A stretch of DNA of 64,000 bases from contig WIAH01000008.1 of the NCBI GenBank assembly GCA_014055525.1, positions 62,001-126,000 on the forward strand, written 5' to 3'. A program made the translations under genes and the position numbers. Numbering within the stretch: position 1 is the first letter of the stretch; each line of letters begins with the position of its first letter. The DNA is from Nitrospira sp. CR1.3. Lineage in GTDB: Bacteria > Nitrospirota > Nitrospiria > Nitrospirales > Nitrospiraceae. The notes below the pieces were generated by a model. That model saw only the letters and a program-made list of their open reading frames with translations, searched no databases and was not told where the DNA came from. This document shows positions 1 to 64,000 of this stretch, piece after piece.

Positions 1-1298
1 AGCCTGGTACCGACATCACCCCCCTCCTCGACACGGTCCTGGACAACATCCCGGCCCCTGCCATCAATGCCAAGGCGCCGCTGCAGATCCTCGTGCTGGC
101 GCTCACCTACGATTCCTACAAAGGCAAGATGGGCGTCGGAAAGATTCAATCCGGTTCCATCGCGCGCCGTCAGAATGTTCTCGTCTTGGGGAAGGACGGA
201 GCGAAAATACCGGGGAAAGTGTCCGACCTCGCGGTCTATTCGGGCCTCGAGCGCACGGACGTCGAGCAGGCCGAAGCCGGCGAGATCGTGGCCGTCGCCG
301 GCCTCGACCAGGTCAGCATCGGGGATACCATCGCCGACGCCGAACAGCCCCTGGCCTTGCCCCGTGTCACAATCGACGAGCCGACCGTACAGATGACCTT
401 CTCCGTCAACAACAGCCCCTTCGCCGGCCGGGAGGGCAAGTTCCTGACGTCACGCCACTTGCGGGAACGGCTCTTTAAAGAACTCGAGACGAACGTCTCG
501 CTCCGCGTGCAGGAGACCGACAGCCCGGACCGGTTTCTCGTCGCAGGCCGCGGTGAATTGCACTTGGGTGTGTTGATCGAACAGATGCGTCGCGAAGGGT
601 ACGAACTTCAAGTCTCGCAACCGGAAGTTATTCTCCATCGCGATGGCGGCAAGGTGACGGAACCCTATGAAGAGCTGACGATCCAGGTGCCGGAAACCTA
701 TCAGGGGGCCGTCATCGAGGAGATCGGCAAACGGCGCGGGGAAATGCGCCACATGAAACTGGTCCATTCGGACGCGGGGCCGAGTGAAATGCAACTGGAG
801 TACCACATCCCGACCCGCGGCATTATGGGCTTGAAGAACGTCCTGCTGGCCAAGACGCGGGGAACCGTGATCATGCACCACGTCTTCAAGGCCTATGAAG
901 CGACCGACGAACAGGCATTGCTTGCCTCCCCGCACGGCTCTCTTTGCGCCTTCGAAGACGGAACCAGCACCGGATACGCCCTGTTCATGACCCAGGAGCG
1001 CGGCGTCATGTTCATCGGACCGGGGGTGGAGGTCTATCGCGGCATGGTCGTGGGCGAGAATAGCCGCGATGAAGATCTCGATGTGAACGTGTGCAAGGAG
1101 AAACACCTTACCAACATGAGAGCGTCCGGATCGGATGAAGCCTTGATTCTTACGCCGCCGCGGGAAATGTCGCTGGAGTTCGCGCTGGAATACATCGGTC
1201 AGGACGAATTGGTCGAGGTCACACCTCATAACCTCCGCATTAGAAAACGGTTGCTCAATCCTGAAGACCGCCGCAAAGCCCGCAAAGCCGGAAAATAA
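1..1298 (+). CDS. typA: TypA/BipA ribosome-associated GTPase, C-terminal part (5' partial)
   Basis: The frame is open from base 3 to the stop at 1298, so the gene starts outside the window. About 431 of the usual ~600 residues are present. The GTP-binding domain is missing; what remains is the beta-barrel domain II, the EF-G-like domain III (GRGELHLGVLIEQ near base 548), the domain V-like segment (EEIGKRRGEM) and the TypA-specific C-terminal domain. TypA is a translational GTPase that binds the 70S ribosome and supports 50S assembly and growth under stress or cold. The C-terminal domain separates it from LepA and EF-G. No strong terminator follows, only a degenerate CGTGAAGCG repeat (1311-1336). 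Identity is sure; the missing N-terminus is only an effect of the window edge. Confidence 0.95.
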   Translation, partial: PGTDITPLLDTVLDNIPAPAINAKAPLQILVLALTYDSYKGKMGVGKIQSGSIARRQNVLVLGKDGAKIPGKVSDLAVYSGLERTDVEQAEAGEIVAVAGLDQVSIGDTIADAEQPLALPRVTIDEPTVQMTFSVNNSPFAGREGKFLTSRHLRERLFKELETNVSLRVQETDSPDRFLVAGRGELHLGVLIEQMRREGYELQVSQPEVILHRDGGKVTEPYEELTIQVPETYQGAVIEEIGKRRGEMRHMKLVHSDAGPSEMQLEYHIPTRGIMGLKNVLLAKTRGTVIMHHVFKAYEATDEQALLASPHGSLCAFEDGTSTGYALFMTQERGVMFIGPGVEVYRGMVVGENSRDEDLDVNVCKEKHLTNMRASGSDEALILTPPREMSLEFALEYIGQDELVEVTPHNLRIRKRLLNPEDRRKARKAGK

Positions 1299-1360
1299 AC
1301 GTGCTCGTCGTGCGTGAAGCGTATCTCGTGAAGCGTTGTTCTTAAGTTCACCACACTGCC

Positions 1361-2110
1361 ATGAGGATTAAGAAGAAAGGTCCCAAGCCCTCAGCTAAGC
1401 GTCCGCCCTTGTATTTCATCGGGTATCGCGGAACAGCGCCCCTGCTGAATGAGCTCAAGACTTGGTATGACCTCGAATACGGCGGGCCCCTGTCCATCAG
1501 GCTGGAACCGGGGACATCGGAATCCTGGCATCTGGGCCACGGCCCGTGGACCGCGCACGTCGTCATTCCTCTCCCGGCCACTCACACGACCGAACTCAAA
1601 TCGCAACTGTCCTGGGAACATGAGTCGATCGGCGCGGTGGCCTCCTCGGTGATGGCGCCGCGGGATATGCCCGATACGGTTCTGTTCGCCGCGCGATTGG
1701 CTCGCGGACTGACGTTGCTGACGCAAGGCACTGCCCACGATATCACCACCCAACAGTACCTCAATCCGTCGGATTGGAACGATCGCGCACTGGCGGAATT
1801 CGTCGTCGGCGATCATGTGATGATCGCTCAAGACGATCAGAGTCGACCGAACGAAGTGTGGTGCTATACCCTCGGTCTCTCGAAATTCGGCATGGACGAA
1901 CTGGAAACGTTCCACCCGGTGGGATTGTCTGACCGCTCGCCGAAGGAGCTTCTCGTCGAATCCGCCCATGAGATGATCCGAATCAGCCAATCTCTCAAAG
2001 TCGGATCGGCTCTGCATCTGCCGGTTCTCGGCCGCACGATCAGGGTGGCTAACTATCGCACCGCTGCTCCGATCGGCCGCATGCTGAGCTTTCGGGAGAT
2101 CAAGGCCTAA
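1361..2110 (+). CDS. Hypothetical protein, 249 aa
   Basis: I do not recognise a family. The protein starts with a basic stretch (MRIKKKGPKPSAKR), has no signal peptide or membrane segment, and reads as one soluble alpha/beta domain. Around residues 40-170 it has many His, Trp and acidic residues (WHLGHGPWTAHV, SWEHESIG), but no known catalytic motif. It lies 62 bp after typA on the same strand with no clear ribosome-binding site, so it could be read through from typA. The codon use matches its neighbours and the opposite-strand ORFs look like shadows, which supports a real gene. Function unknown. Confidence 0.7.
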   Translation: MRIKKKGPKPSAKRPPLYFIGYRGTAPLLNELKTWYDLEYGGPLSIRLEPGTSESWHLGHGPWTAHVVIPLPATHTTELKSQLSWEHESIGAVASSVMAPRDMPDTVLFAARLARGLTLLTQGTAHDITTQQYLNPSDWNDRALAEFVVGDHVMIAQDDQSRPNEVWCYTLGLSKFGMDELETFHPVGLSDRSPKELLVESAHEMIRISQSLKVGSALHLPVLGRTIRVANYRTAAPIGRMLSFREIKA

Positions 2111-2171
2111 CTTCCGCGTTGTATCAATCGGTTAGCGCCACCTCCCCTGTGGTCCTAGGCCTTCCGGCCCG

Positions 2172-2201
2172 TTGACAAGGTTTCAGAGGGCACGGTACAA
2201 A
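2172..2201 (+). promoter_or_regulatory. Sigma70-type promoter for the peroxiredoxin gene
   Basis: TTGACA at 2172-2177 and TACAAA at 2196-2201 are separated by 18 bp. The -10 lies about 55 bp before the peroxiredoxin ATG, which has a strong AAGGAGG ribosome-binding site. No OxyR-type or PerR-type operator could be picked out by eye. Confidence 0.6.
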
Positions 2202-2255
2202 AGTCCTCGCACATTTTCTTAGGCCGGACTAAACCCAGTGTAAGGAGGATATCTG

Positions 2256-2726
2256 ATGAGCGACGTAGCCCCCGAAATCAAGGTTGGAGACACAGCCCCG
2301 GATTTCAACTTGAAAGATCAAGATCAGAAGGACGTGAAACTGAGTGACTATCGTGGGAAAAAGAACGTGGTCCTCTGCTTCTATCCTCTGGACTGGAGCC
2401 CGGTCTGTCAGGGTGAGAACAAGTGTTTAACCGATGACTTCCCCAAGTTCCAGAGCGCCAACGCGGAGCTGTTCGGCATCAGCTGCGACAGTTTCTTTTC
2501 GCACAAGGCATGGGCGGACTCCATGGACCTCAAGCACCGCCTGCTGTCCGACGTCCATCGAACCACCGCGAAGGCCTATGGGCTGTATTTCGAGCCCCTC
2601 AACTGCTCCAAGCGTGCGACGGTCATCGTCGATAAAAACGGCAAGGCCGCATACGTGAAAGTGCAGGAGATCAAGGTGGCGCGGGAGGACAAGGACATCC
2701 TCGACGCCCTCGCGAAGCTGCACTGA
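2256..2726 (+). CDS. Peroxiredoxin, BCP/AhpE-type (AhpC-TSA family)
   Basis: A thiol peroxidase of 156 residues that would reduce H2O2 and organic peroxides in the cytoplasm. The peroxidatic cysteine is Cys51 in PLDWSPVC, with Ser48 replacing the usual Thr of PxxxTxxC. The conserved Arg is Arg120 in KRATVIVD. Further cysteines are Cys41, Cys57, Cys77 and Cys117; any of these could be the resolving residue, so 1-Cys or 2-Cys behaviour cannot be told from sequence alone. The start is fixed by AAGGAGG 7 bp before the ATG and by the promoter upstream. A thioredoxin-like gene follows and may be the electron donor (inference). A hairpin separates the two genes. Confidence 0.93.
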
Positions 2727-2744
2727 TCTTTAGTCACAAAGTGT

Positions 2745-2784
2745 GAAAGTCGGAAAGTCATCAGGTTTAGGCTTTCCGACTTTC
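2745..2784. repeat. Intergenic inverted repeat (13-bp perfect arms)
   Basis: GAAAGTCGGAAAG at 2745-2757 and its exact reverse complement at 2772-2784 flank a 14-nt loop, and a further ACTTTCG copy follows. It lies between the peroxiredoxin stop and the thioredoxin-like start. There is no T-tract after it, so it is better described as a repeat or mRNA hairpin than as a classical terminator. Confidence 0.75.
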
Positions 2785-2795
2785 GGACTTTCGAC

Positions 2796-3140
2796 GTGAT
2801 GACTGCCATGTCCAGCACCGTGCAAGACGTCAGCGACGCCAACTATAAAGAGTTCACCGATAGCACCGGTGCCGTGGTGGCCTATGGCCTCGCCACCTGT
2901 GAGCCCTGTAAGACCTACGATCCCATTCTCGAAGAGACCGCCGCCAAGTTTCCTCAGATCAAGATCGGCAAGGCCAAGATGCACGTCCCAGGCCGCTGCC
3001 GGGAGATCAAGAAGGCCCATACATTCGAAACCTACCCCACAACACATTTTTTTGCGAACGGCAGGTTGATCCTCACCCGCGAGGGAGTGGTGGATCCGGC
3101 CGAACTTGCCGCGCTGATTTCCGATCACCTGCTGAAGTAG
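2796..3140 (+). CDS. Thioredoxin-like protein
   Basis: A 114-residue thioredoxin-fold protein with an atypical active site, Cys35-Glu-Pro-Cys38 (CEPC in place of CGPC), and the cis-proline at Pro81 (TYPTTHFF). An extra Cys68 lies in the middle. It has no signal peptide, so it should act in the cytoplasm as a disulfide reductase. The frame opens with GTG-ATG at 2796-2801, and another in-frame ATG occurs at 2808. No strong ribosome-binding site separates these because the intergenic inverted repeat abuts the start. Next to the peroxiredoxin it is a plausible reductant for it (inference). Confidence 0.82.
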   Translation: MMTAMSSTVQDVSDANYKEFTDSTGAVVAYGLATCEPCKTYDPILEETAAKFPQIKIGKAKMHVPGRCREIKKAHTFETYPTTHFFANGRLILTREGVVDPAELAALISDHLLK

Positions 3141-3252
3141 CTCTTCCTCTTTCATCCCGGTTCATCCGATCAGAAACCGGCGAGTTCCTTGACTCAATAG
3201 CGTCCTGTAGTAATGTCGAGGAAACGCTGGTAATCAAGGCGGCCTCCCCTTT

Positions 3253-4758
3253 ATGCCTGGCAACAAGACCCCCTGTTACGACGCGCACGCCCTGCTCAAT
3301 TCTCAACCGGTGATCGTGTCCGTCATCGATCCGAGGACGTACCGAATTCAGTTTCAGAACGACACCGGCTCGAAGAAATTCGGCGAAATTTCCGGACATC
3401 CCTGTTACGACAAAATCGCCGGCTCGCCTGCGCCCTGTTCATTCTGCCGAATGCCGGAGGCCCTGAACTCGAACCGCGTGGTTTCCCAGGAAGTCGCCCT
3501 GCCGGGCGACAAGCATCTGCTGGTCCACTGGTCGAAAGCTGAGACGACCGACGGCCGGACTCATGTGATCGAGACGATTGCCGACATCACCGAGCATAAG
3601 CGAACCGAGCAAGCCCTCCGCCAGTCGCAAAAGCTGGAAGCAGTGGGAAGACTCGCCAGCGGGATCGCCCACGATTTCAACAACCTGATGATGGTGGTGA
3701 TCGGGCATGCCCATCGTCTCCTGCAACAGCTCGGAGCTCATCCGGCCAGGCAGGAATTGGAACGCATCAGTCAGGCCGGCACAAGGGCCGCCGCATTAAC
3801 CAAAAAACTCCTGACCTTCAGCCGGCGGCAAGTGTTCGAACCGAAAGAAATGCCGATCAACCAGGCAATCCGGGAAATGGAGGATATTCTTCGGCAGCTC
3901 ATCGGCGAACAGATACAGACGGTCGTGGTCCTCCACCCCCATACCGGACACGCGCTCGTCGATCGGGTGCAATTCGAACAAGTCGTCATGAATCTGGTCC
4001 TGAATGCGCGCGATGCCATGCCAGACGGCGGCCTGCTCAACATCGAAACAGACAATGTAGACCTGGATGAGGCTTTCGTTCGCCTCCATCCCGGCGCAAA
4101 AGCCGGTCCCCACGTAAAGATTGCGGTTCAGGACGCGGGTTGCGGGATGGACGCTCAAACGATGTCCCACATTTTCGAGCCGTTCTTTACTACCAAAGGA
4201 CCGGACAAAGGAACCGGCCTCGGGCTGGCTACCGTATACGGCATCGTCAAACAGAGCCAGGGCTATATCGACGTCGCCAGCGAACCGGGTCGAGGCTCAC
4301 GGTTCACGGTGTATTTCCCGCGAGTCGGACCGGCTATGGCTGAAGCCCCTCCGGTGAGAAAGGAGATCAGCCCGACCGCCGCGCAGGAAATGATTCTCGT
4401 GGTCGAAGATGAAGAAAGCATCAGGAAGCTGGTCTCGGCGATTTTGCAGGACCAGGGCTACCATGTGTTGTCGGCGGCCGACGGCACGGAGGCGCTCCAG
4501 CGGTTGCAGATGCTGAAAGGTAAATGCGATCTGGTGATCACGGACGTCATCATGCCCAGGATGAAGAGCGCCGCGTTTGTCGAGGGAGTCAGGGCGATGA
4601 GGCCGGAGACCCGGGTGTTGTATATGTCCGGCTACGCAGGCGAAACGCTTCAGGCCAACGGCGTGGGTGAAGACGTGCCGTTTCTTCAGAAACCTTTCCT
4701 TCCCAATACCCTCATCGAGAAAGTCCACGAGCTGCTACAGGCAACCTCGTCGCGCTGA
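3253..4758 (+). CDS. Hybrid sensor histidine kinase (PAS-HisKA-HATPase-REC)
   Basis: 501 residues with no membrane segment, so a cytoplasmic sensor. Residues ~10-115 form a PAS-like domain that carries four cysteines, including Cys51 and the pair Cys62-x2-Cys65, a spacing suited to metal, heme or redox sensing (inference). The HisKA box has the phospho-accepting His140 (SGIAHDFNN). The ATPase domain shows the N box (Asn251), G1 (DAGCGM), F box (FFTTKG) and G2 (GTGLGLA, 320-326). A C-terminal receiver domain (~380-500) has the acidic pair in VVEDEE and phospho-acceptor Asp431 (TDVIMP). No cognate response regulator lies beside it. The final output is unknown. Confidence 0.92.
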   Translation: MPGNKTPCYDAHALLNSQPVIVSVIDPRTYRIQFQNDTGSKKFGEISGHPCYDKIAGSPAPCSFCRMPEALNSNRVVSQEVALPGDKHLLVHWSKAETTDGRTHVIETIADITEHKRTEQALRQSQKLEAVGRLASGIAHDFNNLMMVVIGHAHRLLQQLGAHPARQELERISQAGTRAAALTKKLLTFSRRQVFEPKEMPINQAIREMEDILRQLIGEQIQTVVVLHPHTGHALVDRVQFEQVVMNLVLNARDAMPDGGLLNIETDNVDLDEAFVRLHPGAKAGPHVKIAVQDAGCGMDAQTMSHIFEPFFTTKGPDKGTGLGLATVYGIVKQSQGYIDVASEPGRGSRFTVYFPRVGPAMAEAPPVRKEISPTAAQEMILVVEDEESIRKLVSAILQDQGYHVLSAADGTEALQRLQMLKGKCDLVITDVIMPRMKSAAFVEGVRAMRPETRVLYMSGYAGETLQANGVGEDVPFLQKPFLPNTLIEKVHELLQATSSR

Positions 4759-4831
4759 CAAGTGATGGGCCAGCACAGACCTCGCTCGCCTTCCAATAGG
4801 CTCGCCTTGTCTCCTCGCAGAAGACGCCCCG

Positions 4832-5308
4832 TTATTGAATAGGGCTTGGCTTCGAGCAATGTTCGTGAAAGATGCGCCAGGCGGAGGATTCCTTGCGGAG
4901 CAGACTCGTGCACTTACCCCTATCCTGCGCTTCGATCTGACCCTTGCGAATCACCTGAAAGACGTAGTCATACGTGGCCCAGGCAGTGGCACTCGTCACG
5001 TGAATCATCACGTTGGAGACTGAGCCCATGAAGCGCAGGCTGCTCCCGTTCGCAAGTTCCGCTTCATAGTCCGACAACCACTTCTCGATCGTGGCGCGCG
5101 TTTCTGCCTCCCCGTCCTGAATGCCGCTATAGTCGGCCGTGTAGAGTTTTAACACTGCCTGTTTGTCTCTCGCTTCCGCGAAGGTCGCCGCGAAATTTGC
5201 CTCGGTCTGAAGCGCCTTCTTGACGGCTTCTTCGTCGGAGAGGGCCCAAGCCGGTCCCGTGATAAGGAGCCCTCCCATCAGGAGGACCTGAACCTCATGG
5301 GACTTCAT
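4832..5308 (-). CDS. Secreted SnoaL/DUF4440-like protein
   Basis: 158 residues from the ATG at 5308, chosen because GGGGAGGTGACG precedes it and because it opens with a signal peptide (cleavage near WALS). The longer in-frame opening upstream overlaps the QueD-like gene and is not credible. The mature part has the pattern of nuclear-transport-factor-2/SnoaL-fold proteins (helical start with ALQTEANFAATF, then AVLKLYTADYSG, RATIEKW, and late beta strands ending in WRIFHEHCS). Such proteins bind small ligands or act as isomerases, and the substrate here is unknown. It is the last gene of the leftward rubrerythrin operon, 14 bp after the QueD-like gene. Confidence 0.75.
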   Translation of the reverse strand: MKSHEVQVLLMGGLLITGPAWALSDEEAVKKALQTEANFAATFAEARDKQAVLKLYTADYSGIQDGEAETRATIEKWLSDYEAELANGSSLRFMGSVSNVMIHVTSATAWATYDYVFQVIRKGQIEAQDRGKCTSLLRKESSAWRIFHEHCSKPSPIQ

Positions 5309-5322
5309 CGTCACCTCCCCCA

Positions 5323-6075
5323 TCAAGTACCGTATTCGAACGAGAGATCGCGCGACTGCACGAGACGAACGTTCGCGAGCTTGCCCGATGTAATGCCGGA
5401 GTCGAGCGATCCCCAGATCCGCTCGACGATCTGCTCCCCGGCGACTGTCGCGGTTCCAAAAACCCGGCGGAGATTCTGGTGGTCTAATGCCTTGATCACC
5501 TTGTCCTGGACCAACCGATTCAGAGCGTCGATGTCGGTTACCATGCCGGTAACCGGATCTATGGCTCCCTGAACGGTCACGAAGCAATCCCACCAGTTTC
5601 CTTGGTTGTCCTCCTGAACCGCCGTGAAGGAGTAGCGCCGCGTGACGCTGGCTGCGTTCAATCCTTCGGCCGCCGTGACCTCGGCGAAGAGGTCCTCGTC
5701 TTCATACAGCCTGATCGCGTGCAACGTCCCGATATCTTTCTGCGATTCGAGCTTTGTCCAGAGCACCCGGGCGAGATTTTCCGAGGTGGGTATCCGATCG
5801 TTGAAGTAGGGCATGTCGAGATTGAGATTCTTGTGGTCGAACTCCTCGATGACGGCCAGCAGCACGTGCTTTAGATCGAAGAGATTAATGACCATGCCGG
5901 TTCTGGGATCCACCTCGCCGGACACGGTGACTTCCAGCAGGTAGTTGTGGCCATGCGCTGGAGGGTTGTAGCAGGGCCCGAAAACAGCCCGGTTCCTGGC
6001 CTCATCCCACTCCGGCTTGATGTACCGGTGAGCCGCGGCGAATTCGATGCGCTTGGTCAATAAGACCGGGGGCAT
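5323..6075 (-). CDS. Tandem 6-pyruvoyl-tetrahydropterin synthase / QueD-like protein
   Basis: 250 residues made of two PTPS/QueD-fold halves. The first half (1-~138) has the full active site: zinc ligands His16, His41 and His43 (AHGHNY), catalytic Cys35 (GPCYNPP), an Asp80-His81 pair and the TSEN glutamate near 99. The second half (~145-250) keeps the fold pattern (RRYSF, GMVTDIDALN, LDHQNL with Asp198-His199) but lacks the Cys and the His-x-His metal site, so it is probably structural or regulatory. Single QueD proteins are ~120 aa. The family converts dihydroneopterin triphosphate to 6-carboxy- or pyruvoyl-tetrahydropterin. No other queuosine genes lie nearby, so the product is uncertain. 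It starts 3 bp after the DUF3501 gene. Confidence 0.85.
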   Translation of the reverse strand: MPPVLLTKRIEFAAAHRYIKPEWDEARNRAVFGPCYNPPAHGHNYLLEVTVSGEVDPRTGMVINLFDLKHVLLAVIEEFDHKNLNLDMPYFNDRIPTSENLARVLWTKLESQKDIGTLHAIRLYEDEDLFAEVTAAEGLNAASVTRRYSFTAVQEDNQGNWWDCFVTVQGAIDPVTGMVTDIDALNRLVQDKVIKALDHQNLRRVFGTATVAGEQIVERIWGSLDSGITSGKLANVRLVQSRDLSFEYGT

Positions 6076-6078
6076 TTT

Positions 6079-6681
6079 TCATCCATTCTTCAACTCAGCT
6101 GCGCCGAGATCACCGAGCCATTCCTCACGCATGCTGCCCGCTACCGGCACTTCAGCCCGGTACCCGTTGTGCTCGACCTTAAGCATGACCGGCTGACGCA
6201 GATCGGCAAAGGCCGCTCTCATTCTCGGCGACGGTCGAAATCGGACGAAGTGGACGGCGCTGATTTTCGTCTCATGACTATGGCCCCCTTCAAATACACC
6301 GAACGCCCGTTCGCCCCCGCTCTCAATGGCAAGTTTTTCACCGTGATCGAGGCCCATAAACCGGTCGAGCCATTCCTTCATCGTCGCTTGATCGGTGATC
6401 TCGATCAGGAGGGTGGCGCTCAACTCATCCGGGGCTGGCAGGAGGACATTATAGACATCCAGTTCATCCTGGACCTTCTGCGCGTCAAAGATCCGCTCGA
6501 CGCGAATCATCTCCTGGATCTGGAACCGCACCGTGTCGCGGTTTTCAAAGACCAACGTCATCAATGGTCCCAGGGAAATCCTCCGGCGCTGCTTGAGCGC
6601 AATGATCCTGGACCGGAAGCCCTCCCGCTGGCGTTCGTACTCTTCATGGGAAATGACGTCTTGCTGCGTCAGCAGTTTCAC
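6079..6681 (-). CDS. DUF3501 family protein
   Basis: 200 residues, soluble, matching the DUF3501 family (LLTQQDVISHEEYERQR start, then a RRRISLGPLMTLVFENR box, and EEW near the end). The biochemical role is unknown. Family members typically sit beside a CCG-domain Fe-S oxidoreductase and rubrerythrin, exactly as here. The ATG overlaps the stop of the Fe-S gene by 4 bp (ATGA), indicating translational coupling. The mid-part (SGGERAFGVFEGGHSHETKISAVHFVRF, given here as two neighbouring segments: residues SGGERAFGVF and HSHETKISAVHF) is rich in His. A role in peroxide or oxygen defence with its partners is an inference from context. Confidence 0.87.
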   Translation of the reverse strand: MKLLTQQDVISHEEYERQREGFRSRIIALKQRRRISLGPLMTLVFENRDTVRFQIQEMIRVERIFDAQKVQDELDVYNVLLPAPDELSATLLIEITDQATMKEWLDRFMGLDHGEKLAIESGGERAFGVFEGGHSHETKISAVHFVRFRPSPRMRAAFADLRQPVMLKVEHNGYRAEVPVAGSMREEWLGDLGAAELKNG

Positions 6682-7952
6682 TTTGGCAACCCGTACGCGT
6701 CACGAACGATCTGGATCGGATGAAGCGCCGCCTTACCTCCAACATGAGCCGAGGCCCCAGCCTGGTCCAATTGCAGACCCGCCAAGGGACAATCGGACGC
6801 CACAAGATCGGCGGGCGCCTGCTCAATTGCGCGCACCGCCTTGGCGGCGATCGTCATCGAAAGCGGAAAGAATTCCTTCTTGGCCGACCATGCCCCGTCG
6901 TGTCCGGAGCACTTTTCGATGACTTCGACCTGCGCGCCGGCGCATTCCATGAGTTCCTTCGATTTGAAGCCGATATTTTGGTCGCGCAGGTGGCAGGGGA
7001 TCTGATAGGCGACACGGCCGGGCTTGTGTGTGAAATCAGTCGCCAACTGACCATCCCTTTTCATTTTCATCAGATATTCGCAGATATCGAAGGTTCGACC
7101 GGCCACCTGCTTGGTCTTCTCGTCGCCGGCCATCTCCGGATACTCGCGCTTGAGCATGAGACTGCAGCTCGCCGTCGGCACAACGACATCATACCCTTTC
7201 GCGACCCACGAATGCAGTGAGGCCACATTGGCCTTCGCCGCCTGTTGAATCGCGTCCATATCTCCGACGTCAAAACTCGGCATCCCGCAGCAGCGTTGGT
7301 CCGGCACCACGACTTGCACGCCGTTTTTTTCCAACACCTGAACCGCGGCCTTCCCCACGTCCGTGGCCTGATAGTTCACCAGGCAACTGGAGAACAGCGC
7401 GACCTTTCGGATCGGGACCGTCAGGTTGGCCGGTTGTACGCGACGGGCGAACCAGCGGGGGAAAGTCTCCGTTGAGAAATGCAGCACTCGCCGCTCATGA
7501 TGCACCCCGGCGATCAGCTCCATCAACCGGCGTACTAGTCGATTCTCGAGAAGTCGATTCGTCAAGGGAGCAGTCAGGCTCCCCGCCCTTCCCATCAAAT
7601 CCGTCATGATCAACAGCCGATCACGCCAGCGCACACCTCGTTCCATTGCCAGCCGCTTTTTCCAGAGAATCATCAAATGGGGAAAGTCGAGTGCATACTG
7701 ATGGGGCGGCGTATAGGGACAATGGTTGAAGCAGAGCTTGCAGTAATAGCATTCGTCGACGACCCGATGGTGGTCCGCAGGCGTCAGTTTGGCGACATCG
7801 CCCTCGAAGACGTCAATGCGGTCAAGGAGCGTGTTGAATGAAGGGCAGAGGTTGAAACAGCGGCGGCAGCCATCGCAGATCTCGTAGATCTGCAGCGTTT
7901 CCTTGTCCAGTTGCTTGGGATCGATCGGATTGATGAGGCTGAGGCCTTTCAT
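6678..7952 (-). CDS. CCG-domain Fe-S oxidoreductase (GlpC/heterodisulfide-reductase-like)
   Basis: 424 residues. Two ferredoxin-type [4Fe-4S] motifs lie at Cys26-29-32-36 and Cys68-71-74-78. Two CCG (cysteine-rich) domains follow: one with FSSCLVNYQ and RCCGMPSFD, one with CHLRDQNIGF and CSGHDGAW. This is the GlpC/HdrB-like layout that passes electrons between flavoproteins and quinones or thiols. No flavoprotein subunit is encoded beside it. It lies 84 bp downstream of rubrerythrin and is coupled to the DUF3501 gene by a 4-bp overlap. A role as electron donor to rubrerythrin is suggested by this recurring association but is not shown by the sequence. Confidence 0.9.
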   Translation of the reverse strand: MKGLSLINPIDPKQLDKETLQIYEICDGCRRCFNLCPSFNTLLDRIDVFEGDVAKLTPADHHRVVDECYYCKLCFNHCPYTPPHQYALDFPHLMILWKKRLAMERGVRWRDRLLIMTDLMGRAGSLTAPLTNRLLENRLVRRLMELIAGVHHERRVLHFSTETFPRWFARRVQPANLTVPIRKVALFSSCLVNYQATDVGKAAVQVLEKNGVQVVVPDQRCCGMPSFDVGDMDAIQQAAKANVASLHSWVAKGYDVVVPTASCSLMLKREYPEMAGDEKTKQVAGRTFDICEYLMKMKRDGQLATDFTHKPGRVAYQIPCHLRDQNIGFKSKELMECAGAQVEVIEKCSGHDGAWSAKKEFFPLSMTIAAKAVRAIEQAPADLVASDCPLAGLQLDQAGASAHVGGKAALHPIQIVRDAYGLPK

Positions 7953-7983
7953 ATCTTCGACTCACATTCTCCGGAAACACAAA

Positions 7984-8013
7984 GGGTGGGCTGAATCGAT
8001 ATTCAGTCCACCC
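7984..8013 (-). terminator. Hairpin between rubrerythrin and the Fe-S oxidoreductase gene
   Basis: GGGTGGGCTGAAT (7984-7996) and ATTCAGTCCACCC (8001-8013) form a 13-bp stem with one wobble pair and a 4-nt loop. In the direction of transcription (leftward) it is followed by CTTTGTGTTT, only a partial T-tract. It could be a partial terminator or an mRNA 3'-end stabiliser that would raise rubrerythrin mRNA above the distal genes. Confidence 0.6.
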
Positions 8014-8036
8014 CGCGTGTCTGTCATGGCCGGCAA

Positions 8037-8462
8037 TCAGCCCTTCAGGCTATCGAGTCCCTTTTGGAATCGATTGGCATGCGAACGTTCAGCCTTCGCC
8101 AGGGTCTCGAACCATTCGGCCAATTCGGCAAAGCCCTCGTCGCGCGCCGTCTTCGCCATTCCCGGATACATCTGGGTGTACTCGTAGGTCTCACCCTCGA
8201 TGGCGGACTTCAGATTGGCTTCCGTATTGCCGATCGCCACCCCGGTGGCGGGATCGCCGACTTCCTTCAAGAAATCGAGATGGCCGAATGCGTGTCCGGT
8301 CTCCGCCTCCGACGTGTCGCGAAATAACCCGCCCACATCCGGGTACCCTTCGATATCCGCCCGGCGCGCAAAATAGAGGTACCGCCGGTTGGCCTGTGAT
8401 TCTCCCGCGAAAGCATCCTTCAGATTGTCGTGACTTTTCGTCCCTTTTAAGCTCTTTCCCAT
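8037..8462 (-). CDS. Rubrerythrin (ferritin-like diiron domain only)
   Basis: 141 residues forming the four-helix diiron domain: ligands Glu21, Glu54-x2-His57, Glu91 and Glu125-x2-His128. The C-terminal rubredoxin domain of classical rubrerythrin (~190 aa) is absent, so electrons must come from another protein, plausibly the Fe-S oxidoreductase downstream. The protein reduces H2O2 in the cytoplasm. The ATG at 8462 is preceded by GAGGAGGATGTA. First gene of the leftward operon rubrerythrin, Fe-S oxidoreductase, DUF3501, QueD-like, SnoaL-like. Confidence 0.93.
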   Translation of the reverse strand: MGKSLKGTKSHDNLKDAFAGESQANRRYLYFARRADIEGYPDVGGLFRDTSEAETGHAFGHLDFLKEVGDPATGVAIGNTEANLKSAIEGETYEYTQMYPGMAKTARDEGFAELAEWFETLAKAERSHANRFQKGLDSLKG

Positions 8463-8583
8463 TACATCCTCCTCGTTAGTCGATCATCCGGCCTCATCGC
8501 GGCCCGAAACGCTTCGTCGCTGCCCGGACATAAGATAGCCCAGCCATCCGAGCTGGATCAACGGCTTTCCTTGCATCCCCGGG

Positions 8584-9147
8584 TCATGTCCGGATCATGC
8601 GGTACAAGGGCAGTTCGGCCTCCATCTGGGCCAGGATCGGATAGGCTTGGTCCTTTGCCGAAAGGATGGGTTGGGAGACCGGCCAGGCAATCCCCAGTGC
8701 CGGGTCGTTCCACAGGACTCCGCGCTCATCTTCAGGTGAGTAATAGTCCGTGCACTTGTACATGAAAGCCGCTGTCTCACTGATGACGCAGAAACCGTGA
8801 GCGCAACCGGGTGGAACATAAATTTGCCATAAGTTCTCGGCAGACAATTCGGCTCCATACCACTTCCCGAAGCTCGGCGAGCCCTTACGGACGTCGACGA
8901 CGACATCGTACACGGTCCCTTCCACGGCCATGACGAGTTTTCCCTGCGCACGAGGTTCTTGGAAATGCAGTCCGCGCAATGTGCTGCGCACCGATCGGGA
9001 ATAATTGTCCTGGACAAACCGTTCCGTTATGCCGGCATCCTCGTAGCGTTGAACATGGTAGGTCTCGACAAAGAATCCCCGCCGATCTCGAAAGACCTTC
9101 GGTTCGATCACCAGCACACCGGGAATATCGATGGTCGTTACGCGCAC
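8584..9147 (-). CDS. rfbC: dTDP-4-dehydrorhamnose 3,5-epimerase
   Basis: 187 residues, the usual length. The cupin core carries catalytic His61 (LRGLHFQ) and Tyr130 (AAFMYKCTDYY), and the N-terminal DRRGFFVETY box binds the dTDP sugar. The enzyme makes dTDP-4-dehydro-L-rhamnose for O-antigen or cell-surface rhamnose. The other dTDP-rhamnose genes (rfbA, rfbB, rfbD) are not in the window, so the gene is split from its pathway here. It follows an unrecognised gene by 29 bp on the same strand. Confidence 0.95.
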   Translation of the reverse strand: MRVTTIDIPGVLVIEPKVFRDRRGFFVETYHVQRYEDAGITERFVQDNYSRSVRSTLRGLHFQEPRAQGKLVMAVEGTVYDVVVDVRKGSPSFGKWYGAELSAENLWQIYVPPGCAHGFCVISETAAFMYKCTDYYSPEDERGVLWNDPALGIAWPVSQPILSAKDQAYPILAQMEAELPLYRMIRT

Positions 9148-9176
9148 AGGCCGGCTCTCTTCATGGGTAAGCTTGT

Positions 9177-9593
9177 CTAGGCATGGCTTGGCGGCGGTTG
9201 ATTCGGAGGGTCGACGATGTCCGGATCGTCAGGGTACAATTGGCCGAGCCGTTCGATCAGCGGCTTCGCCGCCGGGGTGCTTTCTCTGCTCGGATCACTG
9301 ACGGGATTGTCCCAGATAAGCCTGGTGATTCCGGCCTCCGACAGCAACGACCGGATGGTGGACACGCAGGCATCGAGCGTCAGCTCGGTTCCCTTGCGAA
9401 GATCGAGCACCCGGTCTTCGGCATTCATGGGCGGCGGGTCCGTGTTGACCAGCGTCCAACAGCGGTCGAAGATCGTTCGTCGAAGGGCTTCAGGGACGTT
9501 GATAGTTTTCACGTTCGACGTGCACAGCGCCGAAACGAAGAGCACAAATTGCAGATCTGGCATCCCAGGCTGATGGACATCCAACGACGGCAT
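9177..9593 (-). CDS. Hypothetical protein, 138 aa
   Basis: Not recognised. A soluble protein with a conserved-looking middle (VPEALRRTIFDRCW, LDACVSTIRSLLSEAG, LIWDNPVSD) and a proline-rich end. It sits upstream of rfbC on the same strand with a 29-bp gap, so co-transcription is likely. A 161-codon ORF overlaps on the plus strand. I prefer the minus-strand frame because of its hydrophobic periodicity and operon position, but no ribosome-binding site decides the start; the second in-frame ATG (residue 11) is an alternative. Confidence 0.5.
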   Translation of the reverse strand: MPSLDVHQPGMPDLQFVLFVSALCTSNVKTINVPEALRRTIFDRCWTLVNTDPPPMNAEDRVLDLRKGTELTLDACVSTIRSLLSEAGITRLIWDNPVSDPSRESTPAAKPLIERLGQLYPDDPDIVDPPNQPPPSHA

Positions 9594-9661
9594 GGCCGGG
9601 CATTATCGGCGGCAGCGCCGGAGGAGTCAACGGGATTGCCGCAAACAAGCGGGGGGACGGG

Positions 9662-9937
9662 ATGGTGACGATTTCGCTCATGGGTCAGCTGCAGACTGCC
9701 GACGGAGAACGGGATCTGGCTTGCGAGATCGCAGCCCCCATGCCGGTTCGCCAGGTGATCCAACGGCAAGGGCTGCAGCTCCGCCATCTGTTGCAGTTGA
9801 TACGAGAAAAAAAAGTGCTGGTCACGATCAACAAAAAAATTGCCAGCGATGATTCTCTCGTGCATGACGGGGATGCCATCCGGCTGGTGGGCCACGACGG
9901 GTTCGGAGGCAGCGGACTCGGCCCAACTCATTCTTGA
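9662..9937 (+). CDS. MoaD/ThiS-like ubiquitin-fold small protein
   Basis: 91 residues. The pattern fits a beta-grasp sulfur carrier: an N-terminal strand pair (VTISLMGQL, DLACEIAAPMP), a helix (VRQVIQRQG, LRHLLQLI), then VLVTINKKIASDDSLVHDGD and IRLVGHDGFGGSG. The helix-to-HDGD spacing matches MoaD/ThiS. Known carriers end in Gly-Gly, whereas here GG is followed by SGLGPTHS, an eight-residue tail that would have to be removed before activation. No adenylating partner (MoeB/ThiF) lies nearby. A GGGGGGACGGG ribosome-binding site precedes the ATG. Family call by pattern only. Confidence 0.6.
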   Translation: MVTISLMGQLQTADGERDLACEIAAPMPVRQVIQRQGLQLRHLLQLIREKKVLVTINKKIASDDSLVHDGDAIRLVGHDGFGGSGLGPTHS

Positions 9938-10018
9938 GAGGGGACTGCCACCCTTCCGGTCGGGGGCTGTCCCCGTCAAATAACGGGGGCACCGGCTGCG
10001 CCGGAGCCAGTCCCTCAA
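9938..10018. repeat. REP-like nested palindrome
   Basis: Starts directly after the stop of the MoaD-like gene. The outer arms GAGGGGACTGCC and GCCAGTCCCTC pair with mismatches. Inside are CCCCGT(6 nt)ACGGGG at 9971-9988 and CCGGCTGCGCCGG at 9992-10004. The make-up resembles REP/BIME elements. It may also act as a bidirectional 3'-end structure for the convergent genes on either side. Confidence 0.6.
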
Positions 10019-10034
10019 CGCACTCCAATAAGAA

Positions 10035-10063
10035 GGGCCGGCGCCCCGTCGGGGAGCCGGCCC
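10035..10063 (-). terminator. Rho-independent terminator of the HU gene
   Basis: GGGCCGGC-G-CCCC (10035-10047) pairs with GGGG-A-GCCGGCCC (10051-10063) around a GTC loop. In the leftward direction it is followed by TTCTTATTGG. It lies 50 bp past the HU stop codon. Confidence 0.8.
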
Positions 10064-10112
10064 TGATCTGAATCTCTCGACCAAGCCGGTGAGGCCCGGG
10101 CAAGTCCGCGGC

Positions 10113-10400
10113 CTACTTCTTACCGAGGATGGAATCCTTCGCGACCTTCGCGACACGGAACTTGACCACGCGTTTGGCCGGAATCTTGATCTCCTCGCCG
10201 GTCTGCGGATTGCGGCCGATGCGGGCTTTCCGATTGGCGAGCTTCAGCTTGCCGATACCGGGAACGGTAAAGACGTTCTTCGCCTCACGATAGGCCAGTG
10301 CGGCAAAATCGTCCATCAATTGAACGGCCGCCTTCTTGGTCAGCCCGGACTTCTGGGCGAGATGATCGGCAATCTGCGACTTGGTCATTGATTTAGCCAT
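10113..10400 (-). CDS. HU/IHF-family DNA-binding protein
   Basis: 95 residues with the full HU fold: helix pair MTKSQIADHLAQKSG and KKAAVQLMDDF, then the beta-arm signature GRNPQTGEEIKIPAK at ~62-76. HU binds and bends DNA as a dimer in the nucleoid. It has a short lysine-rich tail (AKDSILGKK). It differs clearly from the IHF-alpha-like protein at 57957-58232. The start has AAGGAGG 8 bp upstream; promoter and terminator are both visible, so this is a single-gene unit. Confidence 0.93.
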   Translation of the reverse strand: MAKSMTKSQIADHLAQKSGLTKKAAVQLMDDFAALAYREAKNVFTVPGIGKLKLANRKARIGRNPQTGEEIKIPAKRVVKFRVAKVAKDSILGKK

Positions 10401-10525
10401 GCGAGCAACCTCCTTAAAGAAAGAAAAATGGTGGACTGCGAATCGCCTCTCTTGACTTCGCTTAGACTCGAAATAAGTGTGGCAGACGAATCGTCGTGAT
10501 ACTTCAAGCGGCGAAAACCTGCGGG

Positions 10526-10554
10526 AGTCTATCCAAGCGTACTTTGACTGTCAA
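10526..10554 (-). promoter_or_regulatory. Sigma70-type promoter for the HU gene
   Basis: Read on the minus strand: TTGACA (10554-10549), 17 bp, TAGACT (10531-10526). It would give a leader of ~115 nt before the HU start. No alternative of equal quality lies closer. Confidence 0.55.
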
Positions 10555-10684
10555 CCGGAAAAACACGCTCCAGACGTAGGGAAACACCTTCACCATCCCC
10601 TTGCAGTTTCGAGACCAAGCATCGTAGAGTAACGCGTATTGCAGCGGTCCAGTCGCGGCATTCCCAATGTATTGAGGAATTTTC

Positions 10685-11248
10685 ATGGCTAAAGAACTTC
10701 CGATTCTCCCGGCCTCAGCCCAGCCGGCCCAGGCCGCTTCGGCAGAAAACTTCTTGTATTCACGGGTCTTTTGTCAGAAGGAAAACTCTCCGCCTCTCCG
10801 TCTCTTGATAGAATTTTTAAAATCCCGGGGCCAACTTCCCGTCACTCCTCCCGACATGGAAGAGGCGGCGCTTGACGAATGGGCATGGGTACAAGTGACT
10901 CTCGGGTATGATCGGGCAAGAAAACCCATTCACGTCTTCTGCTTCAGAGACCGAGGCACCTATAAGGACGCGTTTGAGCAAGAAAAGGCCCAATTTTTGG
11001 AAGTCCTGACGGCCCATGACCATCTCGAGGCATCACTGGTGGCCGAATCGCTGAACCGAGCCCGCTTCGTACTGGTCACGCGGCTGGACCGGAAGGATAT
11101 TTCAGATGAGGGCTACGATTTCAACGGCTGGATTCTCGAGTTTTATCAAGAACACTGCAATGGGATCGTCGAAGTCGACGGCCAGGGGTTTTTTTCGCCC
11201 AAGGGCGAATTGATCGTGGATCTCTCTCCAATTTCAGAAGAAGAATAA
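10685..11248 (+). CDS. Hypothetical protein, 187 aa
   Basis: Not recognised. An acidic soluble protein with an Ala/Pro-rich start and then a compact domain (ENFLYSRVFCQKE, EWAWVQVTLGYD, PIHVFCFRD, FVLVTRLDR, GWILEFYQEHCNG). The last segment (QGFFSPKGELIVDL) looks like a beta hairpin. It lies 5 bp before a YkgJ-type gene, so the two are almost surely co-transcribed and may act together. No catalytic motif is visible. Confidence 0.75.
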   Translation: MAKELPILPASAQPAQAASAENFLYSRVFCQKENSPPLRLLIEFLKSRGQLPVTPPDMEEAALDEWAWVQVTLGYDRARKPIHVFCFRDRGTYKDAFEQEKAQFLEVLTAHDHLEASLVAESLNRARFVLVTRLDRKDISDEGYDFNGWILEFYQEHCNGIVEVDGQGFFSPKGELIVDLSPISEEE

Positions 11249-11253
11249 GGGCC

Positions 11254-11892
11254 ATGCAGGCCCTTCTCCCGGCTCTGGGTGCCCTTCAACATCAAACCGA
11301 CGATTGGTTTCGGCGGGCCTCGGCGGCCGCACTCGGACAATTGCCCTGCCGAGCCGGCTGTTCACATTGCTGTATCGGCCCCTTCGCGATTACCGTCCTC
11401 GATGTTCATGCGCTTCAAGAAGGGCTCAAGCAACTCTCTGACAGTGAACGGGGCGAAATTCAAGAGCGAGCCATCGGGCAAACGGCCGAGATGGAGGCCG
11501 CCTACCCTCAATTGAAGCAGACTCCCTTCCTTGACCACTGGGCCGAAGTGGAGATCGACCGGCTGGTGAACCAATTCCACACTGCACCCTGTCCTGCGTT
11601 GGGAGAGAACGGTCTTTGTCGACTTTACGATAATCGCCCGCTCACCTGCCGGTCGATGGGCCTTCCGATCGAAGAAGGATCGCTCACTCAGGGCGCCTGT
11701 TCAGTCCAGACCTTTGTACCGATACGACGGCTTTCTGCCGCTTTCAAGGACGAAGAGCAATGCCTGGCGGGCAAGGAGGCCACGGTCTTGAATCGGTTCA
11801 GGATGACCGGAAGAATAGAAGGAGAAGAAGTCCTTCTTCCTTATGGATTCCTGCCCGATGCGCCGGACCGAACTCTGGTTTCGCGTACCTAG
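11254..11892 (+). CDS. YkgJ-family cysteine cluster protein
   Basis: 212 residues with the CxxxCxxCC cluster at Cys32, Cys36, Cys39 and Cys40, followed by CPALGENGLCRLYDNRP and LTCRSMG. This is the zinc- or iron-chelating UPF0153/YkgJ pattern. Family members are thought to bind a metal or Fe-S cluster, with no established reaction. It pairs with the hypothetical gene 5 bp upstream. A second, longer YkgJ paralogue lies at 16998-17795. tRNA-Arg begins 48 bp after the stop. Confidence 0.85.
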   Translation: MQALLPALGALQHQTDDWFRRASAAALGQLPCRAGCSHCCIGPFAITVLDVHALQEGLKQLSDSERGEIQERAIGQTAEMEAAYPQLKQTPFLDHWAEVEIDRLVNQFHTAPCPALGENGLCRLYDNRPLTCRSMGLPIEEGSLTQGACSVQTFVPIRRLSAAFKDEEQCLAGKEATVLNRFRMTGRIEGEEVLLPYGFLPDAPDRTLVSRT

Positions 11893-11940
11893 ACAGCGCG
11901 CAAAATGCTGTGCTAAGGTGTCCGCTCGTGGCTTGCGGGA

Positions 11941-12017
11941 GCGCCTGTAGCTCAGCTGGATAGAGCATCAGCCTCCGGAGCTGAGGGCCACAGGTTCAAA
12001 TCCTGTCAGGCGCACCA
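11941..12017 (+). tRNA. tRNA-Arg (anticodon CCG)
   Basis: The cloverleaf is complete: acceptor GCGCCTG (11941-11947) with CAGGCGC (12007-12013), discriminator A, encoded CCA. The anticodon stem TCAGC/GCTGA encloses loop CTCCGGA with anticodon CCG at 11975-11977. It reads CGG. Confidence 0.95.
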
Positions 12018-12046
12018 TACAGACATACCAACAACAGGTTGAGACT

Positions 12047-12104
12047 AAGGTTGAGGTTAAGGAAAGTAACGTGAGCCGCGTCTCCTCCCCTTAACCTCGA
12101 CCTT
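12047..12104. repeat. Inverted repeat between two tRNA genes
   Basis: AAGGTTGAGGTTAAGG (12047-12062) pairs with CCTTAACCTCGACCTT (12089-12104) with one wobble, around a 26-nt loop. Both arms are made of GGTTA/GGTTGA-type units. No T-tract follows. It is most likely one of the intergenic repeats seen across this region. Confidence 0.7.
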
Positions 12105-12124
12105 AACCTTCATCAAATCCGGTG

Positions 12125-12200
<76 letters not shown>

Positions 12201-12331
12201 AACCGCACTTCGTGTGAGCCGCGGGCTATTTAGGCGCAGCCTCTCTTCTATTGACGCCCGCGGATAAACACCTCCAGCGCCTGCATCCTTCCTCTCTAAT
12301 TCAATACCTCACCTGCCGATACTATCTGCCG

Positions 12332-13345
12332 TCAGAACCGGTACTGCAGGCCGAGGGATGCATTCGTATTGAAAAAATCGCGCACGGCCACCGTAGAAGA
12401 ACGTTGGGTCCGCTGAAATCCCAGAGTGACTCTGGCTGCAGCTGAAAGATCGTAGTGAAGTTCCGCCGTGCCTTGATGCAGGTCGTCCACATTCCCCTGC
12501 AGTGGATCTCCCACAATGTCGCTTGTGAACAACTTCACCCGATACACGTAAATCAGCTCCAGCGAGAGCGGGGCGGTGAGTTGAAAGAGCGTGCCCAACG
12601 ACACGAAATACTGACGATATGAGACATCGTCCTTGAACTGCGGCTCGTTGCGTCCATCGGCGAGCCCCCTCTCATAGAGGTAGTCCAGCGTGATCGTCAC
12701 CCAGGACGTCGCGTAGAATCGCAGGCGAGGCCCGATCGTATAAAATTGAGTATCCCGCTCCGAGAAGGCCTCGTTGTACAGGCGAAGCCCATATCGACCG
12801 ACGAGGGTGACCGTCCACATGTCGTTCAGTTTTTGTTCGAGTTGCATCCGCCACGTGTGTGAGGTCACACGCTCCTCCTCCGGCAGTAGATTCCCGCTCT
12901 GGCGCTCGAAATTTGGCCCGAGAAACAGGTTGGGAACGTACCGGTACCGCAGCAAGATAGAGGTATTCGGCGCGACTTGTTGGTTGACTTGAAGCCGGTA
13001 GTCGCCGTGGTTGAAAATCGGATTATACGTGTAGAGAAACCCGTGCGCTTTGAATGAGAGTTCCGTCTTGCCCAGACTCGACCACGAAGTCCTTCTCACA
13101 TCGATAGAGGGATCCCACACCACATCAGATGGGTGGGTCACTGAGACGATGATCGGCTGGCTGGGGTCCTCGCTGAGCGCAAGCCGACGGGCCGCGGACA
13201 GCTCGAAGACATTGTCCGTGATGAGCACTCGCGCTCCGGCAATGGCCGACCAGTCTGCTGCTGCACTTTCGACCACTCCGTAGAAGAAACAAGTAAGAGC
13301 CGCGCATACGCACGGCAAGAACGATGCACGCCCCGCGGGGACCAT
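12332..13345 (-). CDS. Outer membrane beta-barrel protein
   Basis: 337 residues with an N-terminal signal peptide (cleavage near ESAAA). The rest is a regular run of amphipathic strands (for example YRLQVNQQVAPNTSILLRY, WTVTLVGRYGLRLY, VTITLDYLYERG, LSLELIYVYRV). It ends in LQYRF; the terminal Phe is the classical BAM recognition signal. No plug or peptidoglycan-binding domain. It could be a porin or a surface-anchoring barrel; specificity cannot be read. It starts 4 bp after the stop of the cytochrome c gene on the same strand, so the two are probably co-expressed. Confidence 0.85.
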   Translation of the reverse strand: MVPAGRASFLPCVCAALTCFFYGVVESAAADWSAIAGARVLITDNVFELSAARRLALSEDPSQPIIVSVTHPSDVVWDPSIDVRRTSWSSLGKTELSFKAHGFLYTYNPIFNHGDYRLQVNQQVAPNTSILLRYRYVPNLFLGPNFERQSGNLLPEEERVTSHTWRMQLEQKLNDMWTVTLVGRYGLRLYNEAFSERDTQFYTIGPRLRFYATSWVTITLDYLYERGLADGRNEPQFKDDVSYRQYFVSLGTLFQLTAPLSLELIYVYRVKLFTSDIVGDPLQGNVDDLHQGTAELHYDLSAAARVTLGFQRTQRSSTVAVRDFFNTNASLGLQYRF

Positions 13346-13349
13346 ACAG

Positions 13350-13805
13350 TCAGGGTTGGCCGAAGGATCGGACGTACAGCAACACCTGCCAGGCTTCCTC
13401 TTCTGTCAGGACCAGCGGGACGAAGGAGGCCATGTCCGTCCCCGGACTTCCATTCTTGAGGATCCACAACAATTCGCCGTCCGTCCTGGCCGCCTGCCAT
13501 GCCTTGTCGGTGAAATTGCGCGGAAGTTTTCCGACGAGGCCTGGAATATCACCCAATCCCTTGCCATCGCGTCCGTGACAGGTCACACAGAAGGCCTTCC
13601 CGTGGAACAGCGATTTCCCCTTCTCAATATTCTCTTCGGTCGCCGCCAAGGGGTTCGTCCAGGTTCGGGCCTCATCGATCTTCTCGATCGGCACCCGGGG
13701 CTTCAGAACCGCCTCATCGGCGCCGAAAGCCGTGATGGCCACCCGGCCAAACGCAACCGTCAACCAGAGCACAACCCTCGCGCCATATCGACCAGCCGCT
13801 ATCAT
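13350..13805 (-). CDS. Periplasmic mono-heme cytochrome c
   Basis: 151 residues from the internal ATG at 13805, chosen because it opens with a signal peptide (MIAAGRYGARVVLWLTVAF) and because the longer frame upstream overlaps the DUF1264 gene. A single heme-binding motif Cys73-Val-Thr-Cys76-His77 is followed by GRDGKGLGD. Met125 (GTDMASF) is a candidate axial ligand. This matches class I small cytochromes c acting as soluble electron carriers or as subunits of respiratory complexes. Neighbours are a DUF1264 protein and an outer membrane barrel, with no oxidase beside it, so its partner is unknown. Confidence 0.88.
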   Translation of the reverse strand: MIAAGRYGARVVLWLTVAFGRVAITAFGADEAVLKPRVPIEKIDEARTWTNPLAATEENIEKGKSLFHGKAFCVTCHGRDGKGLGDIPGLVGKLPRNFTDKAWQAARTDGELLWILKNGSPGTDMASFVPLVLTEEEAWQVLLYVRSFGQP

Positions 13806-13900
13806 TCCGATCCTTCGTTTCCGGAACTGTTCCTTCAACGTCAGAGGCGGAAGAGGGCCGGTTCGACCCCGCCAAGAATCGACCGGCCTCCGCCAGCGGC

Positions 13901-14419
13901 TCATTTGTCCGAATGTCCTGGAAACTTGTGTCCGAGGGACTGCGGGAACGTGACCGTACCGTCTGGAAATTCCTGACCATGCTGCCAGAGGTGATAGATC
14001 ACTCCGTCGGTCCCGGCTGCCGCTTCCGCCACCTTGGCAGCCTCTTCGGCCGGCATGTCCAAGACTTGGACGCGGCCGGTCGCGATCTCGACCTTATGGT
14101 CATGGAAATGACGATGCCATTGGATCGCAGGCAGTTTTCGAGTCAGATCTTTCGCGACGAAATATTCGATGGCGACGAGTTTTGCCTTGGGATCGGTGGA
14201 GTCGAACAGGAGACACTGGAGAATCTTGTCCGAAATGCCCTTGCAATAGTGGTGGAACGGACCACCCGGCTCTCCGTTCGGCATCAAATGGGGCGCCTGC
14301 ACGTGAATATCGAATCCTTCGACCGGCGATTTCGGCTCACCGCCCGCCGCCTCCTGAAGCGCCGGTCCGGTGAACCCGATCACAGCCATCGCGACAACTG
14401 CTAGCAGTCCTGGCTTCAT
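13901..14419 (-). CDS. DUF1264 (oil-body-associated-protein-like) secreted protein
   Basis: 172 residues from the ATG at 14419, which has AGGAGG upstream and opens a signal peptide (MKPGLLAVVAMAVIGFTGPA). The mature part matches DUF1264: FDIHVQAPHLMPNG, then HHYCKGISDKILQCLLFD, AKLVAIEYFVAKD, WHRHFHDHKVEIATGR, and a terminal YHLWQHGQEFPDGTV. Plant members (OBAP) sit on oil bodies; the bacterial role is unknown. Cys and clustered His residues (HHYC, HRHFHDH) suggest metal binding (inference). It lies upstream of the cytochrome c and barrel genes on the same strand. Confidence 0.83.
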   Translation of the reverse strand: MKPGLLAVVAMAVIGFTGPALQEAAGGEPKSPVEGFDIHVQAPHLMPNGEPGGPFHHYCKGISDKILQCLLFDSTDPKAKLVAIEYFVAKDLTRKLPAIQWHRHFHDHKVEIATGRVQVLDMPAEEAAKVAEAAAGTDGVIYHLWQHGQEFPDGTVTFPQSLGHKFPGHSDK

Positions 14420-14689
14420 GACGATAACCCTCCTGTGGTTGGGATGAATGACGGAACTGACACGACCTTGATCGCTCCCTGCAGCAATCGATTGGGAAAT
14501 GGAACCTATCACCTGAGAGTCGAGGGCCGGGGAAAAGATTCATCGCAGCAGCCCCTTTTCGATCGTCCATTTCCGAGGCGGATTCGTCCGGCTGAATTCT
14601 TATAAGTATTTGATATTATTAAATAATATGGCATGAAGCCAAGAAGGACTTTATGGTAGGCTATCGAAGGACGAGGAGCCGGTCACGCG

Positions 14690-14935
14690 ATGCGCATTCC
14701 ATCACGAGTGGTCCTTCCGTTCGGTTATCGGATCTCGGTGCGTCAGCTGTCTGACTCCGAGATGGATCGACGTGACCCGAACGCCGACGGCATATGGGAC
14801 GATGAACTCAAAACGATCTATCTCCGCAAGCGCCTACCGGTCACGAGGCGCAGATACATCCTCGCCCATGAGCTGGGCCACGCCTGGCTGGACTGGCAAC
14901 ATCGTCATCTGGACAATGGAAAGGCGAAAACCTGA
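14690..14935 (+). CDS. Short ImmA/IrrE-type zinc metallopeptidase, probably 3'-truncated
   Basis: 81 residues. The zinc peptidase motif HELGH (His60, Glu61, His64) sits in YILAHELGHAWLDW, preceded by an IYLRKRLP strand as in ImmA/IrrE enzymes, which cleave repressors. Family domains run ~40-70 residues past HExxH to the third metal ligand region (often an E-x-x-A-N-x-F helix). Here the protein stops 17 residues after HELGH. The stop codon is followed at once by the left arm of a MITE-like element at 14936, which suggests the 3' end was lost by insertion. It may be non-functional. No repressor partner is adjacent. Confidence 0.65.
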   Translation: MRIPSRVVLPFGYRISVRQLSDSEMDRRDPNADGIWDDELKTIYLRKRLPVTRRRYILAHELGHAWLDWQHRHLDNGKAKT

Positions 14936-15058
14936 CAGGATGTTGAAAAAGGCCGCCAGCTTTGTTCTCGTGTCGCTCAGAGCCTCGACGCACGAGAACA
15001 GTGCGCCTCACCTCTTCGCTCACTGCGGCCGCGCCGGACGGCCTTTTTGAACATCCTG
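14936..15058. mobile_element. MITE-like element with nested inverted repeats
   Basis: The 20-bp terminal arms CAGGATGTTGAAAAAGGCCG (14936-14955) and 15039-15058 are complementary with one mismatch. A second, perfect 10-bp inverted repeat lies inside: TGTTCTCGTG (14963-14972) and CACGAGAACA (14991-15000). Total 123 bp, no coding capacity, GC-rich core. This is the build of a small non-autonomous element. No clear target-site duplication could be seen, and no second copy occurs in the window. Confidence 0.65.
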
Positions 15059-15069
15059 ATAACCGCACC

Positions 15070-15549
15070 TCATGTCCTGCTTCGGGCTATCTTCGTGACA
15101 ACAGCCCACTCCGTTGGAGTCACCGGTTGCACAGATAGTCGAGAGCCTTTCCTGAGTAACATCATCTTCTTTAGTTTCGGTTCCTGTCTTAGTCTATCGA
15201 GCGAGACGGCCACCGGGAATGTTTCACGGTAGCGAATGTCGACCATATCCCAACGAGGCTGCGCCCTGGAGCTCGTGGGGTCATAGTGGTGGCCGGCCTT
15301 GTCAAACTGGGTGTCGTCAGGATACGACGTCCGCACGACCTCTGCAATTCCGACTACCGCCGGAGGATCGGCATTACTATGATACAACAGCACCTGATCG
15401 CCGATCGCCATCGCTCGCATGAAGTTTCTCGCTTGATAGTTGCGCACACCATCCCAACAGGTGGTCTGCCCTGGCGACCGGGCCAGGTCCTGAATGGAAA
15501 ACGCGCTCGGTTCCGATTTCATCAACCAATATTGTCGAACTTGTGTCAT
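15070..15549 (-). CDS. EVE domain-containing protein
   Basis: 159 residues covering an entire EVE domain: YWLMKSEPSAFSIQDLA at the start, then WDGVRNYQARNFMR, GDQVLLYHSNADPPAVVGIAEV, and a DMVDIRYRETFP segment. This is the thymocyte-nuclear-protein-1-like bacterial form. EVE domains are related to PUA and YTH folds and bind modified bases in DNA or RNA. No restriction or modification gene lies beside it, so a housekeeping RNA-related role is as likely as defence. Its stop lies 11 bp from the MITE-like element. Confidence 0.92.
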   Translation of the reverse strand: MTQVRQYWLMKSEPSAFSIQDLARSPGQTTCWDGVRNYQARNFMRAMAIGDQVLLYHSNADPPAVVGIAEVVRTSYPDDTQFDKAGHHYDPTSSRAQPRWDMVDIRYRETFPVAVSLDRLRQEPKLKKMMLLRKGSRLSVQPVTPTEWAVVTKIARSRT

Positions 15550-15627
15550 CCTACTTCTCCGGCACGTTCGGCCCTTCGGCCAGGACTCTGCGAGCTATAA
15601 GGACTGCATTGAACTCTGAGGTATGCG

Positions 15628-16440
15628 ATGGAACTGACTCCCTTGATCTTCGGCCTGTATAAGTTCGTGAAGTATGCGCTTTACCCTCTCACCTGGGTCG
15701 TGCTGTCGCTGGGGATGACGACCTGCTTGCTACTGCTCCCCTCGCATCCCGCTCGACTCCGATGGGCCAGGATCGGCGCATGCGCTTCACTCCTCCTTCT
15801 GCTGCTGATTTCCAGCCCGCTTGTCTCCGGCCAGCTCATCGGCCTCCTGGAGTCTTCGTATCCTGTTCCTCCGGTACCGGCAACTCAGCGTTACGATGCG
15901 ATCGTCGTGCTGGGCGGAGGCGTGCTCGATCGAGGCACCCTGCGCCCGACCGTTGAATTGACCTCAATTTCACGCGAGCGGACAACATGCGGCGCCGACC
16001 TGTATCAACAGGGATATGCGCCGAAACTGATCGTCACAGGCGGCGATGCCAGCATCTTCGGTTCCGGTCCGATCGAAGCGGTAGAAATGCAGCGTTGGGC
16101 CAAACGGCTGGGAGTCCCAGGCGGCGACATCGTGACCGAAGATACGGCCAGAACCACCTACGAGAACGCCACCGGCGCCAAGCGACTCTTGGGTAACGCG
16201 TCCATTCTGCTCGTGAGTTCCGCCAGTCACCTGCCTCGGGCCGCCGCCTTGTTCAGAAAACAGGGCTTGAGAGTCACGCCGGCCCCCTGTGATTTTATCG
16301 CCAGGAATCTTCCTGGGGATCTGTTCGACCACTTGGACATCTTTCATTTTCTTCCAGCCGATGTGGCCATCCAACATACCCGTGAGGCCGTCACTGAGTT
16401 GGCCGGAGCGTTTGTCTATCGACTCGCGGGCAAGATCTAA
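15628..16440 (+). CDS. YdcF/ElyC-family membrane protein (DUF218)
   Basis: 270 residues. Two N-terminal membrane helices (~16-37 and ~47-68) are followed by a DUF218 domain outside the membrane: RYDAIVVLGGGV, RPTVELTSISRERT, APKLIVTGGDAS, a TARTTYENA box and LLVSSASHLPRAAALF. ElyC-type members work in envelope biogenesis around the undecaprenyl-phosphate step; others are uncharacterised. The start is the ATG at 15628. No partner gene is adjacent. Confidence 0.9.
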   Translation: MELTPLIFGLYKFVKYALYPLTWVVLSLGMTTCLLLLPSHPARLRWARIGACASLLLLLLISSPLVSGQLIGLLESSYPVPPVPATQRYDAIVVLGGGVLDRGTLRPTVELTSISRERTTCGADLYQQGYAPKLIVTGGDASIFGSGPIEAVEMQRWAKRLGVPGGDIVTEDTARTTYENATGAKRLLGNASILLVSSASHLPRAAALFRKQGLRVTPAPCDFIARNLPGDLFDHLDIFHFLPADVAIQHTREAVTELAGAFVYRLAGKI

Positions 16441-16481
16441 GGAGGGCCGTTCCGTGGAGCCGCGACCGCGTCGATCCATGA

Positions 16482-16853
16482 CTAGGCATTCCTCTTCCGC
16501 CCTTCGAGAAAGTCAACCAGGGCGCGATAGGTGAGTTCCCTGGTCCGAGCCTTCGAGGCGGACTGCTCGCTGCTGTTGATCTCCAGCCAGACCTGTTGGC
16601 TCACCTGCGTACGCGCTTCGTTGCACAGGTCCCACATCTCGTGGAGAAAATCAGACGGAAGTCCCACTTGGATTCCTTCCGACTCGATGCGATCGTCGAG
16701 AATTGCCAAGAGGTCCGAGATTGCGTGATCCGATCGATAGGGCGCTGCAGTAAATCCGAATGCCTCCTGCGCGGAAGTCTCCTGTTTGGCCTGCTCGACA
16801 AGATCATGCATATACTCCTTCAGCAGACCGACGACATGACCGGACAGGGCCAT
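16482..16853 (-). CDS. Hypothetical helical protein, 123 aa
   Basis: Not recognised. Almost all helical by composition (GLLKEYMHDLVEQAKQE, HAISDLLAILDDRI, LPSDFLHEMWDLCNE, ELTYRALVDFLEGR), with no signal peptide or membrane segment. It lies alone on the minus strand between two plus-strand genes. A plus-strand 115-codon ORF overlaps it, and I take that as the shadow. Confidence 0.55.
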   Translation of the reverse strand: MALSGHVVGLLKEYMHDLVEQAKQETSAQEAFGFTAAPYRSDHAISDLLAILDDRIESEGIQVGLPSDFLHEMWDLCNEARTQVSQQVWLEINSSEQSASKARTRELTYRALVDFLEGRKRNA

Positions 16854-16997
16854 CCTGAACTCCTTCGCAGCATTATGCGGAAGCGCCGAAACCGGCGCAA
16901 GGTTGCAGTTTCCTCAAGGGCTCACCCGTTGACCCCATCATGAAGGCTTGACTATGATGCCCTTCCCAGTCGTTGGCTCAAGGCAAGAGGCGAGAGG

Positions 16998-17795
16998 ATG
17001 CTGGTGGCCGAACGGTTTGATATTGCGCTCAACACACCGGCCGGTCGTTTGACGACGACGCTCGATGTTCCGACTGGATTCGTACCGATCACCGCCATCG
17101 TCCCGGTGGCGCGCCGGCTGGGCGAGGAGGCGCTTGGATTGGAAGAGCACCAGGCAAGAGGGAGCGGCCGAAGCATCTCCTGCCGGATGGGCTGCGCCGC
17201 CTGTTGCCGGATGCTGGTGCCCCTGTCGCCTCCCGAAGCTTTTGCGCTGCGAGGCTACGTCGAACAACTCCCGGATGAGCGCCGTGCCGCAATCCTGCAA
17301 CGAGTTGCCGACAGTCAGTCGATCCTGAGATCACACGGCCTCTTAAATCGATTGTGGGCAATCGCCGATGCCACAACAGCCATTTCGGACGAAGAATTGG
17401 ACCCGCTCAACCGGGACTACTACGCGTTACGACAGCCCTGCCCCTTTCTGGAGCATGAAGTCTGCACGATTTACGAAGCGCGCCCGGCCGCCTGCCGGGA
17501 ACTCCTGGTCACCTCGCCGGCCGAATTGTGCGACGATCTGGCGAATAATCCGGTGACACCTGTACCGGTTTCACTCAGGATCGGAACGGTCCTGGGTCTG
17601 CTCTGGGGGGCCTTGACTGGCACCTCGCCCCGGCTCATTCCTCTCCCGCTCGCACTCGAATGGGCGGAGGGGCATCACAAAGAAGCCGGACAAACCTGGA
17701 CGGGGACTGCGCTGATCGACGGGATGTTGGATAAGATGTGGCGCTTCCTCAGCCAGGAGTTCAAGAACAGGCAAGTGACGAGAGGTGACGGGTAG
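16998..17795 (+). CDS. YkgJ-family cysteine cluster protein (long form)
   Basis: 265 residues with the CxxxCxxCC cluster at Cys62, Cys66, Cys69 and Cys70, then CPFLEHEVCTIYEARPAACREL. The ~55-residue N-terminal extension and the C-terminal helical part make it longer than the paralogue at 11254. The two share only the cysteine signature. Metal or Fe-S binding is expected from the family, function unknown. thrH follows 76 bp downstream on the same strand. Confidence 0.83.
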   Translation: MLVAERFDIALNTPAGRLTTTLDVPTGFVPITAIVPVARRLGEEALGLEEHQARGSGRSISCRMGCAACCRMLVPLSPPEAFALRGYVEQLPDERRAAILQRVADSQSILRSHGLLNRLWAIADATTAISDEELDPLNRDYYALRQPCPFLEHEVCTIYEARPAACRELLVTSPAELCDDLANNPVTPVPVSLRIGTVLGLLWGALTGTSPRLIPLPLALEWAEGHHKEAGQTWTGTALIDGMLDKMWRFLSQEFKNRQVTRGDG

Positions 17796-17871
17796 GACAT
17801 TTCTCTCCGTAGCTCCATGCCCCTGGCCCCTCGCCAGTCCTTATGCCTATCGCCTTGAAAAAGGAGAACCC

Positions 17872-18492
17872 ATGCAGAAACCCGTCATTGTCTGTCTTGA
17901 CCTTGAAGGCGTCCTGGTTCCGGAAATCTGGATCAACGTGGCGCTGAAAACCGGCATTGAGGAGCTGAAAATCACCACGCGCGAGATGCCGGACTACGAC
18001 GCGCTCATGAAGCGCCGCCTCGCGATCCTCGAGCAGCATAAGATCACGATCGACGACATTCAATCGGTGATTGAAAAGATGGGGCCTCTGGAGGGGGCGC
18101 CGGCCTTTGTCACCTGGCTTCGGGAGCGCTGCCAGGTCATTATTCTCTCGGATACCTTCTACGAATTCGCGCTGCCGCTGATGCGGCAGTTGGGTTTCCC
18201 CACTCTCTTCTGCAATCAGCTTGAAACCGATGGACAGGGAAGGATTCTCGCCCATCATATGCGGATGCAGAATCAGAAAAAGCACTCGGTCGCCGCCCTG
18301 AAGGCGCTGAATTTCTTCACCATGGCGGCCGGGGATGCCTATAATGACACCGCGATGCTCGCCGAAGCCGATGCCGGCTTCTTCTTCCGTCCGCCGGACC
18401 ATCTTCCGAAAGAGTTTCCCCAGTTTCCGGTCACGCAAACCTATCGGGAACTTCAGACAAGACTTGCCCAAGCCGGCCAGCTTACACCATAG
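17872..18492 (+). CDS. thrH: ThrH, phosphoserine phosphatase / homoserine phosphotransferase
   Basis: 206 residues from the ATG at 17872, fixed by AAAAAGGAGAACCC upstream; the longer frame has no basis. It is a HAD-superfamily enzyme with nucleophile Asp10 (VCLDLEGVLVPEIW), a WLRERCQVIILSDTFYEF box (motif II serine), and GDAYNDTAMLAEADAG (motif III/IV). Length and signature match ThrH of Pseudomonas, which dephosphorylates phosphoserine and transfers the phosphate to homoserine. In this genome it may feed phosphohomoserine to ThrC, since the aspartate-family operon at 58.3-64 kb lacks thrB. A clear terminator follows. Confidence 0.93.
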   Translation: MQKPVIVCLDLEGVLVPEIWINVALKTGIEELKITTREMPDYDALMKRRLAILEQHKITIDDIQSVIEKMGPLEGAPAFVTWLRERCQVIILSDTFYEFALPLMRQLGFPTLFCNQLETDGQGRILAHHMRMQNQKKHSVAALKALNFFTMAAGDAYNDTAMLAEADAGFFFRPPDHLPKEFPQFPVTQTYRELQTRLAQAGQLTP

Positions 18493-18521
18493 CGATAGCG
18501 CTCGATCCGCCCATAATAAGA

Positions 18522-18560
18522 AATCCCCGCCGAGGCTTGAGCCCCCGCGGGGATTCTTTT
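18522..18560 (+). terminator. Rho-independent terminator of thrH
   Basis: AATCCCCGC (18522-18530) pairs with GCGGGGATT (18547-18555), followed by CTTTTC. 30 bp after the thrH stop. Confidence 0.82.
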
Positions 18561-18592
18561 CACACAATCGGGATTATCAGGACAGCGGCATA

Positions 18593-18636
18593 ACGGGATA
18601 CACTATCCCGTCATCCCCTTTATCCCTTTACCCCTA
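18593..18636. repeat. Intergenic repeat with ACGGGATA hairpin and CCCTTTA units
   Basis: ACGGGATA (18593-18600) pairs with TATCCCGT (18604-18611), followed by CATCCCCTTTATCCCTTTACCCC. The CCCTTTACCCC word is also found inside the MidA-type gene at 23153-23186. It lies just past the stop of the minus-strand gene ending at 18639. Confidence 0.55.
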
Positions 18637-18638
18637 CC

Positions 18639-19058
18639 CTATGGCGCGACGTAGCTGCCGAATTTCGGCACCTTGTCGCAGGGCGCGTCGGCCTTGTTGG
18701 CTCCCTGGCAGAGATTCAGCAGCGCACCCTGAGCCTTCAATCGGGCTTCTTTATGCATCGAATTCTTACCGAAATCAACAGCCATCTGCAGCAAATGCTG
18801 AGCGCGGGCGTTGCCTCCCCCAGCCTCATTCAACGCTTGCTGCAACTTCTCGGTGGCGCTGGCCATCACGCTCACATCGGAGCCCCAGCGCTTGTTGAGA
18901 TCCGCTTTTGTCCTACCGCCATTGCCTGGGGCATCGGTCAATTCCACGATTGCGTCGTTCACAAGAGCAATGGGATCGGCCTGCACCGTAGGAACCGACA
19001 CGAGCCCCATGCCCAGAAGGGCAATTCCACCCAGAACGAGCATCAGTAATCTTTTCAT
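18639..19058 (-). CDS. Hypothetical secreted protein, 139 aa
   Basis: From the ATG at 19058 (AAGGAG seven bases upstream) it opens with a signal peptide (MKRLLMLVLGGIALLGMGL, cleavage near VQADP). The mature part is helical (ALVNDAIVELTDAP, ATEKLQQALNEAGG, ARAQHLLQMAVDFG, EARLKAQGALLNLCQ) with two cysteines that could form a disulfide. A resemblance to SmbP-like periplasmic helical proteins is weak, since few histidines are present. It follows the alginate-export-type gene on the same strand. Function unknown. Confidence 0.72.
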   Translation of the reverse strand: MKRLLMLVLGGIALLGMGLVSVPTVQADPIALVNDAIVELTDAPGNGGRTKADLNKRWGSDVSVMASATEKLQQALNEAGGGNARAQHLLQMAVDFGKNSMHKEARLKAQGALLNLCQGANKADAPCDKVPKFGSYVAP

Positions 19059-19089
19059 AGATGATCTCCTTTTCATTTCATCAGCGAGA

Positions 19090-19116
19090 GGCGAGGGGCT
19101 CCTTGCGCCCCTCGCC
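19090..19116 (-). terminator. Strong hairpin downstream of the alginate-export-type gene
   Basis: GGCGAGGGGC (19090-19099) and GCCCCTCGCC (19107-19116) form a perfect 10-bp stem with a 7-nt loop. It lies between the stop of the barrel gene (19130) and the start of the small secreted gene (19058). There is no T-tract, so it may stabilise the 3' end or partly terminate. Confidence 0.55.
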
Positions 19117-19129
19117 TGCAAGTCAATGC

Positions 19130-20818
19130 CTAGAAATTCATCCAGAGCTGGACGTAGGCCCAGGACTGGTCGGTGCTCCGGCCCAGGTTTTCCGCAATAT
19201 AGCCGCCGGCCCAGAGGTGACCGTAGGTCGCCTGGAAGGACACCTTGCCGTCGGCAAACATGCGGGTCCAGCTGATGTCCAATTCGTCACCGATGTGTGT
19301 CTTGGTGTTGCCCACCCTGCTGAACACATAGACACCCTGTGAACCCCGGTACCAGTTGTCCTGGGCGTTGGCAAGGTTCAGGTTCGTGTACCAGAACTCC
19401 ACGTGATCACGAGTCGATGGCCGGAACTGGATGTTGGCCGCAGGGCTCAACATGTTTTTCCAGGCCTGGACGTCCATGTACCCCATATGGATGTGGTTTG
19501 TCGGGAACATGTTTTCAAAGGTGTTGGCGGTACTACAGTTGCCGAAGTTGGCCGCGACAGAACAATTCGCCCGGCCGTCACCGGAGGCATAATCAAAGCT
19601 GACGGCAAACCGCGGTTTCCAGGCATGTTGATAATGCGTGTAGCCTAACCAGTTTCTCATCGCCCAGGCGTTAATATGCAGGTTCTTTTGGTTTCCATAG
19701 CCACTCTGAGTCGTGCCCGCGACGCCGTTACTACCCATCGCACCAAACTGATAGATGGTTTCCTGGATCGCGTCGAAATTGCCCTTGCGCAGTTCGATCC
19801 GGTTCCCGATGTTATGTCTGGTCTGGTTCGAGTGTTTGGCGGTTCCAAGCCCCTGCGCTCCGTTGTCTACAGAGTTATAGTTGTTCTTGTACAGGATGTA
19901 ATAGGGTTCGATCAGAAAGCCCGGTATGGACTTGATCTGGTTGTAGAAGATGAACATGTCGGAATCGATGTTCGCACTCCCGTTATTGAATGCGCCGGCG
20001 ATGTTGTTATTGCCGCTGCCGACCGGGGCTGCCTGCGTGATATCGCTCTCTGAGTTTCGGAACCAGCCCAAATAGGACTCGAAGGCCTTGGTGCTGTATT
20101 GCAACATCACACCATCATGGCTGTAGCCGGTATTGGCCCAGTCAAAGTGGCCGAAGAACGAATGGTTTCCGAAAATTATATACTGGCGGCCAGCCTTAAT
20201 GCTCAGGCCTTGGACACCGCCCAAATTTCTGATCAACATGTAGGCGGCCCGGACGCCCAATCGGCCACCGTTACCGGCAAGCGCGCCCGTCGAGGTGCCG
20301 TTATGGTTCAAGGGATCACCGCCATTGCCGGCGTTGACTTGGTTGCCGTTGCCGCCCCAGGTCGCCGAATCGATGATTTCCATGTAAAAGTTCACGTCCG
20401 GCGAGAGATCGTACCCGATACCGAGGCGGACCCACTGTTGCACATAGAAGTCATTGGCTTTGCCAACGACTCCGTTCGCGGTCCTGGTATTGTTGACGGC
20501 GTTACAATTGCCTCCACCAGCCATAGCCATGCCGAAGCAGACGTTGTTCCGCATTTCCGGCCGCACACGGACGTCCGCGCGCATCCAGAAATTCTTGATG
20601 TCGAAGTTCCGGCCGATCGCCGGATCGTAGATTTCGTAGGCTTCTTTCTGAGGCATCGCACGAGGAATGGCGGGAAGGTTCGTGATCCGTTCACCCTCCG
20701 GCAGTTCGAAACCGGCCTGGGCTGGGGCACTCACGAACGAGATGCCCGCTGCCATGACGGCGGCACTGAAGAAGGTGGCTATACTGGCCCACCCTGTCCG
20801 ACCTAGAATGCTTCTCAT
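19130..20818 (-). CDS. Alginate-export-family outer membrane porin
   Basis: 562 residues from the ATG at 20818 (AGGAGGAACGCT upstream). A signal peptide (AAVMAAGISFVSAPAQA) is followed by a long beta-barrel: repeated amphipathic strands such as FWMRADVRVRPEM, GYDLSPDVNFYMEIIDS, GLSIKAGRQYIIFGNHSFF, KPRFAVSFDYASGDG and VSFQATYGHLWAGGY. It ends in VQLWMNF (terminal Phe). The R-x-G-R-Q and FDYASGD boxes match the Alginate_exp domain. Nitrospira-type genomes carry such proteins without alginate genes, so the cargo is probably another anion or polymer (inference). Asn-rich loops suggest surface exposure. Confidence 0.85.
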   Translation of the reverse strand: MRSILGRTGWASIATFFSAAVMAAGISFVSAPAQAGFELPEGERITNLPAIPRAMPQKEAYEIYDPAIGRNFDIKNFWMRADVRVRPEMRNNVCFGMAMAGGGNCNAVNNTRTANGVVGKANDFYVQQWVRLGIGYDLSPDVNFYMEIIDSATWGGNGNQVNAGNGGDPLNHNGTSTGALAGNGGRLGVRAAYMLIRNLGGVQGLSIKAGRQYIIFGNHSFFGHFDWANTGYSHDGVMLQYSTKAFESYLGWFRNSESDITQAAPVGSGNNNIAGAFNNGSANIDSDMFIFYNQIKSIPGFLIEPYYILYKNNYNSVDNGAQGLGTAKHSNQTRHNIGNRIELRKGNFDAIQETIYQFGAMGSNGVAGTTQSGYGNQKNLHINAWAMRNWLGYTHYQHAWKPRFAVSFDYASGDGRANCSVAANFGNCSTANTFENMFPTNHIHMGYMDVQAWKNMLSPAANIQFRPSTRDHVEFWYTNLNLANAQDNWYRGSQGVYVFSRVGNTKTHIGDELDISWTRMFADGKVSFQATYGHLWAGGYIAENLGRSTDQSWAYVQLWMNF

Positions 20819-21107
20819 AGCGTTCCTCCTGTGAATTGGATAGCAACCGTCACCCGACCACCAGTGTCCGGCTGCCGACTTGACATCCAACTGCGCTCAC
20901 GTTGACAAGCTTCCTTTCGGTTACTCGCCCAGGAAGGCCGTTGTGCCCACGCCCTCCCTTGCTGACTGTACTGTCTCACCAACCCTCTGCCCGAGCCAGC
21001 AATTTATGAATTCCTGAATACGACCCCCGTACTCAGCTCTGCCGTCGTCGGATCAGTTGAGAGGTGGTCACCCCCTTCCATGAAATTTTCGTCATCCTTC
21101 ACATCCG

Positions 21108-21407
21108 TTAGGCCTGGCTGCCTGTTCCGGATGCGCCAGCTTCTTTTTCGACCGGTTTGGTCGCCGCATTGATTTCCTCTTCGGCTTCCTTCATGGAGGC
21201 CTGGAAATCCTGCTCGACCATCTTGACTTCCTGTTGGATCATGTTGAGCTCCGGCTCAACCGATTTTCTGAGGTCTTCCGCCGTTTCCTTGAATCCCTTG
21301 ACGGCCTTTCCGACCTGCCGACCGACTTCGGGCAACTGCTTGGGACCGAACAGCAAAAAGGCGATGATCAAAATGATGAGTATTTCGCCGGCGCCAAGCC
21401 CGAACAT
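21108..21407 (-). CDS. Twin-arginine translocase TatA-type protein, long form
   Basis: 99 residues. One N-terminal membrane helix (EILIILIIAFLLF), the FGPKQLPE hinge, an amphipathic helix (VGRQVGKAVKGFKE) and a long acidic coiled tail (LNMIQQEVKMVEQDFQ, EAEEEINAATK) ending in low complexity. The tail is longer than in most TatA and recalls TatB, so it may serve the TatB role. The 5' flank is composed of short repeats and shows no good ribosome-binding site. tatC is not in the window. Confidence 0.88.
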   Translation of the reverse strand: MFGLGAGEILIILIIAFLLFGPKQLPEVGRQVGKAVKGFKETAEDLRKSVEPELNMIQQEVKMVEQDFQASMKEAEEEINAATKPVEKEAGASGTGSQA

Positions 21408-21507
21408 GCTTCGTCATGCGTAAAACGTCATGCGTCGCGCGAAAAGCAGAAAAGGAAGCGTCTGTTTCCTCTTGGCGCTTCACGCTTCACGCTTCACGCT
21501 TCACGTC
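21408..21507. repeat. Short tandem repeats between two tatA genes
   Basis: Four head-to-tail copies of CTTCACG (21479-21506) and two copies of the 10-mer CGTCATGCGT (21413-21422, 21427-21436). The whole gap between the tatA-type genes is built of such words, leaving no clear ribosome-binding site for the downstream gene. A degenerate copy of the CGTGAAG unit lies after typA (1311-1336). Confidence 0.75.
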
Positions 21508-21510
21508 CTC

Positions 21511-21777
21511 CTATCCCTGCTTGACCTGATGCCCCTGCTGTACCGGCGCATCGGCCGCCGGAGCCGCCTGGGACTGCGTCACCTGTTGCGGCGCAGCGGG
21601 CGTCGCATCGACTGGCGGCGTGACATCGATCGCATCCGCCTCATTGACGCTCTTCTTGAACCCTTTTATCGCTTTTCCAAGGCCTTCGCCCAATTGCGGA
21701 ATTTTTCCGGCGCCGAAAATGATCAGGACGATGATCAAGATCAGCAACAGCTCCATCCACCCGAACGATCCGAACAT
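21511..21777 (-). CDS. tatA: Twin-arginine translocase TatA-type protein
   Basis: 88 residues from the ATG at 21777. A membrane helix (WMELLLILIIVLIIF) is followed by the classic hinge FGAGKIPQLGEGLGKAIKGFKKS and a Pro/Ala/Gln-rich tail. TatA forms the pore ring of the Tat system that exports folded proteins. It lies 5' of the other TatA-type gene, separated by tandem repeats. The ribosome-binding site is modest (GAGGAAAGGCGAG). Confidence 0.9.
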   Translation of the reverse strand: MFGSFGWMELLLILIIVLIIFGAGKIPQLGEGLGKAIKGFKKSVNEADAIDVTPPVDATPAAPQQVTQSQAAPAADAPVQQGHQVKQG

Positions 21778-21955
21778 GTGGTGCTCGCCTTTCCTCTCTG
21801 TTTCACCAAGTCCTTGAGATAATCCAAGGACTTTCAACCCGACGAAAGGTGGGGGTCCTTCCTCAAACGCGGAGGAGGCTATAGCAGAATCAAAGATTAG
21901 TCAAGTCTAATTTCAGGTCGGGGGCTTTTCAAGAGACAGGAGACAGGTCGGCGAG

Positions 21956-23392
21956 TCAGATAGAGACCGCCATGTGAAAATAATCCACAGGACCGGGCGG
22001 GACAGTGAGGGCGATGAGGAACGATTGGGGGTCGTACCCGACTTCTTCCAAATTTTTTGAGGCGGCAGTCAGCTCTTCTTCCGTCAGATAGGCGACGGTG
22101 TCAGGCACACCGGTCGATTTCAGATTGTGCACGAGCGCTTGCAGCGTCTCGCGCTCATCCGCCGGTGTGTCCTGACGAATCAGAAATTCGAATTTCTTCT
22201 CGTACGGACTCGCATAGACCTCGTTGAGCGCGCGAATGGTCTCGAGAATCAGCCGATCCTGTTCCCAAGGCGCCATCCTGGACCCGGCCGACGGATGAGT
22301 GGCAAGGAGATCCATCAGCGTCAGCACATTTGTCCCCAAGCTGCGCCCGACGAACTCGCGTTGGCTTTCAACCGTCAGCCTCCTGAAACCGAGTTGCTTC
22401 CCGACGGCTTCCACAAGAGGGAAATTGACCATGAAACTCTGCTGGCCCCCGAACTGGCCGGAGCAGGGCTTGTCCGGATCGTTGAGCACCTTGAAATCCG
22501 CGCTCCCCGCATCGAAGCTGCTGAATCCCACCGCATCGGGAGCCAAGAGACGTTTGGCCTCCTTCAAGGTTGCGAACGCGCCCAGGTTAATCGGCACGAC
22601 GACTTGCTCATCGATCCGACGGAGAAATTCCGTGACGGTCTTGCGATAGGGCGCCTCTTTCCAATCGACGGTCCGGTACTCCCGCTCCCATACCAAATCG
22701 TCGAAAAAGGGCGGAAACCGCTTCAGCGCCTCCACGTCCCTGCCGTCGAAGGCCCGCACAAAGCCCGCCCAATCGTCGATCTTGGCATGGAGCGTATCGC
22801 TGAGGTTCGGTCGCAGAAATTCCTCTTCGATTTCGCCGCCTTGCCGCGACATCAACTTGGTGGGCAGATCGTTCCAGAGTTCATTGCACAGGATCCGGTC
22901 GACGGTCCCATCCGGCAGTCCCGTCACCTGATCGGCGGTGGCACAGAGGGTTTCGACTCGGTCTCTGTGCGGCGCAAGACCGGGAGAGGCCAGAGCAGCA
23001 TCAAGAGCGGATTGTTCCCAATCCACCAGAACGTATCGAAGGCGAGGATAGATCGTTCCTTCCTTGTCGAGTGTTCTCAGTCGGCTGAGAAAGCAGGCTG
23101 CCAGATTGCCGTTGCCGGGACCGAGCTCGAGGATGGTGAGTGGGGACACGTGGGATACCGGGGTAGCCGTTACCCCTTTACCCCCTGACTTCTCGCGTTT
23201 CGTTACCTGCTCAAAGTAGTCTGCCGCGAGGGCATGGGCCAGGCGATAGTCTGCGGATGTAAAGGTCTGGTAGTAACTCCGGATCTGGTCGCCCCGGAAC
23301 CGATAGAAGAGCTGATTGATGTGAACCTGCCACTGATCGACCGGTTTGTAGTCGCCGATCAACTGGGGCAGAGCATCCGCGTCCTGTAACAT
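21956..23392 (-). CDS. MidA/NDUFAF7-type SAM-dependent methyltransferase (DUF185)
   Basis: 478 residues. The SAM-binding motif I is ILELGPGNGNLA (~88-99). It is followed by YVLVDWEQSALDAAL, a CNELWNDLPTKLM box typical of the family (which usually has NEx-x-DALP), and a long C-terminal half. The mitochondrial relative NDUFAF7 methylates an arginine of complex I; bacterial substrates are not established. Residues ~69-80 (GGKGVTATPVSH) are encoded by a GC-rich repeat (23153-23186) that also occurs between genes, so this stretch looks like an insertion. An antisense 353-codon ORF is a shadow. Confidence 0.83.
   Translation of the reverse strand: MLQDADALPQLIGDYKPVDQWQVHINQLFYRFRGDQIRSYYQTFTSADYRLAHALAADYFEQVTKREKSGGKGVTATPVSHVSPLTILELGPGNGNLAACFLSRLRTLDKEGTIYPRLRYVLVDWEQSALDAALASPGLAPHRDRVETLCATADQVTGLPDGTVDRILCNELWNDLPTKLMSRQGGEIEEEFLRPNLSDTLHAKIDDWAGFVRAFDGRDVEALKRFPPFFDDLVWEREYRTVDWKEAPYRKTVTEFLRRIDEQVVVPINLGAFATLKEAKRLLAPDAVGFSSFDAGSADFKVLNDPDKPCSGQFGGQQSFMVNFPLVEAVGKQLGFRRLTVESQREFVGRSLGTNVLTLMDLLATHPSAGSRMAPWEQDRLILETIRALNEVYASPYEKKFEFLIRQDTPADERETLQALVHNLKSTGVPDTVAYLTEEELTAASKNLEEVGYDPQSFLIALTVPPGPVDYFHMAVSI
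23153..23186. repeat. Intragenic copy of a short intergenic repeat
   Basis: GGGGTA and TACCCC form a hairpin, followed by CCTTTACCCC. The CCCTTTACCCC word is shared with 18622-18635. It lies in frame inside the MidA-type methyltransferase, just before the SAM-binding motif. Confidence 0.6.
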
Positions 23393-23419
23393 AACAACGT
23401 CCGGGCTTGGGGCCAGAGG

Positions 23420-23791
23420 CTAGTGGCTAGAGACTTGGCTCCTCGCCTTGATAAGGCTCCCGATCATCTTCGCTAATTGCCCATACTCTGATTCGAGGGT
23501 GTCGTAAAGCGGCTTCTTCACGTAGCCTGTTTCGCAAGCGATCTGGATTTGCGTCTGCAATTCAGCCACAGATCCCTTAGCCATGTAGAAAAAACGAACG
23601 GCCTCTCGATCCGAACCCCGCTCGTCCCCCTCTGCCAGATTGCTCGCCACACTGACCGCACTGCGCCGGATTTGATCGCGTAGACCAAAGTCTTTCTTAA
23701 GGTCCTCGGTCTCCGATGCGCGATACACCTTTACAGCAAGGTCTTTTGCGATCCGCCACACAAGGAGGTCTTTAAATCCCTTCTTGCCCAT
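23420..23791 (-). CDS. Four-helix-bundle protein (23S rRNA intervening-sequence/S23 family)
   Basis: 123 residues from the ATG at 23791. The family signature is plain: FKDLLVWRIAKDLAVKVY, LRDQIRRSAVSVASNLAEG, FFYMAKGSVAELQTQI and ESEYGQLAKMIGSLI. These proteins form pentameric bundles related to the Avd accessory protein of diversity-generating retroelements, but stand-alone copies have no known function. Both gene ends lie in short direct repeats. The start codon itself is part of an ATGGGCAAGA repeat, so the N-terminal MGKKG is repeat-encoded. No reverse transcriptase is near. Confidence 0.9.
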   Translation of the reverse strand: MGKKGFKDLLVWRIAKDLAVKVYRASETEDLKKDFGLRDQIRRSAVSVASNLAEGDERGSDREAVRFFYMAKGSVAELQTQIQIACETGYVKKPLYDTLESEYGQLAKMIGSLIKARSQVSSH

Positions 23792-23817
23792 TGTCTCTTG
23801 CCCATCGCCTCGCACCA
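23779..23817. repeat. Direct repeats at the start of the four-helix-bundle gene
   Basis: CTTGCCCAT occurs at 23783-23791 and again at 23798-23806. In the gene's direction this reads ATGGGCAAG twice, and the second copy supplies the start codon. A similar imperfect repeat (GGCTAGTGGCTAGAG) lies at the other end near 23417. Confidence 0.6.
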
Positions 23818-23911
23818 GCTTCAATAAGAAACGTGATCCTAGCAGATGGCTGGAAACCGCCGCAATGGGGCTCTCCTTGACAGCTTTCAGTCACCGGTGT
23901 ACGAAATCCTC

Positions 23912-24496
23912 ATGCGGCTTCGTCCAATCGATCTCCCCTTCTTCGACCGGTGGCGCTGGATTGCGTTGCCCCTCTGTCTCTGGCTCGCCCCCATCGTTTA
24001 CGCAGAGGAGCTTCCCATCACCAAGAATCCCTCGATTCCCGATTTTCAGAATCGTGTGGAAGATACCAAACCCTATGACTTCGACGCTCCGCCGCAAGGC
24101 ATGTTCCGCTCAATCACGTTGGCGGAGGGATTTGAGGAGGAGCTCAGCTTCCGCCGGACCCACGAGATTGTGCCGGTCAAACCGACCGAGCAGTTCCATC
24201 CCGACACGCCGGGGATATTTATCGTTTTCCAGCTCCATCAGCACTATCAAGCCTTTCAGGTTTTCGGCCGCTGCTTTCCTGAAGCGGTTCCCGGCCTGAG
24301 CCCCGAGTCGATGATCGGCCAGGATGCCATGTACATTGCGCTCGAAGACGAGTCCGGCTATCTCAAGCTCACCCCCCCCTCCGGAGGCTGGAAGCCGGGT
24401 CGCTACAAGGTGGCGATTTATGCCGGCGAGCAGGTCAACGAGGTGTCGCTGATGGGGACGATGCGCTTCACCGTCGGCGCGGACATGAAAAAGTGA
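23912..24496 (+). CDS. Hypothetical secreted protein, 194 aa
   Basis: Not recognised. The ATG at 23912 gives a signal peptide (WRWIALPLCLWLAPIVYA); a longer frame from 23846 is possible, and neither has a good ribosome-binding site. The mature protein looks like a single beta-sandwich domain: TPGIFIVFQLHQHYQAFQVFG, EDESGYLKLTPPSGGWKPGRYKVAIYAGEQV, TMRFTVG. That Gly-Arg-Tyr-Lys-Val-x-Ile-Tyr segment is common in Ig-like domains that sense or carry ligands. It is the last gene before the fluoride riboswitch. Function unknown. Confidence 0.68.
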   Translation: MRLRPIDLPFFDRWRWIALPLCLWLAPIVYAEELPITKNPSIPDFQNRVEDTKPYDFDAPPQGMFRSITLAEGFEEELSFRRTHEIVPVKPTEQFHPDTPGIFIVFQLHQHYQAFQVFGRCFPEAVPGLSPESMIGQDAMYIALEDESGYLKLTPPSGGWKPGRYKVAIYAGEQVNEVSLMGTMRFTVGADMKK

Positions 24497-24530
24497 TGCG
24501 TGATGAGTTGAACCGCGAATATGTCTTCAA

Positions 24531-24559
24531 TTGACGTTCCGGCACGGGGGGTATATAAG
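24531..24559 (+). promoter_or_regulatory. Sigma70 promoter of the fluoride riboswitch transcript
   Basis: TTGACG (24531-24536), 17 bp, TATAAG (24554-24559). Transcription would start near 24566, about 10 nt before the aptamer begins. The tight fit of promoter and riboswitch supports both calls. Confidence 0.75.
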
Positions 24560-24575
24560 CGACCTATCGATGTAC

Positions 24576-24632
24576 GGTGATGGGGTTCACCGGAACCGCC
24601 CGGGTTACGGCCTTGGGCTGATAACTCCTACC
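24576..24632 (+). ncRNA. Fluoride riboswitch aptamer (crcB motif)
   Basis: All parts of the fluoride aptamer are visible. The pseudoknot arm GGTGA (24576-24580) pairs with TCACC (24587-24591). Stem GGGGTT (24582-24587) pairs with AACTCC (24623-24628), with one wobble and the usual overlap at the pseudoknot junction. Stem GCCC (24598-24601) pairs with GGGC (24615-24618). The conserved single-stranded words GATGG, AACCGCC, GGGCTGAT and CTCCTACC match known crcB-motif RNAs. Fluoride binding with Mg2+ should stabilise this fold. It controls the terminator at 24664-24698. Confidence 0.9.
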
Positions 24633-24672
24633 TCCATCCGGTAGGAGCATCACCGCGATTGAAGCTCTTACC
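24625..24672 (+). promoter_or_regulatory. Antiterminator / anti-antiterminator of the fluoride switch
   Basis: GGTAGGAGC (24640-24648) can pair with CTCCTACC (24625-24632), which also takes part in the aptamer, or with GCTCTTACC (24664-24672), the 5' arm of the terminator. With fluoride bound, CTCCTACC is held in the aptamer, GGTAGGAGC is free to pair with the terminator arm, and the gene is on. Without fluoride the terminator forms. ATCACC (24649-24654) may also compete for the GGTGAT of the pseudoknot. Confidence 0.75.
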
Positions 24673-24698
24673 GAGGGCCCTTCGGTAAGGGCTTTTTT
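24664..24698 (+). terminator. Rho-independent terminator of the fluoride riboswitch
   Basis: GCTCTTACCGA (24664-24674) pairs with TCGGTAAGGGC (24682-24692), one wobble, followed by six T (24693-24698). It ends 9 bp before the ATG of the downstream gene. Confidence 0.88.
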
Positions 24699-24707
24699 AT
24701 TTGCGCG

Positions 24708-26396
24708 ATGGTGGCTCCAATGACGCGCGTTCGGTTTCCACAATATGAGATCCGGACCACGGTCCAGGAGATCCTGACCCAACTCGCTCTGCTGATCCGG
24801 CTCGAACGCAAAATGCTGGGCATCATCGCGTCCTATGCGGTCGCGATCGGCATGTTCATGCTGTGTGTCCCCATCGCCATTCAGGAATTGGTGAGCACCT
24901 TTTCCTTCGCCATCGAGCCGGTCATGATCTTCACCCTCGCGGCCGTGGTAGGACTGGCCCTGACCGGCGTAGCAGCCTTTCGCATTCTCCAGGCCAGGGC
25001 CGTCGAGACGCTGCAGCAGCGAATCTATACACGCATCGCCATCGCCTTCACGGAAACCCTTCCACGTCTCCACGAAGAATCGTTTCTTCCTCAGCATGCG
25101 CATCGCTTCGCCGAAGCCGACCTCTTGACCAGAGCCATGGTGGCCATGCTCGCGGACCTGTTCAATGTCGCGGTCGTCGGATCGATCGCCATGTCGCTCT
25201 TGGTCTTCTTCCATCCTAATTTTCTGCTCTACAACGTGATCCTGGTGGTCGGTTTCGTTGTGCTCTTGACCGTATTCGGGCAGGGCGGCTTTCAGATCAC
25301 GCTGGAAATGTCTCGCCTGAACTACGAACTCTATCACTGGATGCAGAACATCGCCGCCAACCTTCCGCATTTACGGGCCGCCGGGCGGAGTCCCTACCTG
25401 ATGCGGAAATCTGACGAGTTGACGAGAGCCTATAATCAGGTCCGACAGCGACGGTCCGACCTGTTGACCGGACGGCAGTACAAGGCCGCAGCCTTGTGGC
25501 AGGTCGTCGGACATACCGGAATGATCGCAACCGCCGGTCTGTTGGTGTCGGCGGGCCAGCTCACCGTCGGGCAGTTCGCCGCCGCGGAGATCCTGGCCGG
25601 CAACCTCCTGTTGAATATGGACGCGCTGGCCCGCAGGATGGTCCACATGTTCTTCGCCTTTGTCTCCTTTCGGGAACTGAACGCCTTCCTCTCCCTGCCT
25701 CAGGATCTGTCCGGTAACAAGGCAGTCGTTCCGCTGAACCAGTTCGGACTCCCCGGAATCAGGGTAACCGCGAGGGACCTCTCGTTCGCCCACCCGGGCT
25801 CTGACCCCCTCTTTCAGCGGTTCGACATGGAGATCGCTCCCGGTGAAAAGGTGGTCATCCAATGCCGCACGAGTTCAGAGAAAACGGCGCTCGCCAAAGT
25901 CTTAGCCGGACTGTACGCCCCGACGAGCGGTGTCGTCCGTTATAACGACATGAACCTTGCTGAAGTCACATTGGATTCGATCGACGCCTGCCGGAGCCTC
26001 ATGCTGGACTCCCATCCTGTCCTGCTCGAAGGCACGCTCGAAGACAACCTGACGCTTGGACGGCCCTGGATTTCGTACGAGGATGTGCAGTGGGCACTGC
26101 GATTCGTGGAATTGGATGAAGAGATCGATCGGATGCAGGATGGATTGACGACGATGGTCACCGGACACGCCGGACAGTTTACGTTGAGCCAAACATTACG
26201 ACTCTTGCTCGCCCGTGCGATCGCGACGCATCCGCACGTGTTGATTTTCGACGGCACGTTGCACAGCATGATCCCCTCGCTTCGCGAAGTCATCTTGCGC
26301 CGGCTTTGCTCAAAGGACGAGCCCTGGTCGTTGATCTTTGTCTCGAACGATCCGACCTTCAGCGCCTATGCCGACCGTCGCATCACGATCGCTTAA
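24708..26396 (+). CDS. ABC-exporter-like protein with a degenerate nucleotide-binding domain
   Basis: 562 residues. The N-terminal half has hydrophobic segments arranged as in type IV ABC exporters (MLGIIASYAVAIGMFMLCV, VMIFTLAAVVGLALTG, LFNVAVVGSIAMSLLVF, LYNVILVVGFVVLLTVFG, MIATAGLLVSAGQ). The C-terminal half aligns with an ABC ATPase, but its motifs are lost. Walker A reads CRTSSEKTA (Lys kept, glycines gone), the Q-loop glutamine is replaced (MLDSHP), the signature LSGGQ is LSQTL, Walker B ends IFDG with the catalytic Glu missing, and the H-loop His is Asn (VSND). ATP hydrolysis is unlikely. It is the first gene under the fluoride riboswitch, so a role in fluoride tolerance is expected, perhaps as a channel, scaffold or sensor (inference). 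The ATG at 24708 or 24720 may be used. Confidence 0.85.
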   Translation: MVAPMTRVRFPQYEIRTTVQEILTQLALLIRLERKMLGIIASYAVAIGMFMLCVPIAIQELVSTFSFAIEPVMIFTLAAVVGLALTGVAAFRILQARAVETLQQRIYTRIAIAFTETLPRLHEESFLPQHAHRFAEADLLTRAMVAMLADLFNVAVVGSIAMSLLVFFHPNFLLYNVILVVGFVVLLTVFGQGGFQITLEMSRLNYELYHWMQNIAANLPHLRAAGRSPYLMRKSDELTRAYNQVRQRRSDLLTGRQYKAAALWQVVGHTGMIATAGLLVSAGQLTVGQFAAAEILAGNLLLNMDALARRMVHMFFAFVSFRELNAFLSLPQDLSGNKAVVPLNQFGLPGIRVTARDLSFAHPGSDPLFQRFDMEIAPGEKVVIQCRTSSEKTALAKVLAGLYAPTSGVVRYNDMNLAEVTLDSIDACRSLMLDSHPVLLEGTLEDNLTLGRPWISYEDVQWALRFVELDEEIDRMQDGLTTMVTGHAGQFTLSQTLRLLLARAIATHPHVLIFDGTLHSMIPSLREVILRRLCSKDEPWSLIFVSNDPTFSAYADRRITIA

Positions 26397-26503
26397 GTCG
26401 ATTGGAACCAGCCGGGCGCGCAGTTTGACGGTCTTTCGAGCATTCTGTAGAATGCGGGTGTGACGCCTTTCCCCCTTGTTTGTGCCCTGGATCAGTGCCC
26501 CGC

Positions 26504-27232
26504 ATGAGCGCTCCACCCCCATGGGCTTCCGTGATCGTTCCGGTCAAGGATGAGCGAGAAAATCTCGCGCCGTTGACCGAAGGGTTGCTTAAGGTTATGC
26601 GTTCGCACGCGGCTTCCCGGACCCGCCCGTTTGAAATCATCTTCATCGACGATGGGAGCACCGACGGAAGCAGCGAGTTCATGGATCGATTGGCCGCCGA
26701 ACATCCGGAAGTCCGGACCTTTCATTTCGACCGCAATTACGGCAAGACAGCAGCGCTGGACGCCGGATTCACTCGGTCCGCCGGCGAACTCGTCATCGAG
26801 ATCGACGCCGATCTTCAGCAGGACAGCGAGGACATTTTGATGATGCTGCCCTTCACGGACAGCTACGACCTGGTGTGCGGGTGGAGGAAAAATCGCCAGG
26901 ACAACCTCGTGCGAAAAATCTCATCACGTATCGCCAATGTCGTCAGGAATATTTTCACTCATGACGGTGTTCACGATACGGGGTGTCCCCTGAAAGTCTT
27001 CCGGCGCTCTGCATTGGAAAAGCTCTATCTCTTCGAAGGCATGCACCGATTCCTCCCGGCGTTGACGCTCATGCACGGATTCACGGTCAAGGAAGTCCCC
27101 GTCCGGCATTACCCGCGCATCCACGGAGTGTCAAAATTCGGAGTCGGCAACCGGTTGTTCAAGAGTCTGTACGACCTTGTCGCGGTGCGCTGGATGCAAC
27201 GGCGCGTGCTGCGATATACATTCCGCGAATAG
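26504..27232 (+). CDS. DPM1/ArnC-like family 2 glycosyltransferase
   Basis: 242 residues from the ATG at 26504. GT-A fold: VIVPVKDERENLAPL at the start, IIFIDDGSTDGS, NYGKTAALDAGF, and the metal-binding EIDADLQQD. A CGWRKNRQD box and a KVPVRHYPR-like end (KEVPVRHYPRIHGVSKFG) match polyprenyl-phosphate sugar transferases. There are no C-terminal membrane helices, unlike ArnC, so it resembles DPM1. It probably loads a sugar onto undecaprenyl phosphate for the GT39 enzyme downstream. It starts 107 bp after the ABC-like gene and could be part of the fluoride-controlled transcript. Confidence 0.9.
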   Translation: MSAPPPWASVIVPVKDERENLAPLTEGLLKVMRSHAASRTRPFEIIFIDDGSTDGSSEFMDRLAAEHPEVRTFHFDRNYGKTAALDAGFTRSAGELVIEIDADLQQDSEDILMMLPFTDSYDLVCGWRKNRQDNLVRKISSRIANVVRNIFTHDGVHDTGCPLKVFRRSALEKLYLFEGMHRFLPALTLMHGFTVKEVPVRHYPRIHGVSKFGVGNRLFKSLYDLVAVRWMQRRVLRYTFRE

Positions 27233-27312
27233 TTGTGGGCCCTCGTGCGCGATTCTTTGGTCGTGGCTTGATTGATACTTGAAGAGAACGTCCATCACGC
27301 GTCACACCTCGA

Positions 27313-27633
27313 ATGTCACACTTCACCATGACGACGACCGAAATGATATGGGTCGCAATCGGATTTCTGGGCCAAGGACTCTTCTTCGGCCGCTGGGTCA
27401 TCCAGTGGATCGCCTCGGAACGAACGGCCAAGAGTCAGGTGCCGATCGCGTTTTGGTACATGAGTCTCATCGGCGGACTGATCACTCTGGCTTATGCCAT
27501 CTACCGGAAGGATCCCGTATTCATCGCCGGCCAGGGGGTCGGAGCCGTTGTGTATGTCAGAAACCTCATGCTGATCCGCCGCTCGAGCCATAATTCGGCC
27601 TCACAACGTGCGTCTTCGGTCGGTCCTTCCTGA
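27313..27633 (+). CDS. LAB_N-domain membrane protein (lipid A biosynthesis N-terminal domain)
   Basis: 106 residues covering a free-standing LAB_N domain: a first helix ending GQGLFFGRWVIQWIASE, then the hallmark KSQVPIAFWYMSLIGGLITLAYAIYRKDPVFI, and GVGAVVYVRNLMLI. Three membrane helices. The domain is found at the N-terminus of some LpxB proteins and as a single gene beside GT2 and GT39 genes, as here, suggesting a flippase or accessory subunit for lipid-linked sugars. An alternative ATG lies at 27328. Confidence 0.9.
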   Translation: MSHFTMTTTEMIWVAIGFLGQGLFFGRWVIQWIASERTAKSQVPIAFWYMSLIGGLITLAYAIYRKDPVFIAGQGVGAVVYVRNLMLIRRSSHNSASQRASSVGPS

Positions 27634-27660
27634 TCCAACACGCTGTACTCCTTGACGTCA

Positions 27661-29436
27661 ATGAACCGGGTTTCGATGCCGACATCAAAGAATCTGCTGA
27701 ACCTTGCAGTCCTTACGATCCTGGCCGTCCTGTTGCTCTTCGTGGGATTAGGCTCGATCGGCCTGACGGATCGCGATGAAGGACGGAACGCCGAAGCCGG
27801 GCGGGAGATGCTGGAGACCGGTGATTGGATTACGCCGACCTTCAACTATGAGCCGCGCTTCTATAAACCGGCGCTGGTGTACTGGCTGATGAGCGGGTCC
27901 TATTATCTCTTCGGAGTCGACGAATTTGCGGCGAGATTTCCGTCTGCCCTGTTCGGCATCGCGCTCATTCTGCTCCAATACTTGTTCCTTGCCCGCTGGC
28001 GCGATCCGCAGACAGGACTCTTCGGCGCCCTCATGCTGTTGCTGAACATTGAAATGATCGGACTCAGCCGCATGGCGCTGACCGACAGTGTCTTGGTGTT
28101 CTTCACGACGGCCGCGCAGCTGGGATTCTGGGCTGGTCTGTACGGGGAAGGCCGCAGTCGACATTGGCTCTGGTGTTTTTATGCCGGGATGGGGCTCGCC
28201 ACATTGACGAAAGGGCCGGTCGGGTTCATCGTGCCTCTGCTCACCGTGAGCCTCTACCTATCCTTCACCGGCCGATGGAAACAATTTTGGCAAAACGGTT
28301 TCCCGCTGCTCGGGACGACGCTCTTCCTCCTTGTCACACTGCCCTGGTACGCGACGATGCTTGCGATCCACGGCTCCAGCTACGTGACGATCGCCAAAGC
28401 TCAAACGGTCGGCCGCTTCATGGCGCCGATGGAAGGCCACGGCTTCGGTCTCTTGTTCTATGTCCCCGTCCTGTTGCTCGGATTTTTTCCCTGGAGCGGT
28501 TTCCTGCCGATGGCCATGTACCATTGCATCAAGACGTGGCGCGCCTCGCGCAAAGAGTCGATCGAGACCGCTCATCAGCCCGCTACTTCGAACGTCCGAC
28601 CTGCATTTGGTGAGCTCGAGCTGTTCGCCGCGCTCTGGGTTGTCGGCGCCTTCGTCTTCTTTAGCCTCTCATCCACCAAACTTCAGCATTACGTTGCGCC
28701 CCTCTTTCCCGCCGCGGCCCTGTTGAGCGCGGCCTACTGGCATCGCAGCCTTCTTGATTCCGGAACCAAAGGGCTGCGAGCCTCCATTCATCTGATGATG
28801 GGGCTGGGACTGCTCCTAGCCTTGGGATGTTCTTTGATCCCTTGGGCCTACGCGCGATTCCTGCCCAAGATGCTGAAAGAGTTTCCCGCCGCGGGGCTCT
28901 TGGACCCGAGCGCCGCGGACGCCGGCCCCTACGTCGCGGCGATGGTCCTCCTCGTCGGAATGGCCTTGGTCGGCTATTGCGGATTGCATGAGCAGCGGCG
29001 CCCTGGAGCCTTCTGGGCAGCCGGAGCCACGCTGGCCCTTGTGGCGTTGATCGCCATCCAACTCACGTTTCCTCTGTTGAACCGATATTTCATCGCTCCG
29101 CCGCAGGAACTGGCCTATGCCGCCGGTCTCAATTTAGGCTCCGCCGACCACTTCGTCGTCTATGGGGCGACCAGGCCCTCTACTGTGTTCTATGCCAAGC
29201 GCCGAGCGATCTTTGTCCCGTCGGGAGAAGAGGAAACCATTCGTGCCACTCTCGCAAGACCAGGACGGACCATGTTGTTACTCCCGGAAAGCTATCGCGC
29301 AAACCTCCCAGCACAAGCCGATCGGCTCATCCCGCTGTTGAAGCGTTACGGATATCTCCTGTTGGCGAACGAACCGATGGTCACTGTTCCCGAACCGGCG
29401 CTGGCCCAACCATCCACGCCTATTCCCGGCCATTGA
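27661..29436 (+). CDS. ArnT/PMT-like family 39 glycosyltransferase
   Basis: 591 residues from the ATG at 27661, with an in-frame TTG 9 bp upstream as alternative. GT-C fold with ~11-12 membrane helices. The first periplasmic loop holds the catalytic acid pair in TDRDEGRNAEAGREM and the FYKPALVYWLM box, both typical of ArnT-type enzymes that move a sugar from undecaprenyl phosphate to lipid A or protein. A long soluble C-terminal part (after ~430) carries the substrate-recognition domain. With the GT2 and LAB_N genes it forms a three-gene envelope-modification unit. No arnA/B-type sugar synthesis genes are near, so the sugar is unknown. Confidence 0.9.
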   Translation: MNRVSMPTSKNLLNLAVLTILAVLLLFVGLGSIGLTDRDEGRNAEAGREMLETGDWITPTFNYEPRFYKPALVYWLMSGSYYLFGVDEFAARFPSALFGIALILLQYLFLARWRDPQTGLFGALMLLLNIEMIGLSRMALTDSVLVFFTTAAQLGFWAGLYGEGRSRHWLWCFYAGMGLATLTKGPVGFIVPLLTVSLYLSFTGRWKQFWQNGFPLLGTTLFLLVTLPWYATMLAIHGSSYVTIAKAQTVGRFMAPMEGHGFGLLFYVPVLLLGFFPWSGFLPMAMYHCIKTWRASRKESIETAHQPATSNVRPAFGELELFAALWVVGAFVFFSLSSTKLQHYVAPLFPAAALLSAAYWHRSLLDSGTKGLRASIHLMMGLGLLLALGCSLIPWAYARFLPKMLKEFPAAGLLDPSAADAGPYVAAMVLLVGMALVGYCGLHEQRRPGAFWAAGATLALVALIAIQLTFPLLNRYFIAPPQELAYAAGLNLGSADHFVVYGATRPSTVFYAKRRAIFVPSGEEETIRATLARPGRTMLLLPESYRANLPAQADRLIPLLKRYGYLLLANEPMVTVPEPALAQPSTPIPGH

Positions 29437-29440
29437 CGCG

Positions 29441-30565
29441 TTACTCCACTGCCAGCGCTCCCCTGAACTCAATACTTGCGAGCAGCCCAAGTAGCACGAG
29501 GAGGACAAATCCCGCTTCCGTGGTCAGGGCATAGGGTCCCGATGCCTTGACAATCTGCACCTCTGACCGGCCGTCCCGCTCTCGCAGCCAATGCGCCAGA
29601 CAGACACAGAGGACCGTCATCGTCACCCACGCAGATCCGGTGGTCATCCCGAGGCCGAGTCCGATAAGGCTTTGCGATAGACTCTTCGAAAACCAGCCTG
29701 CGCTATCCGCTTGCTTCATGGCCTGATAGGCGTGGCCGACCAGTCCTATCGTCGTCAGCAACATGCCGCATCCGATGAGTTGCGGGCCAGGCCAGAGATC
29801 GGACGGACGGTGGCCGATCGTCCAGACCAATGCATAGCTCCCGGCGAGAAAGGGCGTCAGTGAATGGAGTGCCGCGGCGAGCGAGAAGCGCCAGTCCCGC
29901 CAGGGATGAGCCACGAGGATACCCGCTAGCCAGCCGAGTACCGCACCGCCCACCGTATCAGTCAAGAAATGAGCGCCGCGAAGAATGCGACTGAGCGCAA
30001 TCGCTGCGGCGATGCCGACGATGACCCAGCGAGCTCGTGGAAATCTGACGGCCAAAACTGCGGCAACCGCGAACGAGACTGTTGCGTGACCCGAAGGAAA
30101 GGAATCCCACCCGCTCCCCCCGGCTGGAGAGAGTGCGAAATTTCCCGCGTGCATGAACTTGGGCCGAGGTCTGCCGACCAGATGCTTGACGCCGTTGCTG
30201 ATCAGGCCCGCCATCCCGTGAGCCAGGAGGCTTTGCCATCCGGCGTCTCTCCATGCGACCCACTTCAGCGTCATACCGACGGCCAGAATGACGAGGCTGG
30301 CGGCTGCCAGGGATTCGCCCCTGCCGAGCAGATCACCGATGTCGCTGAGTTGAGCGAGCCAAGGATCCGGCAGATAGCCTACCGGATGATACAGAGAGCG
30401 CACGAATCTTGTGATTGGCGCATCCCATTCGAACATTCCGATGAAGGCCAGAACGAGCGCTGCGAGGGAAAAGGCGAGTGACGTGATGCGGGGAGCAACG
30501 GAGGGTGGAGTGGAATCCGGTCGTACTGACTGCTCCGCGCCCGCTGCGTCCCGCTCGCCGACCAC
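29441..30565 (-). CDS. PAP2-family phosphatase, membrane
   Basis: 374 residues, ~9 predicted membrane helices. The acid phosphatase signature is complete: KHLVGRPRPK (motif 1), PSGHAT (motif 2) and SRILRGAHFLTDTVGG (motif 3, catalytic His). Such enzymes dephosphorylate undecaprenyl diphosphate or phosphatidyl-phosphates at the periplasmic face. The C-terminal ~150 residues add four more helices beyond the usual PAP2 core. Last gene of the leftward run; it starts 1 bp after the stop of the propeller gene and converges with the GT39 gene, 4 bp apart. Confidence 0.9.
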   Translation of the reverse strand: MVGERDAAGAEQSVRPDSTPPSVAPRITSLAFSLAALVLAFIGMFEWDAPITRFVRSLYHPVGYLPDPWLAQLSDIGDLLGRGESLAAASLVILAVGMTLKWVAWRDAGWQSLLAHGMAGLISNGVKHLVGRPRPKFMHAGNFALSPAGGSGWDSFPSGHATVSFAVAAVLAVRFPRARWVIVGIAAAIALSRILRGAHFLTDTVGGAVLGWLAGILVAHPWRDWRFSLAAALHSLTPFLAGSYALVWTIGHRPSDLWPGPQLIGCGMLLTTIGLVGHAYQAMKQADSAGWFSKSLSQSLIGLGLGMTTGSAWVTMTVLCVCLAHWLRERDGRSEVQIVKASGPYALTTEAGFVLLVLLGLLASIEFRGALAVE

Positions 30566-30566
30566 G

Positions 30567-31694
30567 TTACGGGACCCATTCGGCTAAGAACACGTTGAAT
30601 TCGCCGGGCGCCTTCGCCTGGCGATCAGAGACCCAGACGAGCCGACTACCGTCTGGGGAAAACATGGGGAAGCTGTTGAACTGGCCCTCAAATGTCAGCC
30701 GCTCGAGGCCGGATCCGTCATCTCCGACGAGATAGAGATGAAAGCTCGGACGGCCACCCTCCCCTTTCGTCTCCACATTGGACGAAAAGATGATGCGCCT
30801 GCCATCCGGATGGAAAAAGGGAGAAAAATTTGATGCGCCGTTCGTCGTAATCTGTCGCTTACCGCTGCCGTCGGCGTTCATGACCACAATTTCCAGTTGC
30901 CCCGGTTCGACGAGGCGCTGACTGAGCAAGTCTTTATATCGGGCGATCGCCGCCGGATCGGTCGGATGCGAGGCCCGATACACGATCCGCTTGCTGTCCG
31001 GCGAAAAGAAAGCCCCGCCATCGTAGCCGATTTCGTCTGTCAGCCGGCGGGGTCTCGTTCCATCGAGATTCATCGCATAGAGATCCAGATCTCCATCCTT
31101 CATGGAGGTCCAGACGATCGTTTTGCCGTCCGGAGATACGGTGGCTTCCGCATCGTACCCGGGCGATGAGGTGAGACGCTGCATCTCCTGCCCATCGATG
31201 CGGACCGCGTAGAGGTCATAATCGTCCAGCGCCCACCGGTAGGCGCCGTCACGTTTCGGCTTCGGCGGACAATTGGGGCCCGAAGCATGGGTCGAGGAGT
31301 ACAGGACGCGGCGATCGCCCGGGAAAAAATAGCCGCACGTGGTGGCGCCGGCGCCGGTGCTGACCAGTCGAATGTGGTTACTTTCGAGGTCCATGACATA
31401 CATCTGGTAACAGCCGAGACCGGCTTCCGCCGGCTTGAGAGTGGCGGCGAAAGACTCGCTCATCCAATTGTTGGTTGATTGGAAAATCAGTTTGGTTCCG
31501 TCGAACGAAAAGTAGGCTTCGGCGTTCTGGCGGCCGAACGTGAGTTGCCGGATGTTCCTCAAATGTCGCTCGACTCCTCCCGCGGATTTAACCGTCGCCG
31601 TCGCTTTGCGCTCTTCGCTGCCGACTGCCTGACTCCAGAAGGCGGCGCTGAGCGCCACCGCCGCACAACAACTACCGAACAAGACGCTTTTCAT
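30567..31694 (-). CDS. TolB-like WD40/PD40 beta-propeller protein, periplasmic
   Basis: 375 residues with a signal peptide (SCCAAVALSAAFWSQAVG). At least five PD40 repeats of the type SPDGKTIVWTS, SPDSKRIVYRAS, HPDGRRIIFSSN and SPDGSRLVWVSD, spaced ~45-60 residues. The fold is a TolB-like propeller. It lacks the TolB N-terminal domain, so a Tol-Pal role is unlikely. It overlaps the end of the M1 peptidase gene by 23 bp, so the two are translationally coupled and may act on the same peptides (inference). Confidence 0.88.
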   Translation of the reverse strand: MKSVLFGSCCAAVALSAAFWSQAVGSEERKATATVKSAGGVERHLRNIRQLTFGRQNAEAYFSFDGTKLIFQSTNNWMSESFAATLKPAEAGLGCYQMYVMDLESNHIRLVSTGAGATTCGYFFPGDRRVLYSSTHASGPNCPPKPKRDGAYRWALDDYDLYAVRIDGQEMQRLTSSPGYDAEATVSPDGKTIVWTSMKDGDLDLYAMNLDGTRPRRLTDEIGYDGGAFFSPDSKRIVYRASHPTDPAAIARYKDLLSQRLVEPGQLEIVVMNADGSGKRQITTNGASNFSPFFHPDGRRIIFSSNVETKGEGGRPSFHLYLVGDDGSGLERLTFEGQFNSFPMFSPDGSRLVWVSDRQAKAPGEFNVFLAEWVP

Positions 31695-33939
31695 CGACCC
31701 GTACCTCCATCCGATCAGTCCGATCGCTCTCGACCGGCCATTCTCCGCGCGTCACCACGGCGCCGTCTTTGAACACAACGAAGCTGTTCCAGCCGTAGAA
31801 AAACAGCAGTCGCGATATCGTTGACGCCGCCTGCGGTGTCATGGCGTACAGCAACGTGATCACGCTGCCCGGTCGATCCACCCGATGACAACTGGCGAGC
31901 AACGCCGTTCCTGCTCCTTCATAGACGACGCCGTCTACCAGGAAGCTCCGATCGACCAGGCTGATGCGGTTTCCGCAATGCGGCGCCAGAACCGACTGGA
32001 CTGCCGCGCGCGATTCACCGCTTCCCAATACTAACACTGACCCTTCTCGCGGCAACAGCGGGTCTGTTCCAGCCGGGACGACGGCGGTCCGTTCCGACTC
32101 CTGCTTGCGGCTGTCCTGCCCCTCGATACGTTTAACGAGTTCACGAAACGGATGGGGATTCGTCATTGAATCTGAAAATGCGAGCATGACGGTCCGGTGC
32201 GGATCGGTTACGTAGTGATTCAAGACGGGCGGCAATGATCGACGTGAAATCCGGCGCATCAGCATGGCATCCGGATCGAGCGCAACCTCCTCAGGTCGAC
32301 CCTGCAACTGAACGGTGACCGTCTCTCGAGTTTTGCCCATCTGAATAGACACGGCATGCTTGCGGCCGTCTTCCGATCGGACCTGCAGCTGCACCGGTGC
32401 CTGGAACCGAGGATCGGGTTGAGTGATCGTGGCATTGAGCTCAAACGCGTCCGGCGTGACGTCGGCGAGCGGATGAGCGACTGCTCCGGTCAACGACAGT
32501 GACGGCGCGCCCGCTTGTTCAATCCATTGCGCGAAAAACCAGCGAAGATCCCGTTCGCTGGTTTCGGTGAATAGGCGTTCGAGATCGCGCCATTCGGCAT
32601 GGCGTCCGAGATACTGGGCGATCAGACGCCTGATCGCGGCCCAGAACGGCTGCTCCCCCACTTCCTGCCGCAATAGATGAAAGACCATAGCGGTCTTCTG
32701 GTATCCGATCGCGTTGTCTCGCTCATCGTGTTTTTGAGTGAAGCGTGCCACCGGATAGTCGCGCTCTGGCGGAACATGCAGATTGTACCCCCGAACGAAG
32801 AGCAGTCGTTGCTCCCGGGCTTGCGATGGGTCGCTGGACAATTCGTGCCAGTAGTAGTTCGCCAGATATGTCGTCAGTCCCTCGACCCAATTACCACCGT
32901 CCATTCGGTTGAACACGCCATTGCCGATCCAGGAATGAACGATTTCGTGCCCAAGGGCATAGGGTTGAATATAGTGCCGCTTGATGACACCGCTGCCCAA
33001 CAGCGTAAATGAAGGCATACCCAACCCGCTGGCGAAGAAGTTTTCCACGACGCCGAATGTCTCGAAGGGATACGGCCCAAGGAGCGGAATGTACGCGTCG
33101 AGATAGCGCATGGTAGCGTCGAGATATTCTTCCGCAAGATGCGCGTCTTCCGGAAAGAGATACGTGGCCAATTGTATGGGCTGGCCCGTCTTGGCGGTCC
33201 ACTGTCGCGTTTTGGTCACAAAGCGATTGGCCGCAAGGGTAAGCGCTTCACTTGGTGCGGTCGAATTCCACTCAGTGAGAAGCAGTTGAGGATCACGACA
33301 TTGGTCGGACGCGCAGGGTAGAGTCGCGCGCGCCTTCGCCTGTGTGACGGCGGTCCAGCCCTCCGGGAGGGCCGCACGAAGCGTATAGGTGCTGAGAGAC
33401 CCTGGACTGTCCGGATACCATTGGCTTTCGCTGCTGAGATAGACGCCCTCCGGCCCGATGTGGCCGGCCGTCTCGCTGGGAGTGACGAAGCGAAGATGCC
33501 GAGGCTCTTTCGGCGGGTCATTGATGGCGCCGTGATAGGCAACCACGATTGTCATCGAGTCGGCAGTGACGGCTGCCGCAGGAATTGTGATCTGTTGGTT
33601 CTGCGGAACAGCCGTGTCGCGCTCAACGACAAAGGGAAGCTCACGCGCCGGCGTCTTGACCCGGCGATCCTCCGACACCAGAAGAATCCGATCCACCGTA
33701 AGTGTCGGCGCGAGCGAAAACCGGATTGCCCGGCGGGTCTGCGAAAGCTTGAGCGAAACGCGATCCTGCCCGATCAGTTCGTGATTGTCCGGGTACAGCT
33801 GCACGAACAGATCGTGATGCTGAATAGCGGCCCCCTCAGCGCCAGAGAGAGCATCTGCTGCCCAACCTATATTTGCGTGAAGGAAGATCGAAACGAGAAA
33901 GAGGAGGACAAACCGAGACGCGCTGCCTTCGGTCACCAT
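31672..33939 (-). CDS. M1-family zinc aminopeptidase, secreted
   Basis: 755 residues with an N-terminal signal peptide (FVLLFLVSIFLHANIGWA). The zinc site is complete: His331-Glu332-x2-His335 (GHEIVHSW) and Glu353 (WVEGLTTY). The exopeptidase GAMEN loop is not seen; the equivalent place reads SGLGMPSFTLLG, so aminopeptidase activity is not certain. The last ~170 residues form an extra alpha/beta domain (SVLVLGSGESRAAVQSVL, GSVITLLYAMTPQAAS, FVVFKDGAVV) not found in classical M1 enzymes. It starts 10 bp after the double-receiver gene. Confidence 0.85.
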   Translation of the reverse strand: MVTEGSASRFVLLFLVSIFLHANIGWAADALSGAEGAAIQHHDLFVQLYPDNHELIGQDRVSLKLSQTRRAIRFSLAPTLTVDRILLVSEDRRVKTPARELPFVVERDTAVPQNQQITIPAAAVTADSMTIVVAYHGAINDPPKEPRHLRFVTPSETAGHIGPEGVYLSSESQWYPDSPGSLSTYTLRAALPEGWTAVTQAKARATLPCASDQCRDPQLLLTEWNSTAPSEALTLAANRFVTKTRQWTAKTGQPIQLATYLFPEDAHLAEEYLDATMRYLDAYIPLLGPYPFETFGVVENFFASGLGMPSFTLLGSGVIKRHYIQPYALGHEIVHSWIGNGVFNRMDGGNWVEGLTTYLANYYWHELSSDPSQAREQRLLFVRGYNLHVPPERDYPVARFTQKHDERDNAIGYQKTAMVFHLLRQEVGEQPFWAAIRRLIAQYLGRHAEWRDLERLFTETSERDLRWFFAQWIEQAGAPSLSLTGAVAHPLADVTPDAFELNATITQPDPRFQAPVQLQVRSEDGRKHAVSIQMGKTRETVTVQLQGRPEEVALDPDAMLMRRISRRSLPPVLNHYVTDPHRTVMLAFSDSMTNPHPFRELVKRIEGQDSRKQESERTAVVPAGTDPLLPREGSVLVLGSGESRAAVQSVLAPHCGNRISLVDRSFLVDGVVYEGAGTALLASCHRVDRPGSVITLLYAMTPQAASTISRLLFFYGWNSFVVFKDGAVVTRGEWPVESDRTDRMEVRVDEKRLVR

Positions 33940-33949
33940 TCAATAAGTT

Positions 33950-34735
33950 TTAGCATTCGCGACAGACGAGCACAAGCTGGATGATGGACAGCATCCGCTC
34001 CAGATCGACGGGTTTCGTGAGTACCTCCTGTGGATGCAGAGCCCAAGCTTCTTCGAGCACTTCTTCGTCGTGGCTTCCGGTAATAATGATGACGGCCCCG
34101 GCGAATTCCTTCTGGCGAAGGCGGCGCATCATCTCCACTCCGTTCATGCCTGGCAGGAACAGGTCGAGCACAACGAGGTCTGGCGGCGCCTGCTCGATCA
34201 TCGAGAGCGCATCCGATGCGTCTTTCACTCCCAGCGCCCGATAGCCTCGCAGACTCAAAAACTGAACGAGTAGATCGCGCACCAACTGTTCGTCGTCCAC
34301 GACCAACACCGTCTCGCCCGTATCGGCGGCAGGGCCGGTTACTGCTGCGGCTCGTCCATCCGCAGCCGTTTTAGCCGGATGCTGCACCACACGATTGACG
34401 CCTTCAACGAGTACATCGAGCGAGAGTCCCTTACGCACAAAATCCGTCACGCGCAACGCTCGAGCCTGGTTTTCCTGCACTTCCGTGGCGCCTCCGCCCA
34501 AAATGATGACCGGCGCGTGAGGGTCCATCGCGCGGATCTCCTTCAGCACCGTGAGACCATCCATTCCGGGCATGCGGAGATCGAGAATGGTCACCCGCGG
34601 AGCATGCTCGCGGAAAAGCGTCAGTCCTTCTATCCCGCTGGTAGCCGTATGCACTTCATACCCATGGCGGGTCAGCACGGCTTGCAGGAGGTCGCAGTTC
34701 ATGCGATCGTCATCGATGATCAGAAGCTTTACCAT
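33950..34735 (-). CDS. Double receiver-domain response regulator without output domain
   Basis: 261 residues from the ATG at 34735 (GAGAGGACGTG upstream). Two CheY-like domains joined by an Ala-rich linker: LLIIDDDR...TILDLRMPGMDG with VIILGGG (the usual Thr/Ser replaced by Gly), and VLVVDDEQ...VVLDLFLPGMNG with IIITGSHD and TKPVD. There is no DNA-binding or enzymatic output. Likely a phosphorelay intermediate or a regulator acting by protein contact. No histidine kinase is adjacent; the hybrid kinase at 3253 is 30 kb away. 102 bp after ftsY. Confidence 0.9.
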   Translation of the reverse strand: MVKLLIIDDDRMNCDLLQAVLTRHGYEVHTATSGIEGLTLFREHAPRVTILDLRMPGMDGLTVLKEIRAMDPHAPVIILGGGATEVQENQARALRVTDFVRKGLSLDVLVEGVNRVVQHPAKTAADGRAAAVTGPAADTGETVLVVDDEQLVRDLLVQFLSLRGYRALGVKDASDALSMIEQAPPDLVVLDLFLPGMNGVEMMRRLRQKEFAGAVIIITGSHDEEVLEEAWALHPQEVLTKPVDLERMLSIIQLVLVCREC

Positions 34736-34837
34736 CACGTCCTCTCGCAGTCGCGAACGACCGCATTGCACAGAGCCAAGCGTAACATACGACTTGTGGC
34801 TTGAGAAGGAAATGACGGGATCCGACAGAGTTGACCG

Positions 34838-35761
34838 CTAGGCAGTACCGAGCAGCGCGTCCACGAATGCCTCCGGCCGGAAATCCTGCAAGTCCTCGGC
34901 CGACTCGCCCACCCCGATCAGCCGCACCGGAAGCTTTAGTTCATCCGCAATCGCCGCGACAATCCCGCCTCTAGCCGTGCCGTCCAGCTTGGTAAGCGCG
35001 AGGCCGGTTACGCCGGCCGCCAGCTGGAATTGGCGGGCCTGAGCGAGAGCATTTTGTCCCACTGTCGCATCGAGCACGAGCAGCACTTCATGGGGCGCGC
35101 CGGGCAATTCCTGTCCGATCACTCGGCTGATTTTTCGTAGTTCATCCATGAGATTGGACTTGGTGTGGAGGCGCCCGGCCGTGTCGATCAAGACGACGTC
35201 GACATTCCGCGCCTTGGCTGCCGCCAGACCGTCGAAGGCCACCGCCGCTGGATCAGCTCCATGTCGATGGCGAATGATCTCGACTCCAATACGGTCAGCC
35301 CAGACTTGTAGTTGATCGATTGCCGCTGCCCGGAAAGTGTCGGCAGCGACAAGAAGCGGGGTCCGCCCCCCCTGCAGAACGCGTTGGGCGATCTTCGCAA
35401 GCGTGGTTGTCTTCCCCACTCCGTTCACACCGACAGCGAGAATGACAAACGGCTTTGAACTCTCGGCTATCAGGTTTTCCAGCGAGGGTCCCGAGGCGGG
35501 CGTGAGCACATTGAGAAGAGTTTCTTTCAACATCCCTTGCACAAGGGCGGCTTGTGAGGCATCAGTCCCGTGAAGCGATCGCTTGAGTTGCTCCATGACA
35601 CGATCCACAACTCGCGTACCCAGATCGGAAGCAATGAGCGCGGCTTCAAACTCCTCTAGAAGCGCGGGATCGGCAGCACGCCCCAGGAGCCGATCGAGCG
35701 AACCGCGGACAACCGAACGTGTTTTCGTCAGACCGTCGTTCAGCCGTTGAAGCCATCCCAT
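34838..35761 (-). CDS. ftsY: Signal recognition particle receptor FtsY
   Basis: 307 residues: short form, without the long acidic A domain of E. coli FtsY. N domain (1-~85), then the SRP GTPase G domain with G1 loop GVNGVGKTTT (111-120), the insertion-box motif DTFRAAA, DTAGRLHTK (G3), TKLDGTARGG (G4) and a C-terminal GVGE/DLQDF closing motif. FtsY docks SRP-ribosome complexes at the membrane for co-translational insertion. Same strand as ybeY, 22 bp downstream. Confidence 0.96.
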   Translation of the reverse strand: MGWLQRLNDGLTKTRSVVRGSLDRLLGRAADPALLEEFEAALIASDLGTRVVDRVMEQLKRSLHGTDASQAALVQGMLKETLLNVLTPASGPSLENLIAESSKPFVILAVGVNGVGKTTTLAKIAQRVLQGGRTPLLVAADTFRAAAIDQLQVWADRIGVEIIRHRHGADPAAVAFDGLAAAKARNVDVVLIDTAGRLHTKSNLMDELRKISRVIGQELPGAPHEVLLVLDATVGQNALAQARQFQLAAGVTGLALTKLDGTARGGIVAAIADELKLPVRLIGVGESAEDLQDFRPEAFVDALLGTA

Positions 35762-35783
35762 AGGAAGATTCTCTCGACAGTTT

Positions 35784-36248
35784 TCACCGGATTAGAGAAG
35801 GGATCTTGCCGAGCTTCTTCAAGACCATGCGTTCCCGACGAGACATGCGAAGCGCTTCCGACTTGCTCCGTTCATGATCGTATCCGCAGAGGTGGAGAAT
35901 GCCGTGAATGAGCAAGCAGGCCACTTCTTCTTCAAATGGCCGATTTCCCCTGCGCGCCTGGCGCACAGCCGTGGGCACAGCGATCACGACATCCCCCAGC
36001 GATCTAGACACGCGATGAGAGGCAGGCGGCGTCTCAGCTTCCCGCATAGCAAATGCCAATACATCAGTCGTTCGATCTTTCCTCCGATATTGTCGATTCA
36101 GGCGGCGCATCCGTCGATCGCCCACGAACGTCAAGCTGATGTCCGAAGACGGCTCGTTCACTGTGGACAGGATTGCTGAGACGAGCCGAGCGACCTGCGG
36201 TCGGTTAACTCGCACCGTCCGGACGTGACTCTCCACGAATGCCGGCAT
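35784..36248 (-). CDS. ybeY: Endoribonuclease YbeY (rRNA maturation factor)
   Basis: 154 residues from the ATG at 36248, which overlaps the phoH stop codon (TAATG); a start at 36266 is also open. The single-strand RNase signature is HGILHLCGYDHE with three zinc-binding His. YbeY acts in 16S rRNA 3'-end maturation and ribosome quality control. The stop-start overlap with phoH and the position before ftsY match the common phoH-ybeY pairing. Confidence 0.94.
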   Translation of the reverse strand: MPAFVESHVRTVRVNRPQVARLVSAILSTVNEPSSDISLTFVGDRRMRRLNRQYRRKDRTTDVLAFAMREAETPPASHRVSRSLGDVVIAVPTAVRQARRGNRPFEEEVACLLIHGILHLCGYDHERSKSEALRMSRRERMVLKKLGKIPSLIR

Positions 36249-37318
36249 TAATGGGGCTGGCCCCAAGGGCCCTTGGGAATCTGCGGAGAAGCGGATGACG
36301 CTGCGGTCCGACCGTGAGAAGAAGACGATGGGCGTCGCCCGGAAGTGGCTGATGTCTGATTCGGGATCTGACCGGAACTCTCATGGTGATCATAGGCTTT
36401 GATAATGTCCTGCACAAGTTTATGGCGGACAACGTCGCGCTCGTCGAAGTAGACGAATTGAATCCCGTCCACGTTGCGAAGAATCTCGCGAACTTCGATC
36501 AGACCGGACACTCGTTCCGGGGGCAGATCGATCTGGGTGATATCCCCGGTTACGACCGCTTTAGAGTTGAATCCCAGCCGAGTCAGAAACATTTTCATTT
36601 GTTCGGCCGTCGCGTTCTGGGCTTCATCGAGAATGACAAACGAATCATTGAGTGTGCGACCTCGCATGAAAGCCAATGGCGCGATTTCGATGTCACCTCT
36701 CTCAATCGCCCTCGTTGCACGTTCCATGTCCATCATGTCGAACAAGGCGTCGTAGAGAGGACGAAGATAGGGATTCACTTTTGCGTACATGTCACCGGGC
36801 AGAAAACCGAGCTTTTCACCCGCTTCGACGGCGGGTCGAGCCAGGATAATTCGGCTGACTTCCCGCCTCATTAACGCGCTTACAGCCATTGCCATCGCCA
36901 GGTAAGTCTTGCCCGTTCCCGCCGGGCCGATGCCGATCACAATGTCGTGCGTTTCGATTGCTTCGATGTAGGCTTTCTGCGTCGGGGTCTTCGGCGCGAC
37001 GAACCGCTTCTTCGTCACGATTGTCGTGGCCGTCGAGAGCAACTCTTTCAGAGGGGTTTCCGGACTTTGCTTGATGGCGGAAAGGGCGTGGACTATATCT
37101 TCAGGCTGAAGCAGCATCCCCTCATTGGCCAAACCCGCGAGTTCAATCAGAACACGTTCCGCATGGCGAGTGGCATCCGGAGTTCCGTCAAGCGTGACTT
37201 CCTCGCCACGCGCCGACAGCCGTACTCCGAGGTCGTCTTCAATCAGCTTGAGGTGCCGGTCGTGATGACCGAACAGGATGGCGGTATTGGTGCCTTCTCG
37301 GAGCTTGAGTTTTCTCAC
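36248..37318 (-). CDS. phoH: PhoH-like ATPase
   Basis: 356 residues. An N-terminal KH-like part (~20-70), then the PhoH ATPase with Walker A GPAGTGKT (131-138), Walker B SFVILDEAQN and a TGDITQIDLP sensor motif. The last ~40 residues are low-complexity Ser/Pro-rich (SGRRPSSSSHG) and not conserved in the family. Associated with RNA metabolism together with YbeY. Upstream: a 101-bp gap to the lipoprotein gene. Confidence 0.94.
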   Translation of the reverse strand: MRKLKLREGTNTAILFGHHDRHLKLIEDDLGVRLSARGEEVTLDGTPDATRHAERVLIELAGLANEGMLLQPEDIVHALSAIKQSPETPLKELLSTATTIVTKKRFVAPKTPTQKAYIEAIETHDIVIGIGPAGTGKTYLAMAMAVSALMRREVSRIILARPAVEAGEKLGFLPGDMYAKVNPYLRPLYDALFDMMDMERATRAIERGDIEIAPLAFMRGRTLNDSFVILDEAQNATAEQMKMFLTRLGFNSKAVVTGDITQIDLPPERVSGLIEVREILRNVDGIQFVYFDERDVVRHKLVQDIIKAYDHHESSGQIPNQTSATSGRRPSSSSHGRTAASSASPQIPKGPWGQPH

Positions 37319-37419
37319 GCAAATGAGACCGGGTGCTGTGCCGCTGATCTGGATCTATTGTATCAAACGGGTGAAATGCCTGACAACATATGGGTGGGGA
37401 CAAAACAGAAGGAGTCCGC

Positions 37420-38358
37420 CTAAGACGCCGCTGCAGTCTTTGGTGCGATCTCAAATTCCTGAAACGCCCACCCTTGGTGATCGTCCCTCACCACCACTCT
37501 TACCCGGTACGAGCCGTTCGAAGACGGAGGGATGGCCCATTGGAGGCGACCGGTTCGTTCATCGATGGTCATTCCCGGAGGCGCGGATTCCAACGAGAAC
37601 GTCAGAGGATCGTTCTCTGCGTCGCTTGCGGTAACACTGTATTCGAACAGCCCTTGACTAACAGTCGCAGGCACAGATGAGGTGAACTTCGGCGGATGGT
37701 TCGAAATGGTCACCGGTTGAGCGCGCACTTCCTTCCCCGTTCCCTCTCGATCGTGTGGAACGACGGCGACCGTCACCACATCTCCACGCGAGAAGCCGGC
37801 TGTGTCCAAGCGATTCTGTTCACCATCAAGCACCACCTGGGTATTGCGCCACCACTTGTAACTATATCGAACCTCATCTCCGTCAACGTCGTTTCCTTCC
37901 GGCGCCACCTTGATCTGCTCCCCAATTTTCGGTTCCTTCGGCTCAAGCATGACGGTTTGGATCACCGGGGGCGTGTTGCCGACCGGCACCTCGGCGGCGC
38001 GAACAGATTGTCCTCCGACCTTGCCGTCATGGGGCGTGACCTCAACACTCACACGATCTCCGCGCTTCAGACGCTCGGAACTGAACGTTGCGGAGGACTC
38101 GCCCGAGACCGGAGTGCCGTTCACGAACCACCGGTACCGAAAAGTGACCTCGTCATGGTTCGGGTCTTTGGCCTCGGCAACCGCAGTCACCACACCTTGT
38201 CGGACGATCGGGTTGGGGACGAGTGTGATGGAATGAATGGTGGGTGCCACATTATCGGCCGGATTTCCCGATCCATCTTCGTACGGAGATGGATCGGGAG
38301 TGCACCCGAGAAATCCTATGAGTGCAGCACCGGTTAGGAACGCTCTTGACCTCGACAC
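37420..38358 (-). CDS. Lipoprotein with Ig/cadherin-like repeats
   Basis: 312 residues. Lipobox FLGC with Cys19, followed by acidic and proline-rich sequence, so an envelope lipoprotein. Three beta-sandwich repeats follow: two closely similar (IHSITLVPNPIVRQGVV...DEVTFRYRWFVNG and IQTVMLEPKEPKIGEQI...DEVRYSYKWWRN, each ending in a GDxVxVxVxPHD strand), and a third with the putative-Ig pattern SAPPGMTIDERTGRLQW. Such proteins bind surface polymers or pili. It sits just after pilY1 on the same strand and may belong to the pilus operon. Confidence 0.85.
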   Translation of the reverse strand: MSRSRAFLTGAALIGFLGCTPDPSPYEDGSGNPADNVAPTIHSITLVPNPIVRQGVVTAVAEAKDPNHDEVTFRYRWFVNGTPVSGESSATFSSERLKRGDRVSVEVTPHDGKVGGQSVRAAEVPVGNTPPVIQTVMLEPKEPKIGEQIKVAPEGNDVDGDEVRYSYKWWRNTQVVLDGEQNRLDTAGFSRGDVVTVAVVPHDREGTGKEVRAQPVTISNHPPKFTSSVPATVSQGLFEYSVTASDAENDPLTFSLESAPPGMTIDERTGRLQWAIPPSSNGSYRVRVVVRDDHQGWAFQEFEIAPKTAAAS

Positions 38359-38426
38359 AACAGCCTCATGTCCTCGCCAGCGGGACGCTGCATCCAGGTT
38401 AAAGATGCAGCGTCATGGTTCCTCGC

Positions 38427-41400
38427 TTAATCGCGTTGATTGATCCAAGAGAGATACCGGCTCGCGACTGAAGTTGCGGTTCCTGTATTGACGCAGTTGA
38501 TCGCGCCGGTACTGGATTGCGAACAACCCTTCACGCCGCTTGTGCTGCCGCTGCCGGCTGAGCCGTCTCCCTGACTTCCCAAGTGAATGGCCACGGTCGT
38601 CGCTAACCCTTCACCGAGACTCGTCTTGTTATTGATGTTCTGTCCCGTCAAGCCGACAATCGGCGAGCTGTACGCTCCGCCTGACACATAATACAGAGCG
38701 TAGAGATTGCTCGACCCTGCCGCGACGCAGACGTCGTTGCTGGGCAGGAAGGTCGGGAAGAAGACGATCCCTCCCAGAACCACGGGGTTTGCCACGGATC
38801 GTTCACTCGGGCCGCTGGCCGGCACCGTTAGTTTGGTGAACCATCCTTTCTTGCTCTGAACGAGTGAAACAAGGGACCCGTATGTACCGCCCGTCGGCAT
38901 CGCGGGAACGCTCGTCACTTGTTGCGTGGTCGTCCCATCGCAGGTTCCGTTGCCCAGTTGACAGATGGTCGCCGTCGACATATCGATCAGCTCGTTGTTG
39001 AGGGTGTCATCGATGCGGCAGCTCGTGATGGTCGAGTCGTTACACCCTCCAGAACCTTGCAATACCGGGTCCTTGACACCGACCAGGAATTGAACTGAGT
39101 TGTCGACCTTGTCTCCGGTCCCACTCAATTGGGTGTAGTACCTGCCCGTTCCGGCGAAGACCCAGGTATTGCCGACTTCATCTAAGGCAATCCCGGGGGC
39201 CTGCGGCACAGGACCCAGCGTGTTCTTGGTCCCTCCAGTCGCATTTTTGAACTGATGGAGAATTTCCGAAGGGGCCCTGGTCGGCGCAGGAGCCGTACCT
39301 CCTGATGGAACGCCCCACAAACCAGGGTCGGTATTGCACACGGGGCTGGATGCCTTCCAGCAACCGGTCGTGAGACGAATCAGCTTGCCCTCCCATGGAG
39401 AGGCGCTGATGACTTTCCCGCCATACACGACATCAGCGCGATAGTCCAAGTCTCGATCCATCGATGCGAGATCGCCCACGAACGAATTGGGCGGGCTGGA
39501 TAAAGTCCCTCCCGCGTCAAAGATCGTCACGGTTGTTGAAGCCGCCGAGGTGATCCGGTCCTTCAAGTTGACGACATACATCTTCGCGACTTGGCCGACC
39601 CCTGCATCGTAGCTGGTCGCCCCGGATCCAAAGACCACAAACCACTGAGCGTCGCTGTTTTGCGTCTTGTCTCCTCCCAGCGGACGGACACGGACCACGC
39701 TCGGATAGCTCATGGTCAATCCCAGGTTGGTGTCCGAATAGCTCCAGAGCAATTTCGGCAATTTTTCCGGGTTGGTGATATCCAAGACAAAATAGGCGCT
39801 GAAGAAGGTCCGCGCGGCATCGGCCACTGCGTCGTTGTTGAAGTCCGCCGCGAAGGTCATCGGCGTGCCCTGTCCTCCGGTGCAGCTCCCGCAACTGCCG
39901 CCCATGCGGAATCCGCCGATGAGGATCGTCCCCCATCCGTTGGGGTGATCCGCGTCGGGAGTAAAGACTCGCGCATCGGTAATCTTTGGTTTCAAATCAA
40001 CGTAATACACATGGGTGTAGGACGGATCAGCTAACCAGCGCAGATGCGGCAGCAGTTCTTGGGGAATGAACGACCACAATTCGTCGCCCCGGTTCACACC
40101 TCGACCGTCCGCGGTGGTCGAATTGGAGAACCAGCCGTGTTCAATCTTGGTGGTGGTCGAAGCATCATCGTCCTTGTTGTAGAATCCTACATTGAAGGCG
40201 TGCAGCATGCCGTCGTTGGCGCCAAGATAGGCTACCTGACGGCGATTCTTGTACTGTTGATAGAACGCCACATATGACGCGTCACCATAAAGGACGTCGA
40301 ACCGCTCCTTCGGACCTGCCACGACCACTGGTGTCGAATAGACTGAATCACCGAGTTTCCAGACCATCGAGGTCGGAACGCTGCTATCGTTCTTCACGGT
40401 CAAAGTCCGATCACGGAGGCCGGTAATTTGTGTGCCGCGGATAAAATTGATCACGTTGGCAGCCGTGTAGACAGCTGGGGCTCCACCTATATTCAGGTAT
40501 CCGGAAATCTTGCTCTGGTTGCTTGTGTCGAAAGAAATGAATTCTCCCGCGGGAGCAGTTGAGAGAGCCGAACTCACCACATTGTCGTTATCAAGATCCA
40601 CCCAGGTGTAGATGTATCGATTGGCGGGGGGCATGATGGCCAAGCGGCGTCCCCCTTCCCAAATCGGAGTGATGTCAGTGATGGATTTGTCGCACTGATG
40701 GGGGGCATCGTCGCAGAACGCCGTATCGAGGATTCCATCTGGTGGAATTGACGTGTCTCTCGTCGGATCGGCTTTTCCGTCGCCATTAGAATCGATATAG
40801 ATATCCACAGCGAGTCTGTCGTTGATCACATCATAGCGCGTGACGACGATGCGGTCTTCGTTGAGAACTAGACGACCATCGCCATTGGTATCTTCGCGAA
40901 GGTTCCCATAAGTGTCCACGAACAAGCCGTGCACATAGCCGGCATACTTGATCTCGCGAGTCCCTTCGAACTGCGTCGGATAGAAATAGGATTGATAGAG
41001 TGCGCCTTCGCCGCTGGTTGAGGATGACAGGACCGATGCCGCAGTACCGGATGACGTCTGGTTCAGAATCGCCGCGAAGGCTGCTGCCAGCTTTCCTTCC
41101 AACTCCAGGGGATTCAGCGCGTAGAAGTAGGTGTCGGGGTCGCCATTGCCATCCGCATCCCACTCGGAGGTTTTATCCGGAAGGTTATAACCGGTGGTCG
41201 AAGGCTTATCACTATCCTTAAATCCGCCATACTTGGCTGCGTACCAGAGCGGGTCTTTCAATAATCCGGCATTCGAGCCGTTCGCGGTGAAAGTCCGTTC
41301 CGCCCAGATGTTGGTATACGGAGCCGTGGTGTCCGAGGTCCAGGCTCCCGCCGTATTGTACCGCTGACATTCAAGACCGTTTCCGGCTCCGGTGGGGATA

Positions 41401-43802
41401 TTTCCTCCGCAGCGAATGTCGTAGTACTCGCCGGCGCCGGTGAGAATGTTCGTGAGGGTTCCGGCCGGGGTCGTTGCACTATGACCAGCTGCGCTCACTC
41501 CGTTAATGTAGAAGCCGGCCCAGTTCCCGTTTCCCGCGTTGGAATAGATCGGTTTGGTTTTTACGGTTATGGTGGTTGACCCGTTCGTCTTGACATAGAG
41601 GCGATAGCGAATGTCGAGGTCGTAATCTCCGCCATAGGTCGCGTCATCCCACATGATCTCATAGCAAGATGTGTATCCGTTCCCGACTTCGGTGGTCCAG
41701 TCTGCATCGTTCGCGCACACATCGAAGGCGACCAGTTGGCCTTTATTGCCACCGGTTGGAGCGGAACTGGCCCAAGCGCCTTGGCCAGCGGTCGTACAGC
41801 CGTTGTACCGGTTCGGATCACTCGCCGGCGCACCGCCGGACGCATATGGGCATCCGCTGTGAAAAGAAGGGGTCAGTTGAACCTTGTTGGAGCCTACCGC
41901 GAATTCCAGAACAGGAACCGGCGCACTTGCCACAACCGCGTAGGTCGTGATGTTCTGCTTTACCGTGTTCGCTGTGTCGTTCCCCAGCGCTCCGCGGAGG
42001 TCTGTCGTCTTGGCGTAATGCGCCAAAATCGGCAGGTAATAGGACCCGTACTTGTTTGGCTCCTCGGGGCAGAGGCCACGGATATTCAGAAAGGTCGTCG
42101 TCGCTTTGGGGGAACAGATGCTGTTCGCGCTTCCGCCGTTGACTTCTCCGACAAACACGGAGCTGATCGGATCCAAGGTATTCATTGACGAGGCGGTCAG
42201 CAGCGCCGAGAGGTCAAGTCCCGTATCATTCGTCGTGGGTGTAACCTGGTTGGGAGCCGAGGTCCAGGCTTGTGCTCCAGGAAGCTGATCGGAATCGTGC
42301 GATGGGAAGGCATCTCCGAACATTAAGACGAACGGCTTCGCACAATATTCACAGGCCGGCGGCGATCCGGTGTAAGGGTCGCCGTATCCCGTATTGCCCT
42401 CAATGGGAAATGTGTTCGATGCAAACGAACCGTTCCCGATGGCGTAACTCGTGATGCTATTGTCGGGGCCGCTGCCTGAAGTCTTGTAGAACTGCGTGGT
42501 CGCATTGCCAGTGGACGCTAGCCCTCTGAAGTATCGAATAGCTTCATAGAACATTTCCGCAAAGGGCTCGCCCCAGCTCTTGCAATTGCCTTCCGTCGGA
42601 ATTCCACCGTTTACGCTACAGGTCCCGTCATTTCCACCAACTGAGTAATTGCTCCCGCCGAAATTGTATCCGACGATCCTGAACATATCGATGCTCTTGA
42701 CGACCTTGGACGTGGAAAGAATCTGCCCGGTTCGCTTGTTGATTTCCTGGGTATACAGATCGGTTGCCTTGCTGCGGAGTACGCCGCCGCTGAAGTTTCG
42801 CTCGTAGCTCCCCGAAATCAGACCAAACCTCATGGTAACCGTGTCGTCCTTTGTTCCAACGCTCCCGTTCGTATTCACCGCCATGCGTTGAAGCAAGCCC
42901 TGTGGTTTATAGGTGTAGGTGTTCGTTGGAGTCGGCGTATTGTCGTCGTAGTAGGTGTCGCAATTCGATTCAAGTCCGACCGTCCAATCGCACACTTTCA
43001 CTGCGACTTGATAGGTCGCCTTGAGCTCAGCGCCAAACAAACCAGCACCGTTGGCGGTTCTCTCACATTGCCGCACTTCGGTACTATCGGCATCGGGCCA
43101 ATTTCCATCCAAGACCATCATGTATCCGACCGTTTCGGTACTCGCGCTGTTCGTATTGCAGATCGTGACGGCCCCGGAGCCGATTCCCAGCGCAGCGGTG
43201 GGTACTAGCGAGCTGAGGTCACCGCCGGCGTAGGGCTTTGCCCAAGAGTGAGCATCCCGCGGGGTGATCGTTCTCCCCAATACGGTCAGCCCGTTATTGC
43301 CGCTCATCGGTGTGGTCGAAGTCCCGGCATCGTCCACAATGCGCTTCCCCCCGTACAGCACTTTGCGAATGATATCGATCCGCGCCATCGTGGACCAATT
43401 CAAAAAGTTCCCGCTCCACTTGGCCGTACAGTAGTGACCGTAAGTCCCTGTTCCCGCAACAGCAGGGTTGAATCTTCCCGTACCGCCGAATCCGGCTCCT
43501 CCAGAGTAGTCGTAACACTTCTTCGGATCGAAGTAGCCGATGTAGTCGATATTGTCCTTATAGGTGGTATCGACCGCGGCATCTCCACCGGGCTTTCCAT
43601 TATCCAGATCGACGATGTCGTTATAGCCCTTGAAGAAGAGGCGATGGTCCTTCGTCATCATGAGCATGACGGCCGGAGGGACCGTCTTGGTGATGAACGG
43701 CGGATAGGCCGTGTAGTTGTTCATGGTGACTTGGGCGACGGCGGAATGGTGGACGACGCCGCCGACAATGGTGATCAGGAGAGCTAACATCAGCTTATTC
43801 AT
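38427..43802 (-). CDS. pilY1: PilY1-type pilus tip adhesin
   Basis: 1791 residues from the ATG at 43802 (GGGAGGGGTAGGATC upstream). A signal peptide (MNKLMLALLITIVGGVVHHSA) is followed by an N-terminal part with vWA-like strands (VMLMMTKDHRLFFKG; FVLMFGDAFPSHDSD near 486) and many Asn/Gly/Thr-rich loops with paired Cys. Calcium-binding EF-hand-like loops DTNGDGRLVLNED (~966) and DSNGDGKADPT (~1002) come just before the C-terminal PilY1 beta-propeller (~1150-1700: DVLYGDASYVAFY, YLGANDGMLHAFN, GTILIGGFRMGG). PilY1 is the tip and calcium-dependent adhesion/retraction regulator of type IV pili. It is longer than Pseudomonas PilY1 (~1160). It ends the FimT-PilV-PilW-PilX-PilY1 set. Confidence 0.92.
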   Translation of the reverse strand: MNKLMLALLITIVGGVVHHSAVAQVTMNNYTAYPPFITKTVPPAVMLMMTKDHRLFFKGYNDIVDLDNGKPGGDAAVDTTYKDNIDYIGYFDPKKCYDYSGGAGFGGTGRFNPAVAGTGTYGHYCTAKWSGNFLNWSTMARIDIIRKVLYGGKRIVDDAGTSTTPMSGNNGLTVLGRTITPRDAHSWAKPYAGGDLSSLVPTAALGIGSGAVTICNTNSASTETVGYMMVLDGNWPDADSTEVRQCERTANGAGLFGAELKATYQVAVKVCDWTVGLESNCDTYYDDNTPTPTNTYTYKPQGLLQRMAVNTNGSVGTKDDTVTMRFGLISGSYERNFSGGVLRSKATDLYTQEINKRTGQILSTSKVVKSIDMFRIVGYNFGGSNYSVGGNDGTCSVNGGIPTEGNCKSWGEPFAEMFYEAIRYFRGLASTGNATTQFYKTSGSGPDNSITSYAIGNGSFASNTFPIEGNTGYGDPYTGSPPACEYCAKPFVLMFGDAFPSHDSDQLPGAQAWTSAPNQVTPTTNDTGLDLSALLTASSMNTLDPISSVFVGEVNGGSANSICSPKATTTFLNIRGLCPEEPNKYGSYYLPILAHYAKTTDLRGALGNDTANTVKQNITTYAVVASAPVPVLEFAVGSNKVQLTPSFHSGCPYASGGAPASDPNRYNGCTTAGQGAWASSAPTGGNKGQLVAFDVCANDADWTTEVGNGYTSCYEIMWDDATYGGDYDLDIRYRLYVKTNGSTTITVKTKPIYSNAGNGNWAGFYINGVSAAGHSATTPAGTLTNILTGAGEYYDIRCGGNIPTGAGNGLECQRYNTAGAWTSDTTAPYTNIWAERTFTANGSNAGLLKDPLWYAAKYGGFKDSDKPSTTGYNLPDKTSEWDADGNGDPDTYFYALNPLELEGKLAAAFAAILNQTSSGTAASVLSSSTSGEGALYQSYFYPTQFEGTREIKYAGYVHGLFVDTYGNLREDTNGDGRLVLNEDRIVVTRYDVINDRLAVDIYIDSNGDGKADPTRDTSIPPDGILDTAFCDDAPHQCDKSITDITPIWEGGRRLAIMPPANRYIYTWVDLDNDNVVSSALSTAPAGEFISFDTSNQSKISGYLNIGGAPAVYTAANVINFIRGTQITGLRDRTLTVKNDSSVPTSMVWKLGDSVYSTPVVVAGPKERFDVLYGDASYVAFYQQYKNRRQVAYLGANDGMLHAFNVGFYNKDDDASTTTKIEHGWFSNSTTADGRGVNRGDELWSFIPQELLPHLRWLADPSYTHVYYVDLKPKITDARVFTPDADHPNGWGTILIGGFRMGGSCGSCTGGQGTPMTFAADFNNDAVADAARTFFSAYFVLDITNPEKLPKLLWSYSDTNLGLTMSYPSVVRVRPLGGDKTQNSDAQWFVVFGSGATSYDAGVGQVAKMYVVNLKDRITSAASTTVTIFDAGGTLSSPPNSFVGDLASMDRDLDYRADVVYGGKVISASPWEGKLIRLTTGCWKASSPVCNTDPGLWGVPSGGTAPAPTRAPSEILHQFKNATGGTKNTLGPVPQAPGIALDEVGNTWVFAGTGRYYTQLSGTGDKVDNSVQFLVGVKDPVLQGSGGCNDSTITSCRIDDTLNNELIDMSTATICQLGNGTCDGTTTQQVTSVPAMPTGGTYGSLVSLVQSKKGWFTKLTVPASGPSERSVANPVVLGGIVFFPTFLPSNDVCVAAGSSNLYALYYVSGGAYSSPIVGLTGQNINNKTSLGEGLATTVAIHLGSQGDGSAGSGSTSGVKGCSQSSTGAINCVNTGTATSVASRYLSWINQRD

Positions 43803-43883
43803 GATCCTACCCCTCCCTCTTGCAACCTTCGCGATTCTGGTACGACGAATCCATTTCATACGACAATGAAGCCTTTTCGGCCC

Positions 43884-44555
43884 TTACAACTTGCGTTGGC
43901 AGGTTTCCCCGGTCAAGGTACAGGCGTAGACTCCCACGATGCGACTTTCTGTTCCGGTCGCAACCAGGGTAGCTCTGCAGTCCACCCGGTACAGCACATC
44001 GACTCCTCCACCTGCGCTGCCCGATCCAGCCCCCTCATACCCTGCAGCGAACTGCATGCCGGACCCGGCCTTGGCCTGTACATACAATCGATCGATATCA
44101 CCCCTCACTGAGTAGCCGTTGATCGTCTGATCATAATCCGGCCCCAATGCTCCGGCTCCCGTCACCACGTCCGCATGATTGTCCGCCTGGCCCATGATCT
44201 CCATCGTGAGAGAAGGATTCGCCGCCGTCTCGGCTCCGGTCGGCACAGGTCCGGTCGCGGTCACCACCGCCGCCGGCACAGAGCCGGTATCGATTGTTTG
44301 CTGAATGATTTTTACCGATGAACTCAAGCAGGATTCTGCCGCGTCGGCAGCAACCTCAGTGGTCCTTTGGAATCCCGCGATACGATTTTCCAGTCCCGTG
44401 ACGGTCATGGCGGCAATCCCCAGCACCGTCAGGATCAGCATGAGGATCATGACCATCAAGAAAGCCACGCCTCGCTCGTCTTGGATAACGCCCTTCGTCC
44501 CGTCAACTAGCATGCTGTCACCCACTTCCAGTTCATTGCTCGACGTTTCTGGCAT
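43884..44555 (-). CDS. pilX: PilX-type minor pilin assembly protein
   Basis: 223 residues. N-terminal leader ending DERG followed by the prepilin-like helix VAFLMVMILMLILTVLGIAAM and TGLENRIAGFQR, AADAAESCLSSS, the PilX_N pattern. The C-terminal part is Gly/Ser-rich and ends with paired Cys (CRATLV, CTLTGETC). PilX is a minor pilin that with PilV, PilW and PilY1 primes pilus assembly. The start overlaps the end of pilW by 23 bp. Confidence 0.87.
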   Translation of the reverse strand: MPETSSNELEVGDSMLVDGTKGVIQDERGVAFLMVMILMLILTVLGIAAMTVTGLENRIAGFQRTTEVAADAAESCLSSSVKIIQQTIDTGSVPAAVVTATGPVPTGAETAANPSLTMEIMGQADNHADVVTGAGALGPDYDQTINGYSVRGDIDRLYVQAKAGSGMQFAAGYEGAGSGSAGGGVDVLYRVDCRATLVATGTESRIVGVYACTLTGETCQRKL

Positions 44556-45654
44556 CGACTGTTCTCGTCAACTGACGGCGTCGAAACTGCTGATAGGTCG
44601 AGCCCACGTAACCCGGATCGGCTGAGTGGAGATGATCGCTGATCGTCAGAGGGCCGGCCGTCAGGACCCCAGCCTTCTGAGCTTCCCCGAGTCCCTGGTC
44701 TCCTGACGCCTGCCTGGCGACGACATTGACTTGCACAAGCCTGATCGTGGCAGGATCAAACGTTAGCGGGGCCCAGACTCGATTCGTTTGCCAATCCCCG
44801 GCATCGAAGGTATTGTTGGCATTCCAATCGTCGATCACCCCGTCAGGGACCCCGGTTTTGATCGCCGTGTTGCAGCCGTCACAGGCCAAGGCAAACTGGA
44901 TGTCCTCGACGCCATCGACAATGTTCGTCGTCGTCGTGGGTGCGGTTCCCGTGTCCACGGTCCGTAGCAAACAGGGTCCTGCCGTCCCGCACGCCGCCGC
45001 GTTCGATCCGATTGAATAGGTAATGCACTGCAACAGATAGACTTGCGTCCCGACCGGAAACGTCACAGGCATGTTGAACGTGTTGGTCAGATTAATGGTT
45101 GACCCGCTGCTCGTCGTCACTTGTTCCGTCACGACGCCTCCAATGGAGACGTAGGCGTTGGTGCTGTTGACCATGCCTTCGGCTTGCATCTCGGTAACCG
45201 CCGTCGCATTGAGTGTGATGGCGTTGAAGGAAGTGGCTGGCGCGACCGGCACGACTTGGGAAAGGGTCCAGCTCGGATTGGTCCTCGGAACAATGAGGGA
45301 GATCGTATCGGGGCCATCGTCGTTCGGAAGGGCCGATGCAGCTGAGACCTTATCGACCGGCTTTATCGCCGAGCTCGTTCCTCCCGGGGCGCAGTTCCCC
45401 GCCGTTCCTCCAACAGGCAGGTTGGGAGACAACGGCATGCGAAACCCGGCGAGCTTGACGTCCCTCGCGATCAATTCCATTGCCAGCCTGGCGTTCTGCT
45501 GGGTGCCGGCTGCCTGCTCGTTGGCTTTGGTGGACTTATCGGTTGTCGTCAGCACGGTGAACCCCGCAGTGACAATGATGCTCGTCACGGCGAGGGCGAT
45601 CATGAGCTCTACCAGCGTAATGCCCCGATCACAATTCTGGAGTTGATTTGGCAT
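44533..45654 (-). CDS. pilW: PilW-type minor pilin
   Basis: 373 residues from the ATG at 45654. Class III leader with cleavage at DRG|ITLVELMIALAVTS, the conserved Glu at +5. ARLAMELIARDVKLAGFRMP follows, the typical PilW helix. The rest is a long Gly/Ala/Thr-rich beta-rich body with several Cys pairs. A minor pilin of the priming complex. 22 bp after pilV. Confidence 0.9.
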   Translation of the reverse strand: MPNQLQNCDRGITLVELMIALAVTSIIVTAGFTVLTTTDKSTKANEQAAGTQQNARLAMELIARDVKLAGFRMPLSPNLPVGGTAGNCAPGGTSSAIKPVDKVSAASALPNDDGPDTISLIVPRTNPSWTLSQVVPVAPATSFNAITLNATAVTEMQAEGMVNSTNAYVSIGGVVTEQVTTSSGSTINLTNTFNMPVTFPVGTQVYLLQCITYSIGSNAAACGTAGPCLLRTVDTGTAPTTTTNIVDGVEDIQFALACDGCNTAIKTGVPDGVIDDWNANNTFDAGDWQTNRVWAPLTFDPATIRLVQVNVVARQASGDQGLGEAQKAGVLTAGPLTISDHLHSADPGYVGSTYQQFRRRQLTRTVDARNVEQ

Positions 45655-45676
45655 CTCGGTTCCTGTTTTTTCTTCT

Positions 45677-46165
45677 TTACTCCGGCGCAACGACGGTCAC
45701 CAGGGTGATGGTCTTGGCCATGAGGGAGCCTGTTCCAACATTCGAATTCGTCATCCAATCCAATCGCACGGTGACGGTGCTGCGAGTGAGTCCCAATGCG
45801 TCCACCGCAGGCGGAGCCGGGTTTAGAACGACCGTCCCGGCAATGTTGTTGAGCCCTGAATTGATCAATAGGGTTCTCCACTGATTACAATCCCCGTTGG
45901 CCATGACATTAACTGTGGTCGCCGGACAGGTCGTGACCCCTGAGCTCACATTGATATTGTGGTAGGCGGTTACATTGCGGCGGTTGAATTGGATCCGCTC
46001 GACCATATCAGCCGCAAGGTTGCTGACCCGAGTCATTTCACTCCCGTTGATATTTCTCTTCAACGACATGGCCTGCATTCCGGAGAGCGCGAGAAGTCCG
46101 ACGGCCAATATCACGGCCGCGACCATGCTCTCGATGAGTGTGAATCCGGAATCACTCTTGCTCAT
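45677..46165 (-). CDS. pilV: PilV-type minor pilin
   Basis: 162 residues. Leader cleaved at SDSG|FTLIESMVAAVILAVGLLAL with Glu at +5; then MQAMSLKRN and NLAADMVERIQFNRR, characteristic of PilV. A Cys pair lies at ~79 and ~93. Part of the minor pilin set; the start is 41 bp after the FimT gene stop. Confidence 0.9.
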   Translation of the reverse strand: MSKSDSGFTLIESMVAAVILAVGLLALSGMQAMSLKRNINGSEMTRVSNLAADMVERIQFNRRNVTAYHNINVSSGVTTCPATTVNVMANGDCNQWRTLLINSGLNNIAGTVVLNPAPPAVDALGLTRSTVTVRLDWMTNSNVGTGSLMAKTITLVTVVAPE

Positions 46166-46206
46166 TCAGGCCACGCTCCCGACCGGTTCGGATAGACTCG
46201 ATAGAC

Positions 46207-46674
46207 TCATGGACAAGTCGTCTTCGCGCACCAACTCACCTTTCCTGATGGCAATACCGATAACGCGTAAATAAGCCCCTTCTCGTTTTGGAGCTGGATG
46301 GTTTGAGTCGCCGTCGCTGTGCTCAATCCCATGGACGAGAAGTTCACCGTCGCCGTTCCTCCGGGAAGCGTCGTCACACGCGGCATCAATGTTCTCGTGG
46401 GAAAAATCTGCTGTCCGCCTGAGATCCCGCTCACCTCGATCAGAGTTCCTGACGGTTGAATAGTTACCGTCGCCTGTCGATTTCGGTTCATCGCTACGAG
46501 CTTGGCCAGATTCAGATCCCCGGCAATTTCGCTCATCGCCTGTTTCAATTGGTATCGGGCCAACCACTCACTGACGGCGGGCACCGCAATGACCGACGCT
46601 ATGCCGATGATGCCCACGACAATCATGAGCTCGATCATCGTAAAGCCGTTTTCCTCGAGTCCCTTGTCTCTCAT
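46207..46674 (-). CDS. fimT: FimT/GspH-type pseudopilin
   Basis: 155 residues from the ATG at 46674. Prepilin leader ending ENG|FTMIELMIVVGIIGIASVIA with Glu at +5. The body carries the GspH fold: AMSEIAGDLNLAKLVAMNRNR, IQPSGTLIEVSG, and a C-terminal PSGKVSW strand with a final Cys pair. FimT is reported to bind DNA in competent bacteria. First gene of the first minor-pilin set. The ribosome-binding site is weak. Confidence 0.88.
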   Translation of the reverse strand: MRDKGLEENGFTMIELMIVVGIIGIASVIAVPAVSEWLARYQLKQAMSEIAGDLNLAKLVAMNRNRQATVTIQPSGTLIEVSGISGGQQIFPTRTLMPRVTTLPGGTATVNFSSMGLSTATATQTIQLQNEKGLIYALSVLPSGKVSWCAKTTCP

Positions 46675-47088
46675 TTTTCGTAAGACCCTGCGTCGGTGAA
46701 TACAAAAGGCCCCAAGAGTTTCAGCAAGCACCATGCCATTTCCCGAGGCTTGGCGAGACCCCTCAACTCCTTAATTTAACTGTACCTTTTGCTCATCCCA
46801 GATCTCCGGCTTCAAGGTCCTCGAAGTCCGATAGACAAATTTCGGCATGAAAGGTTCCGGTTGTGCGCCCCCATGCCATTGCCATTCTCAGAGCATGCTG
46901 GAGCTATCCGATCACTTTCATTCGCCCGGATTTCCTATAGCCTCTGATTTCAGGGCGAGTGCTCACTCGATGGGCATGTTCTGCGGGGACAATAGCAGGG
47001 GTGCTCAGCTATGGAGGGCCGTTATGGGTGAAGAAGTGGAAAACTTGGCCTGAGAGGCAACCAGCAGAAATGTAAGCGTCCGGCGAGT
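46675..47088. other. Gene-free gap between pilB and the first minor-pilin set
   Basis: 414 bp with no believable coding frame (a 68-codon plus-strand frame has no start signal or composition in favour). I see no terminator, riboswitch or consensus promoter by eye. The length and position suggest it holds the promoter for the fimT-pilY1 operon, but none can be named. Confidence 0.5.
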
Positions 47089-48891
47089 TTACCTTGCGGC
47101 AACCGCTCTCACCTGGCTACAGACGGTCAGCCCTCGCCGAACTTTCAGAATCCCATCTTGAAGCAGGGTGACCATGCCGTCGTTCATGGCCGCCGTCAGG
47201 ATCTCGCTCGGGCGGGATTTCGACTGGACAAGTTTCTTTAGCACATCTGACGCGACGAGGAACTCGTGGATCGGAACACGCCCCTTGAATCCTGTTTGGT
47301 TACAGATCTCGCAACCACGTCCGCGATAGAGAGTTTGGTCTTCTCCGCCTTCGATTCCAAGGGATGGCCAATGTTGAGTTCCATACCCTTGTGTCAATTC
47401 TTCCCATTCCTGGAGAGACGGATGGTAGGCCTCCCTGCACTGGGAGCAAATTTTCTTGCAGAGGCGTTGCGCGAGGATGCCCAGCATTGAGTCGGCAAAG
47501 TTGAAGGGGTCGCAACCGAGATCGAGGAGTCTGACGACGGTCTCCACCGCACTATTCGTGTGAAGCGTGCTGAGCACGAGGTGCCCCGTCAGTGAGGCCT
47601 CGATCGCGATATCGGCCGTTTCCTTGTCTCGCATTTCACCGATCATGATCACGTCCGGGTCAGCCCGCAAGAACGCGCGCATGGCCGTCGCGAAGGTCAG
47701 CCCGATTTTTTGGTGCACCTGCACCTGCCTGAGACCGTCTTGCGTGATTTCAATCGGATCCTCAGCTGTCCAGATCTTTCTCTCGTCGGTATTGATGTAT
47801 CTCAGGATGGCGTGCAGAGTTGTGGTCTTGCCGGACCCGGTCGGTCCTACGCAAAGAATGAGGCCATGAGGCTTTTCAGCTAGCGATTTGATCGCCTGAA
47901 GCGTCTCGGATGAAAACTCCATCGCTTCCAAGGGCATCGGCTCCTTCGCCGTCAGCAACCGCAGCACGATGTCTTCATCACCGCCTGCCGTCGGAAGCGT
48001 CGCGACGCGCAGCTCCATGTGGCGAGTTCCGGCGAGCTTGAACCGGATTTTTCCGTCTTGTGGCTTGCGCCGTTCAGCGATGTCGAGATTCGCCATAATC
48101 TTGAGTCTGGACACAACAGCGCGTCGATAGGCAGCCGGGATCTTCATGTACGTGAAGCAAGATCCGTCGACCCGAAGGCGCACCGCCGTGTCTTTTCGAT
48201 CCGCATAGGGCTCGATATGGAGATCGGATGCGCCCAGACGATCGGCCTCCAGGATCATGTGATTTGCCAGACGCACAATCGCCGAATCGTTCTCATCGAT
48301 GACGCTTGTCGTGACCTCCGTCGCCTGCACCACCGGAATGTCATGGACCAGCTCGCTAAGGATTGTTCCGAGCGATGTGCTCTTGCCTGAAGTCTTTGCG
48401 GCAGCGAGAAACTGCTCTATGTCACGTCTGAGCCCCACACTGTAACGGATCGTCGCCCCGGGAAAAGCGCGTCTGACATCCCACCCTTTCTCCGGATCGT
48501 TCGGGTCACTGGTCAGCACATCGATCAGCACGCCGTGTCGTGCAATCGGCAGCCACAAGTTTTTCTTCAAATAGTCGATGTTCAGAGTCTTGAAGAGATC
48601 GGCGTCTATTGATGTCCTCTCATCGAAAGGCAAATACGGACACTGGTAGAAATCGCTCAATGCAGCGCCCAATGCATTCCTCGACACCTGATAGCGGTCC
48701 AAAAGGATCGTTTCGAGATCTACCGAGCCTTCTCTGGCACCTTCCAACGCCGCTTCGAGATCACGCTGACAGATGCACTCCCGATATACCAATGAGTCCA
48801 AAACATTCTGCTCGATCGTCTGGCGTGTTCGAACTGGTGATCGAATTCCGGACTGGCGGGCCGACTCCGAACGTTCTTCGGTCCCTTCCAT
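47089..48891 (-). CDS. pilB: Type IV pilus assembly ATPase PilB / GspE-type
   Basis: 600 residues. An N-terminal GspE_N domain (~25-170), then the T2SS/T4P ATPase: GPTGSGKTTT (Walker A), the Asp box (SDLHIEPY), Walker B (VIMIGEMRDKETA), and His box (LSTLHTNSA). The zinc-binding tetracysteine is formed by CSQC and CEIC near the C-terminus, as in GspE/PilB. It hydrolyses ATP at the inner membrane to drive pilin polymerisation. No PilC or PilT is in the window. Confidence 0.93.
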   Translation of the reverse strand: MEGTEERSESARQSGIRSPVRTRQTIEQNVLDSLVYRECICQRDLEAALEGAREGSVDLETILLDRYQVSRNALGAALSDFYQCPYLPFDERTSIDADLFKTLNIDYLKKNLWLPIARHGVLIDVLTSDPNDPEKGWDVRRAFPGATIRYSVGLRRDIEQFLAAAKTSGKSTSLGTILSELVHDIPVVQATEVTTSVIDENDSAIVRLANHMILEADRLGASDLHIEPYADRKDTAVRLRVDGSCFTYMKIPAAYRRAVVSRLKIMANLDIAERRKPQDGKIRFKLAGTRHMELRVATLPTAGGDEDIVLRLLTAKEPMPLEAMEFSSETLQAIKSLAEKPHGLILCVGPTGSGKTTTLHAILRYINTDERKIWTAEDPIEITQDGLRQVQVHQKIGLTFATAMRAFLRADPDVIMIGEMRDKETADIAIEASLTGHLVLSTLHTNSAVETVVRLLDLGCDPFNFADSMLGILAQRLCKKICSQCREAYHPSLQEWEELTQGYGTQHWPSLGIEGGEDQTLYRGRGCEICNQTGFKGRVPIHEFLVASDVLKKLVQSKSRPSEILTAAMNDGMVTLLQDGILKVRRGLTVCSQVRAVAAR

Positions 48892-48949
48892 GTTCTTCCG
48901 GGCGCTCTTGTGCCCGCCCGCATGCCACGGTTTGCATATCCGCTCGGAT

Positions 48950-50428
48950 TTACAGGAGCCGCCAGGTCCCGGGAACTCGATACACTACGGGCAGACCGCG
49001 AAACAGCCCCTGGGCTAGATCTGCGTTGTACCAAACTTCGACCGTTGCTCCGCTACCTGCAGCGACGACAGTCTCTCCCGCTCCCACGGCGCCGAAAAGC
49101 CGCGTGGATCGCTCGACGGTTACCGTCCCTGCGGCCCAGAGCAGTCCCTGAAAATGAATTCCAGAGAGTTGCACGGGGATTCTGGTTCCCAACGAGCTTG
49201 TTCCGTCCTGTGATGGACTTAATGCGGGAACCGATCGCCCTGCTCCTTGCGGTTTGAGGAGTACGTGGCCTTGTACGACAAGCACAGCTTCAAGATAGTC
49301 CGCATCGATCACGAGTGTGCCGAGGTTGTCCGCACGAGGAGGTTCTCCGTCCACCGTATCGATAAATACCAGGCCACGATGATCTCCGATTGTCTGCGAA
49401 AGAAGCACTTCCGAGGGAGCCACACCCTGATCACCCTCGGAAGCTCCTTGACGATGGAGTACCCCATCTCGGTCCAGACGATAGTAGGTCCCGTGACGGA
49501 GCGCCGTTTGTTTCACGGAGTCGTACTCCCACTGATCGAGTCGGACACCCGGCGAGGGGAATTGATGAAGGTGCACGTTCTGCGGCACGATCGGATGAAT
49601 GCTCTGCCCGGGCGGAGGAACGGTCACCGTCAATTCTCCGCCTATCCAGTAATCGGTCCAGCGGTCCAGTGATTGTTCGAGATGATCATATGGCTGGCCT
49701 GTGACCGGCGCAGCAGTTGTCTTCGTGACCACATCCTCAATTCTCCTGACTATCAGGTCGCTCATGATCCGTTGATCACCCCAATGAACCCGTACGGGAG
49801 ACTCTCCGCCTGTCTGGAGAGTTCCCAATCCTCTCCCGACCTGCACCGCTGCGCGCACGGCTGGAATGGATATTGCGCCGAGCTGAACCTGAACGGTTCT
49901 TGCCGTGGGCTTGAACCCGACCGTGGTGGCCGTCACCTCCATAGTCCCGAGCAGTCCAGGGCGTGCGGGGCCATACAGTTTCAATTTCGTGAAGCGCCCG
50001 ATTTCCCGCAGGGAACCGGAGAATCCGCTCGGCGGGCCGTTCAAGAAGCTGTTGTCGGTGGCTTGGTTCGCATCGAGAAGAATATCCGGACGATCGGCCG
50101 TCCCGATGAACTGGGAGCGCCTAGCCATGTCAAAGAACGAGGGACCGTTCGCTAGGTCGCCTTGTCGTTTTCCAAAGAGTCCTGCCACAGATGCCGGAGT
50201 CGAACCTGGATCATGGAACCATCCCACGACCAGATCCGCAGCCGAGCCCGCCAGTTCTTCTGCGACGGTCTCTTCTTTCATTGCGACAATACCGGGCACG
50301 TCCTGACCGGCCAGATAAAGCGAGGTCAGGCCGAGAAGCGATAGGATCACGATGAGGATGAGCGTACCCTGAAGCACATGACCGTCCATTCGACCTTGCT
50401 GCAACCTTGCCTCGCGTCGCATCACCAT
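48950..50428 (-). CDS. Large PilX-like minor pilin / assembly protein, 492 aa
   Basis: An N-terminal membrane helix (VLQGTLILIVILSLLGLTSLYLAGQ) at ~19-43 in the position of a PilX/pseudopilin helix, without a clear prepilin peptidase Gly. Then KEETVAEELAGSAADLVVGWF, similar to the PilX AESC helix. The rest is a long beta-rich domain (GTLVIDADYLEAVLVVQGHVLL, HFQGLLWAAGTVTVERSTRLFGAVGAGE). This last block resembles the polymer/adhesin repeats of PilX-associated or bactofilin-like modules. It fills the PilX place in a second minor-pilin set. I do not know its closest family. Confidence 0.65.
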   Translation of the reverse strand: MVMRREARLQQGRMDGHVLQGTLILIVILSLLGLTSLYLAGQDVPGIVAMKEETVAEELAGSAADLVVGWFHDPGSTPASVAGLFGKRQGDLANGPSFFDMARRSQFIGTADRPDILLDANQATDNSFLNGPPSGFSGSLREIGRFTKLKLYGPARPGLLGTMEVTATTVGFKPTARTVQVQLGAISIPAVRAAVQVGRGLGTLQTGGESPVRVHWGDQRIMSDLIVRRIEDVVTKTTAAPVTGQPYDHLEQSLDRWTDYWIGGELTVTVPPPGQSIHPIVPQNVHLHQFPSPGVRLDQWEYDSVKQTALRHGTYYRLDRDGVLHRQGASEGDQGVAPSEVLLSQTIGDHRGLVFIDTVDGEPPRADNLGTLVIDADYLEAVLVVQGHVLLKPQGAGRSVPALSPSQDGTSSLGTRIPVQLSGIHFQGLLWAAGTVTVERSTRLFGAVGAGETVVAAGSGATVEVWYNADLAQGLFRGLPVVYRVPGTWRLL

Positions 50429-50453
50429 CCCCCTTTGCTTGGCATAGTGAACC

Positions 50454-51227
50454 TCATACGCGCAGACTGATCTCTCTGACCGTCTTAGTCGAAGAGCCGC
50501 GGAGGCTCATCTCGACAACAATTCGTCTTACCGACGCCGCCTGAACCACCGGCCGCCCTTGCCCATCCCAGTAGGAAAATCGCACTTCGTGAACGTCACC
50601 GATCAAGACACTCGCCCCGCCATCAACCATGCGCAAAAATCTCAGATTGCCCCTGTCATCTCGTCTGCTGTAGTAGCGGACACGGTTCCGAACCGACACA
50701 ACCGCGCCGGCTGGAATCGTCGCAGAGATCGGCTCTGTCACGGTTAGCAGCGCCCGCTGCCCATCCCGTGCCAGCGTCATCGCTTCGCATCGCTCATTCC
50801 AGCAAACCTGGATTGTCTTCCGTTCCGGCCATTCACGTCCGTCATCAACCGTTATCGTGGTTTGGCCCGCCATGGCAGGCGCAGTGACTGTGGTGAACAA
50901 TCCATTGACGTTCGCGCCGAACTCCAACTCATCTTGTTTCATGATCGAGACGGCATCCGATGCGGCCAAATGAAGTTCCTGCTCCAGCAGCTCAAGGCTC
51001 AGGCGGAGGTCCTGTTGTTGCGCCAATGCAGACTGTTGATTCGTGAATTGGCGCTGAAAAAAGGAGATGGCCTGCATTGTCGCAGCAAGGATGATCAGGC
51101 CTGCTGCTGTGGCCACCAGCACTTCGAGGAGGCTCGTGCCACCCTCCGTCCGGTCACGCTCATTCATCGAGTTGTCCGGGCAGATCGACCCCGTTCCTGC
51201 CATCTTCGTTCTCTCACTGTCCGACAA
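50454..51227 (-). CDS. PilW-like minor pilin (second set)
   Basis: 257 residues. Prepilin-like site TEGG|TSLLEVLVATAAGLIIL with Glu at +5, then SALAQQQDLRLSLELLEQELHLAASDAV as in PilW. The rest is a beta-rich body with one Cys pair (CWNERC). Two starts are open: 51227 and, giving a normal short leader, the ATG at 51167; no ribosome-binding site decides. Overlaps the next gene by 14 bp if the longer start is used. Confidence 0.82.
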   Translation of the reverse strand: MSDSERTKMAGTGSICPDNSMNERDRTEGGTSLLEVLVATAAGLIILAATMQAISFFQRQFTNQQSALAQQQDLRLSLELLEQELHLAASDAVSIMKQDELEFGANVNGLFTTVTAPAMAGQTTITVDDGREWPERKTIQVCWNERCEAMTLARDGQRALLTVTEPISATIPAGAVVSVRNRVRYYSRRDDRGNLRFLRMVDGGASVLIGDVHEVRFSYWDGQGRPVVQAASVRRIVVEMSLRGSSTKTVREISLRV

Positions 51228-51702
51228 ACACGGGATTTGACCTCATCGTGACTAGCTTCACCTCGCGCCGTCTCTGACCGTTTCCATACGACGCCACGAC
51301 TTCAAGTACGACATGGCCGGAAGCAGAGAGATTGACGCCTCTGCTCGGTGTCACCGTCCATGTCAGTGAGATGCCCCCCTCTTGATGGCTCGCAGAGTAC
51401 ACACCGTCGCCGGCAAGGAGGTCGCCACCTTGCCCGTCGTCATGCATGATGATGTCCGGCATACCGTCGTGATTGAGGTCGTCCGCGAGCAGTCGGTCCC
51501 ACTGGGCGCCCCTCTTTGCCTCGATCCTGGACTGGGCCATGGCCAAAGCTCGACTGGCAAGCACACCATATGCGATCGTTTCCTCTGCTGCATGGAAGGC
51601 TCCTATCGCCCCCATGAGTCCCAACGGCAGGATCGCCATCGAGACCAACACTTCAGAGAAGCTTGCCCCTGCGCAGGCAGTAAGGAGACTGCGTCCTGTC
51701 AT
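51214..51702 (-). CDS. PilV-like minor pilin (second set)
   Basis: 162 residues with a short leader and site CAG|ASFSEVLVSMAILPLGLMG, Glu at +5 after Ala (a slight departure from Phe). ASRALAMAQSRIEAKRGAQWDRLL follows, then a Gly/Asp-rich loop (LNHDGMPDIIMHDDGQGGD) which looks like a calcium-type loop. PilV-like by position and helix. It overlaps the gene upstream by 4 bp (ATGA). Confidence 0.8.
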   Translation of the reverse strand: MTGRSLLTACAGASFSEVLVSMAILPLGLMGAIGAFHAAEETIAYGVLASRALAMAQSRIEAKRGAQWDRLLADDLNHDGMPDIIMHDDGQGGDLLAGDGVYSASHQEGGISLTWTVTPSRGVNLSASGHVVLEVVASYGNGQRRREVKLVTMRSNPVFVGQ

Positions 51703-52160
51703 GAGATGGTCACCCGTCCCGTGAGGCTCACCGTCAGAATTGTTTTCTTGCCTTCGCTGTCGAAAATCGCAATCGTCGTCGCGGTGGCCGACCGCCCGCT
51801 TGGTTGAAAGAGAACATCCAGCCCTGCAGTTGGCGTTTCGATTAGGACCCCCTTGTTGGCATATCGATACACATCCAGAACGTCTCCGGAATCCGCACGT
51901 CTGAACGTGAGGCTTTGTTGGGAATGGTCGAATCGCACGAGAAGACGTTCCCGTCTGGCCATGGCCAACTGCCGGGCTTTGCGGAGTTCTGACGCGATTT
52001 CAGCAGCAACGGATCGGGCTTGCGCCTTCGCCATCGTCGCCCTGTAGCTCGGGCCTGCGATTGTCGCCAAAATTGCCAGGATTGCGAGAACCGTGAGGAT
52101 TTCTGTGAGACTTGCACCCCGATTCTGCGAATCCCGATTGGGGAGGTCTATAGATACCAC
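51699..52160 (-). CDS. GspH-like pseudopilin (second set)
   Basis: 153 residues from a GTG at 52160, chosen because GGAGGG lies 8 bp before it; a longer frame to 52217 has no such site. Prepilin site NRG|ASLTEILTVLAILAILATIAG with Glu at +5. AAEIASELRKARQLAMARRERLLV is the GspH helix; PSGRSATATTIAIFD and LTGRVTIS the C-terminal strands. First gene of the second minor-pilin set, after pilD. Confidence 0.82.
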   Translation of the reverse strand: MVSIDLPNRDSQNRGASLTEILTVLAILAILATIAGPSYRATMAKAQARSVAAEIASELRKARQLAMARRERLLVRFDHSQQSLTFRRADSGDVLDVYRYANKGVLIETPTAGLDVLFQPSGRSATATTIAIFDSEGKKTILTVSLTGRVTIS

Positions 52161-52372
52161 GGCGCAATCCCTCCAGCAGGAGAAGTTTGGCTTCCAAGAC
52201 GCGTGCCGTTTGTCCATCGGAGCATCACCATGCTTTTGTCCACAGGAAGCGCCGCGAAGTCACCGAGACTTCCCTCGTCCCGAGTTCCGGTCCCAACAGA
52301 AGCAAAATGGGAAGCACTGTGATCTATTCGGATACAGCGAGTTGACGGATGAGATACAGCCCAGCCAGTGCG

Positions 52373-53155
52373 CTAGTACGAGGGGTTGAGCAGGCCTTGA
52401 TACCAATCCAATATGGGGTGGGCGAAAAACATCGATAAGAGGGCCCCCAGAACGAGAAAGGGACCGAACGGAATATACTCGTCGCGCTTGATGACCCGGA
52501 GACCGATCAAGATGATGCCGACAATGGAACCGGCCAGTGAACCGATCATGATCGTCAAGAGCGCGGATTTCCAGCCGAGGAAAGCCCCGACCATGGCGAG
52601 TAACTTGATGTCGCCGCCTCCCATCCCTTCCTTGCCGAACAGATACGGACTTGCCCAGGCAAGCGCCCAGAGAATTCCTCCTCCGATCAGCACCCCGAGA
52701 ATCGCGTTCATCCATCCCACCGGCAGAACGGTCATCGCTCCGACAAGGCCAACGACAATTCCCGGCAGGGTGATCACGTTAGGAATAATTTTGTGCGACA
52801 GGTCGGTCCCCGCGACAACCAGCAAAGCGGAGAACAGCATGGCGTACATGGCGGCCTGCCACCCAGGACCGAAAAACCAGAGGATGCCCAGATACCCTGC
52901 CGCATTCACCGCTTCAACCAACGGGTAACGCAGAGAGATCGGCGCGTGACAGGCGCGGCAGCGTCCTTGCAGCCACAGATAACTGAGCACCGGAACGTTG
53001 TCGTAGAACCCGATGGCTCTGCCACAGGCGGGGCATCGAGACCCTGGCCATACGATCGATTCGCCTCGAGGCAATCGAAAAATGCACACGTTCAGAAAGC
53101 TTCCGACGAGGGCGCCGAACAAGCCGGTGAGGACATACAAGGACCACCCATTCAT
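52373..53155 (-). CDS. pilD: Prepilin peptidase / N-methyltransferase PilD
   Basis: 260 residues, eight membrane helices. The cytoplasmic loop holds the zinc tetracysteine Cys41-x2-Cys44 and Cys66-x2-Cys69. The aspartic protease pair is Asp118 (VVAGTDLSHK) and Asp182 in GMGGGDIK. It cleaves class III leaders of all the pilins listed here and methylates the new N-terminus. Head of the leftward pilus region. Confidence 0.95.
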   Translation of the reverse strand: MNGWSLYVLTGLFGALVGSFLNVCIFRLPRGESIVWPGSRCPACGRAIGFYDNVPVLSYLWLQGRCRACHAPISLRYPLVEAVNAAGYLGILWFFGPGWQAAMYAMLFSALLVVAGTDLSHKIIPNVITLPGIVVGLVGAMTVLPVGWMNAILGVLIGGGILWALAWASPYLFGKEGMGGGDIKLLAMVGAFLGWKSALLTIMIGSLAGSIVGIILIGLRVIKRDEYIPFGPFLVLGALLSMFFAHPILDWYQGLLNPSY

Positions 53156-53221
53156 AAAGCACTCCCCACAAACTGGCTATGACCAGACATACGTACTTGC
53201 ACTAGGGCCATACTGCTGCGA

Positions 53222-53251
53222 TTTACAGGAGTCAAAGTGACCTCCTATAAT
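53222..53251 (+). promoter_or_regulatory. Sigma70-type promoter for the LuxR-type gene
   Basis: TTTACA (53222-53227), 18 bp, perfect TATAAT (53246-53251). Leads to a 5' leader of ~85 nt before the regulator ATG at 53343. Confidence 0.65.
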
Positions 53252-53342
53252 TTCATCGTGGACTCAGGGTTTGTTCTCCGGGGTTTTCACGTGCAGTCAA
53301 ATTATAACGGATTTCTTTACCGCTCAAAGGAGAACGGCAATC

Positions 53343-53618
53343 ATGACGCGATCCCCCAAAGCCAGAAGCAGAACGTCTCTGGTAGATCTGGCCCCTCCTC
53401 CGAGGAAAAAGCGCCCCGAATCGCTGACCAGTCGTGAACAAGAAATTTTGGAATTGATCTGGGCCGGCTTCAAAAACAAGGAAATCGGCCAACGGCTCAA
53501 GATCAGCGTCAAGACCGTTGAGGCTCACCGGGCCAACATGATGAAAAAATTACGGGTCTCGAACACGGCGCAACTATTGAAGACCGCAATTCAAGGCGGA
53601 ATGATCAGGATTCGGTAG
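53343..53618 (+). CDS. Small LuxR/GerE-type DNA-binding regulator
   Basis: 91 residues from the ATG at 53343 (AAGGAGAACGGCAATC upstream). A basic N-terminus (MTRSPKARSRTS) is followed by a complete HTH: LTSREQEILELIWAGFKNKEIGQRLKIS and VKTVEAHRANMMKKLRV. There is no receiver or ligand-binding domain, so it works by DNA binding alone. It is divergent from pilD, with its own promoter, and may regulate the pilus region (inference). Its 3' end overlaps rlmB on the other strand by 14 bp. Confidence 0.88.
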   Translation: MTRSPKARSRTSLVDLAPPPRKKRPESLTSREQEILELIWAGFKNKEIGQRLKISVKTVEAHRANMMKKLRVSNTAQLLKTAIQGGMIRIR

Positions 53619-54393
53619 GGACTGCCGCAGCCGCCCGCTTGCCCCGTTGCCGCACCACCTCGAACAGCACAATCGAGACAGCCGCAGACACATTCAAGGA
53701 GTCGATTTTCCCCTTCATCGGGATACTGACTTGTTCATCACATTCTTTCAGCACTCCCGGCCGTATTCCTTCGCCTTCTCCGCCCACAACCAGCGCGAGG
53801 GGGCCGGTCATGTCAATGCCGGTGTAGGGCTTCGACGCCGAGGGTTCTACCGCATAGACCCAGATTCCCTCCTCCTTTAGTTCTTCGATGAGGCGCGTCA
53901 AGTTGGCTACCCGTGCAACGAGCACATGGTCGATCGCTCCGGCAGAAACTTTTGCCACGACCGATGTCAACCCCACAGCCCGCCGTTCCGGAATACAAAC
54001 CCCGTGAACGCCGGCCGCCTCAGCAGTTCGCAATACGGCTCCCAGATTGTGCGGGTCTTCCACCCCATCGAGAATGATGAGGAACGGAGGCTCCTTGAGC
54101 CGACGAGCCCGCTCCAAAATCTGATCCAGGCTGCTGTAGGATTTCGCCGCGACAAACGCGATGACGCCCTGATGCTTCCCGCCAGGGACAAGACGATCGA
54201 ACGCGGCGGGCGGTTCAATGTGGACCGGGACCCGTTTCGTCTTGGCCGACTGAACCAGTTCACCAAATTGTCGGTCGGTCCTCAGAACCAGGATGCGCTG
54301 GAGCGGCCTTGTGCCGGCCTTGAGTGCTTCCCGAACCGCATGCAATCCGTACAGAAGATCCGGCGGATCAACGTTTCCAGCGGCTGGTGCCAT
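53605..54393 (-). CDS. rlmB: 23S rRNA (guanosine-2'-O-)-methyltransferase RlmB
   Basis: 262 residues from the ATG at 54393, which has GAGGA 8 bp upstream; 54420 is an alternative. SpoU-type knotted methyltransferase: N-terminal substrate-binding part (LYGLHAVREALKAG, QGVIAFVAAKSY), then LDGVEDPHNLGAVLRTAEAAG (motif 1), LVVGGEGEGIRPGVLKECD (motif 2) and IPMKGKIDSLNVSAAVSI (motif 3), all with the trefoil-knot glycines. It methylates G2251 in the ribosomal P loop. It overlaps the end of cysS. Confidence 0.95.
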   Translation of the reverse strand: MAPAAGNVDPPDLLYGLHAVREALKAGTRPLQRILVLRTDRQFGELVQSAKTKRVPVHIEPPAAFDRLVPGGKHQGVIAFVAAKSYSSLDQILERARRLKEPPFLIILDGVEDPHNLGAVLRTAEAAGVHGVCIPERRAVGLTSVVAKVSAGAIDHVLVARVANLTRLIEELKEEGIWVYAVEPSASKPYTGIDMTGPLALVVGGEGEGIRPGVLKECDEQVSIPMKGKIDSLNVSAAVSIVLFEVVRQRGKRAAAAVPTES

Positions 54394-55801
54394 CGGGCTT
54401 GTCCTCAATCGTGATGCCATCGGCGGCTAGTAACCGGCGGATCTCATCAGCCTTCCTGAAATCCTTCCGTTTCCTGGCCTCGTTGCGTTCAACCAGCTTC
54501 GCATCGACCTCTGTACTTGAGAGTTGATACTGCCCGGGCTCGAGTTTAGCGCCGTATTCCCACCGGTCCAACTGGAACAATCCCAGCACGGAGCCGACTA
54601 AACGAAACGCCTCTCGTGCCTGCTGCCGCTCTCCCGTGGAAAGCCCAACCTCAAGCAATTTGTTCACATCATAGCGGAGCTTCTGAAGTTCTGAGACCGC
54701 AACCGGGGTATTGAGATCGTCGTCCATGGCTTTCTGGAACGCTTCTCTCGCTCGATCGATAACAGACACAAGATTCCTATCTGCAACCGTGTTGCTTTCC
54801 GGTTCGCGCAGTCGATTAAACAATCCGTAGAATCCCTCTAGGGCCTGCTTCGCTTCATGCAGGCCCTGATCGGAAAAATCCAGAGGCCCATGGTAATGAG
54901 TGGAAAGGAGGAAGTATCTCAGGACTTCCCCGGTGACATCCTGAGACCATTTGGATTTCTCGAAAATCTCTCTGATCGTAAAGAAATTCCCCAAGGACTT
55001 CGACATCTTCTCCTGATTCACCTGCACAAACCCATTATGAATCCAATAGCGCGCAAACTCTTTTCCCGTGGCACCACAGGATTGCGCGATTTCATTCTCG
55101 TGATGCGGGAAAATGAGATCCATCCCTCCGCCATGAATGTCGAACGTCTCGCCCAAGTGTTTGATCGACATCGCCGAACATTCAATGTGCCAGCCGGGCC
55201 GGCCAGGCCCCCACGGACTCGGCCATGACGGCTCGCCAGCCTTGCTGCGTTTCCAGAGTGCGAAATCCACTGGATGATGTTTACGTTCGTCGACTTCCAC
55301 GCGCGCGCCGGCTTGGAGATCTTCCAACTTCCGCTTGGAGAGACGCCCGTAGGCCGGGTACTTGTCGACCTGAAAATACACGTCCCCATCGACGTGGTAG
55401 GCCAGCCCCTTCTTCACCAACGTCTCGGTCATCGCCACAATGTCCGTGATGTGATCTGTCGCCTTCGGCTCTTTTGTCGCAGGCGCAATACCCAGCTTGC
55501 CCATGTCTTCATAATAGGCATTGATATACTTGGCCGTGACGGCCTCGCATGAGACCCCTTGCTCGTTCGCTCGCTTGATGATCTTGTCATCGACATCGGT
55601 AAAGTTCTTCACGAACGACACTTCATAGCCGCTGTATTCCAGGTACCGCCTGAGGACATCGAACACGAGCGCGCTCCGGGCGTGACCGATATGGCAGTAG
55701 TCGTAGACCGTCACCCCGCAGACATACATCCGGGCCTTGTTCGGCTCCAGCGATTCGAAGGGGTCTTGCTTCCCGGTCAGCGTATTGAAGAGCGTGAGCA
55801 T
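54368..55801 (-). CDS. cysS: Cysteinyl-tRNA synthetase
   Basis: 477 residues from the ATG at 55801; a longer frame into the dedA gene is not credible. Class Ia: HIGH motif as HIGHARS, zinc ligand Cys28 in YVCGVTVYD, KMSKSLGN, and a C-terminal anticodon-binding domain ending with a typical KRKDFRKADEIRRLL helix. Charges tRNA-Cys. Part of surE-dedA-cysS-rlmB, 5 bp after dedA. Confidence 0.96.
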   Translation of the reverse strand: MLTLFNTLTGKQDPFESLEPNKARMYVCGVTVYDYCHIGHARSALVFDVLRRYLEYSGYEVSFVKNFTDVDDKIIKRANEQGVSCEAVTAKYINAYYEDMGKLGIAPATKEPKATDHITDIVAMTETLVKKGLAYHVDGDVYFQVDKYPAYGRLSKRKLEDLQAGARVEVDERKHHPVDFALWKRSKAGEPSWPSPWGPGRPGWHIECSAMSIKHLGETFDIHGGGMDLIFPHHENEIAQSCGATGKEFARYWIHNGFVQVNQEKMSKSLGNFFTIREIFEKSKWSQDVTGEVLRYFLLSTHYHGPLDFSDQGLHEAKQALEGFYGLFNRLREPESNTVADRNLVSVIDRAREAFQKAMDDDLNTPVAVSELQKLRYDVNKLLEVGLSTGERQQAREAFRLVGSVLGLFQLDRWEYGAKLEPGQYQLSSTEVDAKLVERNEARKRKDFRKADEIRRLLAADGITIEDKPDGTSRWKR

Positions 55802-55806
55802 GAGGA

Positions 55807-56445
55807 CTATGAAATGTGGTTGAGTCTGCGCTTGGGCCAGTGCGACCAGAGAAAGTAGGCGGCTGCGAGGAACAAGAACAGCCCAATGACGAGATCGAAC
55901 TGATGAAAATAGTCGCGCAGGTGCTCCCACTGCTCTCCCATTTTGACCCCGATGTAGGCCAGCAGGTAGCACCATGGAAGGGCGCCGAGAAAAGTGAAGA
56001 TGACAAAGCGCGGGAAATTCATCCGGGCGATTCCTGCCGGCAGGGAGATGAAGGTACGCACGACCGGCAACATCCGGCTGAAGAATACCGCCGCCTCGCC
56101 GTATTTTGAGAACCAGCGGTCAGCAATGTCGAGATCGCGATGCGAAACAAGGAAGTACGGGCCGTACCGTTCCACGAACGGCCGACCTCCCCATACCCCC
56201 GCATAGTAGGCGACGATGGAGCCGAGGACATTTCCGATCGCACCTGCCAGCGTCACCCCCAGCATCGTGAACTGCCCGGTTGTGACCAGATAACCGGAGA
56301 AGGGCATGATGATCTCGCTGGGCAAAGGGATGCAGGCGCTTTCAATCGCCATCGTAAACAGAATGCCGCTGTACCCGAAGGTCGAGATCATGTTGATGAC
56401 GAAGCGGCTTAAGATGGTGATGATTTCTTCGATCAGCCCTCCCAT
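55807..56445 (-). CDS. DedA-family membrane protein
   Basis: 212 residues, ~5-6 membrane helices. SNARE-associated/DedA signature: ESACIPLPSEIIMPFSGYLV, GAIGNVLGSIVAYYAG, FSRMLPVVRTFISLPAGIARM and PRFVIFTFLGALPWCYLLAYIG, with the functional acidic and arginine residues. Family members flip undecaprenyl phosphate or phospholipids and support envelope integrity. 6 bp after surE. Confidence 0.93.
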   Translation of the reverse strand: MGGLIEEIITILSRFVINMISTFGYSGILFTMAIESACIPLPSEIIMPFSGYLVTTGQFTMLGVTLAGAIGNVLGSIVAYYAGVWGGRPFVERYGPYFLVSHRDLDIADRWFSKYGEAAVFFSRMLPVVRTFISLPAGIARMNFPRFVIFTFLGALPWCYLLAYIGVKMGEQWEHLRDYFHQFDLVIGLFLFLAAAYFLWSHWPKRRLNHIS

Positions 56446-56451
56446 ATCGAT

Positions 56452-57270
56452 CTAGCGCCTCGCCTTCGGCTTGCTCAGTCGCTGGTCCTTCGCGCGACGG
56501 TGTTTCCTGCACAGCAGCGGCTCCCATGTCCGAAAGCGGTCCAGGACACCGTAGTGCGTGCTGTCGAGATGAATCGGCGTGAGCGAAACCACTCCTTCTG
56601 CAATCGCTTCATGGTCGGCATCCTTGCTCCGGCTCCAAGACACGCGAGTTCCGGCAATCCAATAGTAGCTTCGACCGTGCGGATCGACCTTTTCAATGAT
56701 CGGGTTGTCGAACCGCCTCCGGCTCAAACAGGTCACGCGAACTTCACTTGTGCTCGTCATGGGCCGATCCGGAATGTTGACATTCAACAATGTCTCTTCC
56801 GGTAAACCCTGCTCGAGAATCAGCCGGGCAACGCCGACGGCATAGTAGGCGCCGACTGCGAACCGGAAGCGCTCCCGTCCCTCCTGCGAGACGGCCATCG
56901 ATGGCACGCCTAAGATAGTCCCTTCCACTGCGGCCGAGACGGTGCCTGAGTAGAGGACGTCATCCCCCAGATTCACGCCCTTGTTGATGCCCGAAACGAG
57001 GAGATGAGGTCGCGCGGGCAGGATATTCAGCAGCGCCAGATTCACGCAGTCCACCGGTGTGCCGTTGACCGCAAACATTCGCTTGCCCTGCGGCTGGACC
57101 CGCAAGGGCTTGTGGAGAGTGACCGCATGAGCCACCGCCGTTCGTTCGCGATCCGGCGCAACGACCCAGACCTCCCCGAGTTTCCCCAGGGCTTTCGAGA
57201 GAATAGCGAGGCCGGGCGACAAGATGCCGTCGTCGTTCGTGACAAGAATGCGTATGCGTCCATCAGACAT
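56452..57270 (-). CDS. surE: 5'-nucleotidase SurE
   Basis: 272 residues. N-terminal metal-binding motif LVTNDDG, followed by VVAPDRERTAVAHAVT, a GTPVDCVNLAL box and LVSGINKGVNLGDDVLYSGTVSAA. Dephosphorylates nucleoside monophosphates and polyphosphate. The ATG at 57270 is directly preceded by the seven-T tract of a terminator, so there is no Shine-Dalgarno sequence and translation may be leaderless or depend on read-through. First gene of surE-dedA-cysS-rlmB. Confidence 0.95.
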   Translation of the reverse strand: MSDGRIRILVTNDDGILSPGLAILSKALGKLGEVWVVAPDRERTAVAHAVTLHKPLRVQPQGKRMFAVNGTPVDCVNLALLNILPARPHLLVSGINKGVNLGDDVLYSGTVSAAVEGTILGVPSMAVSQEGRERFRFAVGAYYAVGVARLILEQGLPEETLLNVNIPDRPMTSTSEVRVTCLSRRRFDNPIIEKVDPHGRSYYWIAGTRVSWSRSKDADHEAIAEGVVSLTPIHLDSTHYGVLDRFRTWEPLLCRKHRRAKDQRLSKPKARR

Positions 57271-57294
57271 AAAAAAAGCTGCTCATCGGCAGCT
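57271..57294 (-). terminator. Terminator downstream of tRNA-Pro, abutting the surE start
   Basis: In the leftward direction: AGCTGC, loop CGATGA, GCAGCT, then seven T (57277-57271) and at once the surE ATG at 57270. Ends the tRNA-Pro transcript and probably limits read-through into surE. Confidence 0.8.
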
Positions 57295-57391
57295 CGCTTG
57301 TTCGGAATCTCATCGTGAACCCTGGAATCCGGGTAACCAGACCTTCTATTTTTCTCAACACTCGGCGCTCATCACCTGGCACGGTATGTTT

Positions 57392-57468
57392 TGGTCGGGG
57401 CGAGCCGATTTGAACGGCCGACCACTCGCACCCCAAGCGAGTACGCTACCGGGCTGCGCCACGCCCCG
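57392..57468 (-). tRNA. tRNA-Pro (anticodon GGG)
   Basis: On the minus strand the acceptor CGGGGCG (57468-57462) pairs with CGCCCCG (57402-57396), with A and encoded CCA at the 3' end. The anticodon loop TTGGGGT between ACTCGC and GCGAGT gives GGG. It reads CCC. It follows the MerR and ihfA genes, an arrangement often seen in bacteria. Confidence 0.95.
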
Positions 57469-57562
57469 ACGGAGCTGCTTGTTCTATCGCTCTCCCTCGC
57501 ATTGTCTCCTTGGAAGACCTTGGAATGCAACCATGTGAATCGAGTGCCGCAAGGAGGGATCG

Positions 57563-57913
57563 TCAGGTTGAATGGGATTCGAGCATTTTCAGAATGGCCT
57601 GGAGATTCCCCCGCAGTTTCTGCGCCAATTCCTTCGGCCTCAGACGTTGAGCGGACACCCGTCCTCGTCTCGCCCAGTACCGCTTGACGCCCTCAAGCGT
57701 GTGCCCCTCTTCGTAGAGCATGCGTTTGACCTCGAGCACGATTTCAATATCACGTCTCACGTAGAGCCGCTGATTTCCTCGACTTTTCTTGGGCTTCAGG
57801 AAAGGAAACTGAGATTCCCAGAAGCGCAGCACATAGGCCGGCAACCTGGTCACCTGGCTGACTTCCCCAATTTTGTAGAAGACTTTGCTTCCCAGCCTGG
57901 GCTCATTCCCCAT
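57563..57913 (-). CDS. MerR-family transcriptional regulator
   Basis: 116 residues. N-terminal MerR HTH: YKIGEVSQVTRLPAYVLRFWESQFPFLKPKKSRGNQRLY, typical of the short MerR proteins found beside ihfA. The C-terminal helix (LRGNLQAILKMLES) serves for dimerisation; there is no cysteine-based metal site. 43 bp after ihfA, so one transcript with ihfA and tRNA-Pro. The role is not known. Confidence 0.93.
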   Translation of the reverse strand: MGNEPRLGSKVFYKIGEVSQVTRLPAYVLRFWESQFPFLKPKKSRGNQRLYVRRDIEIVLEVKRMLYEEGHTLEGVKRYWARRGRVSAQRLRPKELAQKLRGNLQAILKMLESHST

Positions 57914-57956
57914 GACCGGTCCTCGTGGAGGGATAGGCTAAGGTGAGTACACGCTG

Positions 57957-58232
57957 TTACGAATTGACGTACTTCTTAAACACCTGACTGGGGCGGAAGG
58001 TCACCACGCGACGGGGCGTAATCCCGATTTCTTCACCGGTTCGTGGATTCCGACCCTTTCGCGCGCCCTTGCTCCTTACGACAAAATTTCCAAAACCGGC
58101 GATCTTGACTGATTCTCCCTTTTGCAACACGGCCTTGAGCATGTTCAGCACGAGTTCCACGATATCCGCCGCCTCATTCTTTGAAATACCGACCTGCTTA
58201 TAGATTTCGTTCGCAATATCTGCCTTCCTCAT
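57957..58232 (-). CDS. ihfA: Integration host factor alpha-like / HU-family protein
   Basis: 91 residues. MRKADIANEIYKQVGISKNEAADIVE, then GFGNFVVRSKGARKGRNPRTGEEIGITPRRVV with the DNA-binding arm. The IHF-alpha type is favoured by the R-x-x-R-x-P-x-T arm and by the MerR/tRNA-Pro neighbours. It bends DNA in the nucleoid. A second HU protein is at 10113-10400. Confidence 0.92.
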   Translation of the reverse strand: MRKADIANEIYKQVGISKNEAADIVELVLNMLKAVLQKGESVKIAGFGNFVVRSKGARKGRNPRTGEEIGITPRRVVTFRPSQVFKKYVNS

Positions 58233-58338
58233 GCTTCCCCCCTACGCAACTCTCCCGGCATACTCCGCCATCTCCGTTGAGATGACGGCCACTTTCACCA
58301 TAAGTTACGTGAGGTTATGCGGACTGTCAAGGACAAAT

Positions 58339-60006
58339 TCAGCGGGCGGCTTTATCAGGCAGCCGGTCTCTGGCGAGCAATTTATACTCAATGCTGTCAG
58401 CCAGAGCCTGCCAACTGGCTTCCATGATGTTTTCGGAGACCCCGACTGTCCCCCACTTATCTTTATGGTCGCCTGATTCGATTAAGACGCGCACTTTGGA
58501 CTCTGTCCCACGGTTGGCGGAGAGCACTCGCACCTTGTAATCCAGCAGTTTGACTTCACGAAGCTCGGGATAAAACTTTTCCAGAGCCTTACGCAAAGCA
58601 TGGTCGAGCGCATTGACCGGTCCGGATCCTGCCGCTGCGGCATGCTCGACGGTCTCTCCCACCTTGACCATAACGGTGGCTTCCGACATCGAGACGCCAT
58701 GATCGTATTTCTTCTCCACGATGACTCGAAATCCCAGCAGTTGGAAGGAGGGGGTATGGGTGCCCATTGCCTTGCGCATGAGCAGCTCGAACGAACCCTC
58801 CGCTCCTTCGAACTGATAGCCCTCGCTCTCCCGCTCCTTCAGTGTGGCCATCAGCTCCTGGACCTTTGCATGGTCCTTGTCGAGCTTAATGCCGAAGGCC
58901 TCGACCTTTTCGAGCAGCCCGCTTCTGCCCGCATAGTCCGAAACCAGCATCCGTTGCCGGTTGCCGACGAGAGCCGGGACGACATGTTCGTAGGTGGCGG
59001 GATTCTTGAGAACGGCATGGATATGCACGCCCCCCTTATGGGCAAAGGCTGAGTCCCCCACGTACGGTTGGTGCTTGTTCGGCATCAGATTCGCGATCTC
59101 CGTCACGAACCCGGACACTTTCTTGAGGTGAGAGAGGCGCTCGCCAAGCGCCGGCCGCTTCATCTTCAACTGCAGATTCGGAATGATCGAGCAGAGATTG
59201 GCATTCCCGCAACGTTCGCCGATGCCGTTGATCGTGCCCTGCACCTGCACGACACCCATCTCGATGGCCACCAGCGAATTGGCCACCGCCATTTCACAAT
59301 CGTTATGGGCGTGAATGCCGAGCGGAACCGGGCATTCGCTTTGAACCACCCGACATATCTCCTTGATTTCCCAAGGCATGGTCCCGCCGTTCGTGTCGCA
59401 CAAAATCACCCGTTCCGCCCCCGCGGCAACGGCACGCCGGACTGTTTCCAATGCATAATCTGGATCGGTCTTATAGCCGTCGAAAAAATGCTCGGCGTCA
59501 TAAAATACGCGCCGATTCTTCGAACGGAGATGCGCCACCGAATCACCGATGATTTCAAGGTTCTTCGCCAAGGCGATTCCCAGCGCGTCCGTAACATGAA
59601 GTGACCAGGTTTTCCCAAAAAGAGTGATGATCTTGGTTTCGGCATCCAGTAACGCCTGAATGTTCGGATCCTTCTGGACGGCGTTGCTGGCCTTCCTCGT
59701 CGAGCCGAAGGCGACAACCGTCGCATATCGAAGAGGGGTCTCCTTGATCATCCGGAAGAATTCGATGTCTTTCGGATTCGCTCCCGGCCAGCCTCCTTCG
59801 ATAAACTGGACACCCAATTCGTCCAATTGCTGAGCCACCCGGACCTTGTCCTCCGCGGAAAAACTGACATCCTCGGCCTGCGCTCCATCGCGCAGCGTCG
59901 TGTCATAGATTTCCAACATTGTCGCTTTCGGCAGGCTCGTTAGAGGCACGTCCGAACGAGCAGCAGTTCGGCGTTTGGGGGAGCGTGAAGTGGCGCGTTT
60001 TGCCAT
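58339..60006 (-). CDS. cimA: (R)-citramalate synthase
   Basis: 555 residues. TIM-barrel acyltransferase of the LeuA/CimA family: YDTTLRDGAQAEDVSFS, GGWPGANPKD, and the metal-binding HAHNDCEMAVAN. Then a GVVQVQGTINGIGERCGNANL loop, and a C-terminal regulatory domain (LeuA dimer). The opening TLRDGAQ plus ERCGNA favour citramalate synthase (TIGR00977) over 2-isopropylmalate synthase. It makes citramalate from pyruvate and acetyl-CoA for threonine-independent isoleucine synthesis. A basic N-terminal leader of ~25 residues is unusual but has no signal. 58 bp after lysC. Confidence 0.93.
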   Translation of the reverse strand: MAKRATSRSPKRRTAARSDVPLTSLPKATMLEIYDTTLRDGAQAEDVSFSAEDKVRVAQQLDELGVQFIEGGWPGANPKDIEFFRMIKETPLRYATVVAFGSTRKASNAVQKDPNIQALLDAETKIITLFGKTWSLHVTDALGIALAKNLEIIGDSVAHLRSKNRRVFYDAEHFFDGYKTDPDYALETVRRAVAAGAERVILCDTNGGTMPWEIKEICRVVQSECPVPLGIHAHNDCEMAVANSLVAIEMGVVQVQGTINGIGERCGNANLCSIIPNLQLKMKRPALGERLSHLKKVSGFVTEIANLMPNKHQPYVGDSAFAHKGGVHIHAVLKNPATYEHVVPALVGNRQRMLVSDYAGRSGLLEKVEAFGIKLDKDHAKVQELMATLKERESEGYQFEGAEGSFELLMRKAMGTHTPSFQLLGFRVIVEKKYDHGVSMSEATVMVKVGETVEHAAAAGSGPVNALDHALRKALEKFYPELREVKLLDYKVRVLSANRGTESKVRVLIESGDHKDKWGTVGVSENIMEASWQALADSIEYKLLARDRLPDKAAR

Positions 60007-60064
60007 GGGAAGAGGGTACCAGGCATGGGGCGAGCCTGTCGAGACTCAAATCACCGTGCGAGTG

Positions 60065-61306
60065 TTACTTCGAAACCCGGTCGCCGGTCGGCAAATGATC
60101 CAGACCAAAGGCCGAATGGAGTGAGCGCATCGCCAATTCCAGATACTTTTCATCGATGACGCACGAAATCTTGATTTCAGAGGTGCTGATCATGATGATA
60201 TTGACGCCTTCCCGTGCCAAGACTTCGAACATCTTGGCGGCCACGCCGGAATGGGAACGCATCCCCACCCCCACAAGCGACACTTTGGCGATGGCCTCCG
60301 TCACGAACACAGATTTGGCGCCGATGTCCTTGGCGACATCCTGAATCAGCGGCACGGCCTTCTTGACATCCGCCCGGGGAATCGTAAAGGAAATGTCGGT
60401 CAGCGAAGCCTGACTCATGTTCTGAATGATCACGTCGACCAGGATATTGGCCTTCGCCACCGGTCCGAACAAACCGGCCGCGATTCCCGGCTTGTCCGGC
60501 ACTCCCACGATCGTGATTTTGGCCTGATTTCGGTCGCCGGTCACGCCCGAGACCGCGACCGCTTCCATATCTTTGTCTTCACGTGTCACGAGCGTCCCCT
60601 TTCCTTCCTTAAAGCTGGAATTGACCTCCAACGGTACGCTGAATTTCGCCGCGAACTCGACCGACCGGCTCTGCAGGACTTTCGCGCCGAGACTCGCCAT
60701 TTCCAACATTTCCTCATAGGAAATTTTACCGATTCGTCTCGCCGACGGCACGATGTTGGGATCGCTCGTGTAGACTCCGTCCACATCCGTAAAGATCACG
60801 CAGCGATCGGCTTTTAGCGCTCCTGCCAACGCGACGGCTGTCAGATCGGAACCGCCGCGTCCAAGCGTGGTGACGTCCGACTGCTGATTGATGCCCTGAA
60901 ATCCCGCCACGACGGGAATCACGCCTTTGGCGAGCGACTCACGAATGCGCTCGGCGGACACCTTGGTAATCCGGGCCTTGGTATGGGCGCTGTCGGTGAT
61001 GATGCCGACCTGGCGGCCGGTAAATGACCGCGCATCGAGCCCACGACCCCGCAACTCCATTGCCAACAGTGCGATGGTCACGCGCTCGCCGGTCGAAAGC
61101 AGCATGTCGAGTTCCCGTTCGTCGGGGAGCGCGGTGGTTTCATGGGCGAGCTTCAACAAGCGATCCGTCTCGCCGCTCATCGCCGATAGCACGACGACGA
61201 CCTGGTGACCGTCCTTGTAGGCGCGCTCGACGCGATCCGCGACGCGATGGATGCGCTCGATCGTACCGACGGATGTCCCGCCGTATTTTTGGACGACTAA
61301 GGCCAT
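60065..61306 (-). CDS. lysC: Aspartate kinase
   Basis: 413 residues: kinase domain ([35 protein letters not shown]) and two C-terminal ACT domains ([17 protein letters not shown] and [19 protein letters not shown]), the monofunctional, feedback-controlled form. Makes aspartyl phosphate for lysine, threonine and methionine. 5 bp after the apgM-like gene. Asd is not in the window. Confidence 0.97.
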
Positions 61307-61311
61307 GAGAG

Positions 61312-62553
61312 TCAGGAACCTTTGGCGAACAGCCGGACGACAGACTTCGTGGCATCGCGAGGGGCGACCGTCGAGGCCAGCGCGTCCGCCTCGGTGAAAC
61401 GCCGCTTGCCCGCAGCGAACGGCTTCACCGCGCTATCACGGTAGGCGTAGAACCATTGGCCTTCCCCAGGCTTGCCCTGATGCACCGCGCCGGGATCGCA
61501 GAGAACGAGGAGACGGTAAGGGCCCAACTTTTCCAGTCCATCGAGAAACGGTCCCACAAACTCTCGATCGATGTCCTCGATTCCTCCGAGTTTTGCTTTC
61601 ACGTCGGTGTCGTACACGACTTCATCCGGCAATTCGAGATGCACGTAAGCGAAATCCCTTTTCTTGAGCTCCTCGATGGCGACGTTCGCCCGCGTCCGGA
61701 AATCCGCACCGGCCAACCGTTCGGTATCAACCGCATCGAGTCCTGCAACCAAGCCGAGCCCGCGGTGGACGTCGCTCGAGGACACTGCCACACCGGAGAT
61801 GTGAAATCGTTCGGTGAGGCTTGGCCAGGGAATGGCCCGCCCCTCCCCCCAGAGCCAGAGGCAGTTGGCCGGCTTGAGACCCGCCTCCCGCCGCTCGTCG
61901 TTCACCGGATGGTCCCGCAAAATCAGCAGCGAGGCGTCCATGAGTTTCCGAAGCATGTCAGCCCCGTCTCCCGTCGGAAGCGCGTCGTTGACTGGTCGAC
62001 CGACCAACGACTGCGGATCAGCACAGACCGCCCTGGTCTTTCCGTTCACCCAGACCATCAGGTGGCGATGACCCGAACCAGGGTAAAACTGAATCATTTC
62101 CGATCCCAGCTGTTCGTTTACCGCATCGATCAATTCGCGCGCTTCTGCGGCTGTTATCAAACCTGCCGTCGCATCCTCCATGATCACATGGGGACCGAGC
62201 TTCTTCAGCTCGGCAGCGCCACCCTTGACTCCCGGCGGCAGGTCGGCCTTCAACGTGACCATCGTACAGCGATATACGACGTCGTGCTCGCCGACCGTAA
62301 CACCGAGGCTCGCCGCTTCCAAGGGTCCGGGCCCCTGATAGTATTTCCTGGGCTCGTAGCCGAGAATACAGGTGCCGGAAAGCCCGCTGCCCTGCCGTCC
62401 ATTGTCGAGGGCAACCGTCAGCACCCCAAGTTCTCCGTCCTGCGCCACGTGGTCGAGGTGGGGGATCGAAGCCGCTTGCAGAGGGGTCTTTCCGCCCAGT
62501 TCCTGACGGGGATGATCGGCCATCCCGTCGGCATGCAGAATCACGTATTTCAT
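61312..62553 (-). CDS. apgM: Cofactor-independent phosphoglycerate mutase-like protein (proposed homoserine kinase)
   Basis: 413 residues, alkaline-phosphatase-like fold of the archaeal PGM family ([51 protein letters not shown]). Members in threonine operons have been proposed as a functional analogue of homoserine kinase. The operon here is hom-thrC-this gene-lysC-cimA and has no thrB, which supports that idea. By comparison with the family, two metal ligands look lost: the DEAGH His is Tyr314 (PDEVVYD) and the DH pair is Asp353-Pro354. Asp9, Ser56, Asp310, Asp353 and His358 are kept. Activity is therefore doubtful or altered. Confidence 0.85.
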
Positions 62554-62571
62554 CGACGACGCACTCGCATT

Positions 62572-63630
62572 TTAGACTTTCAGGAGACGAGCGACATCCT
62601 CCTTGGTCGCCTCAACGGTCTTCGGTTGAACCGATACGCTGATGGCGGTGTCGGCGTCCTTCAATCCATGCCCGGTCAAGGTGCAGACCACCGTGTCGCC
62701 TTCGCGTAACGTCCCCTGCCGGCACAGCTTGACGACACCGGCGACGGACGCCGCCGAGGCGGGCTCGCAAAATACTCCTTCCGTTCCCGCTACCATGGCA
62801 TAGGCATGGAGAATTTCTTCGTCGCTGACCGCATCGATGGCTCCCGACGATTCCTTGACTGCGGTGAGCGCCGACTGCCAACTGGCGGGATTGCCGATGC
62901 GAATGGCTGTCGCCACCGTCTGAGGATTTTCAACGATGTGGCCGAGCACAATCGGCGCTGCTCCCGCAGCCTGAAATCCCATCATCCGTGGCGATCGCGT
63001 CGTCTGATTCGCGGCTCGATATTCTTGATAGCCTTTCCAGTAGGCGGTGATGTTGCCGGCATTTCCGACGGGCAACACGTGAACCGTCGGCGCATCTCCC
63101 AATTGGTCGCACACTTCCATTGCCGCCGTTTTCTGCCCTTCAATACGATAGGGATTCAACGAATTGACGAGCTCGATGTGATGCGATGCCGACAACTCTT
63201 TCACGATGGAGAGGGCCTGATCGAAATTGCCGTTGATCTGAATGACTGTGGCTTGATGCATCATCGCCTGCGATAGTTTGCCCATCGCGATTTTTCCCGC
63301 CGGGATCAGAACGTAGACGGCAAGCCCGGCGTGCGCCCCATAGGCTGCCGCAGAGGCGGAGGTGTTTCCAGTCGACGCACAAATGACCGCGCGGGCTCCG
63401 ACCTCCATCGCCTTGGAGATGGCCATGGTCATGCCACGATCTTTGAACGATCCCGTGGGATTGGCTCCTTCGAACTTGAGATAGAGGTCGACACCGGGCG
63501 CGATCTTCCTGGCAAGCCTTGCCGCGCGAATCAGCGGCGTGTTGCCTTCTCCGAGAGACACGACCGGTGTACGTTCGGTCACCGGCAGGAACTTGCGGTA
63601 CTCTTCGATCAGGCCACGCCAGCGGTTCAT
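62572..63630 (-). CDS. thrC: Threonine synthase
   Basis: 352 residues, the short (bacterial/archaeal) PLP form. Lys63 in GSFKDRGM binds [19 protein letters not shown] is the phosphate-side loop, and [17 protein letters not shown] the second. Converts phosphohomoserine to threonine. 4 bp after hom and 18 bp before the apgM-like gene. The phosphohomoserine donor is uncertain: see apgM-like and ThrH. Confidence 0.97.
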
Positions 63631-63634
63631 TATG

Positions 63635-64000
63635 TCACTCGTCCTGACCCTCGATGCGTATCAACGTCGTCGGCTCGGACATAAACGCCATGCGGTCGAT
63701 TTCTCGAAGCGCCGTCTGTACCGCCCGTTCTTGCGCCGTATGAGTTTTGATGACGATCGGAACCGTTTGTCCCGCGCGACGCCCCTTTTGCAACATCGAC
63801 GAAATGCTGATGCCGCAACGGCCCAATGCGCCTGCGATCTGCGCCAGCACGCCGGGCCGATCCAGCACCATGAAACGCAAGTAATACAAGGAATGGATTT
63901 CTTCCATCGGCCGCATGCGGAGAGGGCGCCGTTGATCCTGCTGGAACGACGCGGGAGGCACTCGTCCTGCACCGCCCTTGAGCAGATTGCGCGCACTGGA
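63635..64000 (-). CDS. hom: Homoserine dehydrogenase, C-terminal part (partial at window end)
   Basis: The frame runs open past base 64000, so only the last ~121 codons are here. It shows the C-terminal ACT domain ([32 protein letters not shown], here quoted only as its start and end: [12 protein letters not shown] and GISISSML), which gives threonine feedback. Its position 4 bp before thrC and the ACT domain settle the call. The catalytic half lies outside the window. Confidence 0.9.

Follow-up and report, generated by a model that had tools for sequence, protein, structure and literature searches.

In a 64,000-nucleotide stretch of the Nitrospira sp. CR1.3 genome (contig WIAH01000008.1, hereafter the window), we found a gene behind a fluoride riboswitch that encodes a dead homologue of ABC exporters, which we call PABC and assign to clade A of its family. 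Our favoured, still tentative reading is that PABC, a conserved member of the ABC exporter superfamily, is fluoride-induced and dead as an ATPase and may serve as a passive conduit for anions, in particular fluoride. Confidence differs between the parts of this reading. Judged from sequence comparisons, PABC is very probably induced by fluoride and, with equally high confidence, should work without an ATP-driven cycle; a role in fluoride tolerance appears likely, and the proposal that F− is the ion conducted is rather doubtful.

Results

The PABC gene (24708..26396, + strand, ATG start, 562 codons for amino acids) was delimited from the list of open reading frames and characterised with Pfam, NCBIfam, alignments and a phylogenetic tree. 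The initial annotation had ascribed an ABC exporter layout to the 562-residue frame, and this description holds: ABC_tran was the sole Pfam match (37.6 bits, cut-off 25, with matches listed up to an E-value of 1), and NCBIfam exporter models aligned over much of the protein at scores far under their cut-offs, the best being CydC (residues 97-544, 133.6 bits, cut-off 329). PABC hence combines an ABC_tran domain, above the Pfam cut-off, with an exporter-type membrane domain, below the NCBIfam cut-off. A profile search against solved structures returned 383 matches, the best 60 of which are ABC transporters, while an AlphaFold2 model calculated from an 11-sequence alignment reached a pLDDT of 45 and a pTM of 0.35. 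Alignments and dN/dS values delimit a membrane domain (residues 30-330; 24795..25697, + strand), which is the better-conserved half within clade A, and, together with Pfam, a degenerate nucleotide-binding domain (NBD; residues 350-562; 25755..26393, + strand). The source genome (G000; 3.46 Mb, 92.65% complete) carries the window PABC and one full-length paralogue with 47% identity.

To judge the motifs, PABC was aligned with 20 intact MsbA-like exporters from related genomes (all motif coordinates refer to the + strand). In Walker A (residues 386-394; 25863..25889), GPTGxGKTT of the intact exporters is replaced by CRTSSEKTA, exactly as first read; the glycines are gone, and Lys392 and Thr393 are kept. 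Walker B (HVLIFDG, residues 510-516; 26235..26255) reads FDGT instead of LDEA, keeping Asp515 and carrying Gly516 in place of the catalytic Glu, the loss of which had been recognised before. Loss of the signature was also correctly noticed, but its assignment to LSQTL was not, as the LSGGQ pentad aligns with FTLSQ (residues 491-495; 26178..26192), two residues earlier. Both the H-loop and the Q-loop residues had been described as replaced. This applies to the H-loop, in which His has given way to Asn547 (26346..26348), but is uncertain for the Q-loop, since this stretch contains one extra residue, with His436 in the window protein and a Gln shifted by one position in 31 of 61 relatives, among them 3 of the 15 clade-A rows.

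The family alignment was restricted to matches spanning at least 480 query residues, which left out split copies (one of G016 and those of G004) and yielded 61 rows, 60 of them different (L060 and L078 are identical). The losses seen in PABC recur in all 61 aligned relatives: SGGQ occurs in none of the 61 rows, Gly occupies the position of the catalytic Glu in every one, and the H-loop His is missing from all 60 rows covering the position (55 Asn, 3 Thr, 2 Ile). The Walker B Asp and the Walker A Lys are each retained in 57 of 61 rows, and with the latter kept, the proteins may still bind nucleotides. The PABC family thus lacks the catalytic Glu, the LSGGQ signature and the H-loop His of active ABC exporters, so that loss of the ATPase motor, as predicted from the absence of residues needed for hydrolysis, is well supported. 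An ATP-driven pump had been considered unlikely from the window alone, and the family-wide absence of these three elements argues in the same direction.

PABC had further been placed directly behind a fluoride riboswitch, which we could verify with Rfam: the aptamer (RF01734; 24567..24637, + strand) matches the full model (1-64) with 54.5 bits (E 2.3e-12, gathering score 34), its 3' end lies 71 nt upstream of PABC, and a switchable terminator follows it. Promoter-like boxes recognised by eye (TTGACG-17-TATAAG; 24531..24559, + strand) would place the transcription start at the aptamer, and similar boxes are found 5' of the aptamer in L060, L079 and L082 (TATAAG type) and in L063, L068 and L083-L087 (TAGACT type). 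A consensus promoter scan did not report the boxes at 24531-24559 because it demands a T at the last −10 position. According to fold predictions, the switching strand GGUAGGAG (24640..24647, + strand) pairs either with the 3' strand of the aptamer, CUCCUACC (24625..24632, + strand), in the OFF state, or, as the antiterminator of the ON state, with the 5' portion of the terminator stem, CUCUUACC (24665-24672). The intrinsic terminator itself (24661..24700, + strand; terminator and fold predictions) consists of a 16-pair stem and a U run. When pairing of bases 24567-24632 was prevented, all nine lengths tried were predicted to fold into the antiterminator; a weaker nested hairpin (24673-24696) can still form before the U run, so the switch may be incomplete. 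The leader is compatible with an ON switch, in which bound fluoride would disrupt the 16-pair terminator and turn the gene on. In L063, L066, L079 and L083-L087, the switching strand occupies, as judged by eye, the position expected of a Shine-Dalgarno sequence shortly 5' of the probable start codon, so that control at these loci may be translational.

Is this arrangement a peculiarity of the window? We searched 175 genomes of its own family, defining clade A as copies scoring at least 705 bits, and found 34 clade-A copies in 33 genomes; 11 named genomes repeat members of this set at identical coordinates (G064 = G102 and G061 = G002, for instance) and were not added. A riboswitch is located on the same strand 29-161 nt upstream of the matched region for 30 of the 34 copies, and in G016 PABC closes an operon with the nearest riboswitch 4.8 kb upstream, so that RF01734 precedes the gene or heads its operon for the window PABC and for 31 of the 34 clade-A copies, one scan of the 175 genomes behind these counts having had stricter filters and lost weak matches. 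In G002 the 5' half of an aptamer runs into the Ns of a scaffold gap, the copy of G168 is only 55 bases away from the end of its contig, and in G140 the aptamer is lost with GGTAGGAGC and the T run kept. No aptamer was found at the split copy of G004, which is outside the 34, and no riboswitch at the six next-best copies below clade A. In 21 of the 33 clade-A genomes, including that of N. moscoviensis (G102 = G064, L081), the riboswitch is the sole fluoride riboswitch found. Among 62 family copies or pieces in the first 61 genomes, only six have a same-strand riboswitch within 6 kb upstream, namely the clade-A copies of G000, G016, G017, G023 and G034 and a C-terminal piece in G035. Neither orthologues with intact motifs nor an absence of the riboswitch link elsewhere, the two outcomes named beforehand as speaking against the initial annotation, was encountered, and we regard fluoride control of PABC as well supported.

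The surroundings of the gene were inspected as well. Just 5' of the riboswitch, the window encodes a 216-residue protein (23846-24496) without any NCBIfam match; its relatives keep this position in most mapped clade-A loci and also occur near the riboswitches of L108 and L117. Genes of GT2-like, LAB_N and ArnT-like type follow 3' of PABC on the same strand (26480-29436) and form, by weak NCBIfam and Pfam matches, an envelope-sugar set. The riboswitch-PABC unit occupies a common site near GT2/ArnT-like genes in 14 of 16 mapped clade-A loci; in G016 (L070), PABC is the last gene of a different operon next to the GT2/ArnT-like block, and the unit is located elsewhere in G017 (L068), G087 (L142) and G074 (L141). 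We rejected the idea that control is tied to the downstream envelope genes because of the different placement of clade A in these four genomes.

Going beyond the initial annotation, we found that PABC is one branch of a wider family of dead ABC proteins. In a tree of 59 of the 61 rows (all but the duplicate L078 and the truncated L057), clade A is monophyletic (100/100), for which a single capture by the riboswitch suffices. A kinase-linked set is monophyletic, too (100/100), and both clades are nested among HlyD-linked members; clade A stands closest to tandem copies of HlyD-linked operons, an exact placement with weak support (86/53). The 50 mapped loci (one being a duplicate) comprise 16 of clade A, 29 HlyD-linked and 5 kinase-linked ones. 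HlyD-linked loci encode a HlyD-like adaptor, an OEP/TolC-like protein and one or two copies of the family member, often with a 4HB_MCP-type protein behind them and purE/purK nearby; an intact ABC gene next to these operons was not seen in the mapped loci. The source genome has such a paralogous operon outside the window (L058:4545-10239). At the kinase-linked loci (L065:5973-10513, likewise L042, L061, L073 and L075), genes for a PAS histidine kinase and an NtrC-type sigma-54 regulator come after the family member, a combination which possibly represents a transporter-like sensor. The riboswitch is absent from both the HlyD-linked and the kinase-linked sister clade; hence, the scaffold as such is not specific to fluoride.

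Sequence conservation indicates strong purifying selection on PABC, most of all on its membrane domain. For seven clade-A pairs, dN/dS of the membrane domain was 0.027-0.077 and that of the NBD 0.087-0.158, the values of the two pairs containing the window PABC being rough since dS exceeds 1. Within clade A, mean conservation is 0.774 for the membrane domain and 0.670 for the NBD, and the membrane domain is the better conserved of the two in 101 of 104 pairs (one of the 105 pairs was dropped as near-identical). This holds for 26 of 190 pairs of intact exporters (0.750 and 0.784), 167 of 406 pairs of the HlyD-linked set (29 rows; 0.644 and 0.662) and 10 of 10 pairs of the kinase-linked set, with the pairs in none of these comparisons being independent. 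Of the residues that clade A has fixed and that are rare in the rest of the family, 30 belong to the membrane domain and 6 to the NBD (Fisher p 0.004). We also considered added Phe residues as a mark of clade A and found them unpersuasive, given gains at 114, 152, 168, 195, 316 and 551 and losses at 87, 222, 304 and 440. A sequencing error or local decay as origin of the broken motifs was rejected, since all 61 aligned relatives share the losses and dN/dS is 0.03-0.16.

Some clade-A copies lie together with Na+/H+ antiporter, Usp and enolase genes in loci headed by riboswitches. One stretch of L142 (G087) has, in this order, a riboswitch, PABC, two antiporters, Usp and enolase; a further riboswitch with a small protein follows, then a dynamin-like GTPase, HEAT-repeat and other ORFs and an AAA-like gene, and finally a riboswitch with an ORF, an antiporter and Usp. 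L141 (G074) and L070 (G016) have related gene sets. Fluoride islands of this kind, with several riboswitches, antiporters, Usp, a dynamin-like GTPase, AAA-like and HEAT-repeat ORFs and, in L142, enolase, span L142:509-14894, L140/L141 and L070:3449-10555. At L143:7886-12935, two fluoride riboswitches in tandem precede genes of MFS transporter, OEP and HlyD-like type, which would make up a tripartite-efflux set under fluoride control. L154 (G035:C42, about 1397-4740) comprises a riboswitch, an antiporter and Usp, followed by a C-terminal motor-less ABC piece of about 75 residues, and at L105 (G006:C1, near 1779159) an enolase gene lies downstream of a fluoride riboswitch on the same strand. Antiporters and enolase are recognised fluoride-riboswitch genes according to the available part of the review PMC11139923.

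CrcB matches were obtained in 68 of the 175 family genomes (67 above cut-off). Of the 33 clade-A genomes 2 have a match, compared with 66 of the remaining 142 (Fisher p 6e-6; the genomes are related, and the test is not phylogeny-independent). The two clade-A genomes concerned are G101, with an intact CrcB, and G076, with a partial match containing a stop; CrcB was absent from all 16 clade-A genomes that were also searched for the antiporter (see below). In the first set, which comprises 37 genomes of the family, no CLC (PF00654) was found. The riboswitch-type antiporter is present in 7 of 16 clade-A genomes tested and was not found in the other 9, at E 1e-60 for G000, G023 and G034 and at E 1e-20 for G064 and G066-G070; a truncated antiporter piece lies within the PABC locus of G023. 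At the thresholds used, clade A, riboswitch, CrcB, CLC and antiporter are all missing from 13 of the 37 first-set genomes, four of which are at least 90% complete. Missing exporters alone therefore call for no substitute, which weakens the idea that clade A is a simple replacement of Fluc.

Discussion

What could a motor-less exporter do for a cell exposed to fluoride? In the sequence of events that we propose, fluoride would enter the cell as HF and the riboswitch would release the PABC gene. The protein would reside in the inner membrane, probably as a dimer, and work without ATP hydrolysis, and F− or another anion would exit through its passive, perhaps nucleotide-gated conduit, driven by the inside-negative membrane potential. 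PABC would then work in the manner of Fluc channels, but on the scaffold of an ABC exporter, by analogy with CFTR as anion channel. Three features agree with such a passive conduit: the conservation of the membrane domain, the erosion of the motor and the control by fluoride. Weighing against it are the fluoride genes already present in some clade-A genomes (the riboswitch-type antiporter in 7 of 16, an intact CrcB in G101), the copies devoid of an aptamer (that of G140 and the split one of G004) and the sister clades without a riboswitch. The most far-reaching version, a third class of bacterial fluoride exporter which arose from an ABC line by loss of the ATPase and one capture by the riboswitch and which, as a passive or nucleotide-gated channel, replaces Fluc and CLC-F in some Nitrospira, is speculative and on balance we do not expect it to hold.

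The main rival is that a dead transporter has become a sensor or scaffold, whose membrane domain would bind a ligand or feel fluoride stress (via pH, Mg2+ or the envelope) and which would signal to partners without moving anything. The PAS histidine kinase and NtrC-type regulator after the sister-clade member in 5 of 50 mapped loci speak in its favour; however, none of the 16 mapped clade-A loci has an adjacent kinase save L085, with kinase and regulator downstream, and fluoride-riboswitch products appear, from the available part of PMC11139923, to be mostly effectors rather than sensors. We thus consider signalling less probable than the conduit, though a serious contender. Unlikely to a greater degree is that PABC forms the passive part of a wider envelope conduit or stress transport system, handling another substrate or acting in trans with HlyD-like and TolC-like parts. 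Family members do stand beside HlyD-like and OEP genes in 29 of 50 mapped loci, and one HlyD-linked paralogous locus is present in the source genome, but clade A adjoins neither HlyD nor OEP in its 16 mapped loci and is separately controlled.

The remaining explanations concern the broken motor. Degenerate half-sites are common in heterodimeric ABC exporters, and since intact ABC exporters are present in the source genome, PABC might be the catalytically silent half of a heterodimer with one of them encoded elsewhere. Among the annotated ORFs of the mapped loci, however, an intact ABC gene adjoins none of the clades, and in a mixed dimer with the catalytic Glu and the signature gone from one half, as both are in PABC, neither site would be complete; we consider this pairing quite improbable. 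Hardly more credit, and if anything slightly less, goes to an ATP-driven pump with a non-standard mechanism: the retained Walker A Lys and Walker B Asp (57/61 each) would suit it, but the catalytic Glu, signature and H-loop His are missing from all covering rows and the NBD is the less conserved half of clade-A proteins. That the gene is simply decaying, as the broken motifs, the internal stop in G090 and the short C-terminal piece behind riboswitch, antiporter and Usp in G035 might suggest, is contradicted by its conservation (33 of 34 clade-A copies without internal stop, dN/dS 0.03-0.16), and we give this explanation almost no weight.

Whatever its function, PABC is a riboswitch-controlled, conserved membrane protein unlike Fluc and CLC-F, and 31 of 33 clade-A genomes are without a CrcB match. 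An earlier report of PABC under fluoride control was not found in our literature search, which had most subscription journals outside its coverage. Only two kinds of bacterial fluoride exporters, Fluc and CLC-F, are named in the available part of PMC11139923. Fluoride riboswitch control is common to PABC and both of them, and passive exit of F−, as proposed here for PABC, would be a further parallel to Fluc/CrcB; however, PABC is homologous to neither, belonging to a protein family unrelated to Fluc/CrcB (no PF02537 match) and to the CLC-F fluoride/proton antiporter (no Voltage_CLC match). Like PABC, the CPA2-type Na+/H+ antiporter stands behind a fluoride riboswitch; this applies to most of the riboswitch loci inspected in the first 61 genomes, and several genomes have it at one locus together with clade A. 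It is, however, a secondary transporter and PABC an ABC homologue.

With ABC exporters (MsbA, CydC/CydD, type I secretion and NHLM peptide exporters), PABC shares, by profile match, the fold order of membrane domain and NBD. In contrast to them, it lacks the catalytic Glu, signature and H-loop His, and in clade A the membrane domain is better conserved than the NBD; PABC is therefore, as far as its sequence tells, an ABC exporter by descent that does not qualify as an active one. If PABC does not conduct, there is still a conserved and regulated ABC family that lacks its motor and occurs in three gene contexts, with which one can ask which role ABC membrane domains play without ATP hydrolysis. 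If it does, a bacterial ABC exporter would have turned into a channel, CFTR being the best-known case. CFTR forms its anion channel on the scaffold of an ABC exporter and has a degenerate site; it differs from PABC in being eukaryotic, full-length and phosphorylation-gated and in keeping one intact ATPase site. According to the available part of PMC13406507, CFTR passes fluoride, with a markedly lower current when NaF replaced NaCl, and is thus a modest precedent for a PABC conduit.
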